NCBI GenBank assembly: GCA_900542565.1 | Contig: UQOC01000013.1 | Span: 1-47,537 of the forward strand | Length of the DNA stretch: 47,537 bases | DNA from: an uncultured Eubacteriales bacterium | Lineage (GTDB): Bacteria > Bacillota > Clostridia > Peptostreptococcales > Anaerovoracaceae | Reading direction: 5' to 3' | Part shown: positions 1-47,537 of the stretch, piece by piece | Layout: each line of letters opens with the position of its first letter | Position numbering within the stretch: the first letter of the stretch is position 1 | Notes under the pieces: model-generated | The model's input: only the letters and a program-made list of their open reading frames with translations | What the model was told of the DNA's origin: nothing | Databases searched by the model: none | Program-made: the position numbers and the translations under genes

Positions 1-149
1 GGCGGCCGATCGCAGTGTGTGGCGCAGCTGCTGAGCGTGGTGCGGCATACAGTTGTGGTGCGATGGAGCGTAAAAGTGCGGCTGCCCGGCGGCCGGCTAG
101 GCTGACCGCAGTGCAGTGGGGCAACTGTTCGGTACGCCGGAACACTGCT
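1..149. other. GC-rich stretch without a recognisable gene
   Basis: No reading frame here has a ribosome binding site or a recognisable protein family. The composition is GC-rich and differs sharply from the AT-rich hairpins that follow. It may be the edge of a larger non-coding or decayed region that continues left of the window. Confidence 0.4.
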
Positions 150-403
150 TGTTGGCTTTTTTTCGGACAGAACTTTGAAAAGCCAACATTGTGTGTCGAA
201 AACTGTCGAAAGTGGCTTATAAAATTGATGATGTTGGCTTTTTGCTCCGAAGGATGTATTTTAGGTAACAGTTTTTTGGAAAACCGTGACCTGATTTTTG
301 TTGAACGGAGCAAAAAGCCAACATCGACAGATTTCGACAGGCGTAATCCGGGTATGATCCGGAAAATCTTGGCTTTTTTCCGAGTGCCGAGGAAAAAAGC
401 CAA
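150..403. repeat. Three inverted repeats of the GTTGGCTTTT subfamily
   Basis: Unit 1 pairs GTTGGCTTTT (151-160) with AAAAGCCAAC (178-187). Unit 2 pairs a perfect 20-base arm at 230-249 with 306-325; both arms contain GTTGGCTTTTT or its complement, and an outer pair CTGTCGAAA (203-211) / TTTCGACAG (332-340) flanks it. Unit 3 pairs TTGGCTTTTTTCC (369-381) with GGAAAAAAGCCAA (391-403). The T-run lies inside the stem rather than after it, so these are not ordinary intrinsic terminators. All open reading frames across them are by-products of the repeats. Their function is unknown. Confidence 0.85.
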
Positions 404-463
404 CCGATCCGCTGCGGGCAGACATGGGCACCGGACGACACCGCGGACAGGTGGGCCGACGCT

Positions 464-721
464 GCATAATGTTGTATTTTTTTCGGGATTTTAAAAAAAT
501 ACAACATTATGCCGATTTGGCATAGGATTTAGAACCAAAAAAGGCCCCCATGTTGTAATTTTTTTAAAAAATCTAAAATTATACAACATTTTCAAAAAAA
601 TGTTGTATAAAAACGGATTTTTTCTATAATTTACAACATCGCCTTCGAAGAATGCCGTGGAACGCCTGCCTTGAGAGCAAAATGTTGTAAAATATGAAAG
701 ACTTTCAAAAATATACAACAT
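464..721. repeat. Four inverted repeats of the ATGTTGTA...TACAACAT subfamily
   Basis: Four units are bounded by ATGTTGTA and TACAACAT: 469-476/500-507, 550-557/582-589, 600-607/632-639 and 682-689/714-721. The last three have exactly 24 bases between the arms and the first has 23. The first unit sits in a perfect 20-bp inverted repeat (464-483 with 493-512). The core TGTTG plus a T-run matches the GTTGGC subfamily to the left, so all seven units look like one family with GC or TA after TGTTG. The fixed geometry suggests a selected DNA or RNA structure. No gene lies in this stretch. Confidence 0.85.
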
Positions 722-890
722 CTGACCTGCCGCTGGCAAAAGGGCCGGCGATCCGCAGGCACTCGGCTAATCCGCCGCAGACAGACGGGACGGAGGCCCG
801 CAGGCACTTGGACAACCCACGAGCACTTAGGCCAGCCCGCAGACATCAGACACCCGCATACACACCGGCGAGACCACTCAAGGAGGAGAC
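722..890. repeat. GC-rich imperfect tandem repeats upstream of moaC
   Basis: Three related segments are visible at 753-773, 798-818 and 819-837, each carrying a GCACT-(T/C)-(G/A)-G core followed by a run ending in CC. The first and third are followed by a GCAGACA-type tail (777-786 and 839-851). The segment leads directly into the moaC ribosome binding site. I see no clear promoter in it, so moaC transcription probably starts within or left of the hairpin region. Confidence 0.4.
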
Positions 891-894
891 AAAC

Positions 895-1455
895 ATGGAA
901 CTGACTCACTTTGACGAAAACGGAAAAGCCATAATGGTAGATATTTCCGCAAAGAAAGATACAGGCAGGACGGCAGAAGCCGAAGGCACGATTTTTTTTA
1001 ACAGCGATGTTGCAGACGCCATCAGCAAAGGTACATCGGCAAAAGGCGATGTGATCGGTGTTGCAACGGTTGCAGGCATCATGTCGGCAAAGCGGACATG
1101 GGAACTGATACCAATGTGCCACAACATACCCCTCGGAAGCTGTCAGGTGATTTTCGACGAAAAGCCACACCGCATTCCGGTGCAGATTGCAGCGACGCAA
1201 GACGCCGGCAGCGCAAACGCCGCCTTTGACTCAGACCAGACACACACCAGAGACGAGCGATATTTCCTGACATGCCGTTGTATCGTCAAAACTACGGGCA
1301 AGACCGGGGCAGAGATGGAAGCCCTGACGGGGGTAAGTGTTGCCCTCCTGACGGTCTACGATATGTGCAAGGCCCTTGACAAGACCATGGAGATCGCCGG
1401 CGTGCGCCTGCTCAAAAAGACCGGCGGAAAGAGCGGCACGATCATCAATATTTAG
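895..1455 (+). CDS. moaC: Cyclic pyranopterin monophosphate synthase MoaC
   Basis: MoaC converts the MoaA product (3',8-cyclo-GTP) to cyclic pyranopterin monophosphate, the second step of molybdenum cofactor synthesis in the cytosol. The 186-residue product opens with the family N-terminus (MVDIS, then KDTGRTAEAEG) and carries MCHNIPL near residue 80, then VKTTGKTGAEMEAL and SVALLTVYDMCKA. The ATG at 895 follows AAGGAGGAG at 880; an upstream in-frame start at 694 lies in a hairpin and is rejected. Between NIPL and VKTTGKTG there are about 50 residues where ordinary MoaC has about 22, an insertion centred on residues 89-126. mogA follows 9 bases downstream, so the two are co-transcribed. moaA is not in the window. 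Confidence 0.93.
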   Translation: MELTHFDENGKAIMVDISAKKDTGRTAEAEGTIFFNSDVADAISKGTSAKGDVIGVATVAGIMSAKRTWELIPMCHNIPLGSCQVIFDEKPHRIPVQIAATQDAGSANAAFDSDQTHTRDERYFLTCRCIVKTTGKTGAEMEALTGVSVALLTVYDMCKALDKTMEIAGVRLLKKTGGKSGTIINI

Positions 1456-1464
1456 GAGGGAAAA

Positions 1465-1962
1465 ATGTACAGAGCAGCAGTGATCACATTGAGCGACAAA
1501 GGAGCTGCAGGCCTCAGGGCGGATATGAGCGGCCCTGCCGCAGCCCGGATGCTGGAAGAAACGGAAGAATATATGATAGAAGAAACCCTGCTCATACCAG
1601 ACGAGCCGGAGCGGCTCAAAAGAGAACTCGTCCGCCTCAGCGACGAGTCCGGCGTAGACCTGATACTGACATCGGGAGGCACCGGGTTTTCACCGAGGGA
1701 CTGGACTCCGGAAGCTACCATGGATGTGGCCGACCGCAATGCCCCCGGCATTTCAGAATACATGCGGGCCAGATCCTGTGAGATCACTCCGAAGGGAATG
1801 CTGTCCAGAGGCGTGTCAGTGATCAGAGGAAAGACCTTGATAATAAACTTACCTGGCAGTCCAAAGGCCGTCCGTGAAAACCTTGGATTCATACTGCCTG
1901 CCCTCAGCCACGGCCTTGAGATCCTCACGGGACGGGGCGGCGAATGCGGCAGGGAAGGATGA
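1465..1962 (+). CDS. mogA: Molybdopterin adenylyltransferase (MogA/MoaB family)
   Basis: Proteins of this family adenylylate molybdopterin before molybdate insertion. The 165-residue length is normal for a single-domain MogA/MoaB. Visible motifs are VITLSDKG at the N-terminus, LTSGGTGFSPRDWTPEA in the middle (the GGTG pterin-binding loop and conserved Asp) and INLPGSPKAVRENL near the end. The ATG follows AGGAGGG at 1455. It lies directly behind moaC and a hairpin terminator follows it. MogA and MoaB cannot be told apart from sequence alone; the gene name rests on the moaC neighbourhood. Confidence 0.9.
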   Translation: MYRAAVITLSDKGAAGLRADMSGPAAARMLEETEEYMIEETLLIPDEPERLKRELVRLSDESGVDLILTSGGTGFSPRDWTPEATMDVADRNAPGISEYMRARSCEITPKGMLSRGVSVIRGKTLIINLPGSPKAVRENLGFILPALSHGLEILTGRGGECGREG

Positions 1963-1994
1963 AACATCCAAAACGGATAGTGACGGGCAAACGA

Positions 1995-2047
1995 AAAACT
2001 CTATGTCAGGCAGTGAACGGCTGCCCTTCGCATAGGGTTTTTCTTTT
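1995..2047 (+). terminator. Intrinsic terminator after moaC-mogA
   Basis: AAAACTCTATG (1995-2005) pairs with CATAGGGTTTT (2031-2041) with one G-U pair. An inner GGCAG (2009-2013) / CTGCC (2021-2025) stem sits in the loop, and the hairpin is followed by TCTTTT. It ends the molybdopterin transcription unit. Confidence 0.8.
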
Positions 2048-2154
2048 AGATATTCCTGATAAAAACAATAGGTTAAATAATAATAGTTGCCGGAGGTTTG
2101 CGGCCGTGATATTTTATAGTAAAGGACAAAAGTTTAAAAATGTAAGGAGGCACA

Positions 2155-2610
2155 ATGGCAGGCAAGTTTGGGAAGCGAACAGCGTTTTACAGAAGATTTA
2201 TAATTTCTTTCGGAATCTTTTCTATTATCTATCAGATGGTGCTCGTGTGGGCAATATACCTGTTTCACGGAGTCAGCGGCAATACGGTACGCCACTATCT
2301 TATCGCTGATCTCGATCAGCTCGAAGCAGCGGGCACGAGCCATGCCCTTGCGGTTTTCTTTCAGATAATGATAATCGCAGGCCTGATATGGTCAATGGCC
2401 GGTGAAAATGTGATACGACAGGCCATCGTCCCAAAACGAGTGAAACGCCGGACTTTCATCATCGTCCAGATGATCTTGCTGGCTCTGCTTGCCGTCGCTC
2501 TGAGTATAGTATTCGATCGGATGCTATACCATGCCCTGAGAGCATTTATAGTCCCGGAAGTGCTGATCCTGGAGGTGTGGCTGGACGCTTTTCTCAGAAG
2601 TAAGATGTAG
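2155..2610 (+). CDS. Small four-helix membrane protein of unknown function (DUF3021-like layout)
   Basis: The 151-residue product has four hydrophobic segments at about residues 14-34, 62-82, 100-120 and 126-145, with a basic loop (PKRVKRR) between the second and third. AAGGAGG at 2142 gives a strong ribosome binding site for this ATG. I cannot assign a family with confidence. The size and four-helix plan resemble DUF3021 proteins, which commonly sit beside LytTR response regulators, and a broken LytTR-type regulator lies immediately downstream. If that link is right, this is the surviving member of the module. Function remains unknown. Confidence 0.6.
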   Translation: MAGKFGKRTAFYRRFIISFGIFSIIYQMVLVWAIYLFHGVSGNTVRHYLIADLDQLEAAGTSHALAVFFQIMIIAGLIWSMAGENVIRQAIVPKRVKRRTFIIVQMILLALLAVALSIVFDRMLYHALRAFIVPEVLILEVWLDAFLRSKM

Positions 2611-2615
2611 CCTTG

Positions 2616-2698
2616 ACCATTCGCCTCCTGACCGTTCACAACAAAAAACGACCGTTCGCAACATTGCGGTTGAAAGCACAGCCTTTCCGCCATATAAT
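2616..2698 (+). promoter_or_regulatory. Promoter with upstream LytTR-type direct repeats
   Basis: A promoter with -35 TTGAAA (2670-2675), a 17-bp spacer and -10 TATAAT (2693-2698) precedes the truncated response regulator. Upstream are direct repeats ACCATTCGC (2616-2624), ACCGTTCAC (2631-2639) and ACCGTTCGC (2651-2659). The last two are 20 bp apart and end 10 bp before the -35. They match eight of nine positions of the LytTR/AgrA-type site, and AgrA sites have a similar period of 21-22 bp. The arrangement is what an autoregulated LytTR system would use. The regulator it would bind is truncated here. Confidence 0.7.
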
Positions 2699-2727
2699 GA
2701 AAGCACAAAAGGGATAAGAGGTTCAAC

Positions 2728-2808
2728 ATGAAAATACTTTTTTGCGACGATCAGCCCGTGTATCTGGAGCATATGAGGCAGCTCTTGCCGCTGAGAAAAA
2801 AATCCTGA
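2728..2808 (+). pseudogene. Truncated LytTR-family response regulator, N-terminus only
   Basis: The ATG at 2728 opens a 26-codon frame beginning MKILFCDDQPVYLEHM, the typical first strand, acidic pocket (DD) and first helix of an AgrA/LytR receiver domain. It then stops at TGA 2806. The phosphoacceptor Asp, the rest of the receiver and the DNA-binding domain are missing. The sequence continues without a gap into the 3' end of a GHKL kinase gene, in a different frame. The simplest explanation is one deletion that removed most of the regulator and most of the kinase. The promoter and operator repeats upstream are intact. Confidence 0.8.
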
Positions 2809-3059
2809 GGATAGAGCTATCAAATTTTCAAAGCAAGCAGTTCATCCGAGTAGCAAATACCGCAAAAGACCATGTGGATATAAAGGACGGAGAACTTTCC
2901 ATAAAGAGGAGCAGCAAGGCCGACAGGGACTCCCACGGCTTCGGCATACAGAATATAAAAGAGGCCGTCCACCGAGAAGGCGGCAGCGTCAGGTGGTACA
3001 AGGACACAGAGTCAGATGTTCCGCTGATCGTCGCAGAAGTGGAGTTGAAAGTAGGATAA
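2769..3059 (+). pseudogene. C-terminal remnant of a GHKL sensor histidine kinase
   Basis: From about 2769 the frame encodes the end of a GHKL ATPase domain of the AgrC/ComD type. Half of the N-box remains (AYEAALAAE, lacking the leading Asn), then a strand region ending in ANTAKD, then the G-box SHGFGIQNIKEAVHREGG and a C-terminal strand. The membrane sensor, the His phosphorylation site and the front of the ATP site are absent. The upstream part of this open frame (2742-2768) is only the regulator start read in another frame. The sequence past the junction is clean, so the deletion may be fairly recent. Confidence 0.78.
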
Positions 3060-3075
3060 AAAGAAAGGAGAAATC

Positions 3076-3402
3076 ATGCAAACCATCAGACATTTTTTCA
3101 GTTCGCCCCTCAGGAGCGCCGCAGTCACATTCATCGTCACGGCAGTTGTCTGCGCCTGCGTTTTCTGGGCGATATATGACCATAGCAACAGGATCATCCC
3201 CTTTGCAGACGCAGTGATGATCGCCTCAGAAGACGCCGGATTTGACGAGTTTTCGGTAACTGAGTGTACCGGGGATCTTGACTGTTCTGCCGATGGTTCC
3301 CGCTACTATGTGGTGCAGTTCAAAGGCCCCGACCAGAACGCCTACACTTATTATGTGGACGCAAAGGACGGCGGCGTGATCACATCCCCGGAACCATTAT
3401 AA
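3076..3402 (+). CDS. Small membrane-anchored protein with PepSY-like C-terminal domain
   Basis: The 108-residue product has one N-terminal membrane segment (about residues 14-34, AAVTFIVTAVVCACVFWAIY) that would leave the rest outside the membrane. The following 70 residues (ADAVMIASEDAGFDEFSV, then YYVVQFKGPDQNAYTYYVDA) show the helix-strand-strand order and the Tyr-Val-Asp-Ala ending typical of a PepSY domain. AAAGGAG at 3063 supports the ATG. It follows the kinase remnant by 16 bases, so it was probably part of the same unit as the two-component system. PepSY proteins often inhibit peptidases or sense envelope state; no target is visible. Confidence 0.65.
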   Translation: MQTIRHFFSSPLRSAAVTFIVTAVVCACVFWAIYDHSNRIIPFADAVMIASEDAGFDEFSVTECTGDLDCSADGSRYYVVQFKGPDQNAYTYYVDAKDGGVITSPEPL

Positions 3403-3407
3403 TACGG

Positions 3408-4214
3408 CTATAATGCGACCGTCCGTCCCGGATAATCCAGCTTTTCAAATCCGCAGAGTTTGGCCAGGCGTGCGGCGTCCGCAAAAGCAAAGTCTATCGT
3501 ATCGGCAGTATGGGTGTCAGAGGAAATGATTATCTTTCCTCCGCCAATTTTTATCTTGCGCAGGATGGATTCCGACGGATAGGGCGAAGTCCTGTAGCCT
3601 TTGGACATGGCGCCCGTATTGATCTCAAATACGGCGCCTGTGGCCAGAAGTTTTGCCAGAGCATTGTCAACCGCAGCCTCATATCGAGGGTGACTTTCCT
3701 CGAACATCTTTTCCTGTTCGTTAAATTTGGTCACCAGGTCGAAGTGGCCGATGATGTCTGCGCCGGTCTTTGCGATGACCGTAGCCTCGGTGGCAAAATA
3801 GTCCTCCGCCATGGCCAGAAAATCGCCGCCGTAACATTCCTCACAGTCCCGTATCATCTGATCCTTGCTGTAGTCCACATAAATATACCTGTCAAATTCC
3901 CTGTTATAGAAAGCGTGGACAGAGCCGATGGCGTAGTCCCAGCGGCTTTCCGCAGGGCCGGAAAAAATATCCTGTTCGATACCGCACAGTATCGTGATCT
4001 TTTGCTGATATGACGAAGCCAGCCGGCGGACCTCCTGTTCGTAAGCGTCGGTCATCGCCCGGCTCATGCAGTAGCTTTCGTCGAAAGCCGTGTAGCTGTG
4101 GCCGGAAAATCCGAAGACATCGAAGCCCCGGTCCATGGCCGCCAGGACCATCTCCTCTGGGGTGTTCTTTCCGTCGCAGTAGGTGGTGTGAGAATGAAGA
4201 TTTATCTTTGCCAT
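3408..4214 (-). CDS. PHP-domain phosphoesterase, histidinol-phosphatase-like
   Basis: The 268-residue protein has the metal-binding motifs of the PHP family in order: NLHSHTTYCDG at the N-terminus, FSGHSY, GIEQDIF, AIGSVHAFY, DIIGHFDL and SSDTHTADTIDF. HisJ-type histidinol phosphatases have this layout and length, but no other histidine biosynthesis gene is nearby, so another phosphorylated substrate is possible. The ATG at 4214 has GGAGGTGC just upstream; an in-frame ATG 21 codons earlier lacks a good site and is rejected. Its stop lies 3 bases from the end of the PepSY-like gene, so the two are convergent with almost no gap. Confidence 0.82.
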   Translation of the reverse strand: MAKINLHSHTTYCDGKNTPEEMVLAAMDRGFDVFGFSGHSYTAFDESYCMSRAMTDAYEQEVRRLASSYQQKITILCGIEQDIFSGPAESRWDYAIGSVHAFYNREFDRYIYVDYSKDQMIRDCEECYGGDFLAMAEDYFATEATVIAKTGADIIGHFDLVTKFNEQEKMFEESHPRYEAAVDNALAKLLATGAVFEINTGAMSKGYRTSPYPSESILRKIKIGGGKIIISSDTHTADTIDFAFADAARLAKLCGFEKLDYPGRTVAL

Positions 4215-4303
4215 AAGCACCTCCATGTATACCATGATTCTAATTGTCCTTTTTGCCCGTGTCAATATGTGATACAATAGTTGCGGAAAGGAAATATAAA
4301 AAA

Positions 4304-4753
4304 ATGGACAAAAAAGCCACAGTGAAAGCAGTCTGTATCAGCAGGGCCAGGGGCACGCCCAAGGAGCCGGTGCCGCACATCGACCTGATCGAGGACTACG
4401 GTATCGAGGGCGACGCCCACGCCGGCAAATGGCACAGGCAGGTGAGCCTGCTTTCGTATGAGACCATAGAAAACTTCAAGGCAGAGATGGCCGGCGCCTC
4501 ACCGCTCGTAACCGATGGCAGCTTCGGCGAGAACATCATAATAGATGGTATCGACTTCAAAAATCTGTCTGTCGGAACAAAATTGCAGATAGGCCAGACT
4601 GAGCTCCTGATCACCCAGATAGGCAAGGAGTGTCACAGCCAGTGCATTATCGGACAGACCGTGGGACGGTGCATCATGCCGGAAGAAGGCGTCTTTGCCC
4701 AGGTGCTGACGGGAGGCAAGGTGGAACCGGGAGAGGAGGTGACCGTCCTCTGA
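4304..4753 (+). CDS. MOSC-domain protein
   Basis: MOSC domains bind molybdenum cofactor and act in cofactor sulfuration or N-hydroxylated substrate reduction. The 149-residue product is a stand-alone MOSC of the small clostridial type. It has GIEGDAHAGKWHRQVSLLS near residue 30, DGSFGENI, then LLITQIGKECHSQCIIG, where the Cys of the KECH motif is the conserved cofactor-sulfur ligand. Genes of this type usually cluster with moaA/moaC/mogA, which fits the pair 2.3 kb upstream. A PHP gene and the broken signalling genes now separate them. The ATG at 4304 (GGAAAGGAAA upstream) is preferred over a start 20 codons earlier. Confidence 0.85.
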   Translation: MDKKATVKAVCISRARGTPKEPVPHIDLIEDYGIEGDAHAGKWHRQVSLLSYETIENFKAEMAGASPLVTDGSFGENIIIDGIDFKNLSVGTKLQIGQTELLITQIGKECHSQCIIGQTVGRCIMPEEGVFAQVLTGGKVEPGEEVTVL

Positions 4754-4889
4754 CCGCAGGACAGCCTCTGGGCAGGTCTGCAGGACGACCAGATTTATCG
4801 CAAGTCAGCCATGTAAGTCCTCCGGACGGCCAGAGCCATCGTACGGCCGCCCGCCCCGCATAAACAACAAAAACAGTAATCATACCAGG

Positions 4890-4925
4890 CCCCCTCTCAT
4901 ATGATTAACACAGAGAGGGGGTTTT
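4890..4925 (+). terminator. Hairpin in front of yqfC
   Basis: CCCCCTCTC (4890-4898) pairs with GAGAGGGGG (4913-4921), followed by TTTT. It can terminate transcripts from the MOSC gene. Its right arm also holds the only purine-rich ribosome binding site for the GTG start of yqfC at 4929, so in a read-through transcript the fold would hide that site. Positions 4754-4889 show no other feature. Confidence 0.65.
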
Positions 4926-4928
4926 GAT

Positions 4929-5243
4929 GTGGGATTGATCGGAGAATTTACCTCGGATTTCGATTTCAGAGAACCGAGGGTCATGGTGACAGATAAGAAT
5001 GCTATCATCGAAAATGTTAAAAATATAGTCATGCTCAGCGAAACTTCCGTAACTGTTTTTACAGGCAGAAAGTATGTCACCGTCAGCGGGCGGGGATTCG
5101 TTATAAAAGGAATCTTTGAGGGGAGGCTGCTGATTGAAGGCCAAATACAGAGCATTGAGTTTCTCGGCACATCGGATCAGGATAAGGATAGAGGGGGTCA
5201 GGATAGAGAAGCTGCTGGATCAGGCCCATCGAAAAGGCCTTGA
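4929..5243 (+). CDS. yqfC: Sporulation protein YqfC
   Basis: YqfC is a small protein conserved in endospore formers and made in the mother cell; its exact role is not known. The product matches the family pattern: PRVMVTDKNAIIENVKNIV, then VTVFTGRKYVTVSGRGFVIK and [12 protein letters not shown]. The start is GTG at 4929; the ATG two bases earlier runs into a stop after three codons. The family usually ends soon after the IEFL strand, whereas this frame continues about 23 residues with a Gly/Asp-rich tail inside yqfD. It overlaps the next gene by 110 bases. It opens the long operon that runs to the dikinase homologue. Confidence 0.85.
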   Translation: MGLIGEFTSDFDFREPRVMVTDKNAIIENVKNIVMLSETSVTVFTGRKYVTVSGRGFVIKGIFEGRLLIEGQIQSIEFLGTSDQDKDRGGQDREAAGSGPSKRP

Positions 5244-6303
5244 CCTGCGGTCTGTGCGGCTTCTTTCTCATATAGAAGCAGAGTGCCATACGACGCCGAG
5301 AGACCTCAGGACCCTCAAAAAACTGGCCGGCGCACGATACAGGATAACAGAATACGAACAAAAGGGACCAGGATACAGCATAAAAAAGTTTTTACGGTCG
5401 CCCATCAGGGTCATTGGGGCTATGCTCATACTCTTTATCGTGATAACCCAGTCATTTTTTGTGCGTACTGTGGAGATAGGCGGCTATAAGGCAATTCCTG
5501 AGACCCAGCTCCGGCAGTGCCTCCATGAAGCCGGGATCCATGAAGGCGCATTTATCCCAAAGATAGACTGGGACGGGGCCCAAAACCTTATTTATGATAC
5601 TTTTCCCCAGATAACATGGCTGCAGCTGGTGTATGACGGCCGAAAAGTATTTTTGAACATTTCCGAAGCGGATGAGGACCCGGTGAGCAGCAGCGAAACC
5701 GGACAAAGCTCCGGGTCTGGCCAATATGAAGGGAGTGGTCAGACCTCCGGAATATCAGGAGATCCGGGGACATCTGAAAGGCCCTATTGCAATATAATAG
5801 CCGACAGGGACGGATATATCGAAGATATAAAGGTCTACAGAGGCCTTGCCCTGGTGGAAGAGGGCGATCATGTGAGCGAGGGCCAGGTACTGATCTCAGG
5901 CTGCGTGCCAATCGAACCGACCGTGTATGATGAGGATCATCCGAAACAGTATTATGTCAGGGCTCTGGGAGAGATAACAGTATTGACGCCTTTTCGCCTT
6001 ACTTTTAATCAGGAAAGATATGTTGACTCCGGCAAAGACGATGGCGGAGACGGGCAGGCCGGGGGCGATACAATCATCGCCAGCAAGACAGAAAAAACAA
6101 AAAAACAGGTCCAGGCTAAAGCAAACCAGCAGATCAGACAGTGGGCCAAAGAAAATTTACCTGAAAACGCCCAAATCCTAAATAAAGATTTGAATTTTTC
6201 CTACAAAGAAAATATAATAGAAGTAGGCGTAACCATCGAGGTGCGCCTGCAAATCGGAATAGAACAGGAGCTGTTAATTGGACAGAAAGATTCAGATCAA
6301 TGA
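5134..6303 (+). CDS. yqfD: Sporulation protein YqfD
   Basis: YqfD is a membrane protein of endospore formers encoded next to yqfC. The 389-residue product has the N-terminal [13 protein letters not shown] region, one membrane helix at about residues 91-110, and a long outward domain with [23 protein letters not shown] and [23 protein letters not shown] Ser/Gly-rich low-complexity insert (about residues 184-217) is not usual for the family. The proposed start is TTG 5134 behind GAGGGGAGG; ATG candidates further in would remove the conserved N-terminus. It overlaps phoH by 26 bases. Confidence 0.87.
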
Positions 6304-7273
6304 CGATATAGACAGGACCGAGCTTTTCGGCAATCTCGATTCCAATCTGGCACTTATAAAAGAAGCAACCGGTGTGGATGTCTTTCAGCGGGATGACGGG
6401 CTCGTTTTAAAGTACGACGGCGACATGACAGAAGAAGAACAGGGAGCTGCCCTTGATATGGCCGCCGGGATCATAGAAGAACTGATGAACATACTGGCAT
6501 CAGGAGAGGAACTGAGCCAGCAGAAAGCATCATATGTCATAGGGTTGAAAAAAGAGGGGCTTTCTTATAGGGAGAGCAATATCTCAAAAGATATAATATG
6601 TTTTACTCATAAAGGAAAACCTCTCAAACCCAAGACACTCGGACAGAAAGAATATGTTCAGGCCATACGCAAGAACGATATAGTGTTCGGCATCGGACCT
6701 GCAGGGACGGGCAAGACTTATATAGCAGTAGCAATGGCGGTAAATGCCTTCAAAAATAAGGAAGTCCAGAAGATCATACTCACAAGGCCCGCCGTTGAAG
6801 CAGGAGAGCGGCTGGGATTTCTTCCAGGCGATCTGCAGGACAAAGTCGACCCGTATCTGAGACCGTTATACGACGCCCTTTACGATGTGCTGGGCAGGGA
6901 TGCGGCGCTTAAACTCAAGGAAAAAGAATCTATCGAAGTTGTGCCGCTGGCATACATGAGGGGCCGCACTCTGGACAACTCTTTCATAATCCTGGATGAG
7001 GCCCAAAACACTACAAGGGAGCAGATGAAGATGTTCCTTACCAGGATGGGCTTCGGATCAAAGGTAGTTGTCACAGGAGATGTGACCCAGATAGATTTGC
7101 CAAGAGGAAAGAAATCCGGACTGGTGGAGGCAGCAAAGATATTGAAAAATGTAAGCGGCATAGAATTCTGCCGTCTGAAAGATACGGATGTGGTAAGGCA
7201 TGAACTGGTAAAACGGATAATAAACGCCTATGACAGGTATTACAAGAAATATCCGGAAGAATTGCAGGAGTAG
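6278..7273 (+). CDS. phoH: PhoH-like ATPase
   Basis: This cytosolic P-loop ATPase belongs to the PhoH/YbeZ family, linked to RNA metabolism and ribosome maturation together with YbeY. The 331 residues include an N-terminal KH-like region, [14 protein letters not shown], Walker [12 protein letters not shown] (near residue 147), the [17 protein letters not shown] loop and Walker [14 protein letters not shown] 6278 is the likely start, behind CAGGAG and inside the end of yqfD, which implies translational coupling. ybeY follows 5 bases after the stop, the usual partner order. Confidence 0.93.
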
Positions 7274-7278
7274 ATCAT

Positions 7279-7731
7279 ATGGAAATATATCTTGAAGAAG
7301 GACAGGATCTGGGCAGAGAGCAGATGGACAAGCTGCGCCAGGCTGCGGAGATACTTTTGCGGCAGGAAGGAATAGACAGCAGCAGAGCCGAGCTGAGCCT
7401 GACGATCGTTGAACCTGAAGAGATCAGAGAACTTAACAGAGAATACAGAGGGGTAGATAAAGTCACCGATGTCCTCTCTTTTCCCCAGTTTGAGGATATG
7501 GGCCAGATCCCCGAAGAAGGAGAGATATGCCTTGGGGATGTGGTGATCTGCGATGAAAAAGTACGGCAGCAGGCCGAGGAATACGGCCATTCTTATGACA
7601 GGGAGCTGGTGTATCTGTTTGTTCACAGCCTTCTCCATCTGGCAGGATATGATCATATGGAAGAGGATGAAAAAACTATAATGAGGACCAAGGAAGAAGA
7701 GATTATGCAGCAGGTTGATCTGAGGAGGTAG
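7279..7731 (+). CDS. ybeY: Endoribonuclease YbeY (16S rRNA maturation)
   Basis: YbeY is a zinc-dependent endoribonuclease needed for 16S rRNA 3'-end processing and ribosome quality control. The 150-residue product carries the three-histidine site HSLLHLAGYDHMEEDE (H-x3-H-x5-H) near the C-terminus, plus DVLSFPQ and LGDVVICDE in the core. It starts 5 bases after phoH, with GCAGGAG inside the phoH end. cdd follows with a 4-base gap. This is the standard Firmicutes arrangement. Confidence 0.95.
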   Translation: MEIYLEEGQDLGREQMDKLRQAAEILLRQEGIDSSRAELSLTIVEPEEIRELNREYRGVDKVTDVLSFPQFEDMGQIPEEGEICLGDVVICDEKVRQQAEEYGHSYDRELVYLFVHSLLHLAGYDHMEEDEKTIMRTKEEEIMQQVDLRR

Positions 7732-7735
7732 ACTT

Positions 7736-8116
7736 ATGAAGTACAGAGAACTCTATGAAAAAGCCCTTGAAGTAATGCCAAAAGCCTATGCGCCATTTTC
7801 CCAGTTTAAAGTAGGGGCGGCGCTCCTGTCTGTGGACGGAGAGGTGTTCACCGGAGTAAATGTCGAAAACTCATCTTTCGGGGGGACCATATGTGCTGAG
7901 AGAACAGCTTTTGTAAAGGCTATTTCTGAGGGAGTGATGGAATTTGAAGCCATCGCTGTTGTCTCCAGCGAGGGGCAGGCCTGGCCGTGCGGAATATGCA
8001 GACAGTTCATGAAAGAATTCTGTGAAGACGATTTTAAGATCATAACCGGCGATGATGTGGATTCCCTCAAACTGTACACATTGGATGAACTCCTGCCGGA
8101 GGGCTTCCGCTTATGA
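7736..8116 (+). CDS. cdd: Cytidine deaminase
   Basis: The enzyme deaminates cytidine and deoxycytidine for pyrimidine salvage. The 126-residue length fits the homotetrameric class. The substrate region YAPFSQFKVGAALL is followed by NVENSSFGGTICAERTA (catalytic Glu with the first zinc Cys) and WPCGICRQFMKEF (the two other zinc Cys). TGAGGAGG at 7721 is the ribosome binding site. The stop overlaps the era ATG by four bases, so the two are coupled. uraA-pyrR elsewhere in the window belongs to the same pyrimidine salvage network. Confidence 0.95.
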   Translation: MKYRELYEKALEVMPKAYAPFSQFKVGAALLSVDGEVFTGVNVENSSFGGTICAERTAFVKAISEGVMEFEAIAVVSSEGQAWPCGICRQFMKEFCEDDFKIITGDDVDSLKLYTLDELLPEGFRL

Positions 8117-9012
8117 GGACAGGATTCATAGGTATAGTAGGAAGGCCCAATGTGGGCAAATCCACATTGATGAACTCAATGCTGGGTGAAAAGATCGCCA
8201 TAACTGCCGATAAGCCTCAGACGACCAGGAATACCATAAGAGGGATATTTACCCGTATGGATGAGCCCGGCCGTGAGGGAGTGCAGATGATATTCATTGA
8301 TACTCCGGGTATCCATAAGCCTCACAATAAGCTGGGGGAATATATGACAGAAACGGCAGTAAAGACTTTTGACGAAGTGGACGCCATATTTTTCCTGGTG
8401 GACGGCGCCATAGATGAGGGGCCCGGAGAGCGGTATATAATTGAAAAGCTCAAGGAAGTCCGGACTCCCAAGATACTTGTCATCAACAAGATAGATAAGA
8501 TGAAGCCGGAGGATTTCAAGGAAATATATGAAGGCTACGAAGCAACGGGCGTATTTGAAGAAATATTCGGTACTGCGGCCATAGAGGGACTCAATGTAGA
8601 CAAGCTGAGGGACGCCGCCGAAAAATATCTCGAAAAAGGACCCATGTATTTTCCACCGGATATGGTGACCGATCATCCTGAGCGGTTCATAGTCAGTGAG
8701 ATCATCCGGGAAAAACTCCTTCATTACCTTAGGGATGAAGTGCCTCACGGAACAGCAGTGGAGATCGAAAGCTTCAAAGAGGAAGAGAATATTGCCCGTA
8801 TAGGAGCTGTCATTTACTGCGAGCGAAGATCACACAAGGGGATCATTATCGGTAAAGACGGAAAAAAACTGAAAGGCATAGGCAAGAGCGCCAGGATCGA
8901 GATAGAAGGGCTTTTGGGATGCAAGGTATATCTGGAACTTTGGGTGAAGGTCAAAGAAAACTGGAGAGACTCGGACTACGCGCTTTCCAATTTCGGATAT
9001 AAGGATAATTGA
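8113..9012 (+). CDS. era: GTPase Era
   Basis: Era is an essential GTPase that binds 16S rRNA and helps assemble the 30S subunit. The 299-residue protein shows G1 GRPNVGKSTLMN, the switch region KPQTTRNTIRGI, G3 DTPGIHKPHNKLG, G4 NKIDK, and a C-terminal KH domain with GIIIGKDGKKLKGIG. Length and layout are normal. The ATG overlaps the cdd stop (ATGA). Together with ybeY and phoH just upstream, it makes this part of the operon a ribosome-maturation block. Confidence 0.97.
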   Translation: MRTGFIGIVGRPNVGKSTLMNSMLGEKIAITADKPQTTRNTIRGIFTRMDEPGREGVQMIFIDTPGIHKPHNKLGEYMTETAVKTFDEVDAIFFLVDGAIDEGPGERYIIEKLKEVRTPKILVINKIDKMKPEDFKEIYEGYEATGVFEEIFGTAAIEGLNVDKLRDAAEKYLEKGPMYFPPDMVTDHPERFIVSEIIREKLLHYLRDEVPHGTAVEIESFKEEENIARIGAVIYCERRSHKGIIIGKDGKKLKGIGKSARIEIEGLLGCKVYLELWVKVKENWRDSDYALSNFGYKDN

Positions 9013-9014
9013 AT

Positions 9015-9824
9015 ATGATAACCGATACAGAAGGTATAGTATTAAGGCAGGTCAAAGCTCCGGGCGGCCGGCGCATGATAACGCTTTTTTCCCAGAAATT
9101 CGGCAAGATAAGCGTAGGCACCAGCCTCAATGAAGGCGGCAGGACCAAAGCAGCTCTGGCTGTAAGGGCTTTCAGCTACGGGAGATATGAGCTTTTTAAG
9201 AACAGAGAAAGCTACAATCTCAACAACGGACAGGTGATAAAGAGCTTTTACGCCATAGGCGAGGATCTGGACAAATATATGGCTGCGGCCTATGTGCTGG
9301 AACTGACTGACAAAATATTACCGGAAGAACTGCCTCAGCCCCGTATATTTTCGCTGCTCATAGATTTTTTGAGCGCCCTTGAAAAGCGGGAAAAGAAGCA
9401 CAAGACACTTGTGATGGCATACATGATAAAAGTGCTGGATATAATGGGCCATATGCCCGTTCTGGATGAGTGCGCCTGCTGCGGCAAACCCATCGGGGGC
9501 CAAGGAACGGGAGAATCTGGCAGGCCGGCTGCTTCCACGCCTGACAGGCCGGATGGCCATGCAATTTATTTCAGCATTGAAGAAGGCGGCATAGTCTGCG
9601 GCCAGTGTGCCGGACAGCTTAGACTTGCGACAGAACGGCCATTGATTTATAAAACAGATATTGGTATAATAGAAATATTAAAATATTTTCAGCGTACGCC
9701 CATGGGATCATTTTCCAGGATCGCTCTGAACGACGATGTGGAGGAGGTGTTGCAGCGGATAATGAAAGAATATATTTCATACCATATGGATATAAAGGAA
9801 TTAAAGAGTGAAAGCTTTTTCTGA
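9015..9824 (+). CDS. recO: DNA repair protein RecO
   Basis: RecO works with RecF/RecR to load RecA and anneal single strands. The 269-residue product has the OB-fold N-terminus (TDTEGIVLRQVKAPGGRRMITLFSQKFGKI), a helical middle and a zinc site with ECACCGKP near residue 152 and CGQC near residue 196. A 20-residue Gly/Pro/Ser-rich stretch between the Cys pairs is longer than usual. The ATG at 9015 has AAGGA 9 bases upstream; a TTG two codons earlier overlapping the era stop is also possible. It is the usual neighbour of era. Confidence 0.93.
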   Translation: MITDTEGIVLRQVKAPGGRRMITLFSQKFGKISVGTSLNEGGRTKAALAVRAFSYGRYELFKNRESYNLNNGQVIKSFYAIGEDLDKYMAAAYVLELTDKILPEELPQPRIFSLLIDFLSALEKREKKHKTLVMAYMIKVLDIMGHMPVLDECACCGKPIGGQGTGESGRPAASTPDRPDGHAIYFSIEEGGIVCGQCAGQLRLATERPLIYKTDIGIIEILKYFQRTPMGSFSRIALNDDVEEVLQRIMKEYISYHMDIKELKSESFF

Positions 9825-9850
9825 TAAGTTAGATTTAAGGAGGTATAAAA

Positions 9851-10537
9851 ATGGAGATTACTTTAGAAAAGATCGAACTGGTGAAAGACAGGACAGGAGT
9901 ATCATATAAGGAAGCCAAAGAGGCTCTTGAAGCTGCAGACGGCAGCGTGGTAGATGCCATCATCGCCATTGAGGAGACGGTCAACATCAGCACCGGAAGC
10001 AAGGCAGGCGAATTTGCCAACGAAACTGTGGAAAAGGTCAAAGAGCTGGTCAAAAAAGGCAATATCACCAAGATCTCAGTAAAGAAAGATGACGAGACCA
10101 TCGTCAACATACCGGTCAATATCGGGCTCATCGGCACCATTGTAGCTCCTTGGGGCATTTTGGCCGCCGCCATCGCAGCATTCGGGTTCAAATGCAAGAT
10201 AGAGCTGACAAAGGACGATGGCACTGTTGTAGATGTCAGCCGCAAGGCAGAAAACCTCGCAAATGATGTCAAGGAAAAAGGTTCCGTTGTGGTAGACGAA
10301 GTGGTTGCAAAAGGAACTGCCGTTTATGACGGTGTTATGGAAAAAGCGCCGGAAATGGTCAACGACATCAGGGAAAAAGGAACTGATGCTTATAATTCAG
10401 TAGTAAATAAAGCTACAGAAGTATGGTCAGGTATAAAAGAAAAGAAAAATGCTGCCGAAGAAGAGGTGGAGGAAGCATTTGATGCAGCTGAGGAAAAGAT
10501 AGATGACTTTTTCGACGGCGATGACGAAGAAAAATAA
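9851..10537 (+). CDS. DUF4342 protein with UBA-like N-terminal domain
   Basis: The first 45 residues (TLEKIELVKDRTGVSYKEAKEALEAADGSVVDAI) form a UBA/TS-N-like three-helix fold, as in EF-Ts. A central strand region follows, ending in a hydrophobic segment at about residues 90-115 (NIGLIGTIVAPWGILAAAIAAFG) that may enter the membrane. The last 90 residues are charged and helical with repeated VKEKGS/VREKGT-type turns and an acidic tail. This matches DUF4342 proteins of Clostridia, whose function is unknown. It lies between recO and glyS in the operon, with AAGGAGG upstream. Confidence 0.8.
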   Translation: MEITLEKIELVKDRTGVSYKEAKEALEAADGSVVDAIIAIEETVNISTGSKAGEFANETVEKVKELVKKGNITKISVKKDDETIVNIPVNIGLIGTIVAPWGILAAAIAAFGFKCKIELTKDDGTVVDVSRKAENLANDVKEKGSVVVDEVVAKGTAVYDGVMEKAPEMVNDIREKGTDAYNSVVNKATEVWSGIKEKKNAAEEEVEEAFDAAEEKIDDFFDGDDEEK

Positions 10538-10571
10538 TTATCAAAGAAAGAATAGGTAGGTTTTATCAGGA

Positions 10572-11975
10572 ATGAACAAAGAAATCACAATGGAAAAAAT
10601 AGTAGCTCTTGCCAAGAACAGAGGCTTCATCTTTGCCGGTTCTGAAATATACGGAGGCCTTGCCAACACATGGGATTACGGCCCTCTCGGTGTCGAGTTC
10701 AAGAATAATGTAAAAAAAGCATGGTGGAAAAAATTCGTACAGGAATCCAAATACAATGTTGGACTGGATGCGGCAATTTTGATGAACCCAAGGACATGGG
10801 TGGCTTCGGGCCATGTGGGAGGATTCTCAGATCCTCTGATCGACTGTAAGGGATGCAAAGCCAGGTTCAGAGCTGATAAGCTTATCGAAGACTATATGCA
10901 TGAAAACGGGATAGAAGATGTGATCGTTGACGGATGGTCCAACGAAAAGCTGGAGCAGTATATAGCCGACCACAAGATACCTTGTCCGGAATGCGGCAAG
11001 AGCGATTTCACCGGCATCCGCCAGTTCAACCTGATGTTCAAGACTTTTCAGGGTGTTACGGAGGACTCCAAGTCAGAGATCTATCTCCGCCCGGAGACTG
11101 CCCAGGGAATCTTTGTGAATTTCAGGAATGTCCAGAGGACGGCCCGCAAGAAGATACCTTTTGGCATAGCACAGATAGGAAAGTCCTTCAGGAACGAGAT
11201 CACTCCAGGCAACTTTACCTTCAGGACCAGAGAATTTGAACAGATGGAACTGGAATTTTTCTGCAAGCCGGGGACCGACCTTGAATGGTTCGCTTACTGG
11301 AAGGATTACTGTGTGAACTTCCTTAAGAGCCTGAGCATGAACATGGAAAACATCAGGCTGAGAGATCACGAAAAAGAAGAACTTTCTCATTACAGCAATG
11401 CGACAACCGATATAGAATATCTGTTCCCGTTCGGATGGGGAGAACTGTGGGGTATAGCCGACAGGACCGACTTTGACCTGACACAGCATATCAACACTTC
11501 CGGACAGGATCTGAGCTATGTGGATTCGGAAAACGGGGAAAAATATGTGCCTTATGTGATCGAGCCGTCCCTGGGAGCTGACCGTGTGGCACTGGCGTTC
11601 CTGATAGATGCTTATGATGAAGAAACGCTGACAGACGCAAACGGAAAAGAGGATACCAGGACTGTACTCAGATTCCACCCTGCCCTTGCTCCGTTTAAGG
11701 CTGCTGTACTTCCTCTGGCAAAAAAACTGGCGCCGGTGGCCGAGCCTATCCATGAAGAACTTTCAAAGTACTTTATGGTAGATTATGATGCATCAGGCTC
11801 CATAGGAAAGAGATACAGGAGAGAGGATGAGATAGGTACGCCTTTCTGTATCTGTGTTGATTTTGACACCCAGGAAGACGGATGTGTGACCATCCGTGAC
11901 AGAGATACGATGGAGCAGGTAAGACTGCCTATAGGCCAAGTCCGCGGATATATTGAAGAAAGGCTGTCATTTTAG
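10572..11975 (+). CDS. glyS: Glycine--tRNA ligase, single-chain class II type
   Basis: This enzyme charges tRNA-Gly. The 467-residue protein is the dimeric eukaryote-like GlyRS rather than the two-subunit bacterial form. It begins with [29 protein letters not shown], has Cys pairs in DCKGCKARF and CPECGKSDF consistent with a zinc site, class II motif 2 region [22 protein letters not shown], and an anticodon-binding domain ending with [19 protein letters not shown]. In many Firmicutes glyS is followed by the dikinase regulator gene and ppdK; here the regulator gene is missing and the dikinase homologue follows after 36 bases. Confidence 0.95.
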
Positions 11976-12011
11976 CAGACGGCAGTTCCCGGAGAAAGAG
12001 GATCGAATAAT

Positions 12012-14261
12012 ATGAGTGAATTTCTCTGTTCCTTTAATGAAGGCAACAGGAAGATGAAAGAGCTCCTGGGAGTAAAAGGAGCAAATTTATCTGAAATGAC
12101 AAGCATGGGGCTTCCGGTTCCTTTCGGCTTTGTGGTGACAACCAGAGGATGTAAAAAATTCTTTGACAATAACTGCATGTTCAGCGAAGATATGTTCCTT
12201 TCCCTCCAAGAGAAGATCCAAGAGCTGGAAGAAGTCACAGGAAAGAAATTTGGCAGCGGGGAAAACCCGCTGCTTGTTTCAGTGCGTACAAGTTCCGTAG
12301 TAAGTCTGCCTACAATGGCACATACGGTGCTCAACCTGGGCCTCAACGATAAGATTGTAGGCGGCATAGCCGATGAACAAGGAAGCCTGGAGATAGCAAT
12401 GGACTGTTATACCAGATTCCTGCGTACATACGGCACCGTCGTCAGAGGAATAAAGGAAACGGAATTTTTATCTGCATACGGCGCTATCAAGAAGCAGGCC
12501 ATGGCCTCTGATGAATATTCAGAAGAAGCTGTCCTTTTTAAAGCAGTTGAAGTATATAAGAACATCATACTGTCCAGATCGGGACGGCCGATACCGGAAG
12601 ATCCATATGACCAGCTCAAAGAAGCGATAGGAGCAAATCTATGCTATTGGCTTTCTGAAGAAACCCGTGTCTACAGAGAACTGCACGAGATCCCTGACGA
12701 AATATACACTGCCGCAGTGGTACAGGCAATGGTATATGGCAATTTTGATGTGAATTCATGTGCCGGCACTGTTTTTACGAGAGATCCCAATACAGGAGAA
12801 AAAGTGCTGTTTGGAGAATTCCTCATCAAAGCCCAGGGCAGCGACAGTTCTTTCAAGGATATGACTGCCGTGCGTATCGAAAAGATGGGGGATTTTTTCC
12901 CTCAGCTATATGACCAGTTTATCAGGATCGCTGCTCTCCTGGAAAAGTACAATCAGGATATGCAGGAGATCGAATTTACCATACAGCAAGGCAAGCTGTA
13001 CATGCTGGAGACAAAGAGCGGACGAAGGACTCCGTCGGCTGCCGTGAAGATCGCAGTGGAGATGGTAAAAGAAGGGCTCATCACCAGAGCCACCGCTGTG
13101 GCCAATCTGAGAGCTGAGGATATAAATGACCTTGTTATCTTCGGGATCAAAAAAAATGAAGACATGAACCCGGAAACCACCGCCAATTTCCATACCATAC
13201 TTGAGTGGGCTGACGAATTCCGGGATATGGGAGTGCGGGCCAACATTGATACGCCTGAAGACGCTAAGCTGGCGCTGAGGCTGGGAGCCGAAGGCATAGG
13301 CCTTTGCAGGACCGAGCATATGTTTTTCAGCGAAGAAAGGATATACGATTTTATCCGCATGATAATCGCAGATAACGATGAGGAGCGCAATGAGGCGCTG
13401 AAGGTGCTGAAACCTTACCAGAAAGAGGATTTTAAAAAAATCTTCACTATCATGGAGGACAGGCCTGTGACCATAAGGCTGCTGGATCCGTCCCTGCACA
13501 ATGTGCTCCCTCATTCAGAAAAGGATATCAGGGCTCTTTCCCATCAGCTGGACATATCAGAAAAGAAGCTGGCAGCAAAGATAATACTTCTCCACGAAGA
13601 AAATCCTGAACTGGGCCGCAGGGGAAGCCGTCTTGCCGTAACTCATCCGGAGATAGCAAGGATGCAGACGGAGGCGGTCATAGAAGCGGCGTGGGAAGTA
13701 AGGCAGGAGAATTCTTTCGAGCCTGACATTTCCATCATGGTGCCTTTTGTGAGCACTGCCCGTGAGTTTTATTATGTGAAAGATCTGATCGATGGCGCTG
13801 CCCAGGGAACATTCAAGAAGATAGGCGCAGAGATAGACTATACTGTAGGGACTATGATAGAAACTCCAAGAGCGGCTCTTTTATCCGGATCCATTGCAGA
13901 AAGGGCCGATTTCTTCTCCTTTGGCACCAATGATCTTACGGAGCTCATTTACGGACTTTCAAGAGCGGATACAGAGGAACTCATCGAAGAATATATCGAG
14001 AAAGACATATTGGATAAAAATCCTTTCTACTCACTGGACAAGACCGGAGTGGGAAGCCTGATAGAAAGTGCTGCTCTGTCAGGCAGAAAGATCAAACCAA
14101 AACTGAAGATAGGCCTCAGCGGCGATCATGGCAGCGACCCTGACAGCATAGAATTCTGCCAGAGTATAGGAGTAGATTATTTTTCATGTTCCACGCTGAG
14201 GATACCCGGTACGCGCCTTGCAGCAGCTCAGGCCCATATAAGGGCGTACAGGAACAGATGA
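12012..14261 (+). CDS. Pyruvate phosphate dikinase homologue lacking the phosphohistidine domain
   Basis: The family normally moves phosphate from ATP to pyruvate through a swivelling domain with a catalytic His. This 749-residue protein has the ATP-grasp domain (1 to about 380) and the PEP/pyruvate TIM barrel (about 390-749) joined directly. The swivel domain (GGMTSHAAVVARG in Clostridium symbiosum PPDK) is absent, which accounts for the roughly 125-residue shortfall from about 875. Barrel residues remain: LCRTEHMFF, TIRLLDPSLH, GTMIETPRAAL, FGTNDLTE and the catalytic Cys in YFSCSTLRIP. The ATP site is altered: the SGARASMPGMMD loop reads TSSVVSLPTMAH, and the usual Asp and Gln ligands read as Glu (QEIEF, LETKSG). 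The frame is intact. It probably cannot run the normal reaction alone. Confidence 0.9.
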   Translation: MSEFLCSFNEGNRKMKELLGVKGANLSEMTSMGLPVPFGFVVTTRGCKKFFDNNCMFSEDMFLSLQEKIQELEEVTGKKFGSGENPLLVSVRTSSVVSLPTMAHTVLNLGLNDKIVGGIADEQGSLEIAMDCYTRFLRTYGTVVRGIKETEFLSAYGAIKKQAMASDEYSEEAVLFKAVEVYKNIILSRSGRPIPEDPYDQLKEAIGANLCYWLSEETRVYRELHEIPDEIYTAAVVQAMVYGNFDVNSCAGTVFTRDPNTGEKVLFGEFLIKAQGSDSSFKDMTAVRIEKMGDFFPQLYDQFIRIAALLEKYNQDMQEIEFTIQQGKLYMLETKSGRRTPSAAVKIAVEMVKEGLITRATAVANLRAEDINDLVIFGIKKNEDMNPETTANFHTILEWADEFRDMGVRANIDTPEDAKLALRLGAEGIGLCRTEHMFFSEERIYDFIRMIIADNDEERNEALKVLKPYQKEDFKKIFTIMEDRPVTIRLLDPSLHNVLPHSEKDIRALSHQLDISEKKLAAKIILLHEENPELGRRGSRLAVTHPEIARMQTEAVIEAAWEVRQENSFEPDISIMVPFVSTAREFYYVKDLIDGAAQGTFKKIGAEIDYTVGTMIETPRAALLSGSIAERADFFSFGTNDLTELIYGLSRADTEELIEEYIEKDILDKNPFYSLDKTGVGSLIESAALSGRKIKPKLKIGLSGDHGSDPDSIEFCQSIGVDYFSCSTLRIPGTRLAAAQAHIRAYRNR

Positions 14262-14299
14262 TCGCCGGCCGGCAGACCGGACGGGTAAGCCGGATATTA

Positions 14300-15709
14300 T
14301 CAGGTGATAGCGTAAACAGACAGGACAGCCAGCAGGATAAGCAGCACAAAAGCGGCTTTGTCGGTAAAGGTCGGAAATATCTTGCCGCCGTTTTCCCGTC
14401 TGGCAATGACATAGAGGATGGTGCCGGGGACATAAAGCAGGGCTGATACAAGAAGATGACGCACATCGCTGGCATACAGCATCCATATCCCATAAAGACT
14501 ACCAAGAAATGAGTAGATCAGAGGTCCTATCTTTTTATTGCCATTTTCACCTTCGCCGCGCCATGTAAGTTTGAGACAGTAAAAGGCAGAAAGAGCATAA
14601 GGGACCATGATGGCGCTGGTAGAAAGGGCATATATGACCTGATATGTCGCGCTGTTAAAATAGGCAACGATCAGAAAGATCTGAGTGACCAGAGTAGTTA
14701 TAAGGACGCCGCCTGCCGGCGCTCCTTTTTTGTTTTGTCTTGCAAAAGCTCTGGGAAAGCAATGCTGCAAGGCAGGCGCATATATGCTGTCGACGCATAG
14801 GATAGTATAAGTAAACAAGGCACCTCCGACAGATATTATCACGCCTGTATTTACAAGGGTGCTTCCCCACGGACCGGCCACTGCCCCAAGAAGAAAAGCC
14901 ATCGGAGGATTTCCAAGGATCGCAAGTTCTTCTGTCCTCATGACTCCCATGCTCAGTATGGAAACTGTAACATAAAGGACAAACAGGCATACAAAGGCCA
15001 GGACAGTAGCTTTTCCTGATACCGATGTACTTTTTGCCCGGCCGGAAATGACCACTGCCCCTTCAATGCCGACAAAGACCCAGACTGTGGTATATACGGT
15101 GGAGCGCACCTGCTCCATAAGTGAGAAGCCGCTGCCCTGGCCTGTCATATTACCGGTAAGGATGTTCCAGTCAAAGGCTCCGGAAAATATGATCGTCCCT
15201 ATCATGACGGCAATGGGTATGATCTTGGCAATGACAACTATCGTGTTGATGGAGATGGCTTCATTGACGCCGCCCATGACAAGCAGTCCGAATCCCCAGA
15301 TCATGGCCGATCCGGCTATCAGAGAAACAAGATTTGTGCCGTTGCCGAATATGGGGAAAAAGTTGCCCAGAGAGTCAAAAAACAATGTGATGAGAGAAAG
15401 ATTGCCCAGCAGAGCGCTCAGCCAGAAGCCCCATGCGGAGTTAAAGCCTATATACTCGCCGAAACCGTTTTTTGCATAGCTGTACAGGCCGCTTGTAAGC
15501 TGCGGCCGTATCACGCTCAGCCGGAAAAAACACAGGGTGAGCATCAGCATCCCAAGGCCGGCGATCATCCATCCGATAAGGACGGCAAGTGGATGGGCGC
15601 CTCCTGCGGCAAAATCCCCGGAAAGGCTGAAAACGCCGCTTGCGAGGGTCGCGCCAATGGCAAACATGGTGACTTTTCCGAGACTTAGTCCTCTTTTATT
15701 ATCTATCAT
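14300..15709 (-). CDS. APC-superfamily basic amino acid permease or antiporter
   Basis: The 469-residue protein has about 12 membrane segments and the APC opening GLSLGKVTMFAIGATLASGVF, with SGLYSYAKNGFGEYIGFNSAWG in helix 3 and VFVGIEGAVVISGRAKS in helix 6. The last is typical of the basic amino acid/polyamine antiporter group (ArcD/LysP-like). ATG 15709 lies 5 bases after GGAGG; an ATG four codons earlier would overlap that site. It is divergent from the lysine-linked sigma-54 activator, so lysine or a related amine is a reasonable substrate guess. I saw no sigma-54 promoter in the 170-bp gap. Confidence 0.85.
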   Translation of the reverse strand: MIDNKRGLSLGKVTMFAIGATLASGVFSLSGDFAAGGAHPLAVLIGWMIAGLGMLMLTLCFFRLSVIRPQLTSGLYSYAKNGFGEYIGFNSAWGFWLSALLGNLSLITLFFDSLGNFFPIFGNGTNLVSLIAGSAMIWGFGLLVMGGVNEAISINTIVVIAKIIPIAVMIGTIIFSGAFDWNILTGNMTGQGSGFSLMEQVRSTVYTTVWVFVGIEGAVVISGRAKSTSVSGKATVLAFVCLFVLYVTVSILSMGVMRTEELAILGNPPMAFLLGAVAGPWGSTLVNTGVIISVGGALFTYTILCVDSIYAPALQHCFPRAFARQNKKGAPAGGVLITTLVTQIFLIVAYFNSATYQVIYALSTSAIMVPYALSAFYCLKLTWRGEGENGNKKIGPLIYSFLGSLYGIWMLYASDVRHLLVSALLYVPGTILYVIARRENGGKIFPTFTDKAAFVLLILLAVLSVYAIT

Positions 15710-15800
15710 AATGACCTCCATTTGAGTTATGCACTATTTATAGTATTCATGTTTTTGATGGTAAAATACATTTTTTATGATCCAAATACAAATCGCGACA

Positions 15801-15828
15801 TTGACATTTTACTGACATACCGTATAAT
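15801..15828 (+). promoter_or_regulatory. Consensus promoter for the sigma-54 activator gene
   Basis: -35 TTGACA (15801-15806), a 16-bp spacer and -10 TATAAT (15823-15828) lie 53 bp before the regulator ATG; a second TATAAT overlaps at 15828-15833. This is a strong housekeeping-type promoter. The segment also has TGACAT repeated (15802, 15812), which could be part of a binding site, but this is weak evidence. Confidence 0.7.
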
Positions 15829-15880
15829 ATAATATTTAAGAAACAGGCCCGGTACGCAGGAAAGCATATGAGGTAAAAAG

Positions 15881-17962
15881 ATGAAAGATTTCGGATCAGA
15901 ACGGGTAACAGAACCTCCCGGCACAATACCTTCCATGGCATGGAAACTGGACAATTCAAGAGAGATCGGCGACAAAGAGATGCGAGTCGGATTGCGTGCC
16001 ATTAAACTTGAGTGGAATAATTTTAATCAGATATGCAGCAGCTGTCATTACACTGAATCAAAGATCAAGGCCAGGATAGAGGAAATAACCGCAAAGCGGG
16101 GAAAACTGCAGAACCCGTATACTCAGAGCAGCGGAGTACTGTATGGCGTAGTGGATGAAGTAGGAACTCTGTGGGAAGGGGAGGACTTTAAGGGAGGCGA
16201 CAGTGTCATAAGCCTGACTTCCACTGCAGGCCTGCCGGTACATATTGATGCTGTAGACGAGATAGATTATGATTACGGGATCATATGGTGCAGAGGCTAT
16301 GCTGTGCTATTTGAGTCAGCAAAACTTGCTCTGATGCCTGATGATGTCATGACCGGGCCATTCATGTGCGCCATAGATGCGGAAGGAAGCCTGGTGGATG
16401 TGAGAAATGCCCTTGTGGACAGGAAACCGCAGAATATAGCCATAATGGGCAGTAATTTGGTCGATATAATGCTCTATGCCCAGATGGTACGGCTGTCAGA
16501 AGCAGTAACCGGCGTGACCGCCAGGGTCATCGCCATAGTTGAGAAAGATACTCTTTCATATCTGAGTGAAAAAGAATTTCTCAAGACTTTTTCCGGACTT
16601 ATCGACGGAGTATATTTTGCCGACATGACAAAGCCTGTTGATGCTGCTTTAAGGATATACAGGCAGGAGGGACTCAGGTATCTTGATGCGGTCATAAATC
16701 TGGAAGATATACGGGGAGCTGAGAGTATTGGCGCTCTGATAGTCAGGGATACGGGATTTCTGTTCCATGCCGGAGTAAAGGGCAATTATTTTCAGAGCCT
16801 GATCGCCGCTGATTGCCTTGGAAAAGAAATAGCCAGCTTTGCTCTGGACGGGTATTCAAGAGATGCATGCCCTTTGGCTACTGAAGTCACCAGAAAGTCC
16901 GAGAAAAAATTCAAGGCCCTTAACGGTCTCATGTCATCAAAGCCTGCCAGGAAAATGATCAAACATGCCGGAATGAACCAGAACAGGGCCGGGGCAGCAA
17001 GACGCATAGAGGATTTTGTATTCGCCAGCCCGGTAATGGCTGATGTGGTAGATATGGCGCTGAATGTGGCAAGATATGACTGCAATGTGATAATACAGGG
17101 GGAAACCGGAGCCGGAAAAGAAAAGGTATTGGATCTGATCCACCAGAACAGTTCAAGAAAAGGCAAACCATGTGTAAAGATAAACTGCGCGACCATACAG
17201 GAAAATCTCGCTGAGTCAGAATTTTTCGGATATGAAAAAGGAGCCTTTACAGGAGCACAGGCATCCGGCAAACAGGGGTATTTTGAGCTGGCAAATAACG
17301 GTATCCTATTTCTGGATGAGATAGGGAGCCTGCCTCTGTCCATGCAGTCAAAACTGCTCAGGGCTCTTCAGGAAAATGCTTTTTACCGGGTAGGAGGAAC
17401 CGAGCAGAAAACAGTAAATGTAAGGGTGATATGCGCCAATAACATACCGCTGAAGAAACTGGTCGATGAGGGAAAATTCAGAGAAGATCTCTACTACAGG
17501 CTCAACATATGCCTGATCGAAGTGCCGCCGCTGCGCAAGCGGCCCGAAGATATAGCCTGCCTTGCCGAGACATTTATGAGAAAGTACAGTCACAAGTACG
17601 GCATAGAAAAAACATTTTCTCAGGAGGCAGAGGACGCCCTGTGCAGGTATCACTGGCCAGGCAATGTCAGGGAACTGGAGAATACCGTCCACCGCCTTTA
17701 CATAACGGCCGGGAGCAGCGTGATCGAGGGTGAGGAGGTGGATGACCTGCTCAACGACAGTTTTTATGATGATCTGATGATAGACCTGAAAAAAGACCTG
17801 CGCGGCATGGAGGCCATAGATTTTAACTATATAATGGAAGAACAGGAAAGAAAACTCATATCTTATGCCCTGAAAAGAGAAAAGACGACAAGAAAAGCTG
17901 CGGATTTTCTTAATATACCGCAGGCAACGCTTGCCAGGAAAAAGATCAAATATGACCTGTAA
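15881..17962 (+). CDS. Sigma-54 activator with a 3,5-diaminohexanoate dehydrogenase-like sensor domain
   Basis: Residues 1 to about 345 follow the lysine-fermentation enzyme L-erythro-3,5-diaminohexanoate dehydrogenase (Kdd) from end to end: RVTEPPGTIPSMAWKLDNS at the start, KRGKLQNPYTQSSGVLYGVV, then a Rossmann-like half. The glycine-rich nucleotide loop reads IMGSNLVDIML, so dehydrogenase activity is doubtful. Residues about 376-605 are a sigma-54 AAA+ domain with Walker A GETGAGKE (407), GAFTGA (454), ILFLDEIG and REDLYYRLN. The last 35 residues form a Fis/TyrR-type HTH (TTRKAADFLNIPQATLARKK). The GAFTGA loop means it should activate RpoN promoters. The likely signal is the Kdd substrate or a related lysine breakdown product. 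GAGG at 15870 serves the ATG. Confidence 0.9.
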   Translation: MKDFGSERVTEPPGTIPSMAWKLDNSREIGDKEMRVGLRAIKLEWNNFNQICSSCHYTESKIKARIEEITAKRGKLQNPYTQSSGVLYGVVDEVGTLWEGEDFKGGDSVISLTSTAGLPVHIDAVDEIDYDYGIIWCRGYAVLFESAKLALMPDDVMTGPFMCAIDAEGSLVDVRNALVDRKPQNIAIMGSNLVDIMLYAQMVRLSEAVTGVTARVIAIVEKDTLSYLSEKEFLKTFSGLIDGVYFADMTKPVDAALRIYRQEGLRYLDAVINLEDIRGAESIGALIVRDTGFLFHAGVKGNYFQSLIAADCLGKEIASFALDGYSRDACPLATEVTRKSEKKFKALNGLMSSKPARKMIKHAGMNQNRAGAARRIEDFVFASPVMADVVDMALNVARYDCNVIIQGETGAGKEKVLDLIHQNSSRKGKPCVKINCATIQENLAESEFFGYEKGAFTGAQASGKQGYFELANNGILFLDEIGSLPLSMQSKLLRALQENAFYRVGGTEQKTVNVRVICANNIPLKKLVDEGKFREDLYYRLNICLIEVPPLRKRPEDIACLAETFMRKYSHKYGIEKTFSQEAEDALCRYHWPGNVRELENTVHRLYITAGSSVIEGEEVDDLLNDSFYDDLMIDLKKDLRGMEAIDFNYIMEEQERKLISYALKREKTTRKAADFLNIPQATLARKKIKYDL

Positions 17963-17977
17963 CGCCATAAAGAAGAA

Positions 17978-18002
17978 ATCCCGCACTTATCAAGTGCGGG
18001 AT
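17978..18002. terminator. Terminator hairpin between convergent genes
   Basis: ATCCCGCACTT (17978-17988) pairs perfectly with AAGTGCGGGAT (17992-18002) around a 3-base loop. A short pyrimidine-rich run follows on the minus strand (TTCTTCTTT) and a weaker one on the plus strand, so it can serve both the activator gene and the small gene at 18059-18298. Confidence 0.75.
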
Positions 18003-18058
18003 CCCTTCTGTTGTGTGTATTCATCATATAAAGTTGGAGAACTTGCGAATGTTTTGTG

Positions 18059-18298
18059 TTACAGCATCATTTTGTTCTGGTATGAGAAATCTTTCCCTGC
18101 TTCTCTGATGGTTTCAAGACCGGCAACGATAGTTGCCCTGATCTCATCGTCAGTAAACTCAACATTTTCCCTTTCGGCATAAGCTTTCATGGAAGTGGCA
18201 AGGACATCTTCCAGGATATCTTCGTCGTCAATTGAATTTACATTGATCTCTGTAACCGCATCTCTAAAGGCTTTGTCAAGCATTTCTTTCTTACTCAT
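18059..18298 (-). CDS. Small acidic protein of unknown function
   Basis: The 79-residue product starts MSKKEMLDKAFRDAVTEI and is rich in Glu, Asp and Ala with predicted helices throughout, no Cys pair and no membrane segment. GGAGGTAT sits 7 bases before the ATG, a strong ribosome binding site. It is a single-gene unit between the shared terminator and a 235-bp gap before pyrR. I do not recognise the family. Confidence 0.65.
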   Translation of the reverse strand: MSKKEMLDKAFRDAVTEINVNSIDDEDILEDVLATSMKAYAERENVEFTDDEIRATIVAGLETIREAGKDFSYQNKMML

Positions 18299-18533
18299 TT
18301 TTTATACCTCCTGTATATGAATCACTGTCTGTTTTATTTTGTTTACACATATTTTTTAAGCAAATATCGTGCCAAAATAAAAGCAACTGGAAAAATGCCG
18401 GTTTTTCAATGTTCGTGAACAGGAGGGCAGCAATTTCATATTTGAACGCCATACAATATGATCCAATATTGAATCAAAAAACGCAAATGTTGAGTAAAAA
18501 ATGAATCTGATGGCCGTAACACCTGTGCGCCTT
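18299..18533. other. AT-rich intergenic gap, presumed promoter of the small acidic protein
   Basis: The gap holds the ribosome binding site of the small gene at its left end. At 18459-18477 a CAATATTGAATC-like segment sits near GATCCAATATTGAATC, a short imperfect repeat. No terminator with a clear U-tract was found for pyrR. No gene is visible. Confidence 0.35.
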
Positions 18534-19070
18534 TTATTCTGAAAAAAGCTTTACGCTGTTTTCGCCGTCGAGATCGGTCATATTTACGGCTATCAGCTCG
18601 CTTTTGGATGTTGGCACATTTTTACCCACATAATCTGCTCTTATTGGAAGTTCACGATGGCCACGGTCGATCAGTACGGCAAGCTGAACGGTGGATGCCC
18701 GTCCGTAGCCGGATATGGCATCCAGGGCAGCCCTGACGGTCCGACCTGTATATAATACATCATCTACAAGGATCACATCTCTGCCGGCGATGTCAAAAGG
18801 AACATCGCTTGCCGTTACTACAGGGCCCTGCTTTATCTCTGTCAGGTCGTCGCGGTACAGGGTGATATCAAGTTCACCTACAGGTACATTGGTATTTTCT
18901 ATTATCTTGATGTTGCGTGCCAGAGCTTTGGCCAGGGGAACCCCCCTGCGCTTGATACCCAAAAAAACTATGTTGCCGGCGCCCTGGTTGTTTTCCAGTA
19001 TCTGATGGGCCATCCGCTTTAAGGCGCGGCCCATTTCCTCTTCATTCATAAGGATAGCTTTAGGCGTCAT
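18534..19070 (-). CDS. pyrR: Pyrimidine operon attenuation protein / uracil phosphoribosyltransferase PyrR
   Basis: PyrR binds UMP and pyr mRNA leaders to favour termination, and keeps some uracil phosphoribosyltransferase activity. The 178-residue protein has the PRPP loop [20 protein letters not shown] near residue 100, with [12 protein letters not shown] and [33 protein letters not shown] at 19078-19084 overlaps the uraA stop, so it is translated as the second gene of the operon. A PyrR-binding attenuator precedes uraA, so the protein controls its own operon. Confidence 0.95.
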
Positions 19071-19082
19071 ATCATATCCTCC

Positions 19083-20390
19083 TTATACATTATAAGTCTG
19101 GAATTTATCTTTTTCCTCGGTGACATCTTCAGCAAATTCATATTCATTGCCGGGAAGAATGGCGTTTGCCCCAATGCCTACGATGGAGGCGATGGCCAGA
19201 CCGGATAAGTTTATATCTACGCCGAAAACGGCAAATGTAACGCCGCCCAGCGAATTGAACCCCAGAGCGCATACAAGTATCAGAGCGGCTATTATGGTGT
19301 TGCGGCTCCTGGTAAAATCAACATGGTTTTCTACCACATTCCTTATGCCGATGGCCGAGATCATACCGTAGAGTATAAAAGAAATACCGCCGATAGTCGC
19401 AGAAGGTATGCATTCGATCACATATGCGATCTTAGGTATGCAGGAGAGGACTATGGCAAATACCGCCGCTATCCTCATTACGACCGGATCATACACCTTT
19501 GTCAGGGCAAGTACGCCGGTGTTCTCTCCATAGGTTGTATTGGCAGGACCGCCAAAAGCTGCGGCCATGCATGTGGCCAGGCCATCGCCCAGAAGGGTCC
19601 TGTGCAGGCCGGGATCGGCAATGTAGTTTTTTCCGGTGGTGGCGCCTATGGCCGAAATGTCGCCGATATGTTCCATCATCGTGGCCAGGGCTATGGGCAT
19701 GATGGTTATTATGGCGCTTATATCGAATTTCATCAGAGTAAAGTCCGGCAGACCTATGACCGGCTCACTGCCGATACCTGAAAGATCCGCAGCCCCTGTT
19801 AAGAGAGCGGCGGCATAGGATACGGCCACACCTAAAAGTATGGGTATTATCTTTGCCATGCCTCTGCCCCATATATTGAAGATGATCACGGTTGCAAGGG
19901 CTGTTATGGCTATCGGCCAGTCTGTGGCGCAATTTGTTATGGCCGAGGGAGCAAGGATAAGGCCGATGGAAATTATTATCGGTCCGGTCACTACAGGCGG
20001 GAAAAAGCGCATTACTCTTTTTGCACCGAACACTTTTATCAGCCCCGCAAGGACCAGATACAGCAATCCTGCGCAAAACACGCCGCCGCAGGCATATGGG
20101 AGCATCTGTGTGTTGGGAGAGCCGTCTTCCATAAGAGGCGCCACTGCAGCATAGCCGCCCAGGAACGCAAATGAAGATCCGAGAAATGCAGGCACTTTTC
20201 CCTTTGTCATAAGGTGGAACAAGAGAGTGCCAAGCCCGGCCATGAGCAGGGTAGTGGGTATGGACAGGCCTGTCAGTATAGGCACGAGTATGGTCGCACC
20301 AAACATGGCAAAAGTATGCTGCAGTCCGAGGATGATGGTCTTTCCGGTACCCAAGGTACGGACATCTGTAATAGGCTGGTCGTTGTTCAT
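19083..20390 (-). CDS. uraA: Uracil permease (NCS2 family)
   Basis: This nucleobase:proton symporter brings in uracil. The 435-residue length and 14-helix pattern fit NCS2/UraA. Visible signatures are LGLQHTFAMFGATILVPIL, VTGPIIISIGLILAP, MPIALATMMEHIGDISAIG and the substrate motif GGPANTTYGENTGVLALTKVYDP. It is the first gene of uraA-pyrR, with a 100-base leader carrying a PyrR attenuator and a consensus promoter. cdd in the era operon supplies uridine from the same salvage route. Confidence 0.94.
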   Translation of the reverse strand: MNNDQPITDVRTLGTGKTIILGLQHTFAMFGATILVPILTGLSIPTTLLMAGLGTLLFHLMTKGKVPAFLGSSFAFLGGYAAVAPLMEDGSPNTQMLPYACGGVFCAGLLYLVLAGLIKVFGAKRVMRFFPPVVTGPIIISIGLILAPSAITNCATDWPIAITALATVIIFNIWGRGMAKIIPILLGVAVSYAAALLTGAADLSGIGSEPVIGLPDFTLMKFDISAIITIMPIALATMMEHIGDISAIGATTGKNYIADPGLHRTLLGDGLATCMAAAFGGPANTTYGENTGVLALTKVYDPVVMRIAAVFAIVLSCIPKIAYVIECIPSATIGGISFILYGMISAIGIRNVVENHVDFTRSRNTIIAALILVCALGFNSLGGVTFAVFGVDINLSGLAIASIVGIGANAILPGNEYEFAEDVTEEKDKFQTYNV

Positions 20391-20455
20391 GGTTTATCCT
20401 CCTTGATGATAGTGAGGAACATCCTGTTTGTTTCAGCGGCATGTTGTCAGGCCTG

Positions 20456-20540
20456 TAAACAAAAATAGCCCTGCACACAGCAAGACTCTTTAAAGATATT
20501 TTTCTATGATTATCTTGCCGGTCTCTCTGTACCGATTTAA
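20456..20540 (-). promoter_or_regulatory. PyrR-responsive transcription attenuator of uraA-pyrR
   Basis: Read on the minus strand, CGGU-ACAGAGAG-ACCG (20534-20519) forms a short hairpin whose loop matches the PyrR binding site (CNGNGAG core). Next, GCAAGA (20517-20512) can pair with UCUUGC (20485-20480) as antiterminator. The same UCUUGC strand is also part of a terminator, AGUCUUGC (20487-20480) with GCAGGGCU (20474-20467), followed by AUUUUUG. Binding of PyrR-UMP would free the terminator strand and stop transcription when pyrimidines are plentiful. Confidence 0.82.
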
Positions 20541-20559
20541 AGATGTTCTTCTGATAAAA

Positions 20560-20588
20560 ATTATATGGCCCATATGGATTTTTGTCAA
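20560..20588 (-). promoter_or_regulatory. Promoter of uraA-pyrR
   Basis: On the minus strand, TTGACA (20588-20583), a 17-bp spacer and TATAAT (20565-20560), both perfect consensus. Transcription would start near 20553 and run into the PyrR attenuator. Confidence 0.85.
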
Positions 20589-20593
20589 CAGAA

Positions 20594-20611
20594 ACGATAT
20601 AATGATATCGT
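20594..20611 (+). promoter_or_regulatory. Palindrome over the -10 region of the lysO-like pair
   Basis: ACGATAT (20594-20600), AATG, ATATCGT (20605-20611) is a perfect 7-bp inverted repeat. It includes a TATAAT (20598-20603) that would be the -10 of a plus-strand promoter for the exporter genes with only a weak -35 (TGGATT, 20575-20580). It lies 6 bp from the -35 of the divergent uraA promoter. A repressor bound here could affect both directions. Confidence 0.5.
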
Positions 20612-20641
20612 CAGTTAAAATAACATAAGGAGAAGAAATAT

Positions 20642-21643
20642 ATGGACTTGATCTTGTATCTCGGTGCGATCATCACAGGCTACATTGTCGGAAGCGCAGC
20701 CAGGAGCAAAAAAGAAAAAATGGCCTGGACGGGAAAGGTCCAGACTGTGGCCATCATAATCCTGGTGCTCGGTATGGGTGCGAGAATGGGCGCCAACAAG
20801 GAGATAACTGATAATCTGAGCTCAATAGGGTTGTCAGCTCTTATCATGACCATGGGGGTCATGGCGGGAACGATAGGAGCCCTTTTTATTACCCGTAAGA
20901 TCCTGGGAATGGACAGATACGGACGGATACATAAAAAGTCTGAAAAAACCCAAGAAGAAGAGGCCGAGACCGTCAAGGAAAGTCTCAGGACCATAGAAGA
21001 GGACGAAAAAAAGCAGGGGTCGAACTCCATGACGGTGATAATACTCATTTCAGTGGCAATAGGAATGCTGTTCGGATTCTTTGTGATAAGAGATGTATTT
21101 GCCGACAATATGGCAGATTTTGAATATTGGGCCGGACTTATCGTCAAAGCTGGTCTGACTGTACTGCTTTTCTTTATAGGTATAGACCTGGGCCTGGAAG
21201 GTACAGTTATAGAAAACTTCAAAGCCGTGGGCGTAAAGATCGTGATAATACCAATAGCGGTGATCTTGGGAACGCTCATTGGAGCGGCGGCCATGTCTAT
21301 CTTTATAGGAGTGAGCGTAAAAGAGGCCCTTGCCATAGGAGCAGGTTTCGGATGGTATACGCTGGCTCCCGGCATACTGATGGAAGCCGGTTACCTTACG
21401 GCAAGCGCCATCAGTTTTCTCCACAATGTGATGCGTGAATTGTCGTCTATAATATTTATACCGATAATCGCGAAAAAGATAGGCTATCTTGAGACAACAG
21501 GGATGCCGGGTGCGGCGGCCATGGATGTGTGCCTGCCCATCGTGGAAAAGGCCACAAGGAGTGATGTGGCGGTTTATGCGTTCGTATCGGGTTTTGTATT
21601 GAGCATATTGGTGCCAGTGATGGTGCCGATCATAATAGGGTAG
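20642..21643 (+). CDS. LysO-family lysine exporter homologue, first copy
   Basis: LysO (YbjE, formerly DUF340) exports L-lysine and toxic analogues across the inner membrane. The 333-residue protein has about eight membrane helices and a charged cytoplasmic loop at residues 98-128 (KKSEKTQEEEAE). The C-terminal half carries the family pattern GAGFGWYTLAPGILMEAG, SFLHNVMREL, PIIAKKIGYLET and AAAMDVCLPIVEKATRSDVAVYAF. AAGGAGA lies before the ATG. A paralogue follows after 3 bases. Two tandem copies are unusual, as the E. coli exporter is one gene; they may form a pair or differ in substrate. Confidence 0.82.
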   Translation: MDLILYLGAIITGYIVGSAARSKKEKMAWTGKVQTVAIIILVLGMGARMGANKEITDNLSSIGLSALIMTMGVMAGTIGALFITRKILGMDRYGRIHKKSEKTQEEEAETVKESLRTIEEDEKKQGSNSMTVIILISVAIGMLFGFFVIRDVFADNMADFEYWAGLIVKAGLTVLLFFIGIDLGLEGTVIENFKAVGVKIVIIPIAVILGTLIGAAAMSIFIGVSVKEALAIGAGFGWYTLAPGILMEAGYLTASAISFLHNVMRELSSIIFIPIIAKKIGYLETTGMPGAAAMDVCLPIVEKATRSDVAVYAFVSGFVLSILVPVMVPIIIG

Positions 21644-21646
21644 ATC

Positions 21647-22645
21647 ATGGCGTTACTTGCATTATATTGGACAATAATGATAGGCGGTTACCTCCTGGGC
21701 TGCAGATTACGCCATAAGAGGGAAAGATTCCTGTTTGTGGAGGAACTTACAAATATCGTGATATACATCCTCGTTCTGATAATGGGACTGAGGATGGGCA
21801 GCAATGAGGAAGTGACTTCAAGTCTCGGCACCATTGGGCTGCAGTCGCTGATGATAACCGTGATGACAGTCGGCGGAAGCATGGTGTTCGTATTCTTTGC
21901 CAGACGGATCCTGAAGCTGGATAAAGAGGGAATGCCCATAAGAGAGGAAGAACAGGCAGAAAAGGCTGATGCTGATGGCAGCAGCGGGGGCGGACTGAAG
22001 TTCACAATGCTGATAATGGCATTTGTGGCGGCAGGAATGATCGCCGGATATTTTGCCCTGCCTCAGATCTACAGTCAGGTCCTGCACAGAAATGTGGAGG
22101 ATTTCCAGAATGTGTCAGGAGACTGGCTTGTCATAGGCATATGTGTCCTCCTGGCTCTTGCCGGATTTAACCTGGGTATTTCAGGCAACATATTTGAGAG
22201 GTTTAAGGGTACAGGGTTTAGGATCCTTCTCGTGCCTGTGGCGGCAGTGGCTGGAAGCCTTATCATGGGAGCGGCATACAGCCTGATAATGTCCCTGTTC
22301 ACAGATGATGGGCTGTCTGTAAAGGAAGCCGTTGCTGTCAGCGCCGGATTCGGATGGTATACCTTTGTTCCCGGCATATTAACAGAAGCCGGATTTGCCG
22401 TGGCAGGAGCCGTGTCGTTCATGCATAATGTCATAAGGGAAACCCTCGGTCTGGTGGCGATACCTGTAATAGCGAAAAAAATAGGGTATCTGGAAGCGAC
22501 CAGCGTGCCTGGGGTCTCTGCCATGGATGTGTGCCTGCCGCTGATAGAAAGAAGCTGCCGGCCGGAAACTGTAGTATATTCGTTTTGTACCGGCGCACTC
22601 ATGTGTGTTACAGCTCCTGTGACAGTAACGCTTTGTGTTGGATGA
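21647..22645 (+). CDS. LysO-family lysine exporter homologue, second copy
   Basis: The 332-residue protein is a full-length paralogue of the preceding one, with the same order of motifs: SAGFGWYTFVPGILTEAG, SFMHNVIRETLG, PVIAKKIGYLEA and SAMDVCLPLIERSCRPETVVYSF. It also has a charged loop, at residues 95-115. No ribosome binding site is visible in the 3-base gap, so translation is probably coupled to the first gene. The similarity points to tandem duplication followed by divergence. With the Kdd-like sensor 3 kb upstream, it suggests that lysine flux matters to this organism, but that link is inferred. Confidence 0.82.
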   Translation: MALLALYWTIMIGGYLLGCRLRHKRERFLFVEELTNIVIYILVLIMGLRMGSNEEVTSSLGTIGLQSLMITVMTVGGSMVFVFFARRILKLDKEGMPIREEEQAEKADADGSSGGGLKFTMLIMAFVAAGMIAGYFALPQIYSQVLHRNVEDFQNVSGDWLVIGICVLLALAGFNLGISGNIFERFKGTGFRILLVPVAAVAGSLIMGAAYSLIMSLFTDDGLSVKEAVAVSAGFGWYTFVPGILTEAGFAVAGAVSFMHNVIRETLGLVAIPVIAKKIGYLEATSVPGVSAMDVCLPLIERSCRPETVVYSFCTGALMCVTAPVTVTLCVG

Positions 22646-22737
22646 TATATATGCAGTACCCTTGCACTGCCGGCGGGCAGGATTGCGGCTTTCTTTGGGG
22701 AACATGTCCGCAGGGGGCGTGCCCGCAGGACGGAAGA

Positions 22738-24294
22738 TCAGATTATCTTGATGGTCCAGTCCTCTATGTTCATTACCCTTGTAACGAATCCTTCATAGAA
22801 TGACGGTTCGTGAGAAACCAGAAGCACTGAACCGGGATATTGACGGAGAGCTCTGCGGAGCTCTTCTTTTGCGTCATGATCCAGGTGGTTGGTAGGTTCG
22901 TCGAGTATGAGCCAGTTATGCTCCCTGTTCATTACTACGGCAAGGCGTACCTTTGCATTTTCGCCGCCGCTGAGGACGCGCATCTGACTGGTTATATGTT
23001 CATTGGTAAGGCCGCATTTGGCAAGGCAGAGACGGACTTGGCGGTTTTCCATGGATGGGAACTCCTGCCAGAAATAGTCCAGTGCTGTCTGACTGCTGTC
23101 CCTGCCTGCTTCCTGGCAGAAATATCCCGGAAAGAGATAGTCTCCTTTTGAAACCGTGCCGCTGTAAGGAGGTATTTCTCCCAGGATGGTCCGCAGCAGT
23201 GTGGTCTTGCCAAGACCGTTGGTCCCGGTGACTGCTATTTTTTCGCCCCTTTCTATTGAGAAGGAGACCGGGCGTGTCAACGGAGAATCATAACCGATGA
23301 CAAGGTCGCAGGCTTCTGCCAGAAATCTGCCGGGAGTCCTTGCCATGAGAAAATTGAATTCGGGCTTGATCTTCTCGTGTGGTTTCTCGATGATCTCCAT
23401 TTTATCAAGCTGCCGCTGGCGTGCATGGGCCATTCCGCGGGTGGCGACCCTCGCCTTGTTGCGGGCTATAAAGTCCTCAAGCCTTTCGATCTCTGCCTGC
23501 TGGCGCTCATAAGCCCTCTGCTCCTGGGACTTCTGGATCTCGTACATCCGTTTGAAATTTTCATAATCACCGGTATATCTGGTGAGATTGCCTCCGTCCA
23601 GATTATATATGACATTGACCACTGAATTGAGGAATTCCAGATCATGGGATACAAGGATAAATGCGTTTTCATATTCACTGAGGAACCTGGTCAGCCAGAG
23701 TATATGGGGATGGTCCAGATAGTTGGTAGGCTCGTCCAGGATCAGTATGGATGGATTTTCAAGCAGGAGTTTGACAAGCAGGACCTTGGTCCTCTGGCCG
23801 CCGGAAAGTTCTGAGACATCTTTGTCAAGACCGATGGCAGAAAGCCCCAGGCCTCCTGCAACTTCTTCGATCTTGGAATCCAGCTGATAAAATCCGCCTG
23901 TCTCAAGGATCTGCTGGATCTCACCCGCCTCTTCCATCATGAGGTCAAGCTCTTCTTCGCCGGCTTTTGACATCTTGTCATACAGCTTCAGCATTTCTTT
24001 TTCAAGAGCGTACATGTTATCAAATGCTCCGCGAAGGACCTGCCTGATGGACATTCCTTTTTCCAGAACGCTGTGCTGGTCGAGATAGCCGACAGAAACA
24101 TGGCGGGACCAGGCGATATTGCCTTCGTCAGGCTTTATCTTACCTGTGATTATATTTAAAAATGTAGATTTGCCTTCTCCGTTTGCGCCGACCAGGCCGA
24201 TGTGCTCGCCTTTGAGCAGACGGAAAGAGGCGTTTTCAAGGATCTGTCTTGCGCCAAAACCATGGCTGACATTTGTTACTGTAAGTAAGCTCAT
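22738..24294 (-). CDS. ABC-F family ATPase (translation factor type)
   Basis: ABC-F proteins have two ATPase domains and no membrane part; they act on the ribosome, and some protect it from antibiotics. The 518 residues show Walker A GANGEGKST and signature LSGGQRTK in the first domain, a charged linker (about residues 240-300) and GTNGLGKTT with LSGGENAK in the second. Both Walker B motifs end in LDEPTN. The linker is of ordinary length and resembles the YkpA/YbiT-like housekeeping group more than the long antibiotic-resistance type. ATG 24294 follows AGGAG; the earlier in-frame start lacks a site. Confidence 0.9.
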   Translation of the reverse strand: MSLLTVTNVSHGFGARQILENASFRLLKGEHIGLVGANGEGKSTFLNIITGKIKPDEGNIAWSRHVSVGYLDQHSVLEKGMSIRQVLRGAFDNMYALEKEMLKLYDKMSKAGEEELDLMMEEAGEIQQILETGGFYQLDSKIEEVAGGLGLSAIGLDKDVSELSGGQRTKVLLVKLLLENPSILILDEPTNYLDHPHILWLTRFLSEYENAFILVSHDLEFLNSVVNVIYNLDGGNLTRYTGDYENFKRMYEIQKSQEQRAYERQQAEIERLEDFIARNKARVATRGMAHARQRQLDKMEIIEKPHEKIKPEFNFLMARTPGRFLAEACDLVIGYDSPLTRPVSFSIERGEKIAVTGTNGLGKTTLLRTILGEIPPYSGTVSKGDYLFPGYFCQEAGRDSSQTALDYFWQEFPSMENRQVRLCLAKCGLTNEHITSQMRVLSGGENAKVRLAVVMNREHNWLILDEPTNHLDHDAKEELRRALRQYPGSVLLVSHEPSFYEGFVTRVMNIEDWTIKII

Positions 24295-24382
24295 TTTAGT
24301 CTCCTGTATGATGATTGACAGCACTGCCTGTGCCGTGACTGTTCAATATGATAACATATACGGGGGTAAAAGAAAAGAGTGC

Positions 24383-24411
24383 AAAAAAGGGCTGCCCTTG
24401 ATCCGCCAGCC
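24383..24411 (-). terminator. Intrinsic terminator after lexA
   Basis: On the minus strand GGCTG (24411-24407) pairs with CAGCC (24394-24390), followed by C and six T (24389-24383). It lies 17 bases past the lexA stop. Confidence 0.65.
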
Positions 24412-24427
24412 GATATTAAAGTATATA

Positions 24428-25087
24428 TCAGTTAAAATATCTGAAAACTCCCTTGACCTTGCCGAGAATCCTTACATCTTTGACGATGATCGGGCTCATG
24501 GAGGAGTTTTCCGGTTGAAGCCTTATGTGGCCGTTTTCTTTGTAAAAGGTCTTGACTGTGGCTTCGCTCTCAAACCCATCGATCATGGCAACGACTATCT
24601 CGCCGTTGCTGGCGGTTTCTGACTGCTGTACCAGTATCAGATCTCCATCCATTATGCCGGCTTCGATCATGCTTTCTCCGTGTACACGCAGCATGAAATT
24701 TGTCCCGCTGGAGGCATATCTTGCAGGCAGAGGAAATGTATCTTCGATATTTTGCTCAGCCAATATAGGGGTGCCTGCAGCCACACGGCCGACAACAGGT
24801 ATGTCTATCACATCGTCTCTCAACTGGGATATGCCGTTTTCCTGACCGGCTCCATTGTCCTGACGGCCGGAAACCGGGTCTACGACCATAAGCGCCCGTG
24901 GTTTGGAAGGGTCTTTTACCAGATAGCCCTGCTTGACAAGACTCTCGATGTCCTTGTGAGCGGTGGATGTGGACTTGATCCCCAGTGCGGCACAGATTTC
25001 CCTTACCGTAGGAGGATAACCTTTAGTCCTGATCTCTTCTTTCATATAACTGAGGATCTTTTGTTCCCGTTCTTTTAACTGTGACAT
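24428..25087 (-). CDS. lexA: SOS repressor LexA
   Basis: LexA represses DNA damage genes and cleaves itself when RecA filaments form. The 219-residue protein has an N-terminal winged HTH (QKILSYMKEEIRTKGYPPTVREICAALG), the Ala-Gly cleavage site in VGRVAAGTPILA, the catalytic Ser in VHGESMIEAGI and the Lys in the segment after MIDGFESEATVK. An Asp/Gly/Gln-rich linker at about residues 73-90 is somewhat long. A LexA box overlaps its promoter, so it is autoregulated. GGAGGTAA precedes the ATG. Confidence 0.95.
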   Translation of the reverse strand: MSQLKEREQKILSYMKEEIRTKGYPPTVREICAALGIKSTSTAHKDIESLVKQGYLVKDPSKPRALMVVDPVSGRQDNGAGQENGISQLRDDVIDIPVVGRVAAGTPILAEQNIEDTFPLPARYASSGTNFMLRVHGESMIEAGIMDGDLILVQQSETASNGEIVVAMIDGFESEATVKTFYKENGHIRLQPENSSMSPIIVKDVRILGKVKGVFRYFN

Positions 25088-25139
25088 GGATTACCTCCTT
25101 CTTATTTTATTTTAATATATCATAGGACGAACAAAAAGT

Positions 25140-25151
25140 AAACGCATGTTC
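25140..25151 (-). promoter_or_regulatory. LexA box upstream of lexA
   Basis: On the minus strand the site reads GAAC-ATGC-GTTT, matching the Gram-positive LexA consensus GAAC-N4-GTTY. It overlaps the likely -35 (TTTACT), with TATATT about 17 bp downstream, so binding would block the lexA promoter. Confidence 0.75.
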
Positions 25152-25172
25152 ACAAATTTTAAGATAATTTTA

Positions 25173-25679
25173 TCACCTGTTCTGTTCCATACGGCCGAAT
25201 TTCATTTCATTGCCGTCAGAATCGTACTTCTTGCGTTTGCCTGTTATGGATGAAATCTTTATCTTCCATACGCCTGTCCGGTCAAGGCTTTTTTCTATTG
25301 CCGCATCAAAGCCTGCCATGTTGGAAGGAGTGTGGCGCTGGCATATAAGCCGGAGAGCGTGGATCTTTTCACTGTCATCAGTAACTTCACAGGCATTTCC
25401 GCGTATGATCGCAGATTCAAATTCGGTGGTAAATTTATCAGTGGCTCGCTTAGTATCGCCTACGCATGCCATGCAGATACCCGGATTGGCACGGAGAGCG
25501 GTGATCTTCTGGCCTTCTTTGGCACTGTGAAAATAAACGGCATTGCCATCTCTGGCAATGGTTACGGGAACACAGTATGGTTCGCCGGAAATGTCTGTCA
25601 TAGAAATGACGGCATATTCGCACTTATCTGCAACTGTCAGTGCGAACTCAGGCGGCATTTCCCTGTCTTTTCTTCTCAT
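25173..25679 (-). CDS. Pyridoxamine 5'-phosphate oxidase-fold flavoprotein (NimA-like)
   Basis: The 168-residue protein is an FMN-binding split-barrel of the Nim/PNPOx-like family common in anaerobes. Members include 5-nitroimidazole reductases, but most have unknown substrates. Visible features are MRRKDREM at the start, CEYAVISMTDISGEPYCVPV, VYFHSAKEGQKI, the KFTTEFESAIIRG strand, and a C-terminal GVWKIKISSITGKRKKY. Family matches alone do not show drug resistance. It is transcribed towards lexA and ends 22 bp from the LexA box. Confidence 0.85.
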   Translation of the reverse strand: MRRKDREMPPEFALTVADKCEYAVISMTDISGEPYCVPVTIARDGNAVYFHSAKEGQKITALRANPGICMACVGDTKRATDKFTTEFESAIIRGNACEVTDDSEKIHALRLICQRHTPSNMAGFDAAIEKSLDRTGVWKIKISSITGKRKKYDSDGNEMKFGRMEQNR

Positions 25680-25899
25680 GCTTCCAACTCCTTGATCAGT
25701 CTTTTAATATAATACTTTTACTGTTGTCCAGGACTGCTCCTGATCAGTGTACCCATAAGGGACAAACTCATTTCTTTGGTTAAGGGGAATGAGGTTGTGT
25801 ATTTCATTATATCACAGTTTTCGGAAAATAGGTAAGAAAAAGGAGATCAGCGATAGGACCACAATCGGGTCCGATCCCCGCATATTATATGCCCACATC

Positions 25900-25931
25900 A
25901 AAACAGGGATGCAAAAAAGCATCCCTGTTTT
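25900..25931 (-). terminator. Terminator downstream of tRNA-Arg
   Basis: A perfect 13-bp stem (25900-25912 with 25919-25931) with a six-base loop. On the minus strand it begins 2 bases after the tRNA CCA end, with T-runs in the loop and after GTTTT. It ends the tRNA transcript. Confidence 0.8.
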
Positions 25932-25933
25932 GC

Positions 25934-26009
25934 TGGTGCGCCAGGCGGGAATCGAACCCGCGGCCTTCACATTCGGAGTGTGCTACTCTATCCCCTGAGC
26001 TACTGGCGC
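25934..26009 (-). tRNA. tRNA-Arg (anticodon CCG)
   Basis: Read on the minus strand, the 76-nt cloverleaf has acceptor GCGCCAG paired with CTGGCGC, a D-arm with GCTC/GAGT, an anticodon loop CTCCGAA (U33, anticodon CCG, reads CGG) and a T-arm CGGGTTCGATTCCCG. The CCA end is encoded. The anticodon stem has a G-A mismatch at its outermost pair. It is a single tRNA gene with its own terminator. Confidence 0.95.
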
Positions 26010-26171
26010 AGATAAACATATAATATATTTATACCATAAAATCCTGCAGGTGAAAAGACTGTAGAACAATATTTTTGTGCAATTCACCGACAAAACCGCG
26101 GCAGAGAAAAAGCGGCAGGGGAAGATGGGAAAGGCAAGGCCGATTCCATATTCCTGTCATGCAAGACCATA

Positions 26172-26822
26172 TCAGAGAAGCTCAAACTTCTCCTTTTTGT
26201 AACGGATAAGGCCGTCCCTGGCCATACGGCCAAGCTCTGCCGACATGGCGCTCCTGTCCACACACAGGAAATCAGCCAGCTCCTGCCGGTTGAAAGGTAT
26301 GGTGAACCTGGAACTTCCAGCCTGCTTTGCCTGGGCAGAAAGATAAGACAAGAGTTTCTCACGGGTACTGCGTTTTGAAAGAATGCTGATCTTGCTGTTG
26401 AGGAGGATCGTTTTTGCAGAGATGATGCGGAGAAGATTGGACAGGACCAGGTCTGCCCCCTCGCTTTTACATGTCCTTAGATTCTTCAGATCGATGAGCA
26501 ATATTTCTGAATCGCCGGCAGAAAAAACACTGACAGGCATTATGGAAATGTCTGAACATGCAAAAACTTCAGCAAACATTTCTCCTGCCTCAACCTGGGA
26601 TGTGATGCTGCGGTTTCCGTAATAGTCTTCTGTTATTATCCGGACTTTTCCGGATATGACTATGCCGGCTGTACCTGCCGGATCGCCGGCCATGAGGACA
26701 GGGTAATCTCTGCCGCATGAAATCTGTCTTGCGTTGAGGCAGAGCAGCATATCGTCCATCATATGGGGCGAGAGACCGCTGAATATATCAAATTGTCCAA
26801 AGTATTCGTGTTTTTTTTCCAT
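26172..26822 (-). CDS. Crp/Fnr-family transcription regulator
   Basis: The 216-residue protein has a cyclic-nucleotide-type beta-roll (about residues 10-120, with GDPAGTAGIVISGKVRIITEDYYGNR), a long dimer helix, and a C-terminal winged HTH (FNRQELADFLCVDRSAMSAELGRMARDGLI). It has few Cys and no N-terminal iron-sulfur cluster motif of FNR, so it senses something else, possibly haem or a redox signal. It is divergent from a ferredoxin gene. Its own promoter (26864-26892) and a TTGTT-N5-AACAA palindrome lie in the 87-bp gap. Such Crp/Fnr-ferredoxin pairs are common in Clostridia. Confidence 0.88.
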   Translation of the reverse strand: MEKKHEYFGQFDIFSGLSPHMMDDMLLCLNARQISCGRDYPVLMAGDPAGTAGIVISGKVRIITEDYYGNRSITSQVEAGEMFAEVFACSDISIMPVSVFSAGDSEILLIDLKNLRTCKSEGADLVLSNLLRIISAKTILLNSKISILSKRSTREKLLSYLSAQAKQAGSSRFTIPFNRQELADFLCVDRSAMSAELGRMARDGLIRYKKEKFELL

Positions 26823-26832
26823 TTTTCATAAT

Positions 26833-26892
26833 TTGTTGTAAAAACAACGGATTTTTTATTGATATTATATTAAACTTGACATACAGAATCAA
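26833..26892. promoter_or_regulatory. Divergent control region with Crp/Fnr-type operator
   Basis: A TTGTT-GTAAA-AACAA palindrome (26833-26847) has the half-site spacing of Crp/Fnr operators. The regulator promoter reads on the minus strand TTGATT (26892-26887), 17 bp, TATAAT (26869-26864), which places the palindrome just past its start site, where binding would repress. For the ferredoxin gene, a TATATT at 26866-26871 would put the palindrome near -38, close to a class II activation position. One site may thus repress the regulator and activate ferredoxin. Confidence 0.6.
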
Positions 26893-26909
26893 GAGAAAGG
26901 CGGAAAAAT

Positions 26910-27551
26910 ATGATAAGAAAAATAATCAGGATAGATGAATCAAAATGTAATGGGTGCGGTGCATGTGCATCTGCCTGTCACGAAGGTGCGATCGCTATTG
27001 AGGAAGGGAAGGCCAGACTGATGAGAGAAGACTATTGTGACGGTCTGGGAGATTGCCTGCCTGCATGCCCGACAGGCGCCATCACCTTTGAAGAAAGAGA
27101 AGCCCCTGCATATGATCATGCGGCTGTAATGGCCGCAAAAGCAGAGGCGGCGGCAAGACCAGATACGGAAAAATACGGACAGGCACCGGGAACGCTTTTT
27201 AACTGGCCGGTACAGATCAAACTTGCGCCTGTGAGCGCCCCGTATTTTGACGGAGCTGACCTGCTCATTGCAGCAGACTGCACAGCCTATGCCTACAGCA
27301 GTTTTCACAGGGATTTCATCAGTAAGAAAATAACCCTGATAGGATGCCCGAAACTAGATGATGTTGACTACAGCCAAAAGCTGGAACAGATGATATCTGC
27401 CAACCATATAAGATCCATTACACTGGTGCGCATGGAAGTACCATGCTGCGGCGGAATAGAAGCAGCCGCCAAAAGAGCCGTTCAAAGAAGCGGAAAGTCA
27501 TTGCCCGTACAGGTGGTGATCATTTCCACCGACGGCAGGATATTGAAGTAA
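26910..27551 (+). CDS. 4Fe-4S ferredoxin domain protein
   Basis: The 213-residue protein has a classical cluster motif near the N-terminus (CNGCGACASACHEGA), a second site with the shorter pattern YCDGLGDCLPACPTGA, and a C-terminal domain of about 120 residues with YFDGADLLIAADCTAYAY, IGCPKLDD and VPCCGGIEAAAKRA. This layout is known from anaerobe ferredoxin-like proteins paired with Crp/Fnr regulators, often under nitric oxide or oxygen stress. The reaction is not known. AAAGGCGG serves as ribosome binding site. A hairpin follows the gene. Confidence 0.85.
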   Translation: MIRKIIRIDESKCNGCGACASACHEGAIAIEEGKARLMREDYCDGLGDCLPACPTGAITFEEREAPAYDHAAVMAAKAEAAARPDTEKYGQAPGTLFNWPVQIKLAPVSAPYFDGADLLIAADCTAYAYSSFHRDFISKKITLIGCPKLDDVDYSQKLEQMISANHIRSITLVRMEVPCCGGIEAAAKRAVQRSGKSLPVQVVIISTDGRILK

Positions 27552-27575
27552 ACAGATATATTTCTCGGAATACAT

Positions 27576-27603
27576 GGCCGCCGCTGCTTTGTCAGCGGCG
27601 GCC
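27576..27603 (+). terminator. GC-rich hairpin after the ferredoxin gene
   Basis: GGCCGCCGCTG (27576-27586) pairs perfectly with CAGCGGCGGCC (27593-27603) around CTTTGT. It lacks a T-run afterwards, so its terminator strength is uncertain; it may stabilise the ferredoxin mRNA end. Confidence 0.5.
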
Positions 27604-27653
27604 GTTATGATATGAGCGATCGTTATCATCCCGCAGCATTTGCCATGTATACA

Positions 27654-27696
27654 TTGACAAAAAACAATTATGTGAGATAATTGTACTATAGTACAA
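27654..27696 (+). promoter_or_regulatory. Promoter and palindromic operator of the aminotransferase operon
   Basis: -35 TTGACA (27654-27659), 16 bp, -10 GATAAT (27676-27681). A perfect 16-bp palindrome TTGTACTATAGTACAA (27681-27696) overlaps the expected transcription start. This is a typical TetR-type operator position, and a TetR gene is second in the operon, so autorepression is the natural reading. Confidence 0.7.
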
Positions 27697-27735
27697 ATCT
27701 GAACACGAGTACAATTTAAAGGAGGGCTGTGATCT

Positions 27736-28191
27736 ATGTCAGGAGATCAGAAACTCACTAAGAAAGAAAATGCCGTACAGATCATAAAATTTGTTATTTT
27801 TTCCATTTCAGCCGGACTGATACAGACCATAGCTTTTACAGCCGTAAATGAACTGACGGACCTGAGTTATACGCCATGCTATCTTACGGCTCTGGTCCTG
27901 TCGGTGCTGTGGAACTTTACATTGAACAGGGAGTTTACATTTAAGTCTGCCAACAATATACCTTTGGCGATGGTTAAAGTCGCTGCCTTTTACTGCGTGT
28001 TCACACCGCTTTCCACATGGTGGGGAGCCCGGCTTACAGATGCAGGGTGGAACGAATACATAGTACTGTTTGGAACTATGGCAGTAAATCTTACGACAGA
28101 ATTTTTATATGACAGGTTTTTTGTTTTCAGGGGAAGCCTTAATACCAACAAGAGGGCTAAGAGGGAAGGTAAAGAAAAAAACAATGGATAA
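27736..28191 (+). CDS. GtrA-family membrane protein
   Basis: The 151-residue protein has four membrane helices and the GtrA signature: IKFVIFSISAGLIQTIAFTAVN at the start, then LSVLWNFTLNREFTFKS and NLTTEFLYDRFFVFRG. GtrA-type proteins are thought to help move polyprenyl-linked sugars across the membrane, but many clostridial members have no known partner. It is the first gene of the operon behind a TetR-type operator, with AAAGGAGGG in front. Its stop overlaps the TetR ATG by 8 bases. No glycosyltransferase is nearby, so its link to the enzymes downstream is unclear. Confidence 0.85.
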   Translation: MSGDQKLTKKENAVQIIKFVIFSISAGLIQTIAFTAVNELTDLSYTPCYLTALVLSVLWNFTLNREFTFKSANNIPLAMVKVAAFYCVFTPLSTWWGARLTDAGWNEYIVLFGTMAVNLTTEFLYDRFFVFRGSLNTNKRAKREGKEKNNG

Positions 28192-28732
28192 GCTTTCTAA
28201 AAAGGAAAAGAGCAGGCTCAGGATAATGCATGCCGCAAAGGGGCTCTTTGAAAAACAGGGGCTGGACAATGTGACCTTCAGCCAGATAGCAGAAGCCGCC
28301 GATGTCTGCAGGACAACGGTATTCAATCATTTTTCCGGAACGAGGGATCTGATGCTGGCCATAAGTGTCCAGGAAATAAGAGATATCATCCAATACTGCC
28401 ATGAAAATGAATATAAGGGAAAAGACCTGATATTCGCCCTTTTTGATAAACTCATAGAGGATACCGCATATTATCCCATGCTGACAAGCCAGCTCATAAA
28501 TAATGCGGTACTTACCTGCGAAGGAGACAACCCGGTAAAAGTCATAGAAAGAATGACTGCCGACGGGCTGAGACAGGAAGGGATCACTGGAGAGGATGAA
28601 ATACGGGAATTTGTTATAATTATTGAGGGGGCCTATTTCGGCCTCATCAATCACTATCATATAAACAACAGGACTTTTGACAGTGCGGTTATGAAAGAAC
28701 AATTTCATAAGCTGCTGGACAAGATAATCTGA
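28184..28732 (+). CDS. TetR-family transcription regulator
   Basis: The 182-residue protein has the TetR HTH in residues 10-55 (AAKGLFEKQGLDNVTFSQIAEAADVCRTTVFNHFSGTRDL is the family pattern) and a helical C-terminal ligand domain. The ATG at 28184 is inside the end of the GtrA gene; starts further upstream only extend into that gene. It probably represses the operon through the palindrome at 27681-27696, releasing it when the pathway substrate or product binds. Confidence 0.87.
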   Translation: MDKLSKKEKSRLRIMHAAKGLFEKQGLDNVTFSQIAEAADVCRTTVFNHFSGTRDLMLAISVQEIRDIIQYCHENEYKGKDLIFALFDKLIEDTAYYPMLTSQLINNAVLTCEGDNPVKVIERMTADGLRQEGITGEDEIREFVIIIEGAYFGLINHYHINNRTFDSAVMKEQFHKLLDKII

Positions 28733-28794
28733 GAAGTGATCCGAAAGGTGACATACAGGATGACACAAAAGTCCGGAAAACAGGAGGAAGCGAT

Positions 28795-30291
28795 ATGAAC
28801 AACTGTGGCGTTAGCAGATGGGATGACCCGGACAAGATCAACAGGCAGCTAAAAGAACTGACAGATCAGCCTATCTGGGAAGTAAACGATGACTACTATG
28901 AAAATGTGATACTCAAATATTATGAGGAAAAGTGCAAAAAGTCCTCAGAAATATATGAAGAAGCCAAAAAATACATACCAGGAGGCGTGCAGCACAATCT
29001 TGCTTTTAACAAACCTTTCCCTGTTGCCTTTGCAAGAGCCGAAGGAGCATATCTTTACGATGAGGACGGCAACAGATATATCGATTTTCTGCAGGCAGGG
29101 GGACCGACCATCCTGGGAAGCAACTATCCGCCAGTCAGGGAAGCGGTAATAGATCTTCTGAATAAATGCGGCCCTGTGACAGGATTGCTGCACAAGGCAG
29201 AGCTGCTCATCGCAAAAGAGATCAACAGACATATGCCCAATGTGGAAATGTTCAGGATGCTGGGAAGCGGCACAGAATCAGTCATGGCAGCCATAAGGAT
29301 TGCCAGGATAGCCACAGGAAAGAAACGGATCATCAAGATCGGAGGAGGTTATCACGGCTGGAGCGATCAGATGGTCTATGGACTGAAGATACCGGGCAGC
29401 AGAGGCTTGCTTGAATCCCATGGGATACCGGGGAGTGCATATGGGCGTACTGACGAAGTGAGGCCGAACGACCTTAACATGCTTGAAGGAATGTTAAAGA
29501 GGAACAGGTTGAAAGGGGGTACCGCTGCAGTTATCGTAGAGCCGGTAGGCCCTGAAAGCGGTACCAGGCCAGTGGCCATGGATTATAATAAAGGTGTGCG
29601 GCAGCTGTGTGATAAATACGGAGCGCTGTTTATCTTCGATGAAGTCGTGACCGGTTTCAGGATAGCGATTTCGGGTGCTCAGGGATTTTTTGATGTGGTG
29701 CCTGACCTGACGGTATTCGGCAAGATCGTTGCAGGCGGTTATCCTGCGGCAGGCGGTGTCGGCGGCAAGAAAGAATATGTACAGCTCATGGCAGCAGGCC
29801 TGGCAACGGGAAAGCACCGCGCCTATGTGGGCGGAACGCTGGCCGCCAATCCTCTCTCTGCTTTGGCAGGATATACTGCCATAAAAGAGATCGCACGCAC
29901 AAACGCCTGCGAGATTGCAGGAAAAGCGGGAGACAGGCTGGCTGATGGCCTTAAGGAACTTATAGAAAAGTACGGACTGCCGTTTGTATGCTATAATCAG
30001 GGAAGTATCGTACATCTTGAATGTACGGGCGCCATGAGCTTTGATTTTTCGTCATTTGCTTTGATAAAGTCAGCTCTCGGCCTGCTCAGGAACAAGGACA
30101 TGATGTATGAAAGAAAGGATTCCATGGAAAGGATGGGAGCTGCCTATATGGCAAACGGCCTTGTGACTCTTGCAGGCAGCAGGCTCTATACTTCCATGGC
30201 CGACACTGATGATGTCATTGACGAAGCGCTCAACAGGTTTGAAAATGTATTCAGGCAGGTAGTCAAAACGGATAAGTGCAGGCCAAAGTAG
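28795..30291 (+). CDS. Class III PLP-dependent aminotransferase (glutamate-1-semialdehyde mutase-like)
   Basis: The 498-residue enzyme aligns with class III aminotransferases from about residue 50 on: SEIYEEAKKYIPGGVQHN, MLGSGTESVMAAIRIAR, GGGYHGWSDQMVYG, IFDEVVTGFR and the PLP lysine in TVFGKIVAGGYPAAGGVGG. The first 48 residues are an extra helical segment not found in the mutase. Heme genes are absent nearby, so the context argues for an amino-sugar, amino-alcohol or amino-acid substrate. It is followed 56 bases later by an FGGY kinase and then aldolase-fold proteins. CAGGAGG at 28781 is the ribosome binding site. Confidence 0.87.
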   Translation: MNNCGVSRWDDPDKINRQLKELTDQPIWEVNDDYYENVILKYYEEKCKKSSEIYEEAKKYIPGGVQHNLAFNKPFPVAFARAEGAYLYDEDGNRYIDFLQAGGPTILGSNYPPVREAVIDLLNKCGPVTGLLHKAELLIAKEINRHMPNVEMFRMLGSGTESVMAAIRIARIATGKKRIIKIGGGYHGWSDQMVYGLKIPGSRGLLESHGIPGSAYGRTDEVRPNDLNMLEGMLKRNRLKGGTAAVIVEPVGPESGTRPVAMDYNKGVRQLCDKYGALFIFDEVVTGFRIAISGAQGFFDVVPDLTVFGKIVAGGYPAAGGVGGKKEYVQLMAAGLATGKHRAYVGGTLAANPLSALAGYTAIKEIARTNACEIAGKAGDRLADGLKELIEKYGLPFVCYNQGSIVHLECTGAMSFDFSSFALIKSALGLLRNKDMMYERKDSMERMGAAYMANGLVTLAGSRLYTSMADTDDVIDEALNRFENVFRQVVKTDKCRPK

Positions 30292-30347
30292 GCCGTTGCA
30301 GATATAGGGCAGAAAAGGGGAATAAAGCCCGTTCTATGGAGGCTCAT

Positions 30348-31883
30348 ATGGAAAGATATATTTTGTCCCACGATATGGGGACCAGTTCAGATAAGGCAGT
30401 GCTGGTAGACTACTGCGGCAACATCCGCACGACTGTGGTAGAACCTTATCCGACATATTATCCCAACCCTGCGTGGGTGGAACAGGATCCGGCAGATTAC
30501 TGGAACGCCGTTGCCAGAAGCAGCCGGGCCATAGTGCAAAAGGCCGGGATAAGGCCGGAACAGATAAAAGGGATAGTCTTTTCCACTCAGGCGCAGGGTG
30601 TGATCCCGGTGGATGTGGATGGAAATGTACTTTACAACAATATAACCTGGGTAGACGGCAGGGCCGAAAAGCAAGCCGAAAACATAATGAAGCGTCTGGG
30701 AGGAAAAAGGATCTTTTCCATGGTATCGGGGACTCCCATAATGGGAAAGGATTGCATCCCAAAGATCGTATGGCTCAAAGAAGAACGGCCGGATATATAT
30801 GAAAAGACACACAAGATTCTGGATGTCAACGGGTACTTAAAATTCAAGTGCACAGGCAAGATGGTGACGGAACTTTCGGGAGCCTCATCTTACGGCCTTG
30901 ACCTTAAAAAGAAAGAATGGCTGGGAGTAATGAGGCTTACAGGCGTGGATATGGATAAACTGCCGCCGCTGGTATGCAGCACAGATATAGTAGGCGGACT
31001 GACGGCCGGTGCAGCTGTGGAAATGGGCCTTGCTGAGGGGACTCCTGTCCTTGGCGGCTGTGATGACGTCCAGGCGGCAGCCGTTGGTTCGGGAATGTGC
31101 GGAGACGGAGACATACACATCTATCTCGGTACTTCCGCATGGGTAGCCGCAGCAAGCAGGACGGCAAACCAGTTTAAACACGGTGCTGCCGCCATACAGA
31201 GTGCTGACAGGGAAATGAACCTTATTGCCGGGATCACAGAGTCGGCAGGAGCAAACATCCAGTGGATACAGGATCAGTTTTTTTCGTCGGAAAAAGAAAA
31301 ATACGGCGATAAGATATTCGATTACATGGATGAAGTGATAAAAAAGATCCCGCCCGGCAGCGATCATCTGATATGCACTCCCTGGATGCTGGGCGAAAGA
31401 TGTCCTGTATCGTCGACAACTACAAGAGCGACACTGTTCAACATCAGCATGGTACATACACGGGAGCACCTCATGAGGGCAGTATACGAAGGTATAGGCT
31501 ATAATCTCAGGTGGATACTGGAAAACTACAGCAGGGACTATGGCTTTTCATGTGATGATTTCCGCATAATCGGAGGCGGAGCCCTGGACGATGCATGGAT
31601 GCAGATAATCGCTGACATTACCGGAAAAAGGTTTTCAGTGGTGAAAGACCCTCGCAATGCCGGAGCTGTCGGAGCGGCCATCGTTGCCCTCATAGGGCTG
31701 GGCGAGCTGCCGGGATTTGGTTCTGCCAAGGACTTCGTACAGGTTGAGAAGCATTATGAGCCGGATCCGGTCAACCGGAAAATATATAATGACCTTTTTG
31801 ATGATTATAAGAATGTCTATTATGCTCTGGAAGGTGCGTACATAAAGGCCAACGGAGACAGATTTAAGGGGGAGGAACAATGA
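30348..31883 (+). CDS. FGGY-family carbohydrate kinase (xylulokinase-like)
   Basis: FGGY kinases phosphorylate sugars and polyols. The 511-residue protein has the N-terminal phosphate loop HDMGTSSDKAVLVD, the substrate region WVEQDPADYW and NITWVDGRAEKQ, CDDVQAAAVGSGM, YLGTSAWVA, and the C-terminal ATPase part RIIGGGALDDAWMQIIADITGK. The ATG at 30348 follows TATGGAGG with 5 bases between; an in-frame ATG at 30336 overlaps that site. The stop overlaps the next start by four bases. The class is clear; the substrate is not. Confidence 0.9.
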   Translation: MERYILSHDMGTSSDKAVLVDYCGNIRTTVVEPYPTYYPNPAWVEQDPADYWNAVARSSRAIVQKAGIRPEQIKGIVFSTQAQGVIPVDVDGNVLYNNITWVDGRAEKQAENIMKRLGGKRIFSMVSGTPIMGKDCIPKIVWLKEERPDIYEKTHKILDVNGYLKFKCTGKMVTELSGASSYGLDLKKKEWLGVMRLTGVDMDKLPPLVCSTDIVGGLTAGAAVEMGLAEGTPVLGGCDDVQAAAVGSGMCGDGDIHIYLGTSAWVAAASRTANQFKHGAAAIQSADREMNLIAGITESAGANIQWIQDQFFSSEKEKYGDKIFDYMDEVIKKIPPGSDHLICTPWMLGERCPVSSTTTRATLFNISMVHTREHLMRAVYEGIGYNLRWILENYSRDYGFSCDDFRIIGGGALDDAWMQIIADITGKRFSVVKDPRNAGAVGAAIVALIGLGELPGFGSAKDFVQVEKHYEPDPVNRKIYNDLFDDYKNVYYALEGAYIKANGDRFKGEEQ

Positions 31884-32512
31884 ACGAAGTATACGAAGTT
31901 ATGAAGAAATACGGCAAGTTCATGGCGGGACTGGATTATCCGGTCGGAAATGCCCGTCTGGTACAGATGACATCAGAAGGAGTTTTTTCCACCGTAGACG
32001 GATGTGACCTGTCTGACCTCAAAGAAGAAGACATCATCAGGCTTCCGGGAGATACTATGCCTGTACCCTGCGGGGACATGAAAGCTCTTGTATATTCCCA
32101 GACGCCATACTGCATGGAATGGATACGCCGAGGCAGATCCTTTGACGCTGCCTTAGATGACATGGCTCAGATCTTTGGACCGACGGCTCTTGTTGTAGAT
32201 GTCAGGCCTGAAAATACATGCCGTGACAAGGACATCAAGAAGGCACTAAAAGATAATGTGGGTTTTCTTGCAGTGACCCAGAAGGGTGAAAATGGTGAAA
32301 ATACCGGGCAGACTCTTACTTTTGGCCGCAGCCTTTATGAAGCTGTAGTGGCAATGACGGTAATTGAAAAATCTGCAGAAGTATCTGTCCTGGCGGAAAA
32401 GATAGGAGGTCCGCATCCCATAGCAAGATGGGAAGCAAAACTGATGAGGCTGATATATAAAAAGAAATATTCAAAGGCCGAAGAGGCTGTTAAGACCAGG
32501 GAGGTGGGATAG
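31880..32512 (+). CDS. Degenerate class II aldolase-fold protein
   Basis: The 210-residue protein follows the class II aldolase/adducin fold: an N-terminal GLDYPVGNARLVQMTSEGVFS segment in place of the GNISVR motif, LKEEDIIRLPGD, and a C-terminal LTFGRSLYEAVVAMTVIEKSAEV where the aldolase has its late helix. The zinc histidines are missing: there is no HTHS and no NHGM. It directly abuts an intact class II aldolase (next start after its stop) and overlaps the kinase by four bases. It is best read as a non-catalytic partner subunit or a substrate-binding paralogue. It has no stop or frameshift, so it is not a pseudogene. Confidence 0.65.
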   Translation: MNEVYEVMKKYGKFMAGLDYPVGNARLVQMTSEGVFSTVDGCDLSDLKEEDIIRLPGDTMPVPCGDMKALVYSQTPYCMEWIRRGRSFDAALDDMAQIFGPTALVVDVRPENTCRDKDIKKALKDNVGFLAVTQKGENGENTGQTLTFGRSLYEAVVAMTVIEKSAEVSVLAEKIGGPHPIARWEAKLMRLIYKKKYSKAEEAVKTREVG

Positions 32513-33094
32513 ATGGAAAAGAAATCTGCTGCTGCAGACGAAAAGTACCTGCGTGAGGCACTTGTAAGGTGCGGAAAAGCTTTGGTCGAGAAAGGCCTGG
32601 TACAGGGAACATGGGGTAATATTTCCGTTCGCCTTGATGAAAAATATATGCTCACCACACCGTCAGGACTCGATTATATGAGACTGACACCAGACGATAT
32701 GGTCAAAGTGGACATAGATACCCTTAAATATGAAGGTGATAAAAAACCCACCTCTGAAAAAGGCCTCCATGGGGCGATATACAAGAACAGGGAAGATATA
32801 GGAGCGGTGATCCATACTCACTCTAAGTATTGCAGCGTGTTTGCCGCCGCAGGCAGGGACATGCCTGTGACAGAAGAGTACAGACATGTGTTTGGCGATG
32901 TCATAAAGCTGGCCTCTTATGCCCTGCCGGGAACCAAGGCATTGATGAAGCATACGGCATCTGCCGTAGGAGACAGATACGGGGCGATAATGTCAAACCA
33001 CGGCATGATAACCTGTGGAAAGGATCTTGATACGGCCTTTGACAACTGTGTCAAACTGGAAGAAAACGGCAGAAAATATCTCCTTGAAAAATAA
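32513..33094 (+). CDS. Class II aldolase
   Basis: The 193-residue protein has the full zinc aldolase set: WGNISVRLDEKYMLTTPSG at the phosphate-binding loop, the catalytic Glu in TSEKGLH, zinc ligands in VIHTHSKYCSVFAA and the third His in MSNHGMITCGKDLD. This fold cleaves sugar phosphates such as fuculose- or ribulose-phosphate to a dihydroxyacetone phosphate and an aldehyde. With the kinase upstream it should act on a phosphorylated ketose or a related acid. It closes the operon before a strong terminator. GGGAGGTGGG gives a good ribosome binding site. Confidence 0.9.
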   Translation: MEKKSAAADEKYLREALVRCGKALVEKGLVQGTWGNISVRLDEKYMLTTPSGLDYMRLTPDDMVKVDIDTLKYEGDKKPTSEKGLHGAIYKNREDIGAVIHTHSKYCSVFAAAGRDMPVTEEYRHVFGDVIKLASYALPGTKALMKHTASAVGDRYGAIMSNHGMITCGKDLDTAFDNCVKLEENGRKYLLEK

Positions 33095-33106
33095 AAGGTT
33101 TAAAAG

Positions 33107-33143
33107 ATGGCTGTCTCATGAAGCATGAGGCAGCCATTTTTTC
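33107..33143 (+). terminator. Strong intrinsic terminator of the aminotransferase-aldolase operon
   Basis: A 14-bp stem (33107-33120 with 33124-33137) with one G-U pair and a 3-base loop, followed by six T. It separates the operon from the convergent serine dehydratase gene. Confidence 0.9.
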
Positions 33144-33193
33144 GGATCCCATATAATTTAAGTGCTATCCCGGATGACCTTGCAGGTCCGCCA

Positions 33194-34405
33194 TCATTCC
33201 TGACAATGGTAATGCTTGGCAAGACCGCCTTCCCCGGTTTCCCTGTATTTACTGAACAGATCGCAGCCTGTCTCGTACATTGTCCTGACAACAAGATCAA
33301 AGGAAATCTTGCGGGTATGGGTAAGAAAATTTGCCAGGCTCAGAGCATTGATTGCACGCATGGCAGCCACGGCATTCCTTTCTATGCAGGGGATCTGGAC
33401 AAGACCGTTTATGGGGTCGCAGGTCAGCCCAAGATGATGTTCCATGGCAACTTCGGCAGCATATTCTATCTGATCCATATCCATATGATACAGCTCGGCC
33501 AATGCTGCTGCGGCCATGGAGCATGCGCTTCCGACTTCTGCCTGGCAGCCGCATTGGGCGCCGGAAATGGAGGCGTTGGTCTTTATAAGGTTTCCTATGA
33601 TGCCTGCCGTTGCCAGAGCATGGAGTACATCCATATCTGAAAATCCCTGCTGTTCCTGTTTGAACAACAGTACGGCAGGAAGGACTCCTGAAGCACCGCA
33701 GGTAGGGGCAGTGACCACTACTCCGCCTCCGGCGTTTTCTTCGCTGACGGCGTAAGCATAGGCGCATACCTTGCGGTTTTCGCGGGTTTCAGGGCTTTCA
33801 TCCATGTGGCGCTGACTGATAAGGTACTTGGCTTTGCGCTGGACTTCCAGGCCGCCCTGAAGAACCCCGTCTGTATTAAGTCCTTTATATATGGAAGCCT
33901 TCATTTGGTTCCATACCTGGCTGAGATAATCCCAGATTTGGGAGCCTTCGCTTTGCTCTACATACTGCCAAAGAAAGATCCCTTCTTGCCGGCAGTATTC
34001 TTTTATCTCGCTGAAAGTGGAATGAGGGTATATTTTGGCCGGAGCCTGACAGGTTTCTCCTTCTATTTGGATCTTTCCTCCGCCTACACTGAATACCCGC
34101 CATGAACCGACGAGAACGGAGCCTTTGTACGCCTTCAGTTCCATGGTGTTTGGATGAGGCAGCTTTTCCTCCGGAATGGTATTGTCAAAGATGATTTCGG
34201 CGGGCAGGGGAGAAAAGGCATCCCTTATGGCCTGATCTGTAAGATGTCCTTTTCCGGTCTTTGACAGGGAGCCAAACAGTACAGCTGTGAACCTGTCCGC
34301 ATCAGCATATTTATTTTTAAATCTTGCCGCTGCAAGCCCCGGCCCCATGGTATGGGAACTGGAAGGCCCGCGGCCTATGCGGTATAATTCTCTCAATGAT
34401 TCCAT
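33194..34405 (-). CDS. sdaA: L-serine dehydratase, iron-sulfur type, single chain
   Basis: The enzyme deaminates L-serine to pyruvate using a 4Fe-4S cluster. The 403-residue protein fuses the beta part (SHTMGPGLAAARF, LFGSLSKTGKGHLTD, PHPNTM) and the alpha part (GGGVVVTAPTCGASGVLPAVLL, GAQCGCQAEVGSACSMAAAAL, LTCDPINGLVQIPCIERN). The cluster Cys are visible in these motifs. Some Firmicutes encode alpha and beta as two genes. GGAGGAAACC precedes the ATG at 34405. The small gap to the infC promoter means this is a single-gene unit. Confidence 0.94.
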   Translation of the reverse strand: MESLRELYRIGRGPSSSHTMGPGLAAARFKNKYADADRFTAVLFGSLSKTGKGHLTDQAIRDAFSPLPAEIIFDNTIPEEKLPHPNTMELKAYKGSVLVGSWRVFSVGGGKIQIEGETCQAPAKIYPHSTFSEIKEYCRQEGIFLWQYVEQSEGSQIWDYLSQVWNQMKASIYKGLNTDGVLQGGLEVQRKAKYLISQRHMDESPETRENRKVCAYAYAVSEENAGGGVVVTAPTCGASGVLPAVLLFKQEQQGFSDMDVLHALATAGIIGNLIKTNASISGAQCGCQAEVGSACSMAAAALAELYHMDMDQIEYAAEVAMEHHLGLTCDPINGLVQIPCIERNAVAAMRAINALSLANFLTHTRKISFDLVVRTMYETGCDLFSKYRETGEGGLAKHYHCQE

Positions 34406-34554
34406 AGGTTTCCTCCGATGATCAAAAGTGCTTTAATTATCCCACAGAAAGAAGATAATTTCAAGAAATTTATCGGTATCTGGCAAGATGCGCCGGCTGC
34501 CGCAGAAAAGACATTAAAGGGGCGGATGATATGCTGGTTTTGCAAATTTACTCC

Positions 34555-34712
34555 TTGACAGCCGGTGCAGGTCATGGTATAGTGATTGAGTATGAAGTAG
34601 AAGTTATCCGCTTCTCACCTGTACGGCCGGAGCGCCGCTCGCAGGTAAATAACAGGAAAGCGCGCTATATTTGCGTTTGGACAGGCGGATACTTCATGTA
34701 TCCGCCTTTTTT
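34555..34712 (+). promoter_or_regulatory. Promoter and leader attenuator of infC-rpmI-rplT
   Basis: TTGACA (34555-34560), 17 bp, TATAGT (34578-34583). The 130-base leader ends in a hairpin GGCGGATAC (34684-34692) with GTATCCGCC (34698-34706) followed by six T. It matches the leader terminator found before infC operons of low-GC Firmicutes, where L20 controls read-through. Confidence 0.8.
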
Positions 34713-34739
34713 CGGCGAAATTTTGGGAGGTGCAATACC

Positions 34740-35255
34740 ATTAGCAAGGAAAATCTCATCAACGAAGAAATTCGTGATAAGGAAGTAAGACTTATCGACA
34801 CAGACGGCACGATGCTGGGCGTGATGCCGATCGAGAAAGCGATGGAGCTTGCCAACGAGAAAAAGCTGGATCTGGTGAACATTTCACCGAACGCCAAGCC
34901 TGCAGTATGCAAGATCCTCGACTACGGCAAGTACCGTTATGAGCTTCAGAAGAAAGAAAAAGAAGCCAAGAAAAAGCAAAAGACCACCCAGGTAAAGGAA
35001 ATAAGACTTTCCACATTCATCGAAGCCCACGATATCCAGGTAAAAGCCAAGACAGCGGCCAAATTCCTTGCCGACGGAGACAAGGTGAAAGTAGGTCTGC
35101 GTTTCAGAGGCAGAGAGCGTGATTATGTGTCAAAGGGAATGGATGTAATGAACGCCTTTGCAGAGGCCGTATCTGATGTGGGCATCATAGAAAAGAAGCC
35201 GGTGTTTGAAGGCCGCAATCTGACCATGTTCCTGGGCCCTAAGCCGGAAAAATGA
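34740..35255 (+). CDS. infC: Translation initiation factor IF-3
   Basis: IF-3 keeps ribosomal subunits apart and checks the start codon. The product matches the family: LINEEIRDKEVRLIDTDG, VNISPNAKPAVCKILDYGKYRYE, KEIRLSTFIEAHD and the C-domain GLRFRGRERDYVSKG. The start is the rare ATT at 34740 (Ile-Ser-Lys-Glu-Asn-Leu), placed after GGGAGGTG; an in-frame ATG at 34671 lies in the leader terminator and is rejected. The AUU start lets IF-3 repress its own synthesis, as in E. coli. The operon continues to rpmI and rplT. Confidence 0.93.
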   Translation: MSKENLINEEIRDKEVRLIDTDGTMLGVMPIEKAMELANEKKLDLVNISPNAKPAVCKILDYGKYRYELQKKEKEAKKKQKTTQVKEIRLSTFIEAHDIQVKAKTAAKFLADGDKVKVGLRFRGRERDYVSKGMDVMNAFAEAVSDVGIIEKKPVFEGRNLTMFLGPKPEK

Positions 35256-35369
35256 CCTGCGGTCGCCGATAAAAACGAGTATCGACGCGGCGGAGCAGTC
35301 TGCTGCGGAGTAAGTGCGGCCAAAATCAGCCGCCATAAATCAAAACAGACATAGGAGGAGAAGATCATC

Positions 35370-35570
35370 ATGGCAAAGAATAAGATGAAATCCCATAGAG
35401 GGGCATGTAAGAGAATGAAACTTACCGGAAGCGGTAAAGTTAAGAGAAATAAGGCATACAAGAGCCATATTCTTACTAAAAAAGCGGCCAAGAGAAAAAG
35501 AGGCCTGAGAAAAGCTACCACTTTAACAAGCGCAGATCTGAAGAGAATGCTCAGATCCATGGCGAAATAA
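35370..35570 (+). CDS. rpmI: Ribosomal protein bL35
   Basis: The 66-residue basic protein has the bL35 pattern [17 protein letters not shown], then the [23 protein letters not shown] run. It is a structural protein of the 50S subunit. GGAGGAGAAGATC precedes the ATG. The 114-base gap after infC is unusually long and may hold a control element, but I do not see a clear hairpin. Confidence 0.97.
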
Positions 35571-35594
35571 TCGGAGTAACAGGAGGTAAGATAA

Positions 35595-35954
35595 ATGGCA
35601 AGAGTAAAGAAAGGCGTAAACGCCCATAAGAGACATAAGAAAATATTAAAACAGGCTAAAGGATTCTACGGAGCAAAGAGCAAAGTTTTCAGAGCTGCCA
35701 ACCCGGCAGTTATGAGAGCTCTCAGATCAGCTTATGTAGGCAGAAAGCTCAAAAAGAGACAGTACAGACAGATGTGGATAGCCCGTATCAACGCCGCAGC
35801 CAGGATGAACGGCCTCAGCTACAGCAGACTGATGGACGGCCTCAAAAAGTCAGGCATCCAGATCAACAGAAAGATGCTTTCTGAAATGGCTATTTACGAT
35901 GAAGCAGGATTTGCCGCTCTGTGCGAGACTGCAAAGAAAGCTGCAGCTAAATAA
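35595..35954 (+). CDS. rplT: Ribosomal protein bL20
   Basis: The 119-residue protein shows the bL20 features [39 protein letters not shown] and [21 protein letters not shown]. It is needed early in 50S assembly and probably represses its operon by binding the leader. AGGAGG precedes the ATG 24 bases after rpmI. A shared terminator follows. Confidence 0.97.
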
Positions 35955-35974
35955 ATATAGCTTGAAATACTGCA

Positions 35975-36001
35975 AAACCCGGAGCCATGGACTCCGGGTT
36001 T
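35975..36001. terminator. Bidirectional terminator between rplT and mscL
   Basis: AAACCCGGAG (35975-35984) pairs with CTCCGGGTTT (35992-36001) with A/T runs outside, so it can end both convergent genes. Confidence 0.85.
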
Positions 36002-36003
36002 AT

Positions 36004-36399
36004 CTATTTCTGTTCTTTCAGCAGATCTCTGATCTCAGCAAGGAGCAGCTCTTCCTTTGAAGGCGCAGGCTCTGAAGGCGGCTGATCGGCAGTTTCTTCT
36101 TTTTTTCTGGTAAAACGGTTGAAAAGTTTCATCATGACAAATATGACCAGCGCAGTTAACAGGAAAGTGATGACGGACTGGATAAAATTCCCGACCATTA
36201 TCTGTGCGCTGCCAAATCCGATGATGACCGCAGAAAAGTCTATACCTCCTATGATGATTCCGATCACCGGCGTAATGACATCATTTACAAGAGAATTGAC
36301 TATGGAAGTAAAAGCACCTCCTATTATGATGCCTACTGCCATGGTCATCACATTTCCTCTTGAAATAAATTCTTTAAACTCTGCTATAAATTTTTTCAT
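36004..36399 (-). CDS. mscL: Large-conductance mechanosensitive channel MscL
   Basis: MscL opens a wide pore under membrane tension to release solutes during osmotic downshock. The 131-residue protein starts MKKFIAEFKEFISRGNVMTMAVGIIIGGAFTSIVNSLVNDV in family order, with two membrane helices and a C-terminal bundle KEELLLAEIRDLLKEQ. No ribosome binding site is close to the ATG; an AAAGGAG lies about 35 bases upstream with a GCCG/CGGC hairpin between. That spacing could be folded short, or the RBS is weak. Confidence 0.93.
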   Translation of the reverse strand: MKKFIAEFKEFISRGNVMTMAVGIIIGGAFTSIVNSLVNDVITPVIGIIIGGIDFSAVIIGFGSAQIMVGNFIQSVITFLLTALVIFVMMKLFNRFTRKKEETADQPPSEPAPSKEELLLAEIRDLLKEQK

Positions 36400-36651
36400 A
36401 TGGATCGATCATATTGCCGCATGAAACGGCACAACTCCTTTTTTTTTATTTTATTTTACTATATAACCGCATATTGAGCAAACCCGTAAACCAGGATATT
36501 TCAACCTTTTTTCACCATGGCACCGGGGAGGGAGCAAAACCTGTTCCGCATTGCGGACCGGTACTGCTGTATCGCAGAACACCGGATATTGACGATTTTA
36601 AGCCTCAGAATTATCATATAGCCGAAAAAAGAAAAAAAGGAGGGAAACCCA

Positions 36652-37818
36652 ATGTTAAAGATAAAGACAGGAACAAGTGTTAACCCAGATCCCAGGACAG
36701 CCGGAAAGGAAGCTGCCACTCAGGTAAAAGACAACTTGCAGGATATGAAGATGGCATTCGTATACAGCGGTGTCCAATACGACCAGAAAGCGTTTCTTGC
36801 CGGAATAGCAGAGGAGCTGCCGGGAGTCCCTCTGATCGGTAATACTTCATTTACGGGAGTGATGACTCAGGACGGATTCATTTCCGGAGAAAAAGGATTC
36901 GCAGGGATAATGGCTCTGTCTGACCCGGACATGACGGTGGGAGTCTACGGGATGGCCAAAGAAGGTACGGCCAGGGAGACAGGCCATAAGGCAGCTTTGA
37001 AGGCAATGGAAGCAGCAGGCAAGGACTGTGCTCCCGACTTTTTCTACATGTCAGCTCCTTCAGGAGAAGAGGAATATTACCTGAAAGGCATAACGGAAGT
37101 GATCGGACGGGTGCCTATGTTCGGAGGCAGCGCAGCAGATAATACGATCTCAGGAGAATGGCTCATATATACGGATAAGATCGTAGAACCTGAAGGTGTT
37201 TCTGTGGCTTTCTTCTATACTGACAAAGCTTTTGCCAACAAGTTCACCGGAGCCTATCATGAGACAGCCAATGCGGGAATCATAACCAGGGTGGACGGTG
37301 ACAGGACTCTTGTGGAGATCAACGGCATGAAAGCTATCGACCAGTACCGGCAGTGGACAGGTGCATCAGCAGAAGATGTGGCCGGCGGAAACCTGCTGTC
37401 ATATGCCATCTGCAAGCCGCTGGGAGTAAAAGACAGGCTGGGGGATCTGGTGGCCATAAGACATCCGATGAACGGCAATGATGACGGATCGATGGCTATC
37501 GGAAACAATCTGGCGGTCAATACGGCTGTCATCCAAATGGAAGCTTCTGTAGACGAGCTCATCGGCGCCGTCGGCGAAACCCTTGAGGAACTGAAAAAGA
37601 AGATATCAGGGCCTATAGCGGGGGTACATCTGGTACACTGTGGCGGCAGACGGGCCGGTATAGGCGACAGGATAGATGAAGTCGTCGGACAGATAAAGAA
37701 AGCCATCGGAGACATCCCTTTCATAACGGAATTTACATTCGGCGAGTATGGATATGAAGATGACGGAAATAACACATGCGGAGGGCTCATGCTTTCCTTT
37801 ACAGCCTTTGGAGCTTAG
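36652..37818 (+). CDS. FIST-domain sensor protein without an output domain
   Basis: The 388-residue protein is a FIST N domain (about residues 30-220) followed by FIST C (about 220-380), a small-molecule sensor module predicted to bind amino acids. Visible features are VPLIGNTSFTGVMT, MFGGSAADNTISG and the C-part KDRLGDLVAIRHPM. No kinase, cyclase or methyl-accepting domain is attached, so it must act through a partner. AAAGGAGGG precedes the ATG. The aldehyde dehydrogenase gene follows 92 bases later, possibly in one unit. Confidence 0.82.
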   Translation: MLKIKTGTSVNPDPRTAGKEAATQVKDNLQDMKMAFVYSGVQYDQKAFLAGIAEELPGVPLIGNTSFTGVMTQDGFISGEKGFAGIMALSDPDMTVGVYGMAKEGTARETGHKAALKAMEAAGKDCAPDFFYMSAPSGEEEYYLKGITEVIGRVPMFGGSAADNTISGEWLIYTDKIVEPEGVSVAFFYTDKAFANKFTGAYHETANAGIITRVDGDRTLVEINGMKAIDQYRQWTGASAEDVAGGNLLSYAICKPLGVKDRLGDLVAIRHPMNGNDDGSMAIGNNLAVNTAVIQMEASVDELIGAVGETLEELKKKISGPIAGVHLVHCGGRRAGIGDRIDEVVGQIKKAIGDIPFITEFTFGEYGYEDDGNNTCGGLMLSFTAFGA

Positions 37819-37910
37819 CCTCACAATGCAGGCAAAAAACAGCAGAGGCGTCATGAGCGCAGCAGAAAAGAACCGACAGCTTGTATGATAATATGAAAGG
37901 AGAATGTACC

Positions 37911-39344
37911 ATGAAAATGATGATTGACGGCAAAAAAGCTGACAGTGTCAGCGGAGAAACTTTTGATATAATAAATCCTGCTACAGGAAAAGTAATAGAC
38001 AGCGTTCCTAAGGCTACGGCAGAAGATATCCGGATGGCGGTGACGGCTGCCGTAAGGGGCCAGAAGAAATGGGCCAGAGTACCTGTTTCCCAGAGAGCAG
38101 ATATACTGTACAAATTTATAGATATAGTAGAAGAAAATAAAGAATCCCTTGCTCAGACACTTTGCGCTGAAAACGGCAAACCCATAAGCGAAGCAAGGGG
38201 TGAGATAGCCAACATCAGGATAGCTTTTTCCGGTTTCATCGAACACGCCAAACATTATTACGGAACTATAATACCTCCGGGAACAGAAGCCGGACAGGAA
38301 AAGCATATGCAGCTTGTGACCAGAGAGCCCATCGGAGTGGTGGCATGTATCATCCCGTTCAACTTCCCGTGTGATCTCTTTGACCAGAAAGTAGCTCCGG
38401 CTCTGATGATGGGCAATGCCGCCATCGTACTGCCGTCTTCAGACAATCCGCTGACACTGATGACTCTGACAGAAATGCTTACAGATGCTGGCGTTCCTGA
38501 TGGAGTCATACAGTGCCTGACGGCTCCGGGAGCCGTAAAGGATGCAGCGGTTTTGGATCCAAGAGTACATCTTGTCACGCTTACCGGAAGCACTCAGGTT
38601 GGCATTGAAACGGCCAGGCTGGCTGCGGAAAACCTGACTCACACAGCCCTCGAACTGGGAGGAAATGACGCTTTCATCCTGCTTGATGACGGTGATGTGG
38701 ATCTGGCAGTGGAAGAAATGGTTTGGGGACGTATGTATAATACGGGACAGGTATGCTGCGCCAGCAAGAGGTTCCTGGTACATAATTCCATCAAGGATGA
38801 ATTTACCCGTAAAGTGGTGGAAAGGATCAAACAGCTCAGGGTCGGGGATCCCAGTGAGGAGGACACTCAGATAGGCTGTCTGATAAGTGAAAAAGCTGCC
38901 ATCAAGGTAGAAAAGGAAGTGGAGCGTACTGTGGAGCAGGGCGGCCGCATAATCCTGGGAGGAAAGAGGAATGGTGCATTTTATGAACCTACTGTCATAG
39001 CCGATGTTCCAAAAACTGCCGATGTAGCTAAAGATATGGAGATATTCGGACCTGTAGTGCCAGTCATAGGATTTGATACAGATGATGAGGCTATCGAGAT
39101 AGCAAACAATTCTGTATTCGGTCTGTCAAGCTGTGTATTTTCAAGGAATCAGAAGAGAGCCTTCAGAGTGGCCTCTGCCATGGAGGCCGGAGGGGCCGTT
39201 ATCAACGGAGCCAGTTTTTTCAGAGCTTTTGAAATGCCGTTTGGCGGCTGGAAGCACAGCGGCATAGGTACAGAAGGTGTAATGTCCACTTTTGATGAGA
39301 TGACAAGAGTCAAAAATATAGTGCTTAAAAATATCATAGACTGA
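37911..39344 (+). CDS. NAD(P)-dependent aldehyde dehydrogenase
   Basis: The 477-residue enzyme has the ALDH motifs FDIINPATGKVIDSVP, GVVACIIPFNFP, the catalytic Glu in LELGGND (about residue 248) and the catalytic Cys in GQVCCASKRFLV (about residue 281), with EIFGPVVPV near the end. Substrate cannot be told from sequence; succinate-semialdehyde and aliphatic types look alike here. The ATG at 37911 follows AAAGGAG; the ORF extends 10 codons further upstream without a site. A convergent IclR gene lies behind a shared terminator. Confidence 0.9.
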   Translation: MKMMIDGKKADSVSGETFDIINPATGKVIDSVPKATAEDIRMAVTAAVRGQKKWARVPVSQRADILYKFIDIVEENKESLAQTLCAENGKPISEARGEIANIRIAFSGFIEHAKHYYGTIIPPGTEAGQEKHMQLVTREPIGVVACIIPFNFPCDLFDQKVAPALMMGNAAIVLPSSDNPLTLMTLTEMLTDAGVPDGVIQCLTAPGAVKDAAVLDPRVHLVTLTGSTQVGIETARLAAENLTHTALELGGNDAFILLDDGDVDLAVEEMVWGRMYNTGQVCCASKRFLVHNSIKDEFTRKVVERIKQLRVGDPSEEDTQIGCLISEKAAIKVEKEVERTVEQGGRIILGGKRNGAFYEPTVIADVPKTADVAKDMEIFGPVVPVIGFDTDDEAIEIANNSVFGLSSCVFSRNQKRAFRVASAMEAGGAVINGASFFRAFEMPFGGWKHSGIGTEGVMSTFDEMTRVKNIVLKNIID

Positions 39345-39354
39345 TCGTACAGAC

Positions 39355-39400
39355 AAAAAAGCTGCCGGACATTGCTTGCTGATGATCCGGCAGCTTTTTT
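39355..39400. terminator. Bidirectional terminator between aldehyde dehydrogenase and IclR genes
   Basis: A perfect 15-bp stem, 39355-39369 with 39386-39400, made of six A, GCTGCCGGA and the complement ending in six T. Confidence 0.92.
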
Positions 39401-39405
39401 TCATT

Positions 39406-40173
39406 TCATTCTATGTAGCCCATGGCCTTTGATATTTCAGATGCGGTTTTCATAACATATTCGGATATCTCTTCAATCCTGTCATCGGTGATGACATGTT
39501 TATCGCCGCTGGCGCTGACGGCTGCGATTATATCACCTCTGTAGTCATAGACGGGAGCGCCTATACATCTGTGGTTTTTTTCAAATTCTCCGTCGTCCAT
39601 GGCCCAGCCGTTCCTGCGGACTTTCGCAAGTTCGCGGTGGAGAGCATCCAGGCCGGAAATGGTCTTTGGCGTGAACTTTATGAAACTGCAGTCTTTCATT
39701 ATATCGTTCACTTGTTCCCGTGAAAAATTGGAAAGCAGGCACTTGCCGAGAGAAGAACAATAAGCGTTCACTTTCTGGCCGATGTTGACAAAAAGACGGG
39801 CAGGGGACACAGTGTCTATCCGTTCAACATAAAGGACCTTGTCTCCGTCAAGTATTCCCAAATATGATGTCAGCCCAAGGTGAGAAGCCATTTCTGACAC
39901 ATAAGGCCTTGCCTCGGTCTGGAGTTCCAGGCCGGTTATGAAGCAGCTTGCAACTTCGATACATTTAAGTCCGATCTTATATTTTCCAGCCTCTGTCTTC
40001 ATCAGGTATCCGCGCTCTATCATGGTGGATACTATCCTGAAAGCAGTGCTCTTGTGAAGCCCGGTCCGTTCGGCGATCTCGGTGATACCGAGGCCGTTTT
40101 GCTCAACTGCTACTGCCTCCATTATGTCAAACGCTCTTTCGATGGACTGTACGCTATTTCTGTCTTCTGTCAT
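39406..40173 (-). CDS. IclR-family transcription regulator
   Basis: The 255-residue protein has an N-terminal winged HTH (SVQSIERAFDIMEAV, GITEIAERTGLHKSTAFRI) and the IclR effector domain (CIEVASCFITGLELQTEARP, GKCLLSNFSREQV, SASGDKHVI). Such regulators often control nearby aromatic or sugar acid catabolism; here the nearest enzyme is the aldehyde dehydrogenase across the terminator, which is only a guess as target. GGAGGTATGAC precedes the ATG. maf lies 18 bases upstream on the same strand and is probably co-transcribed. Confidence 0.9.
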   Translation of the reverse strand: MTEDRNSVQSIERAFDIMEAVAVEQNGLGITEIAERTGLHKSTAFRIVSTMIERGYLMKTEAGKYKIGLKCIEVASCFITGLELQTEARPYVSEMASHLGLTSYLGILDGDKVLYVERIDTVSPARLFVNIGQKVNAYCSSLGKCLLSNFSREQVNDIMKDCSFIKFTPKTISGLDALHRELAKVRRNGWAMDDGEFEKNHRCIGAPVYDYRGDIIAAVSASGDKHVITDDRIEEISEYVMKTASEISKAMGYIE

Positions 40174-40191
40174 GTCATACCTCCGGTCAGC

Positions 40192-40770
40192 CTAAAAATA
40201 GTCAAGTTCAGTCATTATCCTGTCCCATGGGAAACCGACGACGGTGTTAAAATCTCCTTCGATTTTTTCGGTAAAGCGGGAAAAATATCCCTGGACAGCA
40301 TATCCGCCTGCTTTATCGTAGGCTTCGTCGGTCAGCAGATAGGCGCGCAGCTCTTCATCACTGTAATCTGTAAACCATACCTTTGTGACTTCTGTAAATA
40401 CTCTGGCATTCATGGCCCCGGATTCTACCAGAGCGACACCTGTGGCAACATAGTGCCAGGTACCCCTTAAGGCTGAGAGCATACGGAAGCCATCGTCAAA
40501 ATCTTTTGGTTTTCCCATGATCTCATCTTTATATACTACCGTATCTGCGGCAATGATGATGCTTCCGTCTGTTATGCGGCTGTCACCGCTGCTTTCTACC
40601 GCTTTTGCTTTCTTTAGGGCAAGGAACATCACGGTTTCTTTCATTCCGCCTATGGCAGGCAGATTTTCATCTATTTCTGCCGGACATATTATCGGGTCAA
40701 GACCGTGTGCCCTCATCATTTCTATTCGCCGTGGAGAACCGGAAGCCAGGATGAATTTTCTGCTGGACAT
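40192..40770 (-). CDS. maf: Nucleoside triphosphate pyrophosphatase Maf
   Basis: Maf proteins hydrolyse dTTP/UTP and modified nucleotides. The 192-residue protein has the family opening FILASGSPRRIEMMR, IIIAADTVVYKDEIMGKPKD and DEAYDKAGGYAVQGYFSRF. CAGGAGGCG precedes the ATG. Pairing with an IclR gene is not usual for maf; the 18-base gap suggests one transcript. Confidence 0.93.
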   Translation of the reverse strand: MSSRKFILASGSPRRIEMMRAHGLDPIICPAEIDENLPAIGGMKETVMFLALKKAKAVESSGDSRITDGSIIIAADTVVYKDEIMGKPKDFDDGFRMLSALRGTWHYVATGVALVESGAMNARVFTEVTKVWFTDYSDEELRAYLLTDEAYDKAGGYAVQGYFSRFTEKIEGDFNTVVGFPWDRIMTELDYF

Positions 40771-40862
40771 GGTGTGCGCCTCCTGAGAAAGGGTTTGTTA
40801 TATTATCGCATAAAAATGAAAAAATGGAAATACTAAAATCATAAGTAAAAGTGAGGTCGCCA

Positions 40863-41324
40863 ATGAAAAAAGAACCTGAAAAGAAAGATATAGCCAAGGC
40901 TTATGGCAAATATGCAAAACAGTTCACGCCAAAACCCAAATACTTTTTAAACTGTCTGAGAGCTTTTGGGACAGGAGGGGCGATCTGCGCCCTGGCACTG
41001 AGGTATCAGAATTTTTTGACGGATAATGGCATACCACAGGAGGATGCAGGCATTTTCGTGACACTTACCCTCATAGCGGCGGCACAGATCCTGACAGGCA
41101 TTGGCGTTTTTGATGTGATAGCCAAATTCGCAGGGGCCGGGGTCATAGTGCCTATAACCGGATTTGCCAATTCAATGGTGGCTCCGGGACTGGAATATAA
41201 AAAGGAAGGCCCTGTGCTGGGAGTAGGTTCAAAGATGTTCAGCGTAGCCGGGCCGGTACTGGTATGCGGCATAGCAAGCGCCATGGCGGTGGGCGTTATA
41301 TACTGGCTCATAGAAAAAATATGA
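40863..41324 (+). CDS. spoVAC: Stage V sporulation protein AC
   Basis: SpoVAC is a membrane protein of the SpoVA channel that moves dipicolinic acid in the developing spore and out on germination. The 153-residue protein has the family region PKYFLNCLRAFGTGGAICAL and GAGVIVPITGFANSMVAPGLEYK with about four membrane helices. The ATG at 40863 follows GTGAGG with a fair spacing; a GTG four codons earlier is possible. It starts spoVAC-AD-AE. Confidence 0.93.
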   Translation: MKKEPEKKDIAKAYGKYAKQFTPKPKYFLNCLRAFGTGGAICALALRYQNFLTDNGIPQEDAGIFVTLTLIAAAQILTGIGVFDVIAKFAGAGVIVPITGFANSMVAPGLEYKKEGPVLGVGSKMFSVAGPVLVCGIASAMAVGVIYWLIEKI

Positions 41325-41345
41325 TCGCATATAAGGGGACATAAA

Positions 41346-42386
41346 ATGGAATATAAGAAAATAGGAAAACAGACTGTAAAGTTTGCAGAAAAGCCGATCC
41401 TGGCCGGCAGAGGAAATGTGGCCGGCGAAAAAGAGGGACAGGGTCCGCTGGCCAGATACTTTGATATGGTCCTTGAAGATGATATGTTTGGCCAAAAGTC
41501 ATGGGAAAAAGCAGAAAGCAAGATGCTAAAGGAAGCCATGAACAAGGCAGTCTCACGCTCAGGCCTGGAGAGGGACAAGATTGACGCCATGCTCAGCGGA
41601 GATCTGCTCAATCAGCTGATGTCCTCATCGTTTACTGCCCGAGATATGCATATCCCTTTTCTGGGCTTGTACGGAGCCTGCTCCACAATGACCGAGTCTC
41701 TGCTGCTGGGGTCAATGCTCATAGACGGAGGGTTCGCCCGCAATGTGCTTGTGGGAGCTTCAAGCCATTTCTGCACGGCGGAAAGACAGTTCAGGATGCC
41801 TGTGGAGCATGGCAACCAGAGACCGCCTTCGGCTCAGTGGACTACTACCGGTGCAGGCGCACTGGTCATATCGTTGGATGACAGTGCAGATAAGGGACAC
41901 AGGGTAAAAATAAGAGCCGAGTCTGCCACCATAGGCAAGGTAATAGATGCAGGGATCAGAGACGCCAATCAGATGGGAGCTGCCATGGTACCTGCTGCAG
42001 TAGATACACTGCTCAACCATCTGGAGGATACCAGACGGCCCCTTGAATATTACGACCTGGTAGTTACGGGCGATCTTGGCTTCATAGGGAAGGATATAAT
42101 GAAAGATCTCCTAAAAGATGCGGGTTTAAACGAAAAAAGCATATTTACCCGTTACGATGACTGTGGAGCGATGATATTCAGCAAAGATCAGGATGTCCAC
42201 GGAGGAGGCAGCGGATGCGGCTGCTCGGCGGTAGTCTTTACAGGTTACCTGATGAAACAGATGGAAGAGAAAAAAATAAAACGGCTTTTGCTGATGTCTA
42301 CGGGGGCTTTGCTTTCTACTATTTCACCCATGCAGGGTGAAAGTATTCCGGGTATTGCTCATGCCGTTTCCCTGGAGGTGGATTAA
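41346..42386 (+). CDS. spoVAD: Stage V sporulation protein AD
   Basis: SpoVAD binds dipicolinic acid on the outside of the spore inner membrane and has a thiolase-like fold. The 346-residue protein starts KKIGKQTVKFAEKPILAGRG and carries the GLYGACSTMTESLLLGSMLIDGGFA region, SSHFCTAERQFRMPVEHGNQ and GGGSGCGCSAVVFTGYL in family order. The next gene starts at its stop. Confidence 0.95.
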   Translation: MEYKKIGKQTVKFAEKPILAGRGNVAGEKEGQGPLARYFDMVLEDDMFGQKSWEKAESKMLKEAMNKAVSRSGLERDKIDAMLSGDLLNQLMSSSFTARDMHIPFLGLYGACSTMTESLLLGSMLIDGGFARNVLVGASSHFCTAERQFRMPVEHGNQRPPSAQWTTTGAGALVISLDDSADKGHRVKIRAESATIGKVIDAGIRDANQMGAAMVPAAVDTLLNHLEDTRRPLEYYDLVVTGDLGFIGKDIMKDLLKDAGLNEKSIFTRYDDCGAMIFSKDQDVHGGGSGCGCSAVVFTGYLMKQMEEKKIKRLLLMSTGALLSTISPMQGESIPGIAHAVSLEVD

Positions 42387-42743
42387 ATGGAATATGTATG
42401 GGCGTTTGTTATAGGAGGTCTCATTTGTATGGCCGGACAGATATTGATGGATGCCACTGCCCTGACAGCGCCAAGAATATTGGTGCTCTTTGTATTATCA
42501 GGCGTTGTGCTGGAGGCCGCGGGCCTTTATCAGCCTCTTGTGGATCTGGCAGGAAGCGGGGCTACCGTGCCGCTGCCCGGTTTTGGGTATAATATGGCAA
42601 AAGGAGCCATGGAAGGGGCAAAAAACGGATTTCTCGGAGCAATAACCGGACCCGTTGGATCGGGTGCGGCAGGGATTGGCACAGCCCTTGGCCTGGGCTA
42701 TATCATATCCCTTATATTTAATCCCAGATCGCCCAAGAGATAG
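42387..42743 (+). CDS. spoVAE: Stage V sporulation protein AE
   Basis: The 118-residue membrane protein is the third core SpoVA component, with four helices and the conserved block ATVPLPGFGYNMAKGAMEGAKNGFLGAITGP. It starts directly after the spoVAD stop, behind GGAGGTGG. With spoVAC and spoVAD it makes the minimal spoVACDE unit; spoVAA, AB and AF are not present here. Confidence 0.93.
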   Translation: MEYVWAFVIGGLICMAGQILMDATALTAPRILVLFVLSGVVLEAAGLYQPLVDLAGSGATVPLPGFGYNMAKGAMEGAKNGFLGAITGPVGSGAAGIGTALGLGYIISLIFNPRSPKR

Positions 42744-42851
42744 CCTTTTGGACCAGATGGCCTGCTGACTGGCCAGACGGCACAGATCATGCGCACAAGG
42801 ACAATGGATGTCCTTATCAAAGAAGCAGGAAGCACCCTGATATGCCGCAGA

Positions 42852-42898
42852 TTGACATGCCCCTCCTTATATGGTAAAATTTACCACATAAGGAGGGG
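42852..42898 (+). promoter_or_regulatory. Promoter inside a 39-bp near-perfect palindrome
   Basis: TTGACA (42852-42857), 17 bp, TAAAAT (42875-42880). An inverted repeat of 19-base arms with a single mismatch (42860-42878 and 42880-42898, centre 42879) covers the spacer, the -10 and the ribosome binding site AAGGAGGGG of the small gene at 42901. It could be a strong operator for a dimeric repressor, or an RNA hairpin that hides the ribosome binding site. Confidence 0.75.
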
Positions 42899-42900
42899 AC

Positions 42901-43008
42901 ATGGATAGGGAGATCATATACATTCTGGCAGTTGTCAATTTGACTTTGGGCTTTGTGCTTGTCTATGGATGCAAAAATCCGTACAGGGGGAGAAAAAGGA
43001 GAAAATAA
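42901..43008 (+). CDS. 35-residue single-helix membrane microprotein
   Basis: ATG 42901 lies two bases after AAGGAGGGG and opens a 35-codon frame (MDREIIYILAVVN, then TLGFVLVYGCK, then a basic tail GRKRRK). One membrane helix spans about residues 5-22 and the short C-terminus is strongly basic, which fits an inside-positive membrane peptide. It has its own promoter and an overlapping 39-bp palindrome. I do not recognise the family. The close SD-to-ATG spacing is tighter than usual but the initiation region is otherwise clear. Confidence 0.6.
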   Translation: MDREIIYILAVVNLTLGFVLVYGCKNPYRGRKRRK

Positions 43009-43129
43009 AATATGCCTGCGGCAGCAGACCGCAGACAACCAAGAGGGCAAAAGTTTTTCTGCTTTTAGAAAGCAGCTTTTTACAAGAGATATAGGACCGC
43101 ATGATCCGTTCTTTATATACATGAGAAAG
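43009..43129. other. Gap after the microprotein gene
   Basis: No ORF with a convincing ribosome binding site. A small repeat CTGCTTTTAGAAAGCAG (43062-43078) forms a 6-bp hairpin followed by CTTTTT, which may terminate the microprotein transcript. Confidence 0.4.
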
Positions 43130-43156
43130 CCCCTCCGGGGCATACCGCCGGAGGGG
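43130..43156 (-). terminator. Terminator hairpin downstream of the D-Ala ligase gene
   Basis: CCCCTCCGG (43130-43138) pairs with CCGGAGGGG (43148-43156); on the minus strand it is followed by CTTTCTC. It likely ends the ligase-gene transcript. Confidence 0.7.
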
Positions 43157-43171
43157 TTTATCTGCGGCCTG

Positions 43172-43200
43172 AGACGCCCGCCGGGGCGTCTTCGTTTATT
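43172..43200 (+). terminator. Plus-strand terminator hairpin
   Basis: AGACGCCC (43172-43179) pairs with GGGCGTCT (43184-43191), followed by TCGTTTATTTT. It would stop plus-strand transcription before the convergent ligase gene. Confidence 0.7.
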
Positions 43201-44257
43201 TTGCTGAACAACATTCGATTATCTTGTCTATCACATCGGGATATGAAAGGCCTACGCCTGCCATCATTTTTGGAAAACGGCTCACAGATGTGAAGCCCGG
43301 TATGGTGTTGGCTTCACTGAAAATGATTTCTTTGTCAGGGGTAAGGAACATGTCGATGCGCGCAAACCCTTTGCAGCCAAGTATCCTGAACAGTTTTCTG
43401 CCTGTGTCGTTGACACGCTTTTCTGTTTCCGGGTCGAGACGGCCTGGGCTATGTATCTTTGAATCTACTCCTGTATATTTCTTTGTGTAATCGAAGAAAC
43501 AGCCTGTAAACAGCTCAATTTCGTCTACACGGCCGACGATCTCGACATTCTTTCCGTCTCCGATGACCGAACAGCCTACTTCAAATCCGTTGATCTTTTC
43601 CTCTATGATAAGCTCGTCATCGTATTGAAGGGCGAGGTTGACCGCATCCATCAATTCACCTGCGCTTTCTATGACGGAAATACCGTAGGACGACCCTGCC
43701 CTGACAGGCTTGACGAACAGCGGGTAGGTCAGGTCTGCGGTGGCCTCTCTGACAGTGGCTTCATCAAAATCCCTGGTCAGGAAGCAGGCCTTGGGGACTG
43801 CGATCCCGGCAGCTTCTGCCAGTACATGAGCTCTGTATTTATCCATGCATAAGGCAGATGAGAGGGTGCCGCATCCCATCAGGTCAATGCCGGCCATTTC
43901 TATGAGGCCCTGGACGGTGCCGTCTTCCCCGTTTTTTCCGTGGAGCATGGGAAAAGCGCCGTCAAGTCTTGTAAACGCAGGCCCTTCCGGACGGAGTTCT
44001 ATCAGCCCGTGGACTGCACGATCCGGCACGATATATGCCGGCGTGCAGTTTTCTTTGTCCTGCTGCCATGTATCTGCTTTGACATTTTCCGGATCACCAT
44101 CGTACCTGAACCATCTTCCGTCTTCTGTGATGCCTATGGCTATGACATCGTATTTATCACGGTTTATGTTGGTAAGGACGGCATAGCCAGAGCTGAGGGA
44201 AATAAGATATTCGCTGGAGCAGCCGCCAAAAAGAACGGCTATTTTTTTCTTGTCCAT
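43196..44257 (-). CDS. VanG-type D-Ala--D-Ser/D-Ala ligase homologue
   Basis: The 353-residue ATP-grasp protein joins two D-amino acids for peptidoglycan. The sequence follows VanG-type D-Ala--D-Ser ligases: IAVLFGGCSSEYLISLSSGY, MLHGKNGEDGTVQG, SSALCMDKYRAHVLAEAAGI, PLFVKPVRAGSSYGI, GFEVGCSV, and the active loop DEIELFTGCFFDYTKKYTG, with the C-terminal SEANTIPGFTSVSRFPKMM. Ordinary Ddl enzymes have a different loop. No vanT racemase, vanXY peptidase or vanRS genes flank it, so it is an orphan homologue; D-Ala or D-Ser use cannot be read from this alone. ATG 44257 follows AAGGAG; GTG 44260 is also possible. Confidence 0.85.
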   Translation of the reverse strand: MDKKKIAVLFGGCSSEYLISLSSGYAVLTNINRDKYDVIAIGITEDGRWFRYDGDPENVKADTWQQDKENCTPAYIVPDRAVHGLIELRPEGPAFTRLDGAFPMLHGKNGEDGTVQGLIEMAGIDLMGCGTLSSALCMDKYRAHVLAEAAGIAVPKACFLTRDFDEATVREATADLTYPLFVKPVRAGSSYGISVIESAGELMDAVNLALQYDDELIIEEKINGFEVGCSVIGDGKNVEIVGRVDEIELFTGCFFDYTKKYTGVDSKIHSPGRLDPETEKRVNDTGRKLFRILGCKGFARIDMFLTPDKEIIFSEANTIPGFTSVSRFPKMMAGVGLSYPDVIDKIIECCSAK

Positions 44258-44281
44258 CACAATACTCCTTTTTGAATAGGG

Positions 44282-45391
44282 CTATTTTAGATTTTCGGGG
44301 TTAAGTCCTTTGAGCTCATCGACAATGAAGATGCCGTCTTTGCGTATCAGTACATCATCAAAATATATTTCTCCTCCGCCGTATTCCGGACGCTGTATCA
44401 TGACTAGATCCCAGTGTACAGCCGAATGGTTGCCGTTGTAAGCGTCCTCGTAGCACTTGCCTGGAGTCAGGTGGAAGCTGCCGCAGATCTTTTCGTCAAA
44501 GAGGGTGTCCTTCATGGGTGAAAGTACATAAGGGTTTACGCCGATGGCAAATTCTCCGAAATAGCGGGATCCGTCATCTGTATCCAGAAGGGCGTTGATC
44601 CTGTCTGTGTCGTTGGCGGTGGCCTTTATGATCTTGCCATTTTCAACTTCAAACCTTATGTTCTCAAAGGTAAATCCCTGTTCCTCAGAGAATGTGTTGT
44701 AGCTTATGACTCCGTTCATGGACTCCTTCACCGGGGCGGTGTATACTTCTCCGTCAGGTATGTTCCTGAGACCATCGCATTTGATGGCAGGGATGTCTTT
44801 GATGGAAAAAGTCAGGTCAGTCCCCGGTCCGACGATGTGGACCTTGTCGGTCCTGTTCATCATTTCTACCAGCGGATCCATGGCTTTGCTCATCTTTTTG
44901 TAATCCAGGGTACACACATTGAAGTAGAAATCTTCAAAGGCTTCCTGGGAACTTCCGGCAAGCTGTGCCATGGAAGGGTTAGGATAGCGCAGAACCACCC
45001 ATTTGGTCTTGTCTACCCGGTAATCAAGGGTAGGGCTTGTTAGCTTATAGTACATATTGAGCTTGTCAGAAGGCACATCTGCAAGTTCAGAAGTGTTTTC
45101 CCCGGCCCTTACGGCTATATAAGCGTCCATGCCTTTCATCTGAAAGAGCTGGTAATCGTTGAGGAATTTTATCTGTTCTTCATCAGCTCCCAGAAGCACC
45201 TCTCTGAGGATGGAGCTGTCCCTGTGGTTTACATATGGCTTTGCACCAAGGGCGTAAGCGTCTTTGATGAGCTGTCTTACCAGCGGACGGCAGCATTGGC
45301 CTTCGTAATCGATCAGCACTTTTTCGCCTTTTTGCAGATCGCAGGAATATGAAGTAAGTAGTTTAGAAAGTTCTTTTACTCTTGGATCCAT
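44282..45391 (-). CDS. M29-family aminopeptidase
   Basis: The 369-residue metallopeptidase removes N-terminal residues from peptides (aminopeptidase T/AmpS family). Metal-ligand and active-site regions visible are the GLRNIPDGEVYTAPV segment with its Glu, YFGEFAIGVNP, and the end motif GKCYEDAYNGNHSAVHWDLVM with Tyr, His and His-x-Asp. The family is typically 400-410 residues; this one is slightly short at the ends. GGAGGTAAAAAT precedes the ATG. The ligase gene lies 24 bases downstream on the same strand and may be co-transcribed. Confidence 0.9.
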   Translation of the reverse strand: MDPRVKELSKLLTSYSCDLQKGEKVLIDYEGQCCRPLVRQLIKDAYALGAKPYVNHRDSSILREVLLGADEEQIKFLNDYQLFQMKGMDAYIAVRAGENTSELADVPSDKLNMYYKLTSPTLDYRVDKTKWVVLRYPNPSMAQLAGSSQEAFEDFYFNVCTLDYKKMSKAMDPLVEMMNRTDKVHIVGPGTDLTFSIKDIPAIKCDGLRNIPDGEVYTAPVKESMNGVISYNTFSEEQGFTFENIRFEVENGKIIKATANDTDRINALLDTDDGSRYFGEFAIGVNPYVLSPMKDTLFDEKICGSFHLTPGKCYEDAYNGNHSAVHWDLVMIQRPEYGGGEIYFDDVLIRKDGIFIVDELKGLNPENLK

Positions 45392-45523
45392 TTTTACCTC
45401 CTTAAGTCATTATATGTATATTATAACCCAAAAATATGGTAAATAAAAGGTAAAATAGCAGGTTGATAATCAAAACAAATAAATGTAAAATATATGTGCA
45501 AAACTGTTGAAAAGAGGCACAAG

Positions 45524-46486
45524 ATGAAAACGGTTTTTTTATTGAATCCCAAAGCAGGAAAAGGCAAAGGCCTTGACAGGATAAAGGAAGAAGTAGACAG
45601 GACGGCTGAGCGGATGGGCTGCGATGCAGGAATATATCTGACAAAGTCAGTGGGAGATGCAGAAAAGTTTGCGAGACTGGCCGCAGAGGAAGCCGAAAAG
45701 AACGGCGAAGAGATAAGGCTGATTGCCTGCGGAGGCGACGGCACGCTGAATGAAGTGATAAACGGCGCAGCAGGCTTTGGATGTGCTTCGGTGGGAGTAA
45801 TGCCCATAGGAACGGGAAATGATTTTGTCAGGAATTTTTCCGGAGCCGGAGATCATATGAGCGTTGAAGCCCAGATCAGAGGCCGGGTGCAGAAATGCGA
45901 TCTCATAAAATACCAGGGCGTTATAGACGGACAGGAGCGGACAAGATACTGTGCAAATATGTTTAATATAGGGTTCGACTGCAATGTGGTAGACCTTACG
46001 GCGAAAGTCAAGGAATATCCGCTGTTGAAGGGTTCGCTGGCTTATCTCGTATCGGTGCTGGCCATACTGGTCAAGAAAAAGGGTGCATTGCTTAAAGTTG
46101 AGATCGACGGTGAGACGGTCCAGGACGGACCTGTACTGCTGACGGCAGTGGCAAACGGGGCTTTCTGCGGGGGAGGCGTAAAAGGACTTCCAAAAGCTGA
46201 CCTGACCGATGGGCTTATGGATGCCAGCATCATATACAATGTTTCCAGGACAGAGTTTTTGAAAAAGTTTCCGTATTATGCCAAAGGTACCCATCTTGAT
46301 CTTCCCGATGTGGATAAGATAGTGTATTACAGGCAATGCAGGGAAGTGGCCATAACACCGCTCAACGGCATGATGCGGCTGTGTGTTGACGGTGAGATAA
46401 GTGATGCAGGGCAGATACATATGGAGATAGTACCGGAGGCCGCAAGGATAGTCGTACCGGCAGTTCTGACTGAACAGCAGCAATGA
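45524..46486 (+). CDS. Diacylglycerol kinase family lipid kinase (DagK/YegS type)
   Basis: This family phosphorylates diacylglycerol for phospholipid recycling or a related lipid. The 320-residue protein begins VFLLNPKAGKGKG, has the ATP-binding CGGDGTLNEVING and GVMPIGTGNDFVRNF, and continues with FNIGFDCNVV and the C-terminal LKVEIDGE/MRLCVDGEIS strands. ATG 45524 follows AAAGAGG; an ATG 10 codons earlier has no site. It is divergent from the peptidase gene, and the SDR gene follows with a 60-base gap. Confidence 0.9.
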   Translation: MKTVFLLNPKAGKGKGLDRIKEEVDRTAERMGCDAGIYLTKSVGDAEKFARLAAEEAEKNGEEIRLIACGGDGTLNEVINGAAGFGCASVGVMPIGTGNDFVRNFSGAGDHMSVEAQIRGRVQKCDLIKYQGVIDGQERTRYCANMFNIGFDCNVVDLTAKVKEYPLLKGSLAYLVSVLAILVKKKGALLKVEIDGETVQDGPVLLTAVANGAFCGGGVKGLPKADLTDGLMDASIIYNVSRTEFLKKFPYYAKGTHLDLPDVDKIVYYRQCREVAITPLNGMMRLCVDGEISDAGQIHMEIVPEAARIVVPAVLTEQQQ

Positions 46487-46545
46487 TGCTGCCTTTTGCG
46501 GGGAGCATATGACAGGATGTACAAAAGAAAGCGGGAATTTATAAA

Positions 46546-47436
46546 ATGGAAAAAAAGACAGCCATAGTTACGGGAGCATCCAGGGGTATAGGACTGGCTA
46601 CTGCAAGGATGCTGGCCGGAGAAGGATATATAGTTTACGGTTTTTCCAGGTCTGAGGGCGGGCTTAAAACGCCTGACAGGCCTTCGGATGAAGTGACAGG
46701 AAGGATTGCAGATGCGCAAGTCAAAATCACGGAGACCATACGGGAGAGTACCGGATATTCCAGTCCTGCACCCAGGTGGGTGAACTGTGATGTAACTGAT
46801 GAGGACAGCATAAGGTCAGCTTTTGACAGGGTACTGGGAGAAACAGGAAGGATCGATGTGCTGGTGTGCAACGCAGGCATGGGCATTTCAGGAGCAGCAG
46901 AATTTACACCTGTAGATGATTACCTGATGGAAATGGATGTAAATGTGACAGGAGCCATAAGGTGTGCTCAGGCGGCAATCCCTGTCATGAGAGAGCAGGG
47001 AAACGGCAGGATCGTGTTCATGTCATCACTTGCAGCCATATTTCCACTGCCGTTCCAGAGCTTTTACTCGGTAAGCAAAGCATCATTAAATGCCTTCAGC
47101 GATGCTGCCGGCATAGAACTGGCGCCTTTTGGGATACAGACTTCTGCGGTGATGCTTAACGATGTAAAGACAGATTTTACGGAAAACCGCCGAAAGACAG
47201 CAACTGGCGATGACATTTACGGAGGGCGCATATCAAAGTCGGTGGAAAAGATGGAAAAATCAGAACAGAGCGGCATGTCTCCTCAGCAGGTTGCAAAGAC
47301 TGTATGCTCTATTTTGAGACGAAGGAAACTGCCGTCTCACAAGATCGTCGGAGTTGGCAATGAATTTCTGGGAGTCTTATACAGGATTTTGCCGACGGAC
47401 CTTATGCTGCGGCTGCTTGCCATGATATACGGATAG
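46546..47436 (+). CDS. Short-chain dehydrogenase/reductase
   Basis: The 296-residue enzyme has the NAD(P) loop AIVTGASRGIGLATA, the NAG motif VLVCNAGMGISG and the catalytic S/Y-x3-K set in FMSSLAAIFPLPFQSFYSVSKAS. A 30-residue insert between the second strand and CDVTDED (about residues 38-70) is longer than usual. The substrate is not clear; SDRs beside lipid kinases often act on fatty acyl groups or sugars. Both genes probably share one unit. Confidence 0.88.
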   Translation: MEKKTAIVTGASRGIGLATARMLAGEGYIVYGFSRSEGGLKTPDRPSDEVTGRIADAQVKITETIRESTGYSSPAPRWVNCDVTDEDSIRSAFDRVLGETGRIDVLVCNAGMGISGAAEFTPVDDYLMEMDVNVTGAIRCAQAAIPVMREQGNGRIVFMSSLAAIFPLPFQSFYSVSKASLNAFSDAAGIELAPFGIQTSAVMLNDVKTDFTENRRKTATGDDIYGGRISKSVEKMEKSEQSGMSPQQVAKTVCSILRRRKLPSHKIVGVGNEFLGVLYRILPTDLMLRLLAMIYG

Positions 47437-47537
47437 GCGCCTTGGGATGCGTGAGCATTATGCCGGAAGCCGGACATCGCCTGGTGATGTCTTGGAAATC
47501 GCCGGGTCAGTGCAGGACGATCCAGAGAGAAAACATC
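47437..47537. other. Window end, no gene seen
   Basis: A GACATC (47473-47478) / GATGTC (47486-47491) hairpin lies after the SDR gene and may be part of its terminator, though no T-run of note follows. Confidence 0.35.

Follow-up and report, generated by a model that had tools for sequence, protein, structure and literature searches.

A probable sigma-54 activator with a dehydrogenase-like sensor that lacks the cofactor loop, and its relatives at lysine-fermentation operons

We found by computation that the window (the whole stretch of DNA analysed here, 47,537 nucleotides) encodes a regulator in which a domain with the fold of 3,5-diaminohexanoate dehydrogenase (3,5-DAHDH or KDD), having lost its cofactor loop, is joined to a sigma-54 AAA+ domain and a probable helix-turn-helix (HTH). 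Relatives of this protein are paired with kdd in their genomes, and -24/-12 promoters and operator-like sites accompany the family. We are fairly confident in the working model as a whole, in which the regulator is a one-component sigma-54 activator and its sensor is a 3,5-diaminohexanoate dehydrogenase minus the cofactor loop. The features of the window are collected in Table 1.

Table 1. Regulator, neighbouring genes and regulatory sites in the window
Feature	Positions	Strand
KDD-like sensor + sigma-54 AAA+ + HTH regulator, 693 aa	15881..17962	+
Sensor domain, residues 1-345, KDD / MDR fold	15881..16915	+
Degraded cofactor loop GSNLVDI, residues 190-196	16448..16468	+
Asp311, at the place of Glu310 of 3,5-DAHDH (alignment)	16811..16813	+
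Sigma-54 interaction AAA+ domain, residues 381-546; GAFTGA at 454-459	17021..17518	+
HTH, residues 651-693, under the Pfam gathering score	17831..17959	+
Sigma-70-like promoter TTGACA-N16-TATAAT before the regulator (by inspection)	15801..15828	+
Weak operator-like palindrome with 2 mismatches, in the permease-regulator gap	15779..15794	.
Divergent basic amino acid/polyamine antiporter; TIGR00905 over cut-off	14300..15721	-
79-aa protein, predicted sigma-54 target, three-helix model	18059..18298	-
-24/-12 promoter TTGGCACGATATTTGCTT, the window's only exact match	18358..18375	-
Predicted operator GATCCAATATTGAATC	18460..18475	.
Second, weaker predicted operator, 2 mismatches, 32 bp from the first	18492..18507	.
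Two LysO-type lysine exporter genes (context only)	20642..22645	+

A dehydrogenase fold without its cofactor loop

The initial annotation had described an N-terminal part that follows KDD, with a changed glycine loop, fused to an AAA+ domain with GAFTGA and a HTH, and our analysis bears this out. The KDD fold (7dl0, 7dl3) was matched over residues 1-349 and the sequence agrees, scoring 114.9 bits with the KDD model NF052381, which misses the curated cut-off of 200; no better match of the N-terminal part to another family was found. Only one of the four loop residues, the first glycine, is left in GSNLVDI, and the lysine and the histidine invariant in KDDs (KDD residue 325) are both missing. 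The AAA+ domain reaches 216.6 bits with PF00158 (Pfam cut-off 20.2), its GAFTGA motif starting at residue 454, and the C-terminal HTH reaches 22.2 bits with HTH_50, under the cut-off of 27; a relative (L105:2258) scores 37.1.

According to a review (PMC9902596), Glu310 governs the substrate range of 3,5-DAHDH. An acid is kept at this place in the window sensor, in the shorter form of an aspartate, and the equivalent residue is D or E in all 54 tabulated sensors (of 78 aligned). A dehydrogenase fold that lacks the cofactor loop and retains the substrate-side acid is best interpreted as a receptor, with a ligand of diamino-acid type.

The fusion family comprises 119 proteins found, and a genome search with the N-domain alignment returned 60 loci; scanning the genome contigs with a single protein as query returned none. 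The records with fusion loci include Aminicella lysinilytica, Emergencia timonensis, Hornefia butyriciproducens, Clostridium aminobutyricum, Acidaminobacter hydrogenoformans, Anaerovorax and Sinanaerobacter. Our gene calls are longest-ORF picks, in which antisense ORFs replace some genes and some starts are over-long. On these picks the regulator cluster is present in 60/60 loci, and frames uncut by contig ends run to about 680 to 720 residues, except at L021, where from position 9995 onward the frame falls into two ORFs that overlap (400 and 306 aa), through a frameshift or an assembly error.

A quick tree search over 78 sensor domains and 27 KDDs gave a fully supported branch that separates sensors from KDDs; being rooted on the KDDs, the tree cannot distinguish a placement of the sensors inside that group from one next to it. 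In the first-branching regulators (L101, L104 and L109), three or all four of the loop residues are preserved, and after them come a lysine-operon clade and a large clade that is mostly transporter-associated. The window regulator belongs to the latter, grouping with L001, L002, L003 and L005 (support 100). Behind the L101 fusion stand a KDD-like gene, genes for the three parts of a TRAP transporter and one for BKACE (beta-keto acid cleavage); L104 has the same neighbour clusters and L109 only the KDD-like and BKACE clusters. The pairing of the fusion with a cognate dehydrogenase therefore extends beyond the kam operon. These three fusions could be half-converted sensors for another substrate.

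Relatives at lysine-fermentation operons

The initial annotation had pointed to kam/kdd genes and RpoN in the genome as a check. We searched 49 genomes of relatives, starting from 50 fusion loci, and found KDD over the family cut-off in 47 (G014 and G022, the remaining two, each have one fusion-length match) and RpoN over its own in 46 (the exceptions being G022, G034 and G049). In a sample of 98 genomes from one order, a KDD match was present in 70 and a fusion-length frame was listed in 12, all with a KDD-length frame as well. Since 58 of the 70 KDD carriers have no fusion, lysine fermentation does not need it.

We then consider 20 stretches hand-chosen for the presence of KDD, most with a long frame close by. 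Fusion and KDD adjoin in 18 of them, with one gene between in L107; by the gene calls, the fusion is absent from L103 and KDD from L105. Kam genes stand in the operon for 15 of these 18, and the gene-by-gene annotation of L092 gave kal, kamA, kamB, kamC, kamD, kamE and two CoA-transferase subunits. Eight loci (L091-L095, L097, L106 and L108) carry two kdd copies per lysine operon, some of the second copies with a short insertion near residue 60.

A paralogue of the window regulator stands at the head of lysine operons in related anaerobes. Because sister regulators head lysine-fermentation genes, the enzyme fold has probably been turned from processing a lysine-type nutrient to reading it, and the ligand of the operon copy is likely lysine itself or a breakdown intermediate. 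When the L092 lysine-operon proteins were compared with the window, only KDD and the regulator gave matches, both at the window regulator gene. The proposal of a sensor for lysine breakdown stands as regards a KDD-derived sensor with paralogues heading lysine operons, but the window copy falls in another clade than the operon copy and its ligand, we infer, may be either lysine or a different basic amino acid.

Promoters of the -24/-12 type, which the initial annotation suggested seeking near kam and kdd genes, do occur in the relatives' lysine operons, both before kdd and on the kal side. With our own weighting (maximum score 17.7), sites of at least 16 lie in the interval that separates kdd from the regulator, upstream of kdd, in 13 of the 15 kam stretches (not in L096 and L098), and on the kal side in 12 of the 15 (not in L096, L098 and L107). 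By the gene calls, kal is the next gene from the kal-side site in eight, and the L102 site overlaps an over-long kal ORF. Across the 20 chosen stretches, 31 sites scored at least 16.5 (0.6 expected). Upstream of the promoters, the palindrome GAACC-N6-GGTTC is exact in 14 of 79 promoter-upstream stretches (one region, L051 = L105, being counted twice), all of them lysine-operon loci, and a one-off copy occurs in 12; mononucleotide shuffles gave 0 exact and 0.1 one-off copies for this palindrome, which was found and counted in the same stretches. At L099, three related genes of 470-494 codons stand in a row (14318, 16306 and 18256, minus strand), each with its own -24/-12-like site (16.5-16.6).

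A small gene as the predicted target in the window

We predict from sequence that the 79-aa gene is the target of the regulator in the window. The only exact -24/-12 promoter in 47.5 kb has the highest possible score and lies about 60 bp before this gene, which has an AGGAGG ribosome site; sites with one mismatch are not enriched in the window (3 versus 1.93 expected). The earlier idea of a link between substrate and RpoN-driven expression keeps its sigma-54 output, and RpoN accompanies the fusion in most genomes, but the clearest target here is this small gene and not kam or kdd.

Homologues of the small protein adjoin regulators at other loci. An iterated profile search grew the list to 21 ORFs in 20 loci, window included, the least certain being L027, L034 and L036. 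A site of at least 15.3 lies within 200 bp upstream of 16 of the 21; it overlaps an over-long start in L003 and L060, and no such site was found for L004, L014 and one of the two L017 ORFs. At L005 the promoter is at the right place and a homologue was not found. The profile matches 83 database proteins, of which the named ones are mostly 'hypothetical' and one is 'phage holin'. The predicted fold is a three-helix one (pLDDT 78.6). We found nothing in support of a precursor peptide, and no Pfam family scored over its cut-off. Apparent tandem small genes in L008, L020 and L035 proved to be in-frame copies inside single ORFs of 228, 247 and 260 aa.

The operator pattern, which derives from the site in the window itself, occurs 14 times with no more than two mismatches (0.28 expected) in ten regulatory stretches belonging to the window's clade, and pairs spaced 31-33 bp recur in L001, L002 and L005; the permease gap of L003 has no such site, and over the whole window the two-mismatch pattern is not enriched (5 versus 9.6 expected). 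Inverted letters TGTTC/GAACA were noticed by eye near 18410.

The divergent permease of the window was likewise considered as a sigma-54 target and discarded, as no -24/-12 site is seen before it (best score 10.5). No site of at least 14 lies just before the LysO-type genes, pairs of which also occur near regulators in L005, L006 and L038. Farther away, a D-alanine ligase gene (43196-44260, minus strand) has its closest match in the VanG D-Ala-D-Ser ligase model, with 490.8 bits against a cut-off of 495.

By a rule of our own, 41 regulators have a divergent gene next to them; among these, sites of at least 16 precede NhaC-family genes in 22/24 cases, EamA-family genes in 9/9, Tet35-like genes in 2/2, other genes in 1/3, and the APC permease in 0/3 (window, L001 and L003). 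In L001-L060 plus the window, 48 sites scored at least 16.5, against 2.8 expected. Directly after the L017 regulator lies a gene of about 1600 codons (12080-16849, plus strand); it encodes a NadD-like nucleotidyltransferase domain (897-1060) and an HD-type motif recognised by eye, and its cluster recurs in L013, L014, L016, L026 and L035. An LDH-like gene follows it, and then, in five of the six loci, an FMN-reductase-like gene.

Working model, alternatives and known systems

In the mechanism that we propose, the regulator gene would be expressed from the sigma-70-type promoter and its product would sit on palindromes upstream of the -24/-12 promoter. A small lysine- or diamino-acid-type ligand would fill the old substrate pocket of the sensor and free the AAA+ ring, so that the sigma-54 polymerase is opened. 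The gene switched on would be the 79-aa gene in the window and, for sister proteins, the lysine fermentation operon with kal, or a transporter gene. We infer ligand binding, its effect and activation itself.

A serious contender, to which we give somewhat less than an even chance, is that the sensor reads something else (ornithine, another beta- or diamino acid, or a polyamine) and that the window copy answers a non-lysine nutrient. The window copy lies in the transporter-associated clade, adjoins an antiporter for basic amino acids or polyamines, and has Asp where the operon clade has Glu; transporters of several families stand by its relatives. Against this, two lysine-exporter genes lie 2.7 kb downstream of the window regulator and the lysine operon is present in the three closest genomes examined (G001-G003). 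We consider it rather unlikely that the regulator acts chiefly on other loci of the genome, be it an NhaC-type transporter or the lysine operon, with the small gene as a side target: the frequent promoters before NhaC-family genes of relatives would fit, as would L002, of the window's clade, which keeps NhaC with such a site while the window locus has no NhaC, but the site at 18358 combines the highest possible score with the best operator and the small-gene arrangement recurs in relatives.

It seems very improbable that the sensor still binds NAD(P) and reports the redox state, or is still an enzyme. The fold is intact and the loop residues of the three first-branching regulators are largely in place; the window loop, however, retains its first glycine only, and the lysine and the invariant histidine are gone.

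Returning to a receptor for a lysine- or diamino-acid-type ligand, we lean towards a broader picture, in which a lysine-fermentation dehydrogenase gave rise to a class of sigma-54 activators with stepwise decay of the loop, partly kept in the first-branching members and lost in the rest examined. The early duty of the class would have been to read a substrate of the cognate dehydrogenase and to switch on its operon; paralogues would then have taken on transporters and a new family of small three-helix proteins, with an operator of their own in each clade. This would give bacterial lysine fermentation, which is a route to butyrate, a candidate regulator where the literature that we found names none, and add an enzyme-derived sensor to the sigma-54 activators. 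The intermediates suggest how a catalyst became a receptor, and the small protein family, without known function, is a testable target.

MocR/GabR regulators likewise have a sensor that derives from an enzyme related to the pathway under their control; they differ in having an aminotransferase fold and a GntR-type DNA-binding domain, and in not acting through sigma-54.

We found no description of the fusion in the literature that our searches returned, including PMC9902596, PMC3149608, PMC6033044, PMC12316311 and PMC6615313; subscription papers or supplementary tables may hold one. Within these sources, what we describe is an established activator class with an enzyme-derived sensor not described earlier. 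Lysine 2,3-aminomutase is listed among sigma-54-controlled genes in Bacilli (PMC12316311). The one-component sigma-54 activators surveyed in Clostridiales (PMC6615313) share with our protein the order of sensor, AAA+ and (here probable) Fis-type HTH and the placing of operators, predicted ones in our case, upstream of -24/-12 promoters, and amino acid catabolism is a frequent target among them. The KDD fold is not among the sensor kinds that we saw named there (PAS, GAF, PrpR_N, ACT, V4R and others), and the word 'lysine' is absent from the survey's main text. The best NCBIfam match of the regulator is PrdR (NF041552), over residues 375-691, which span the AAA+ domain and HTH only (331 bits, cut-off 795). 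With KDD (7dl0, 7dl3), the window protein shares the fold of its sensor and the acid at the place of Glu310, but it lacks the cofactor loop and is fused to a transcription activator.
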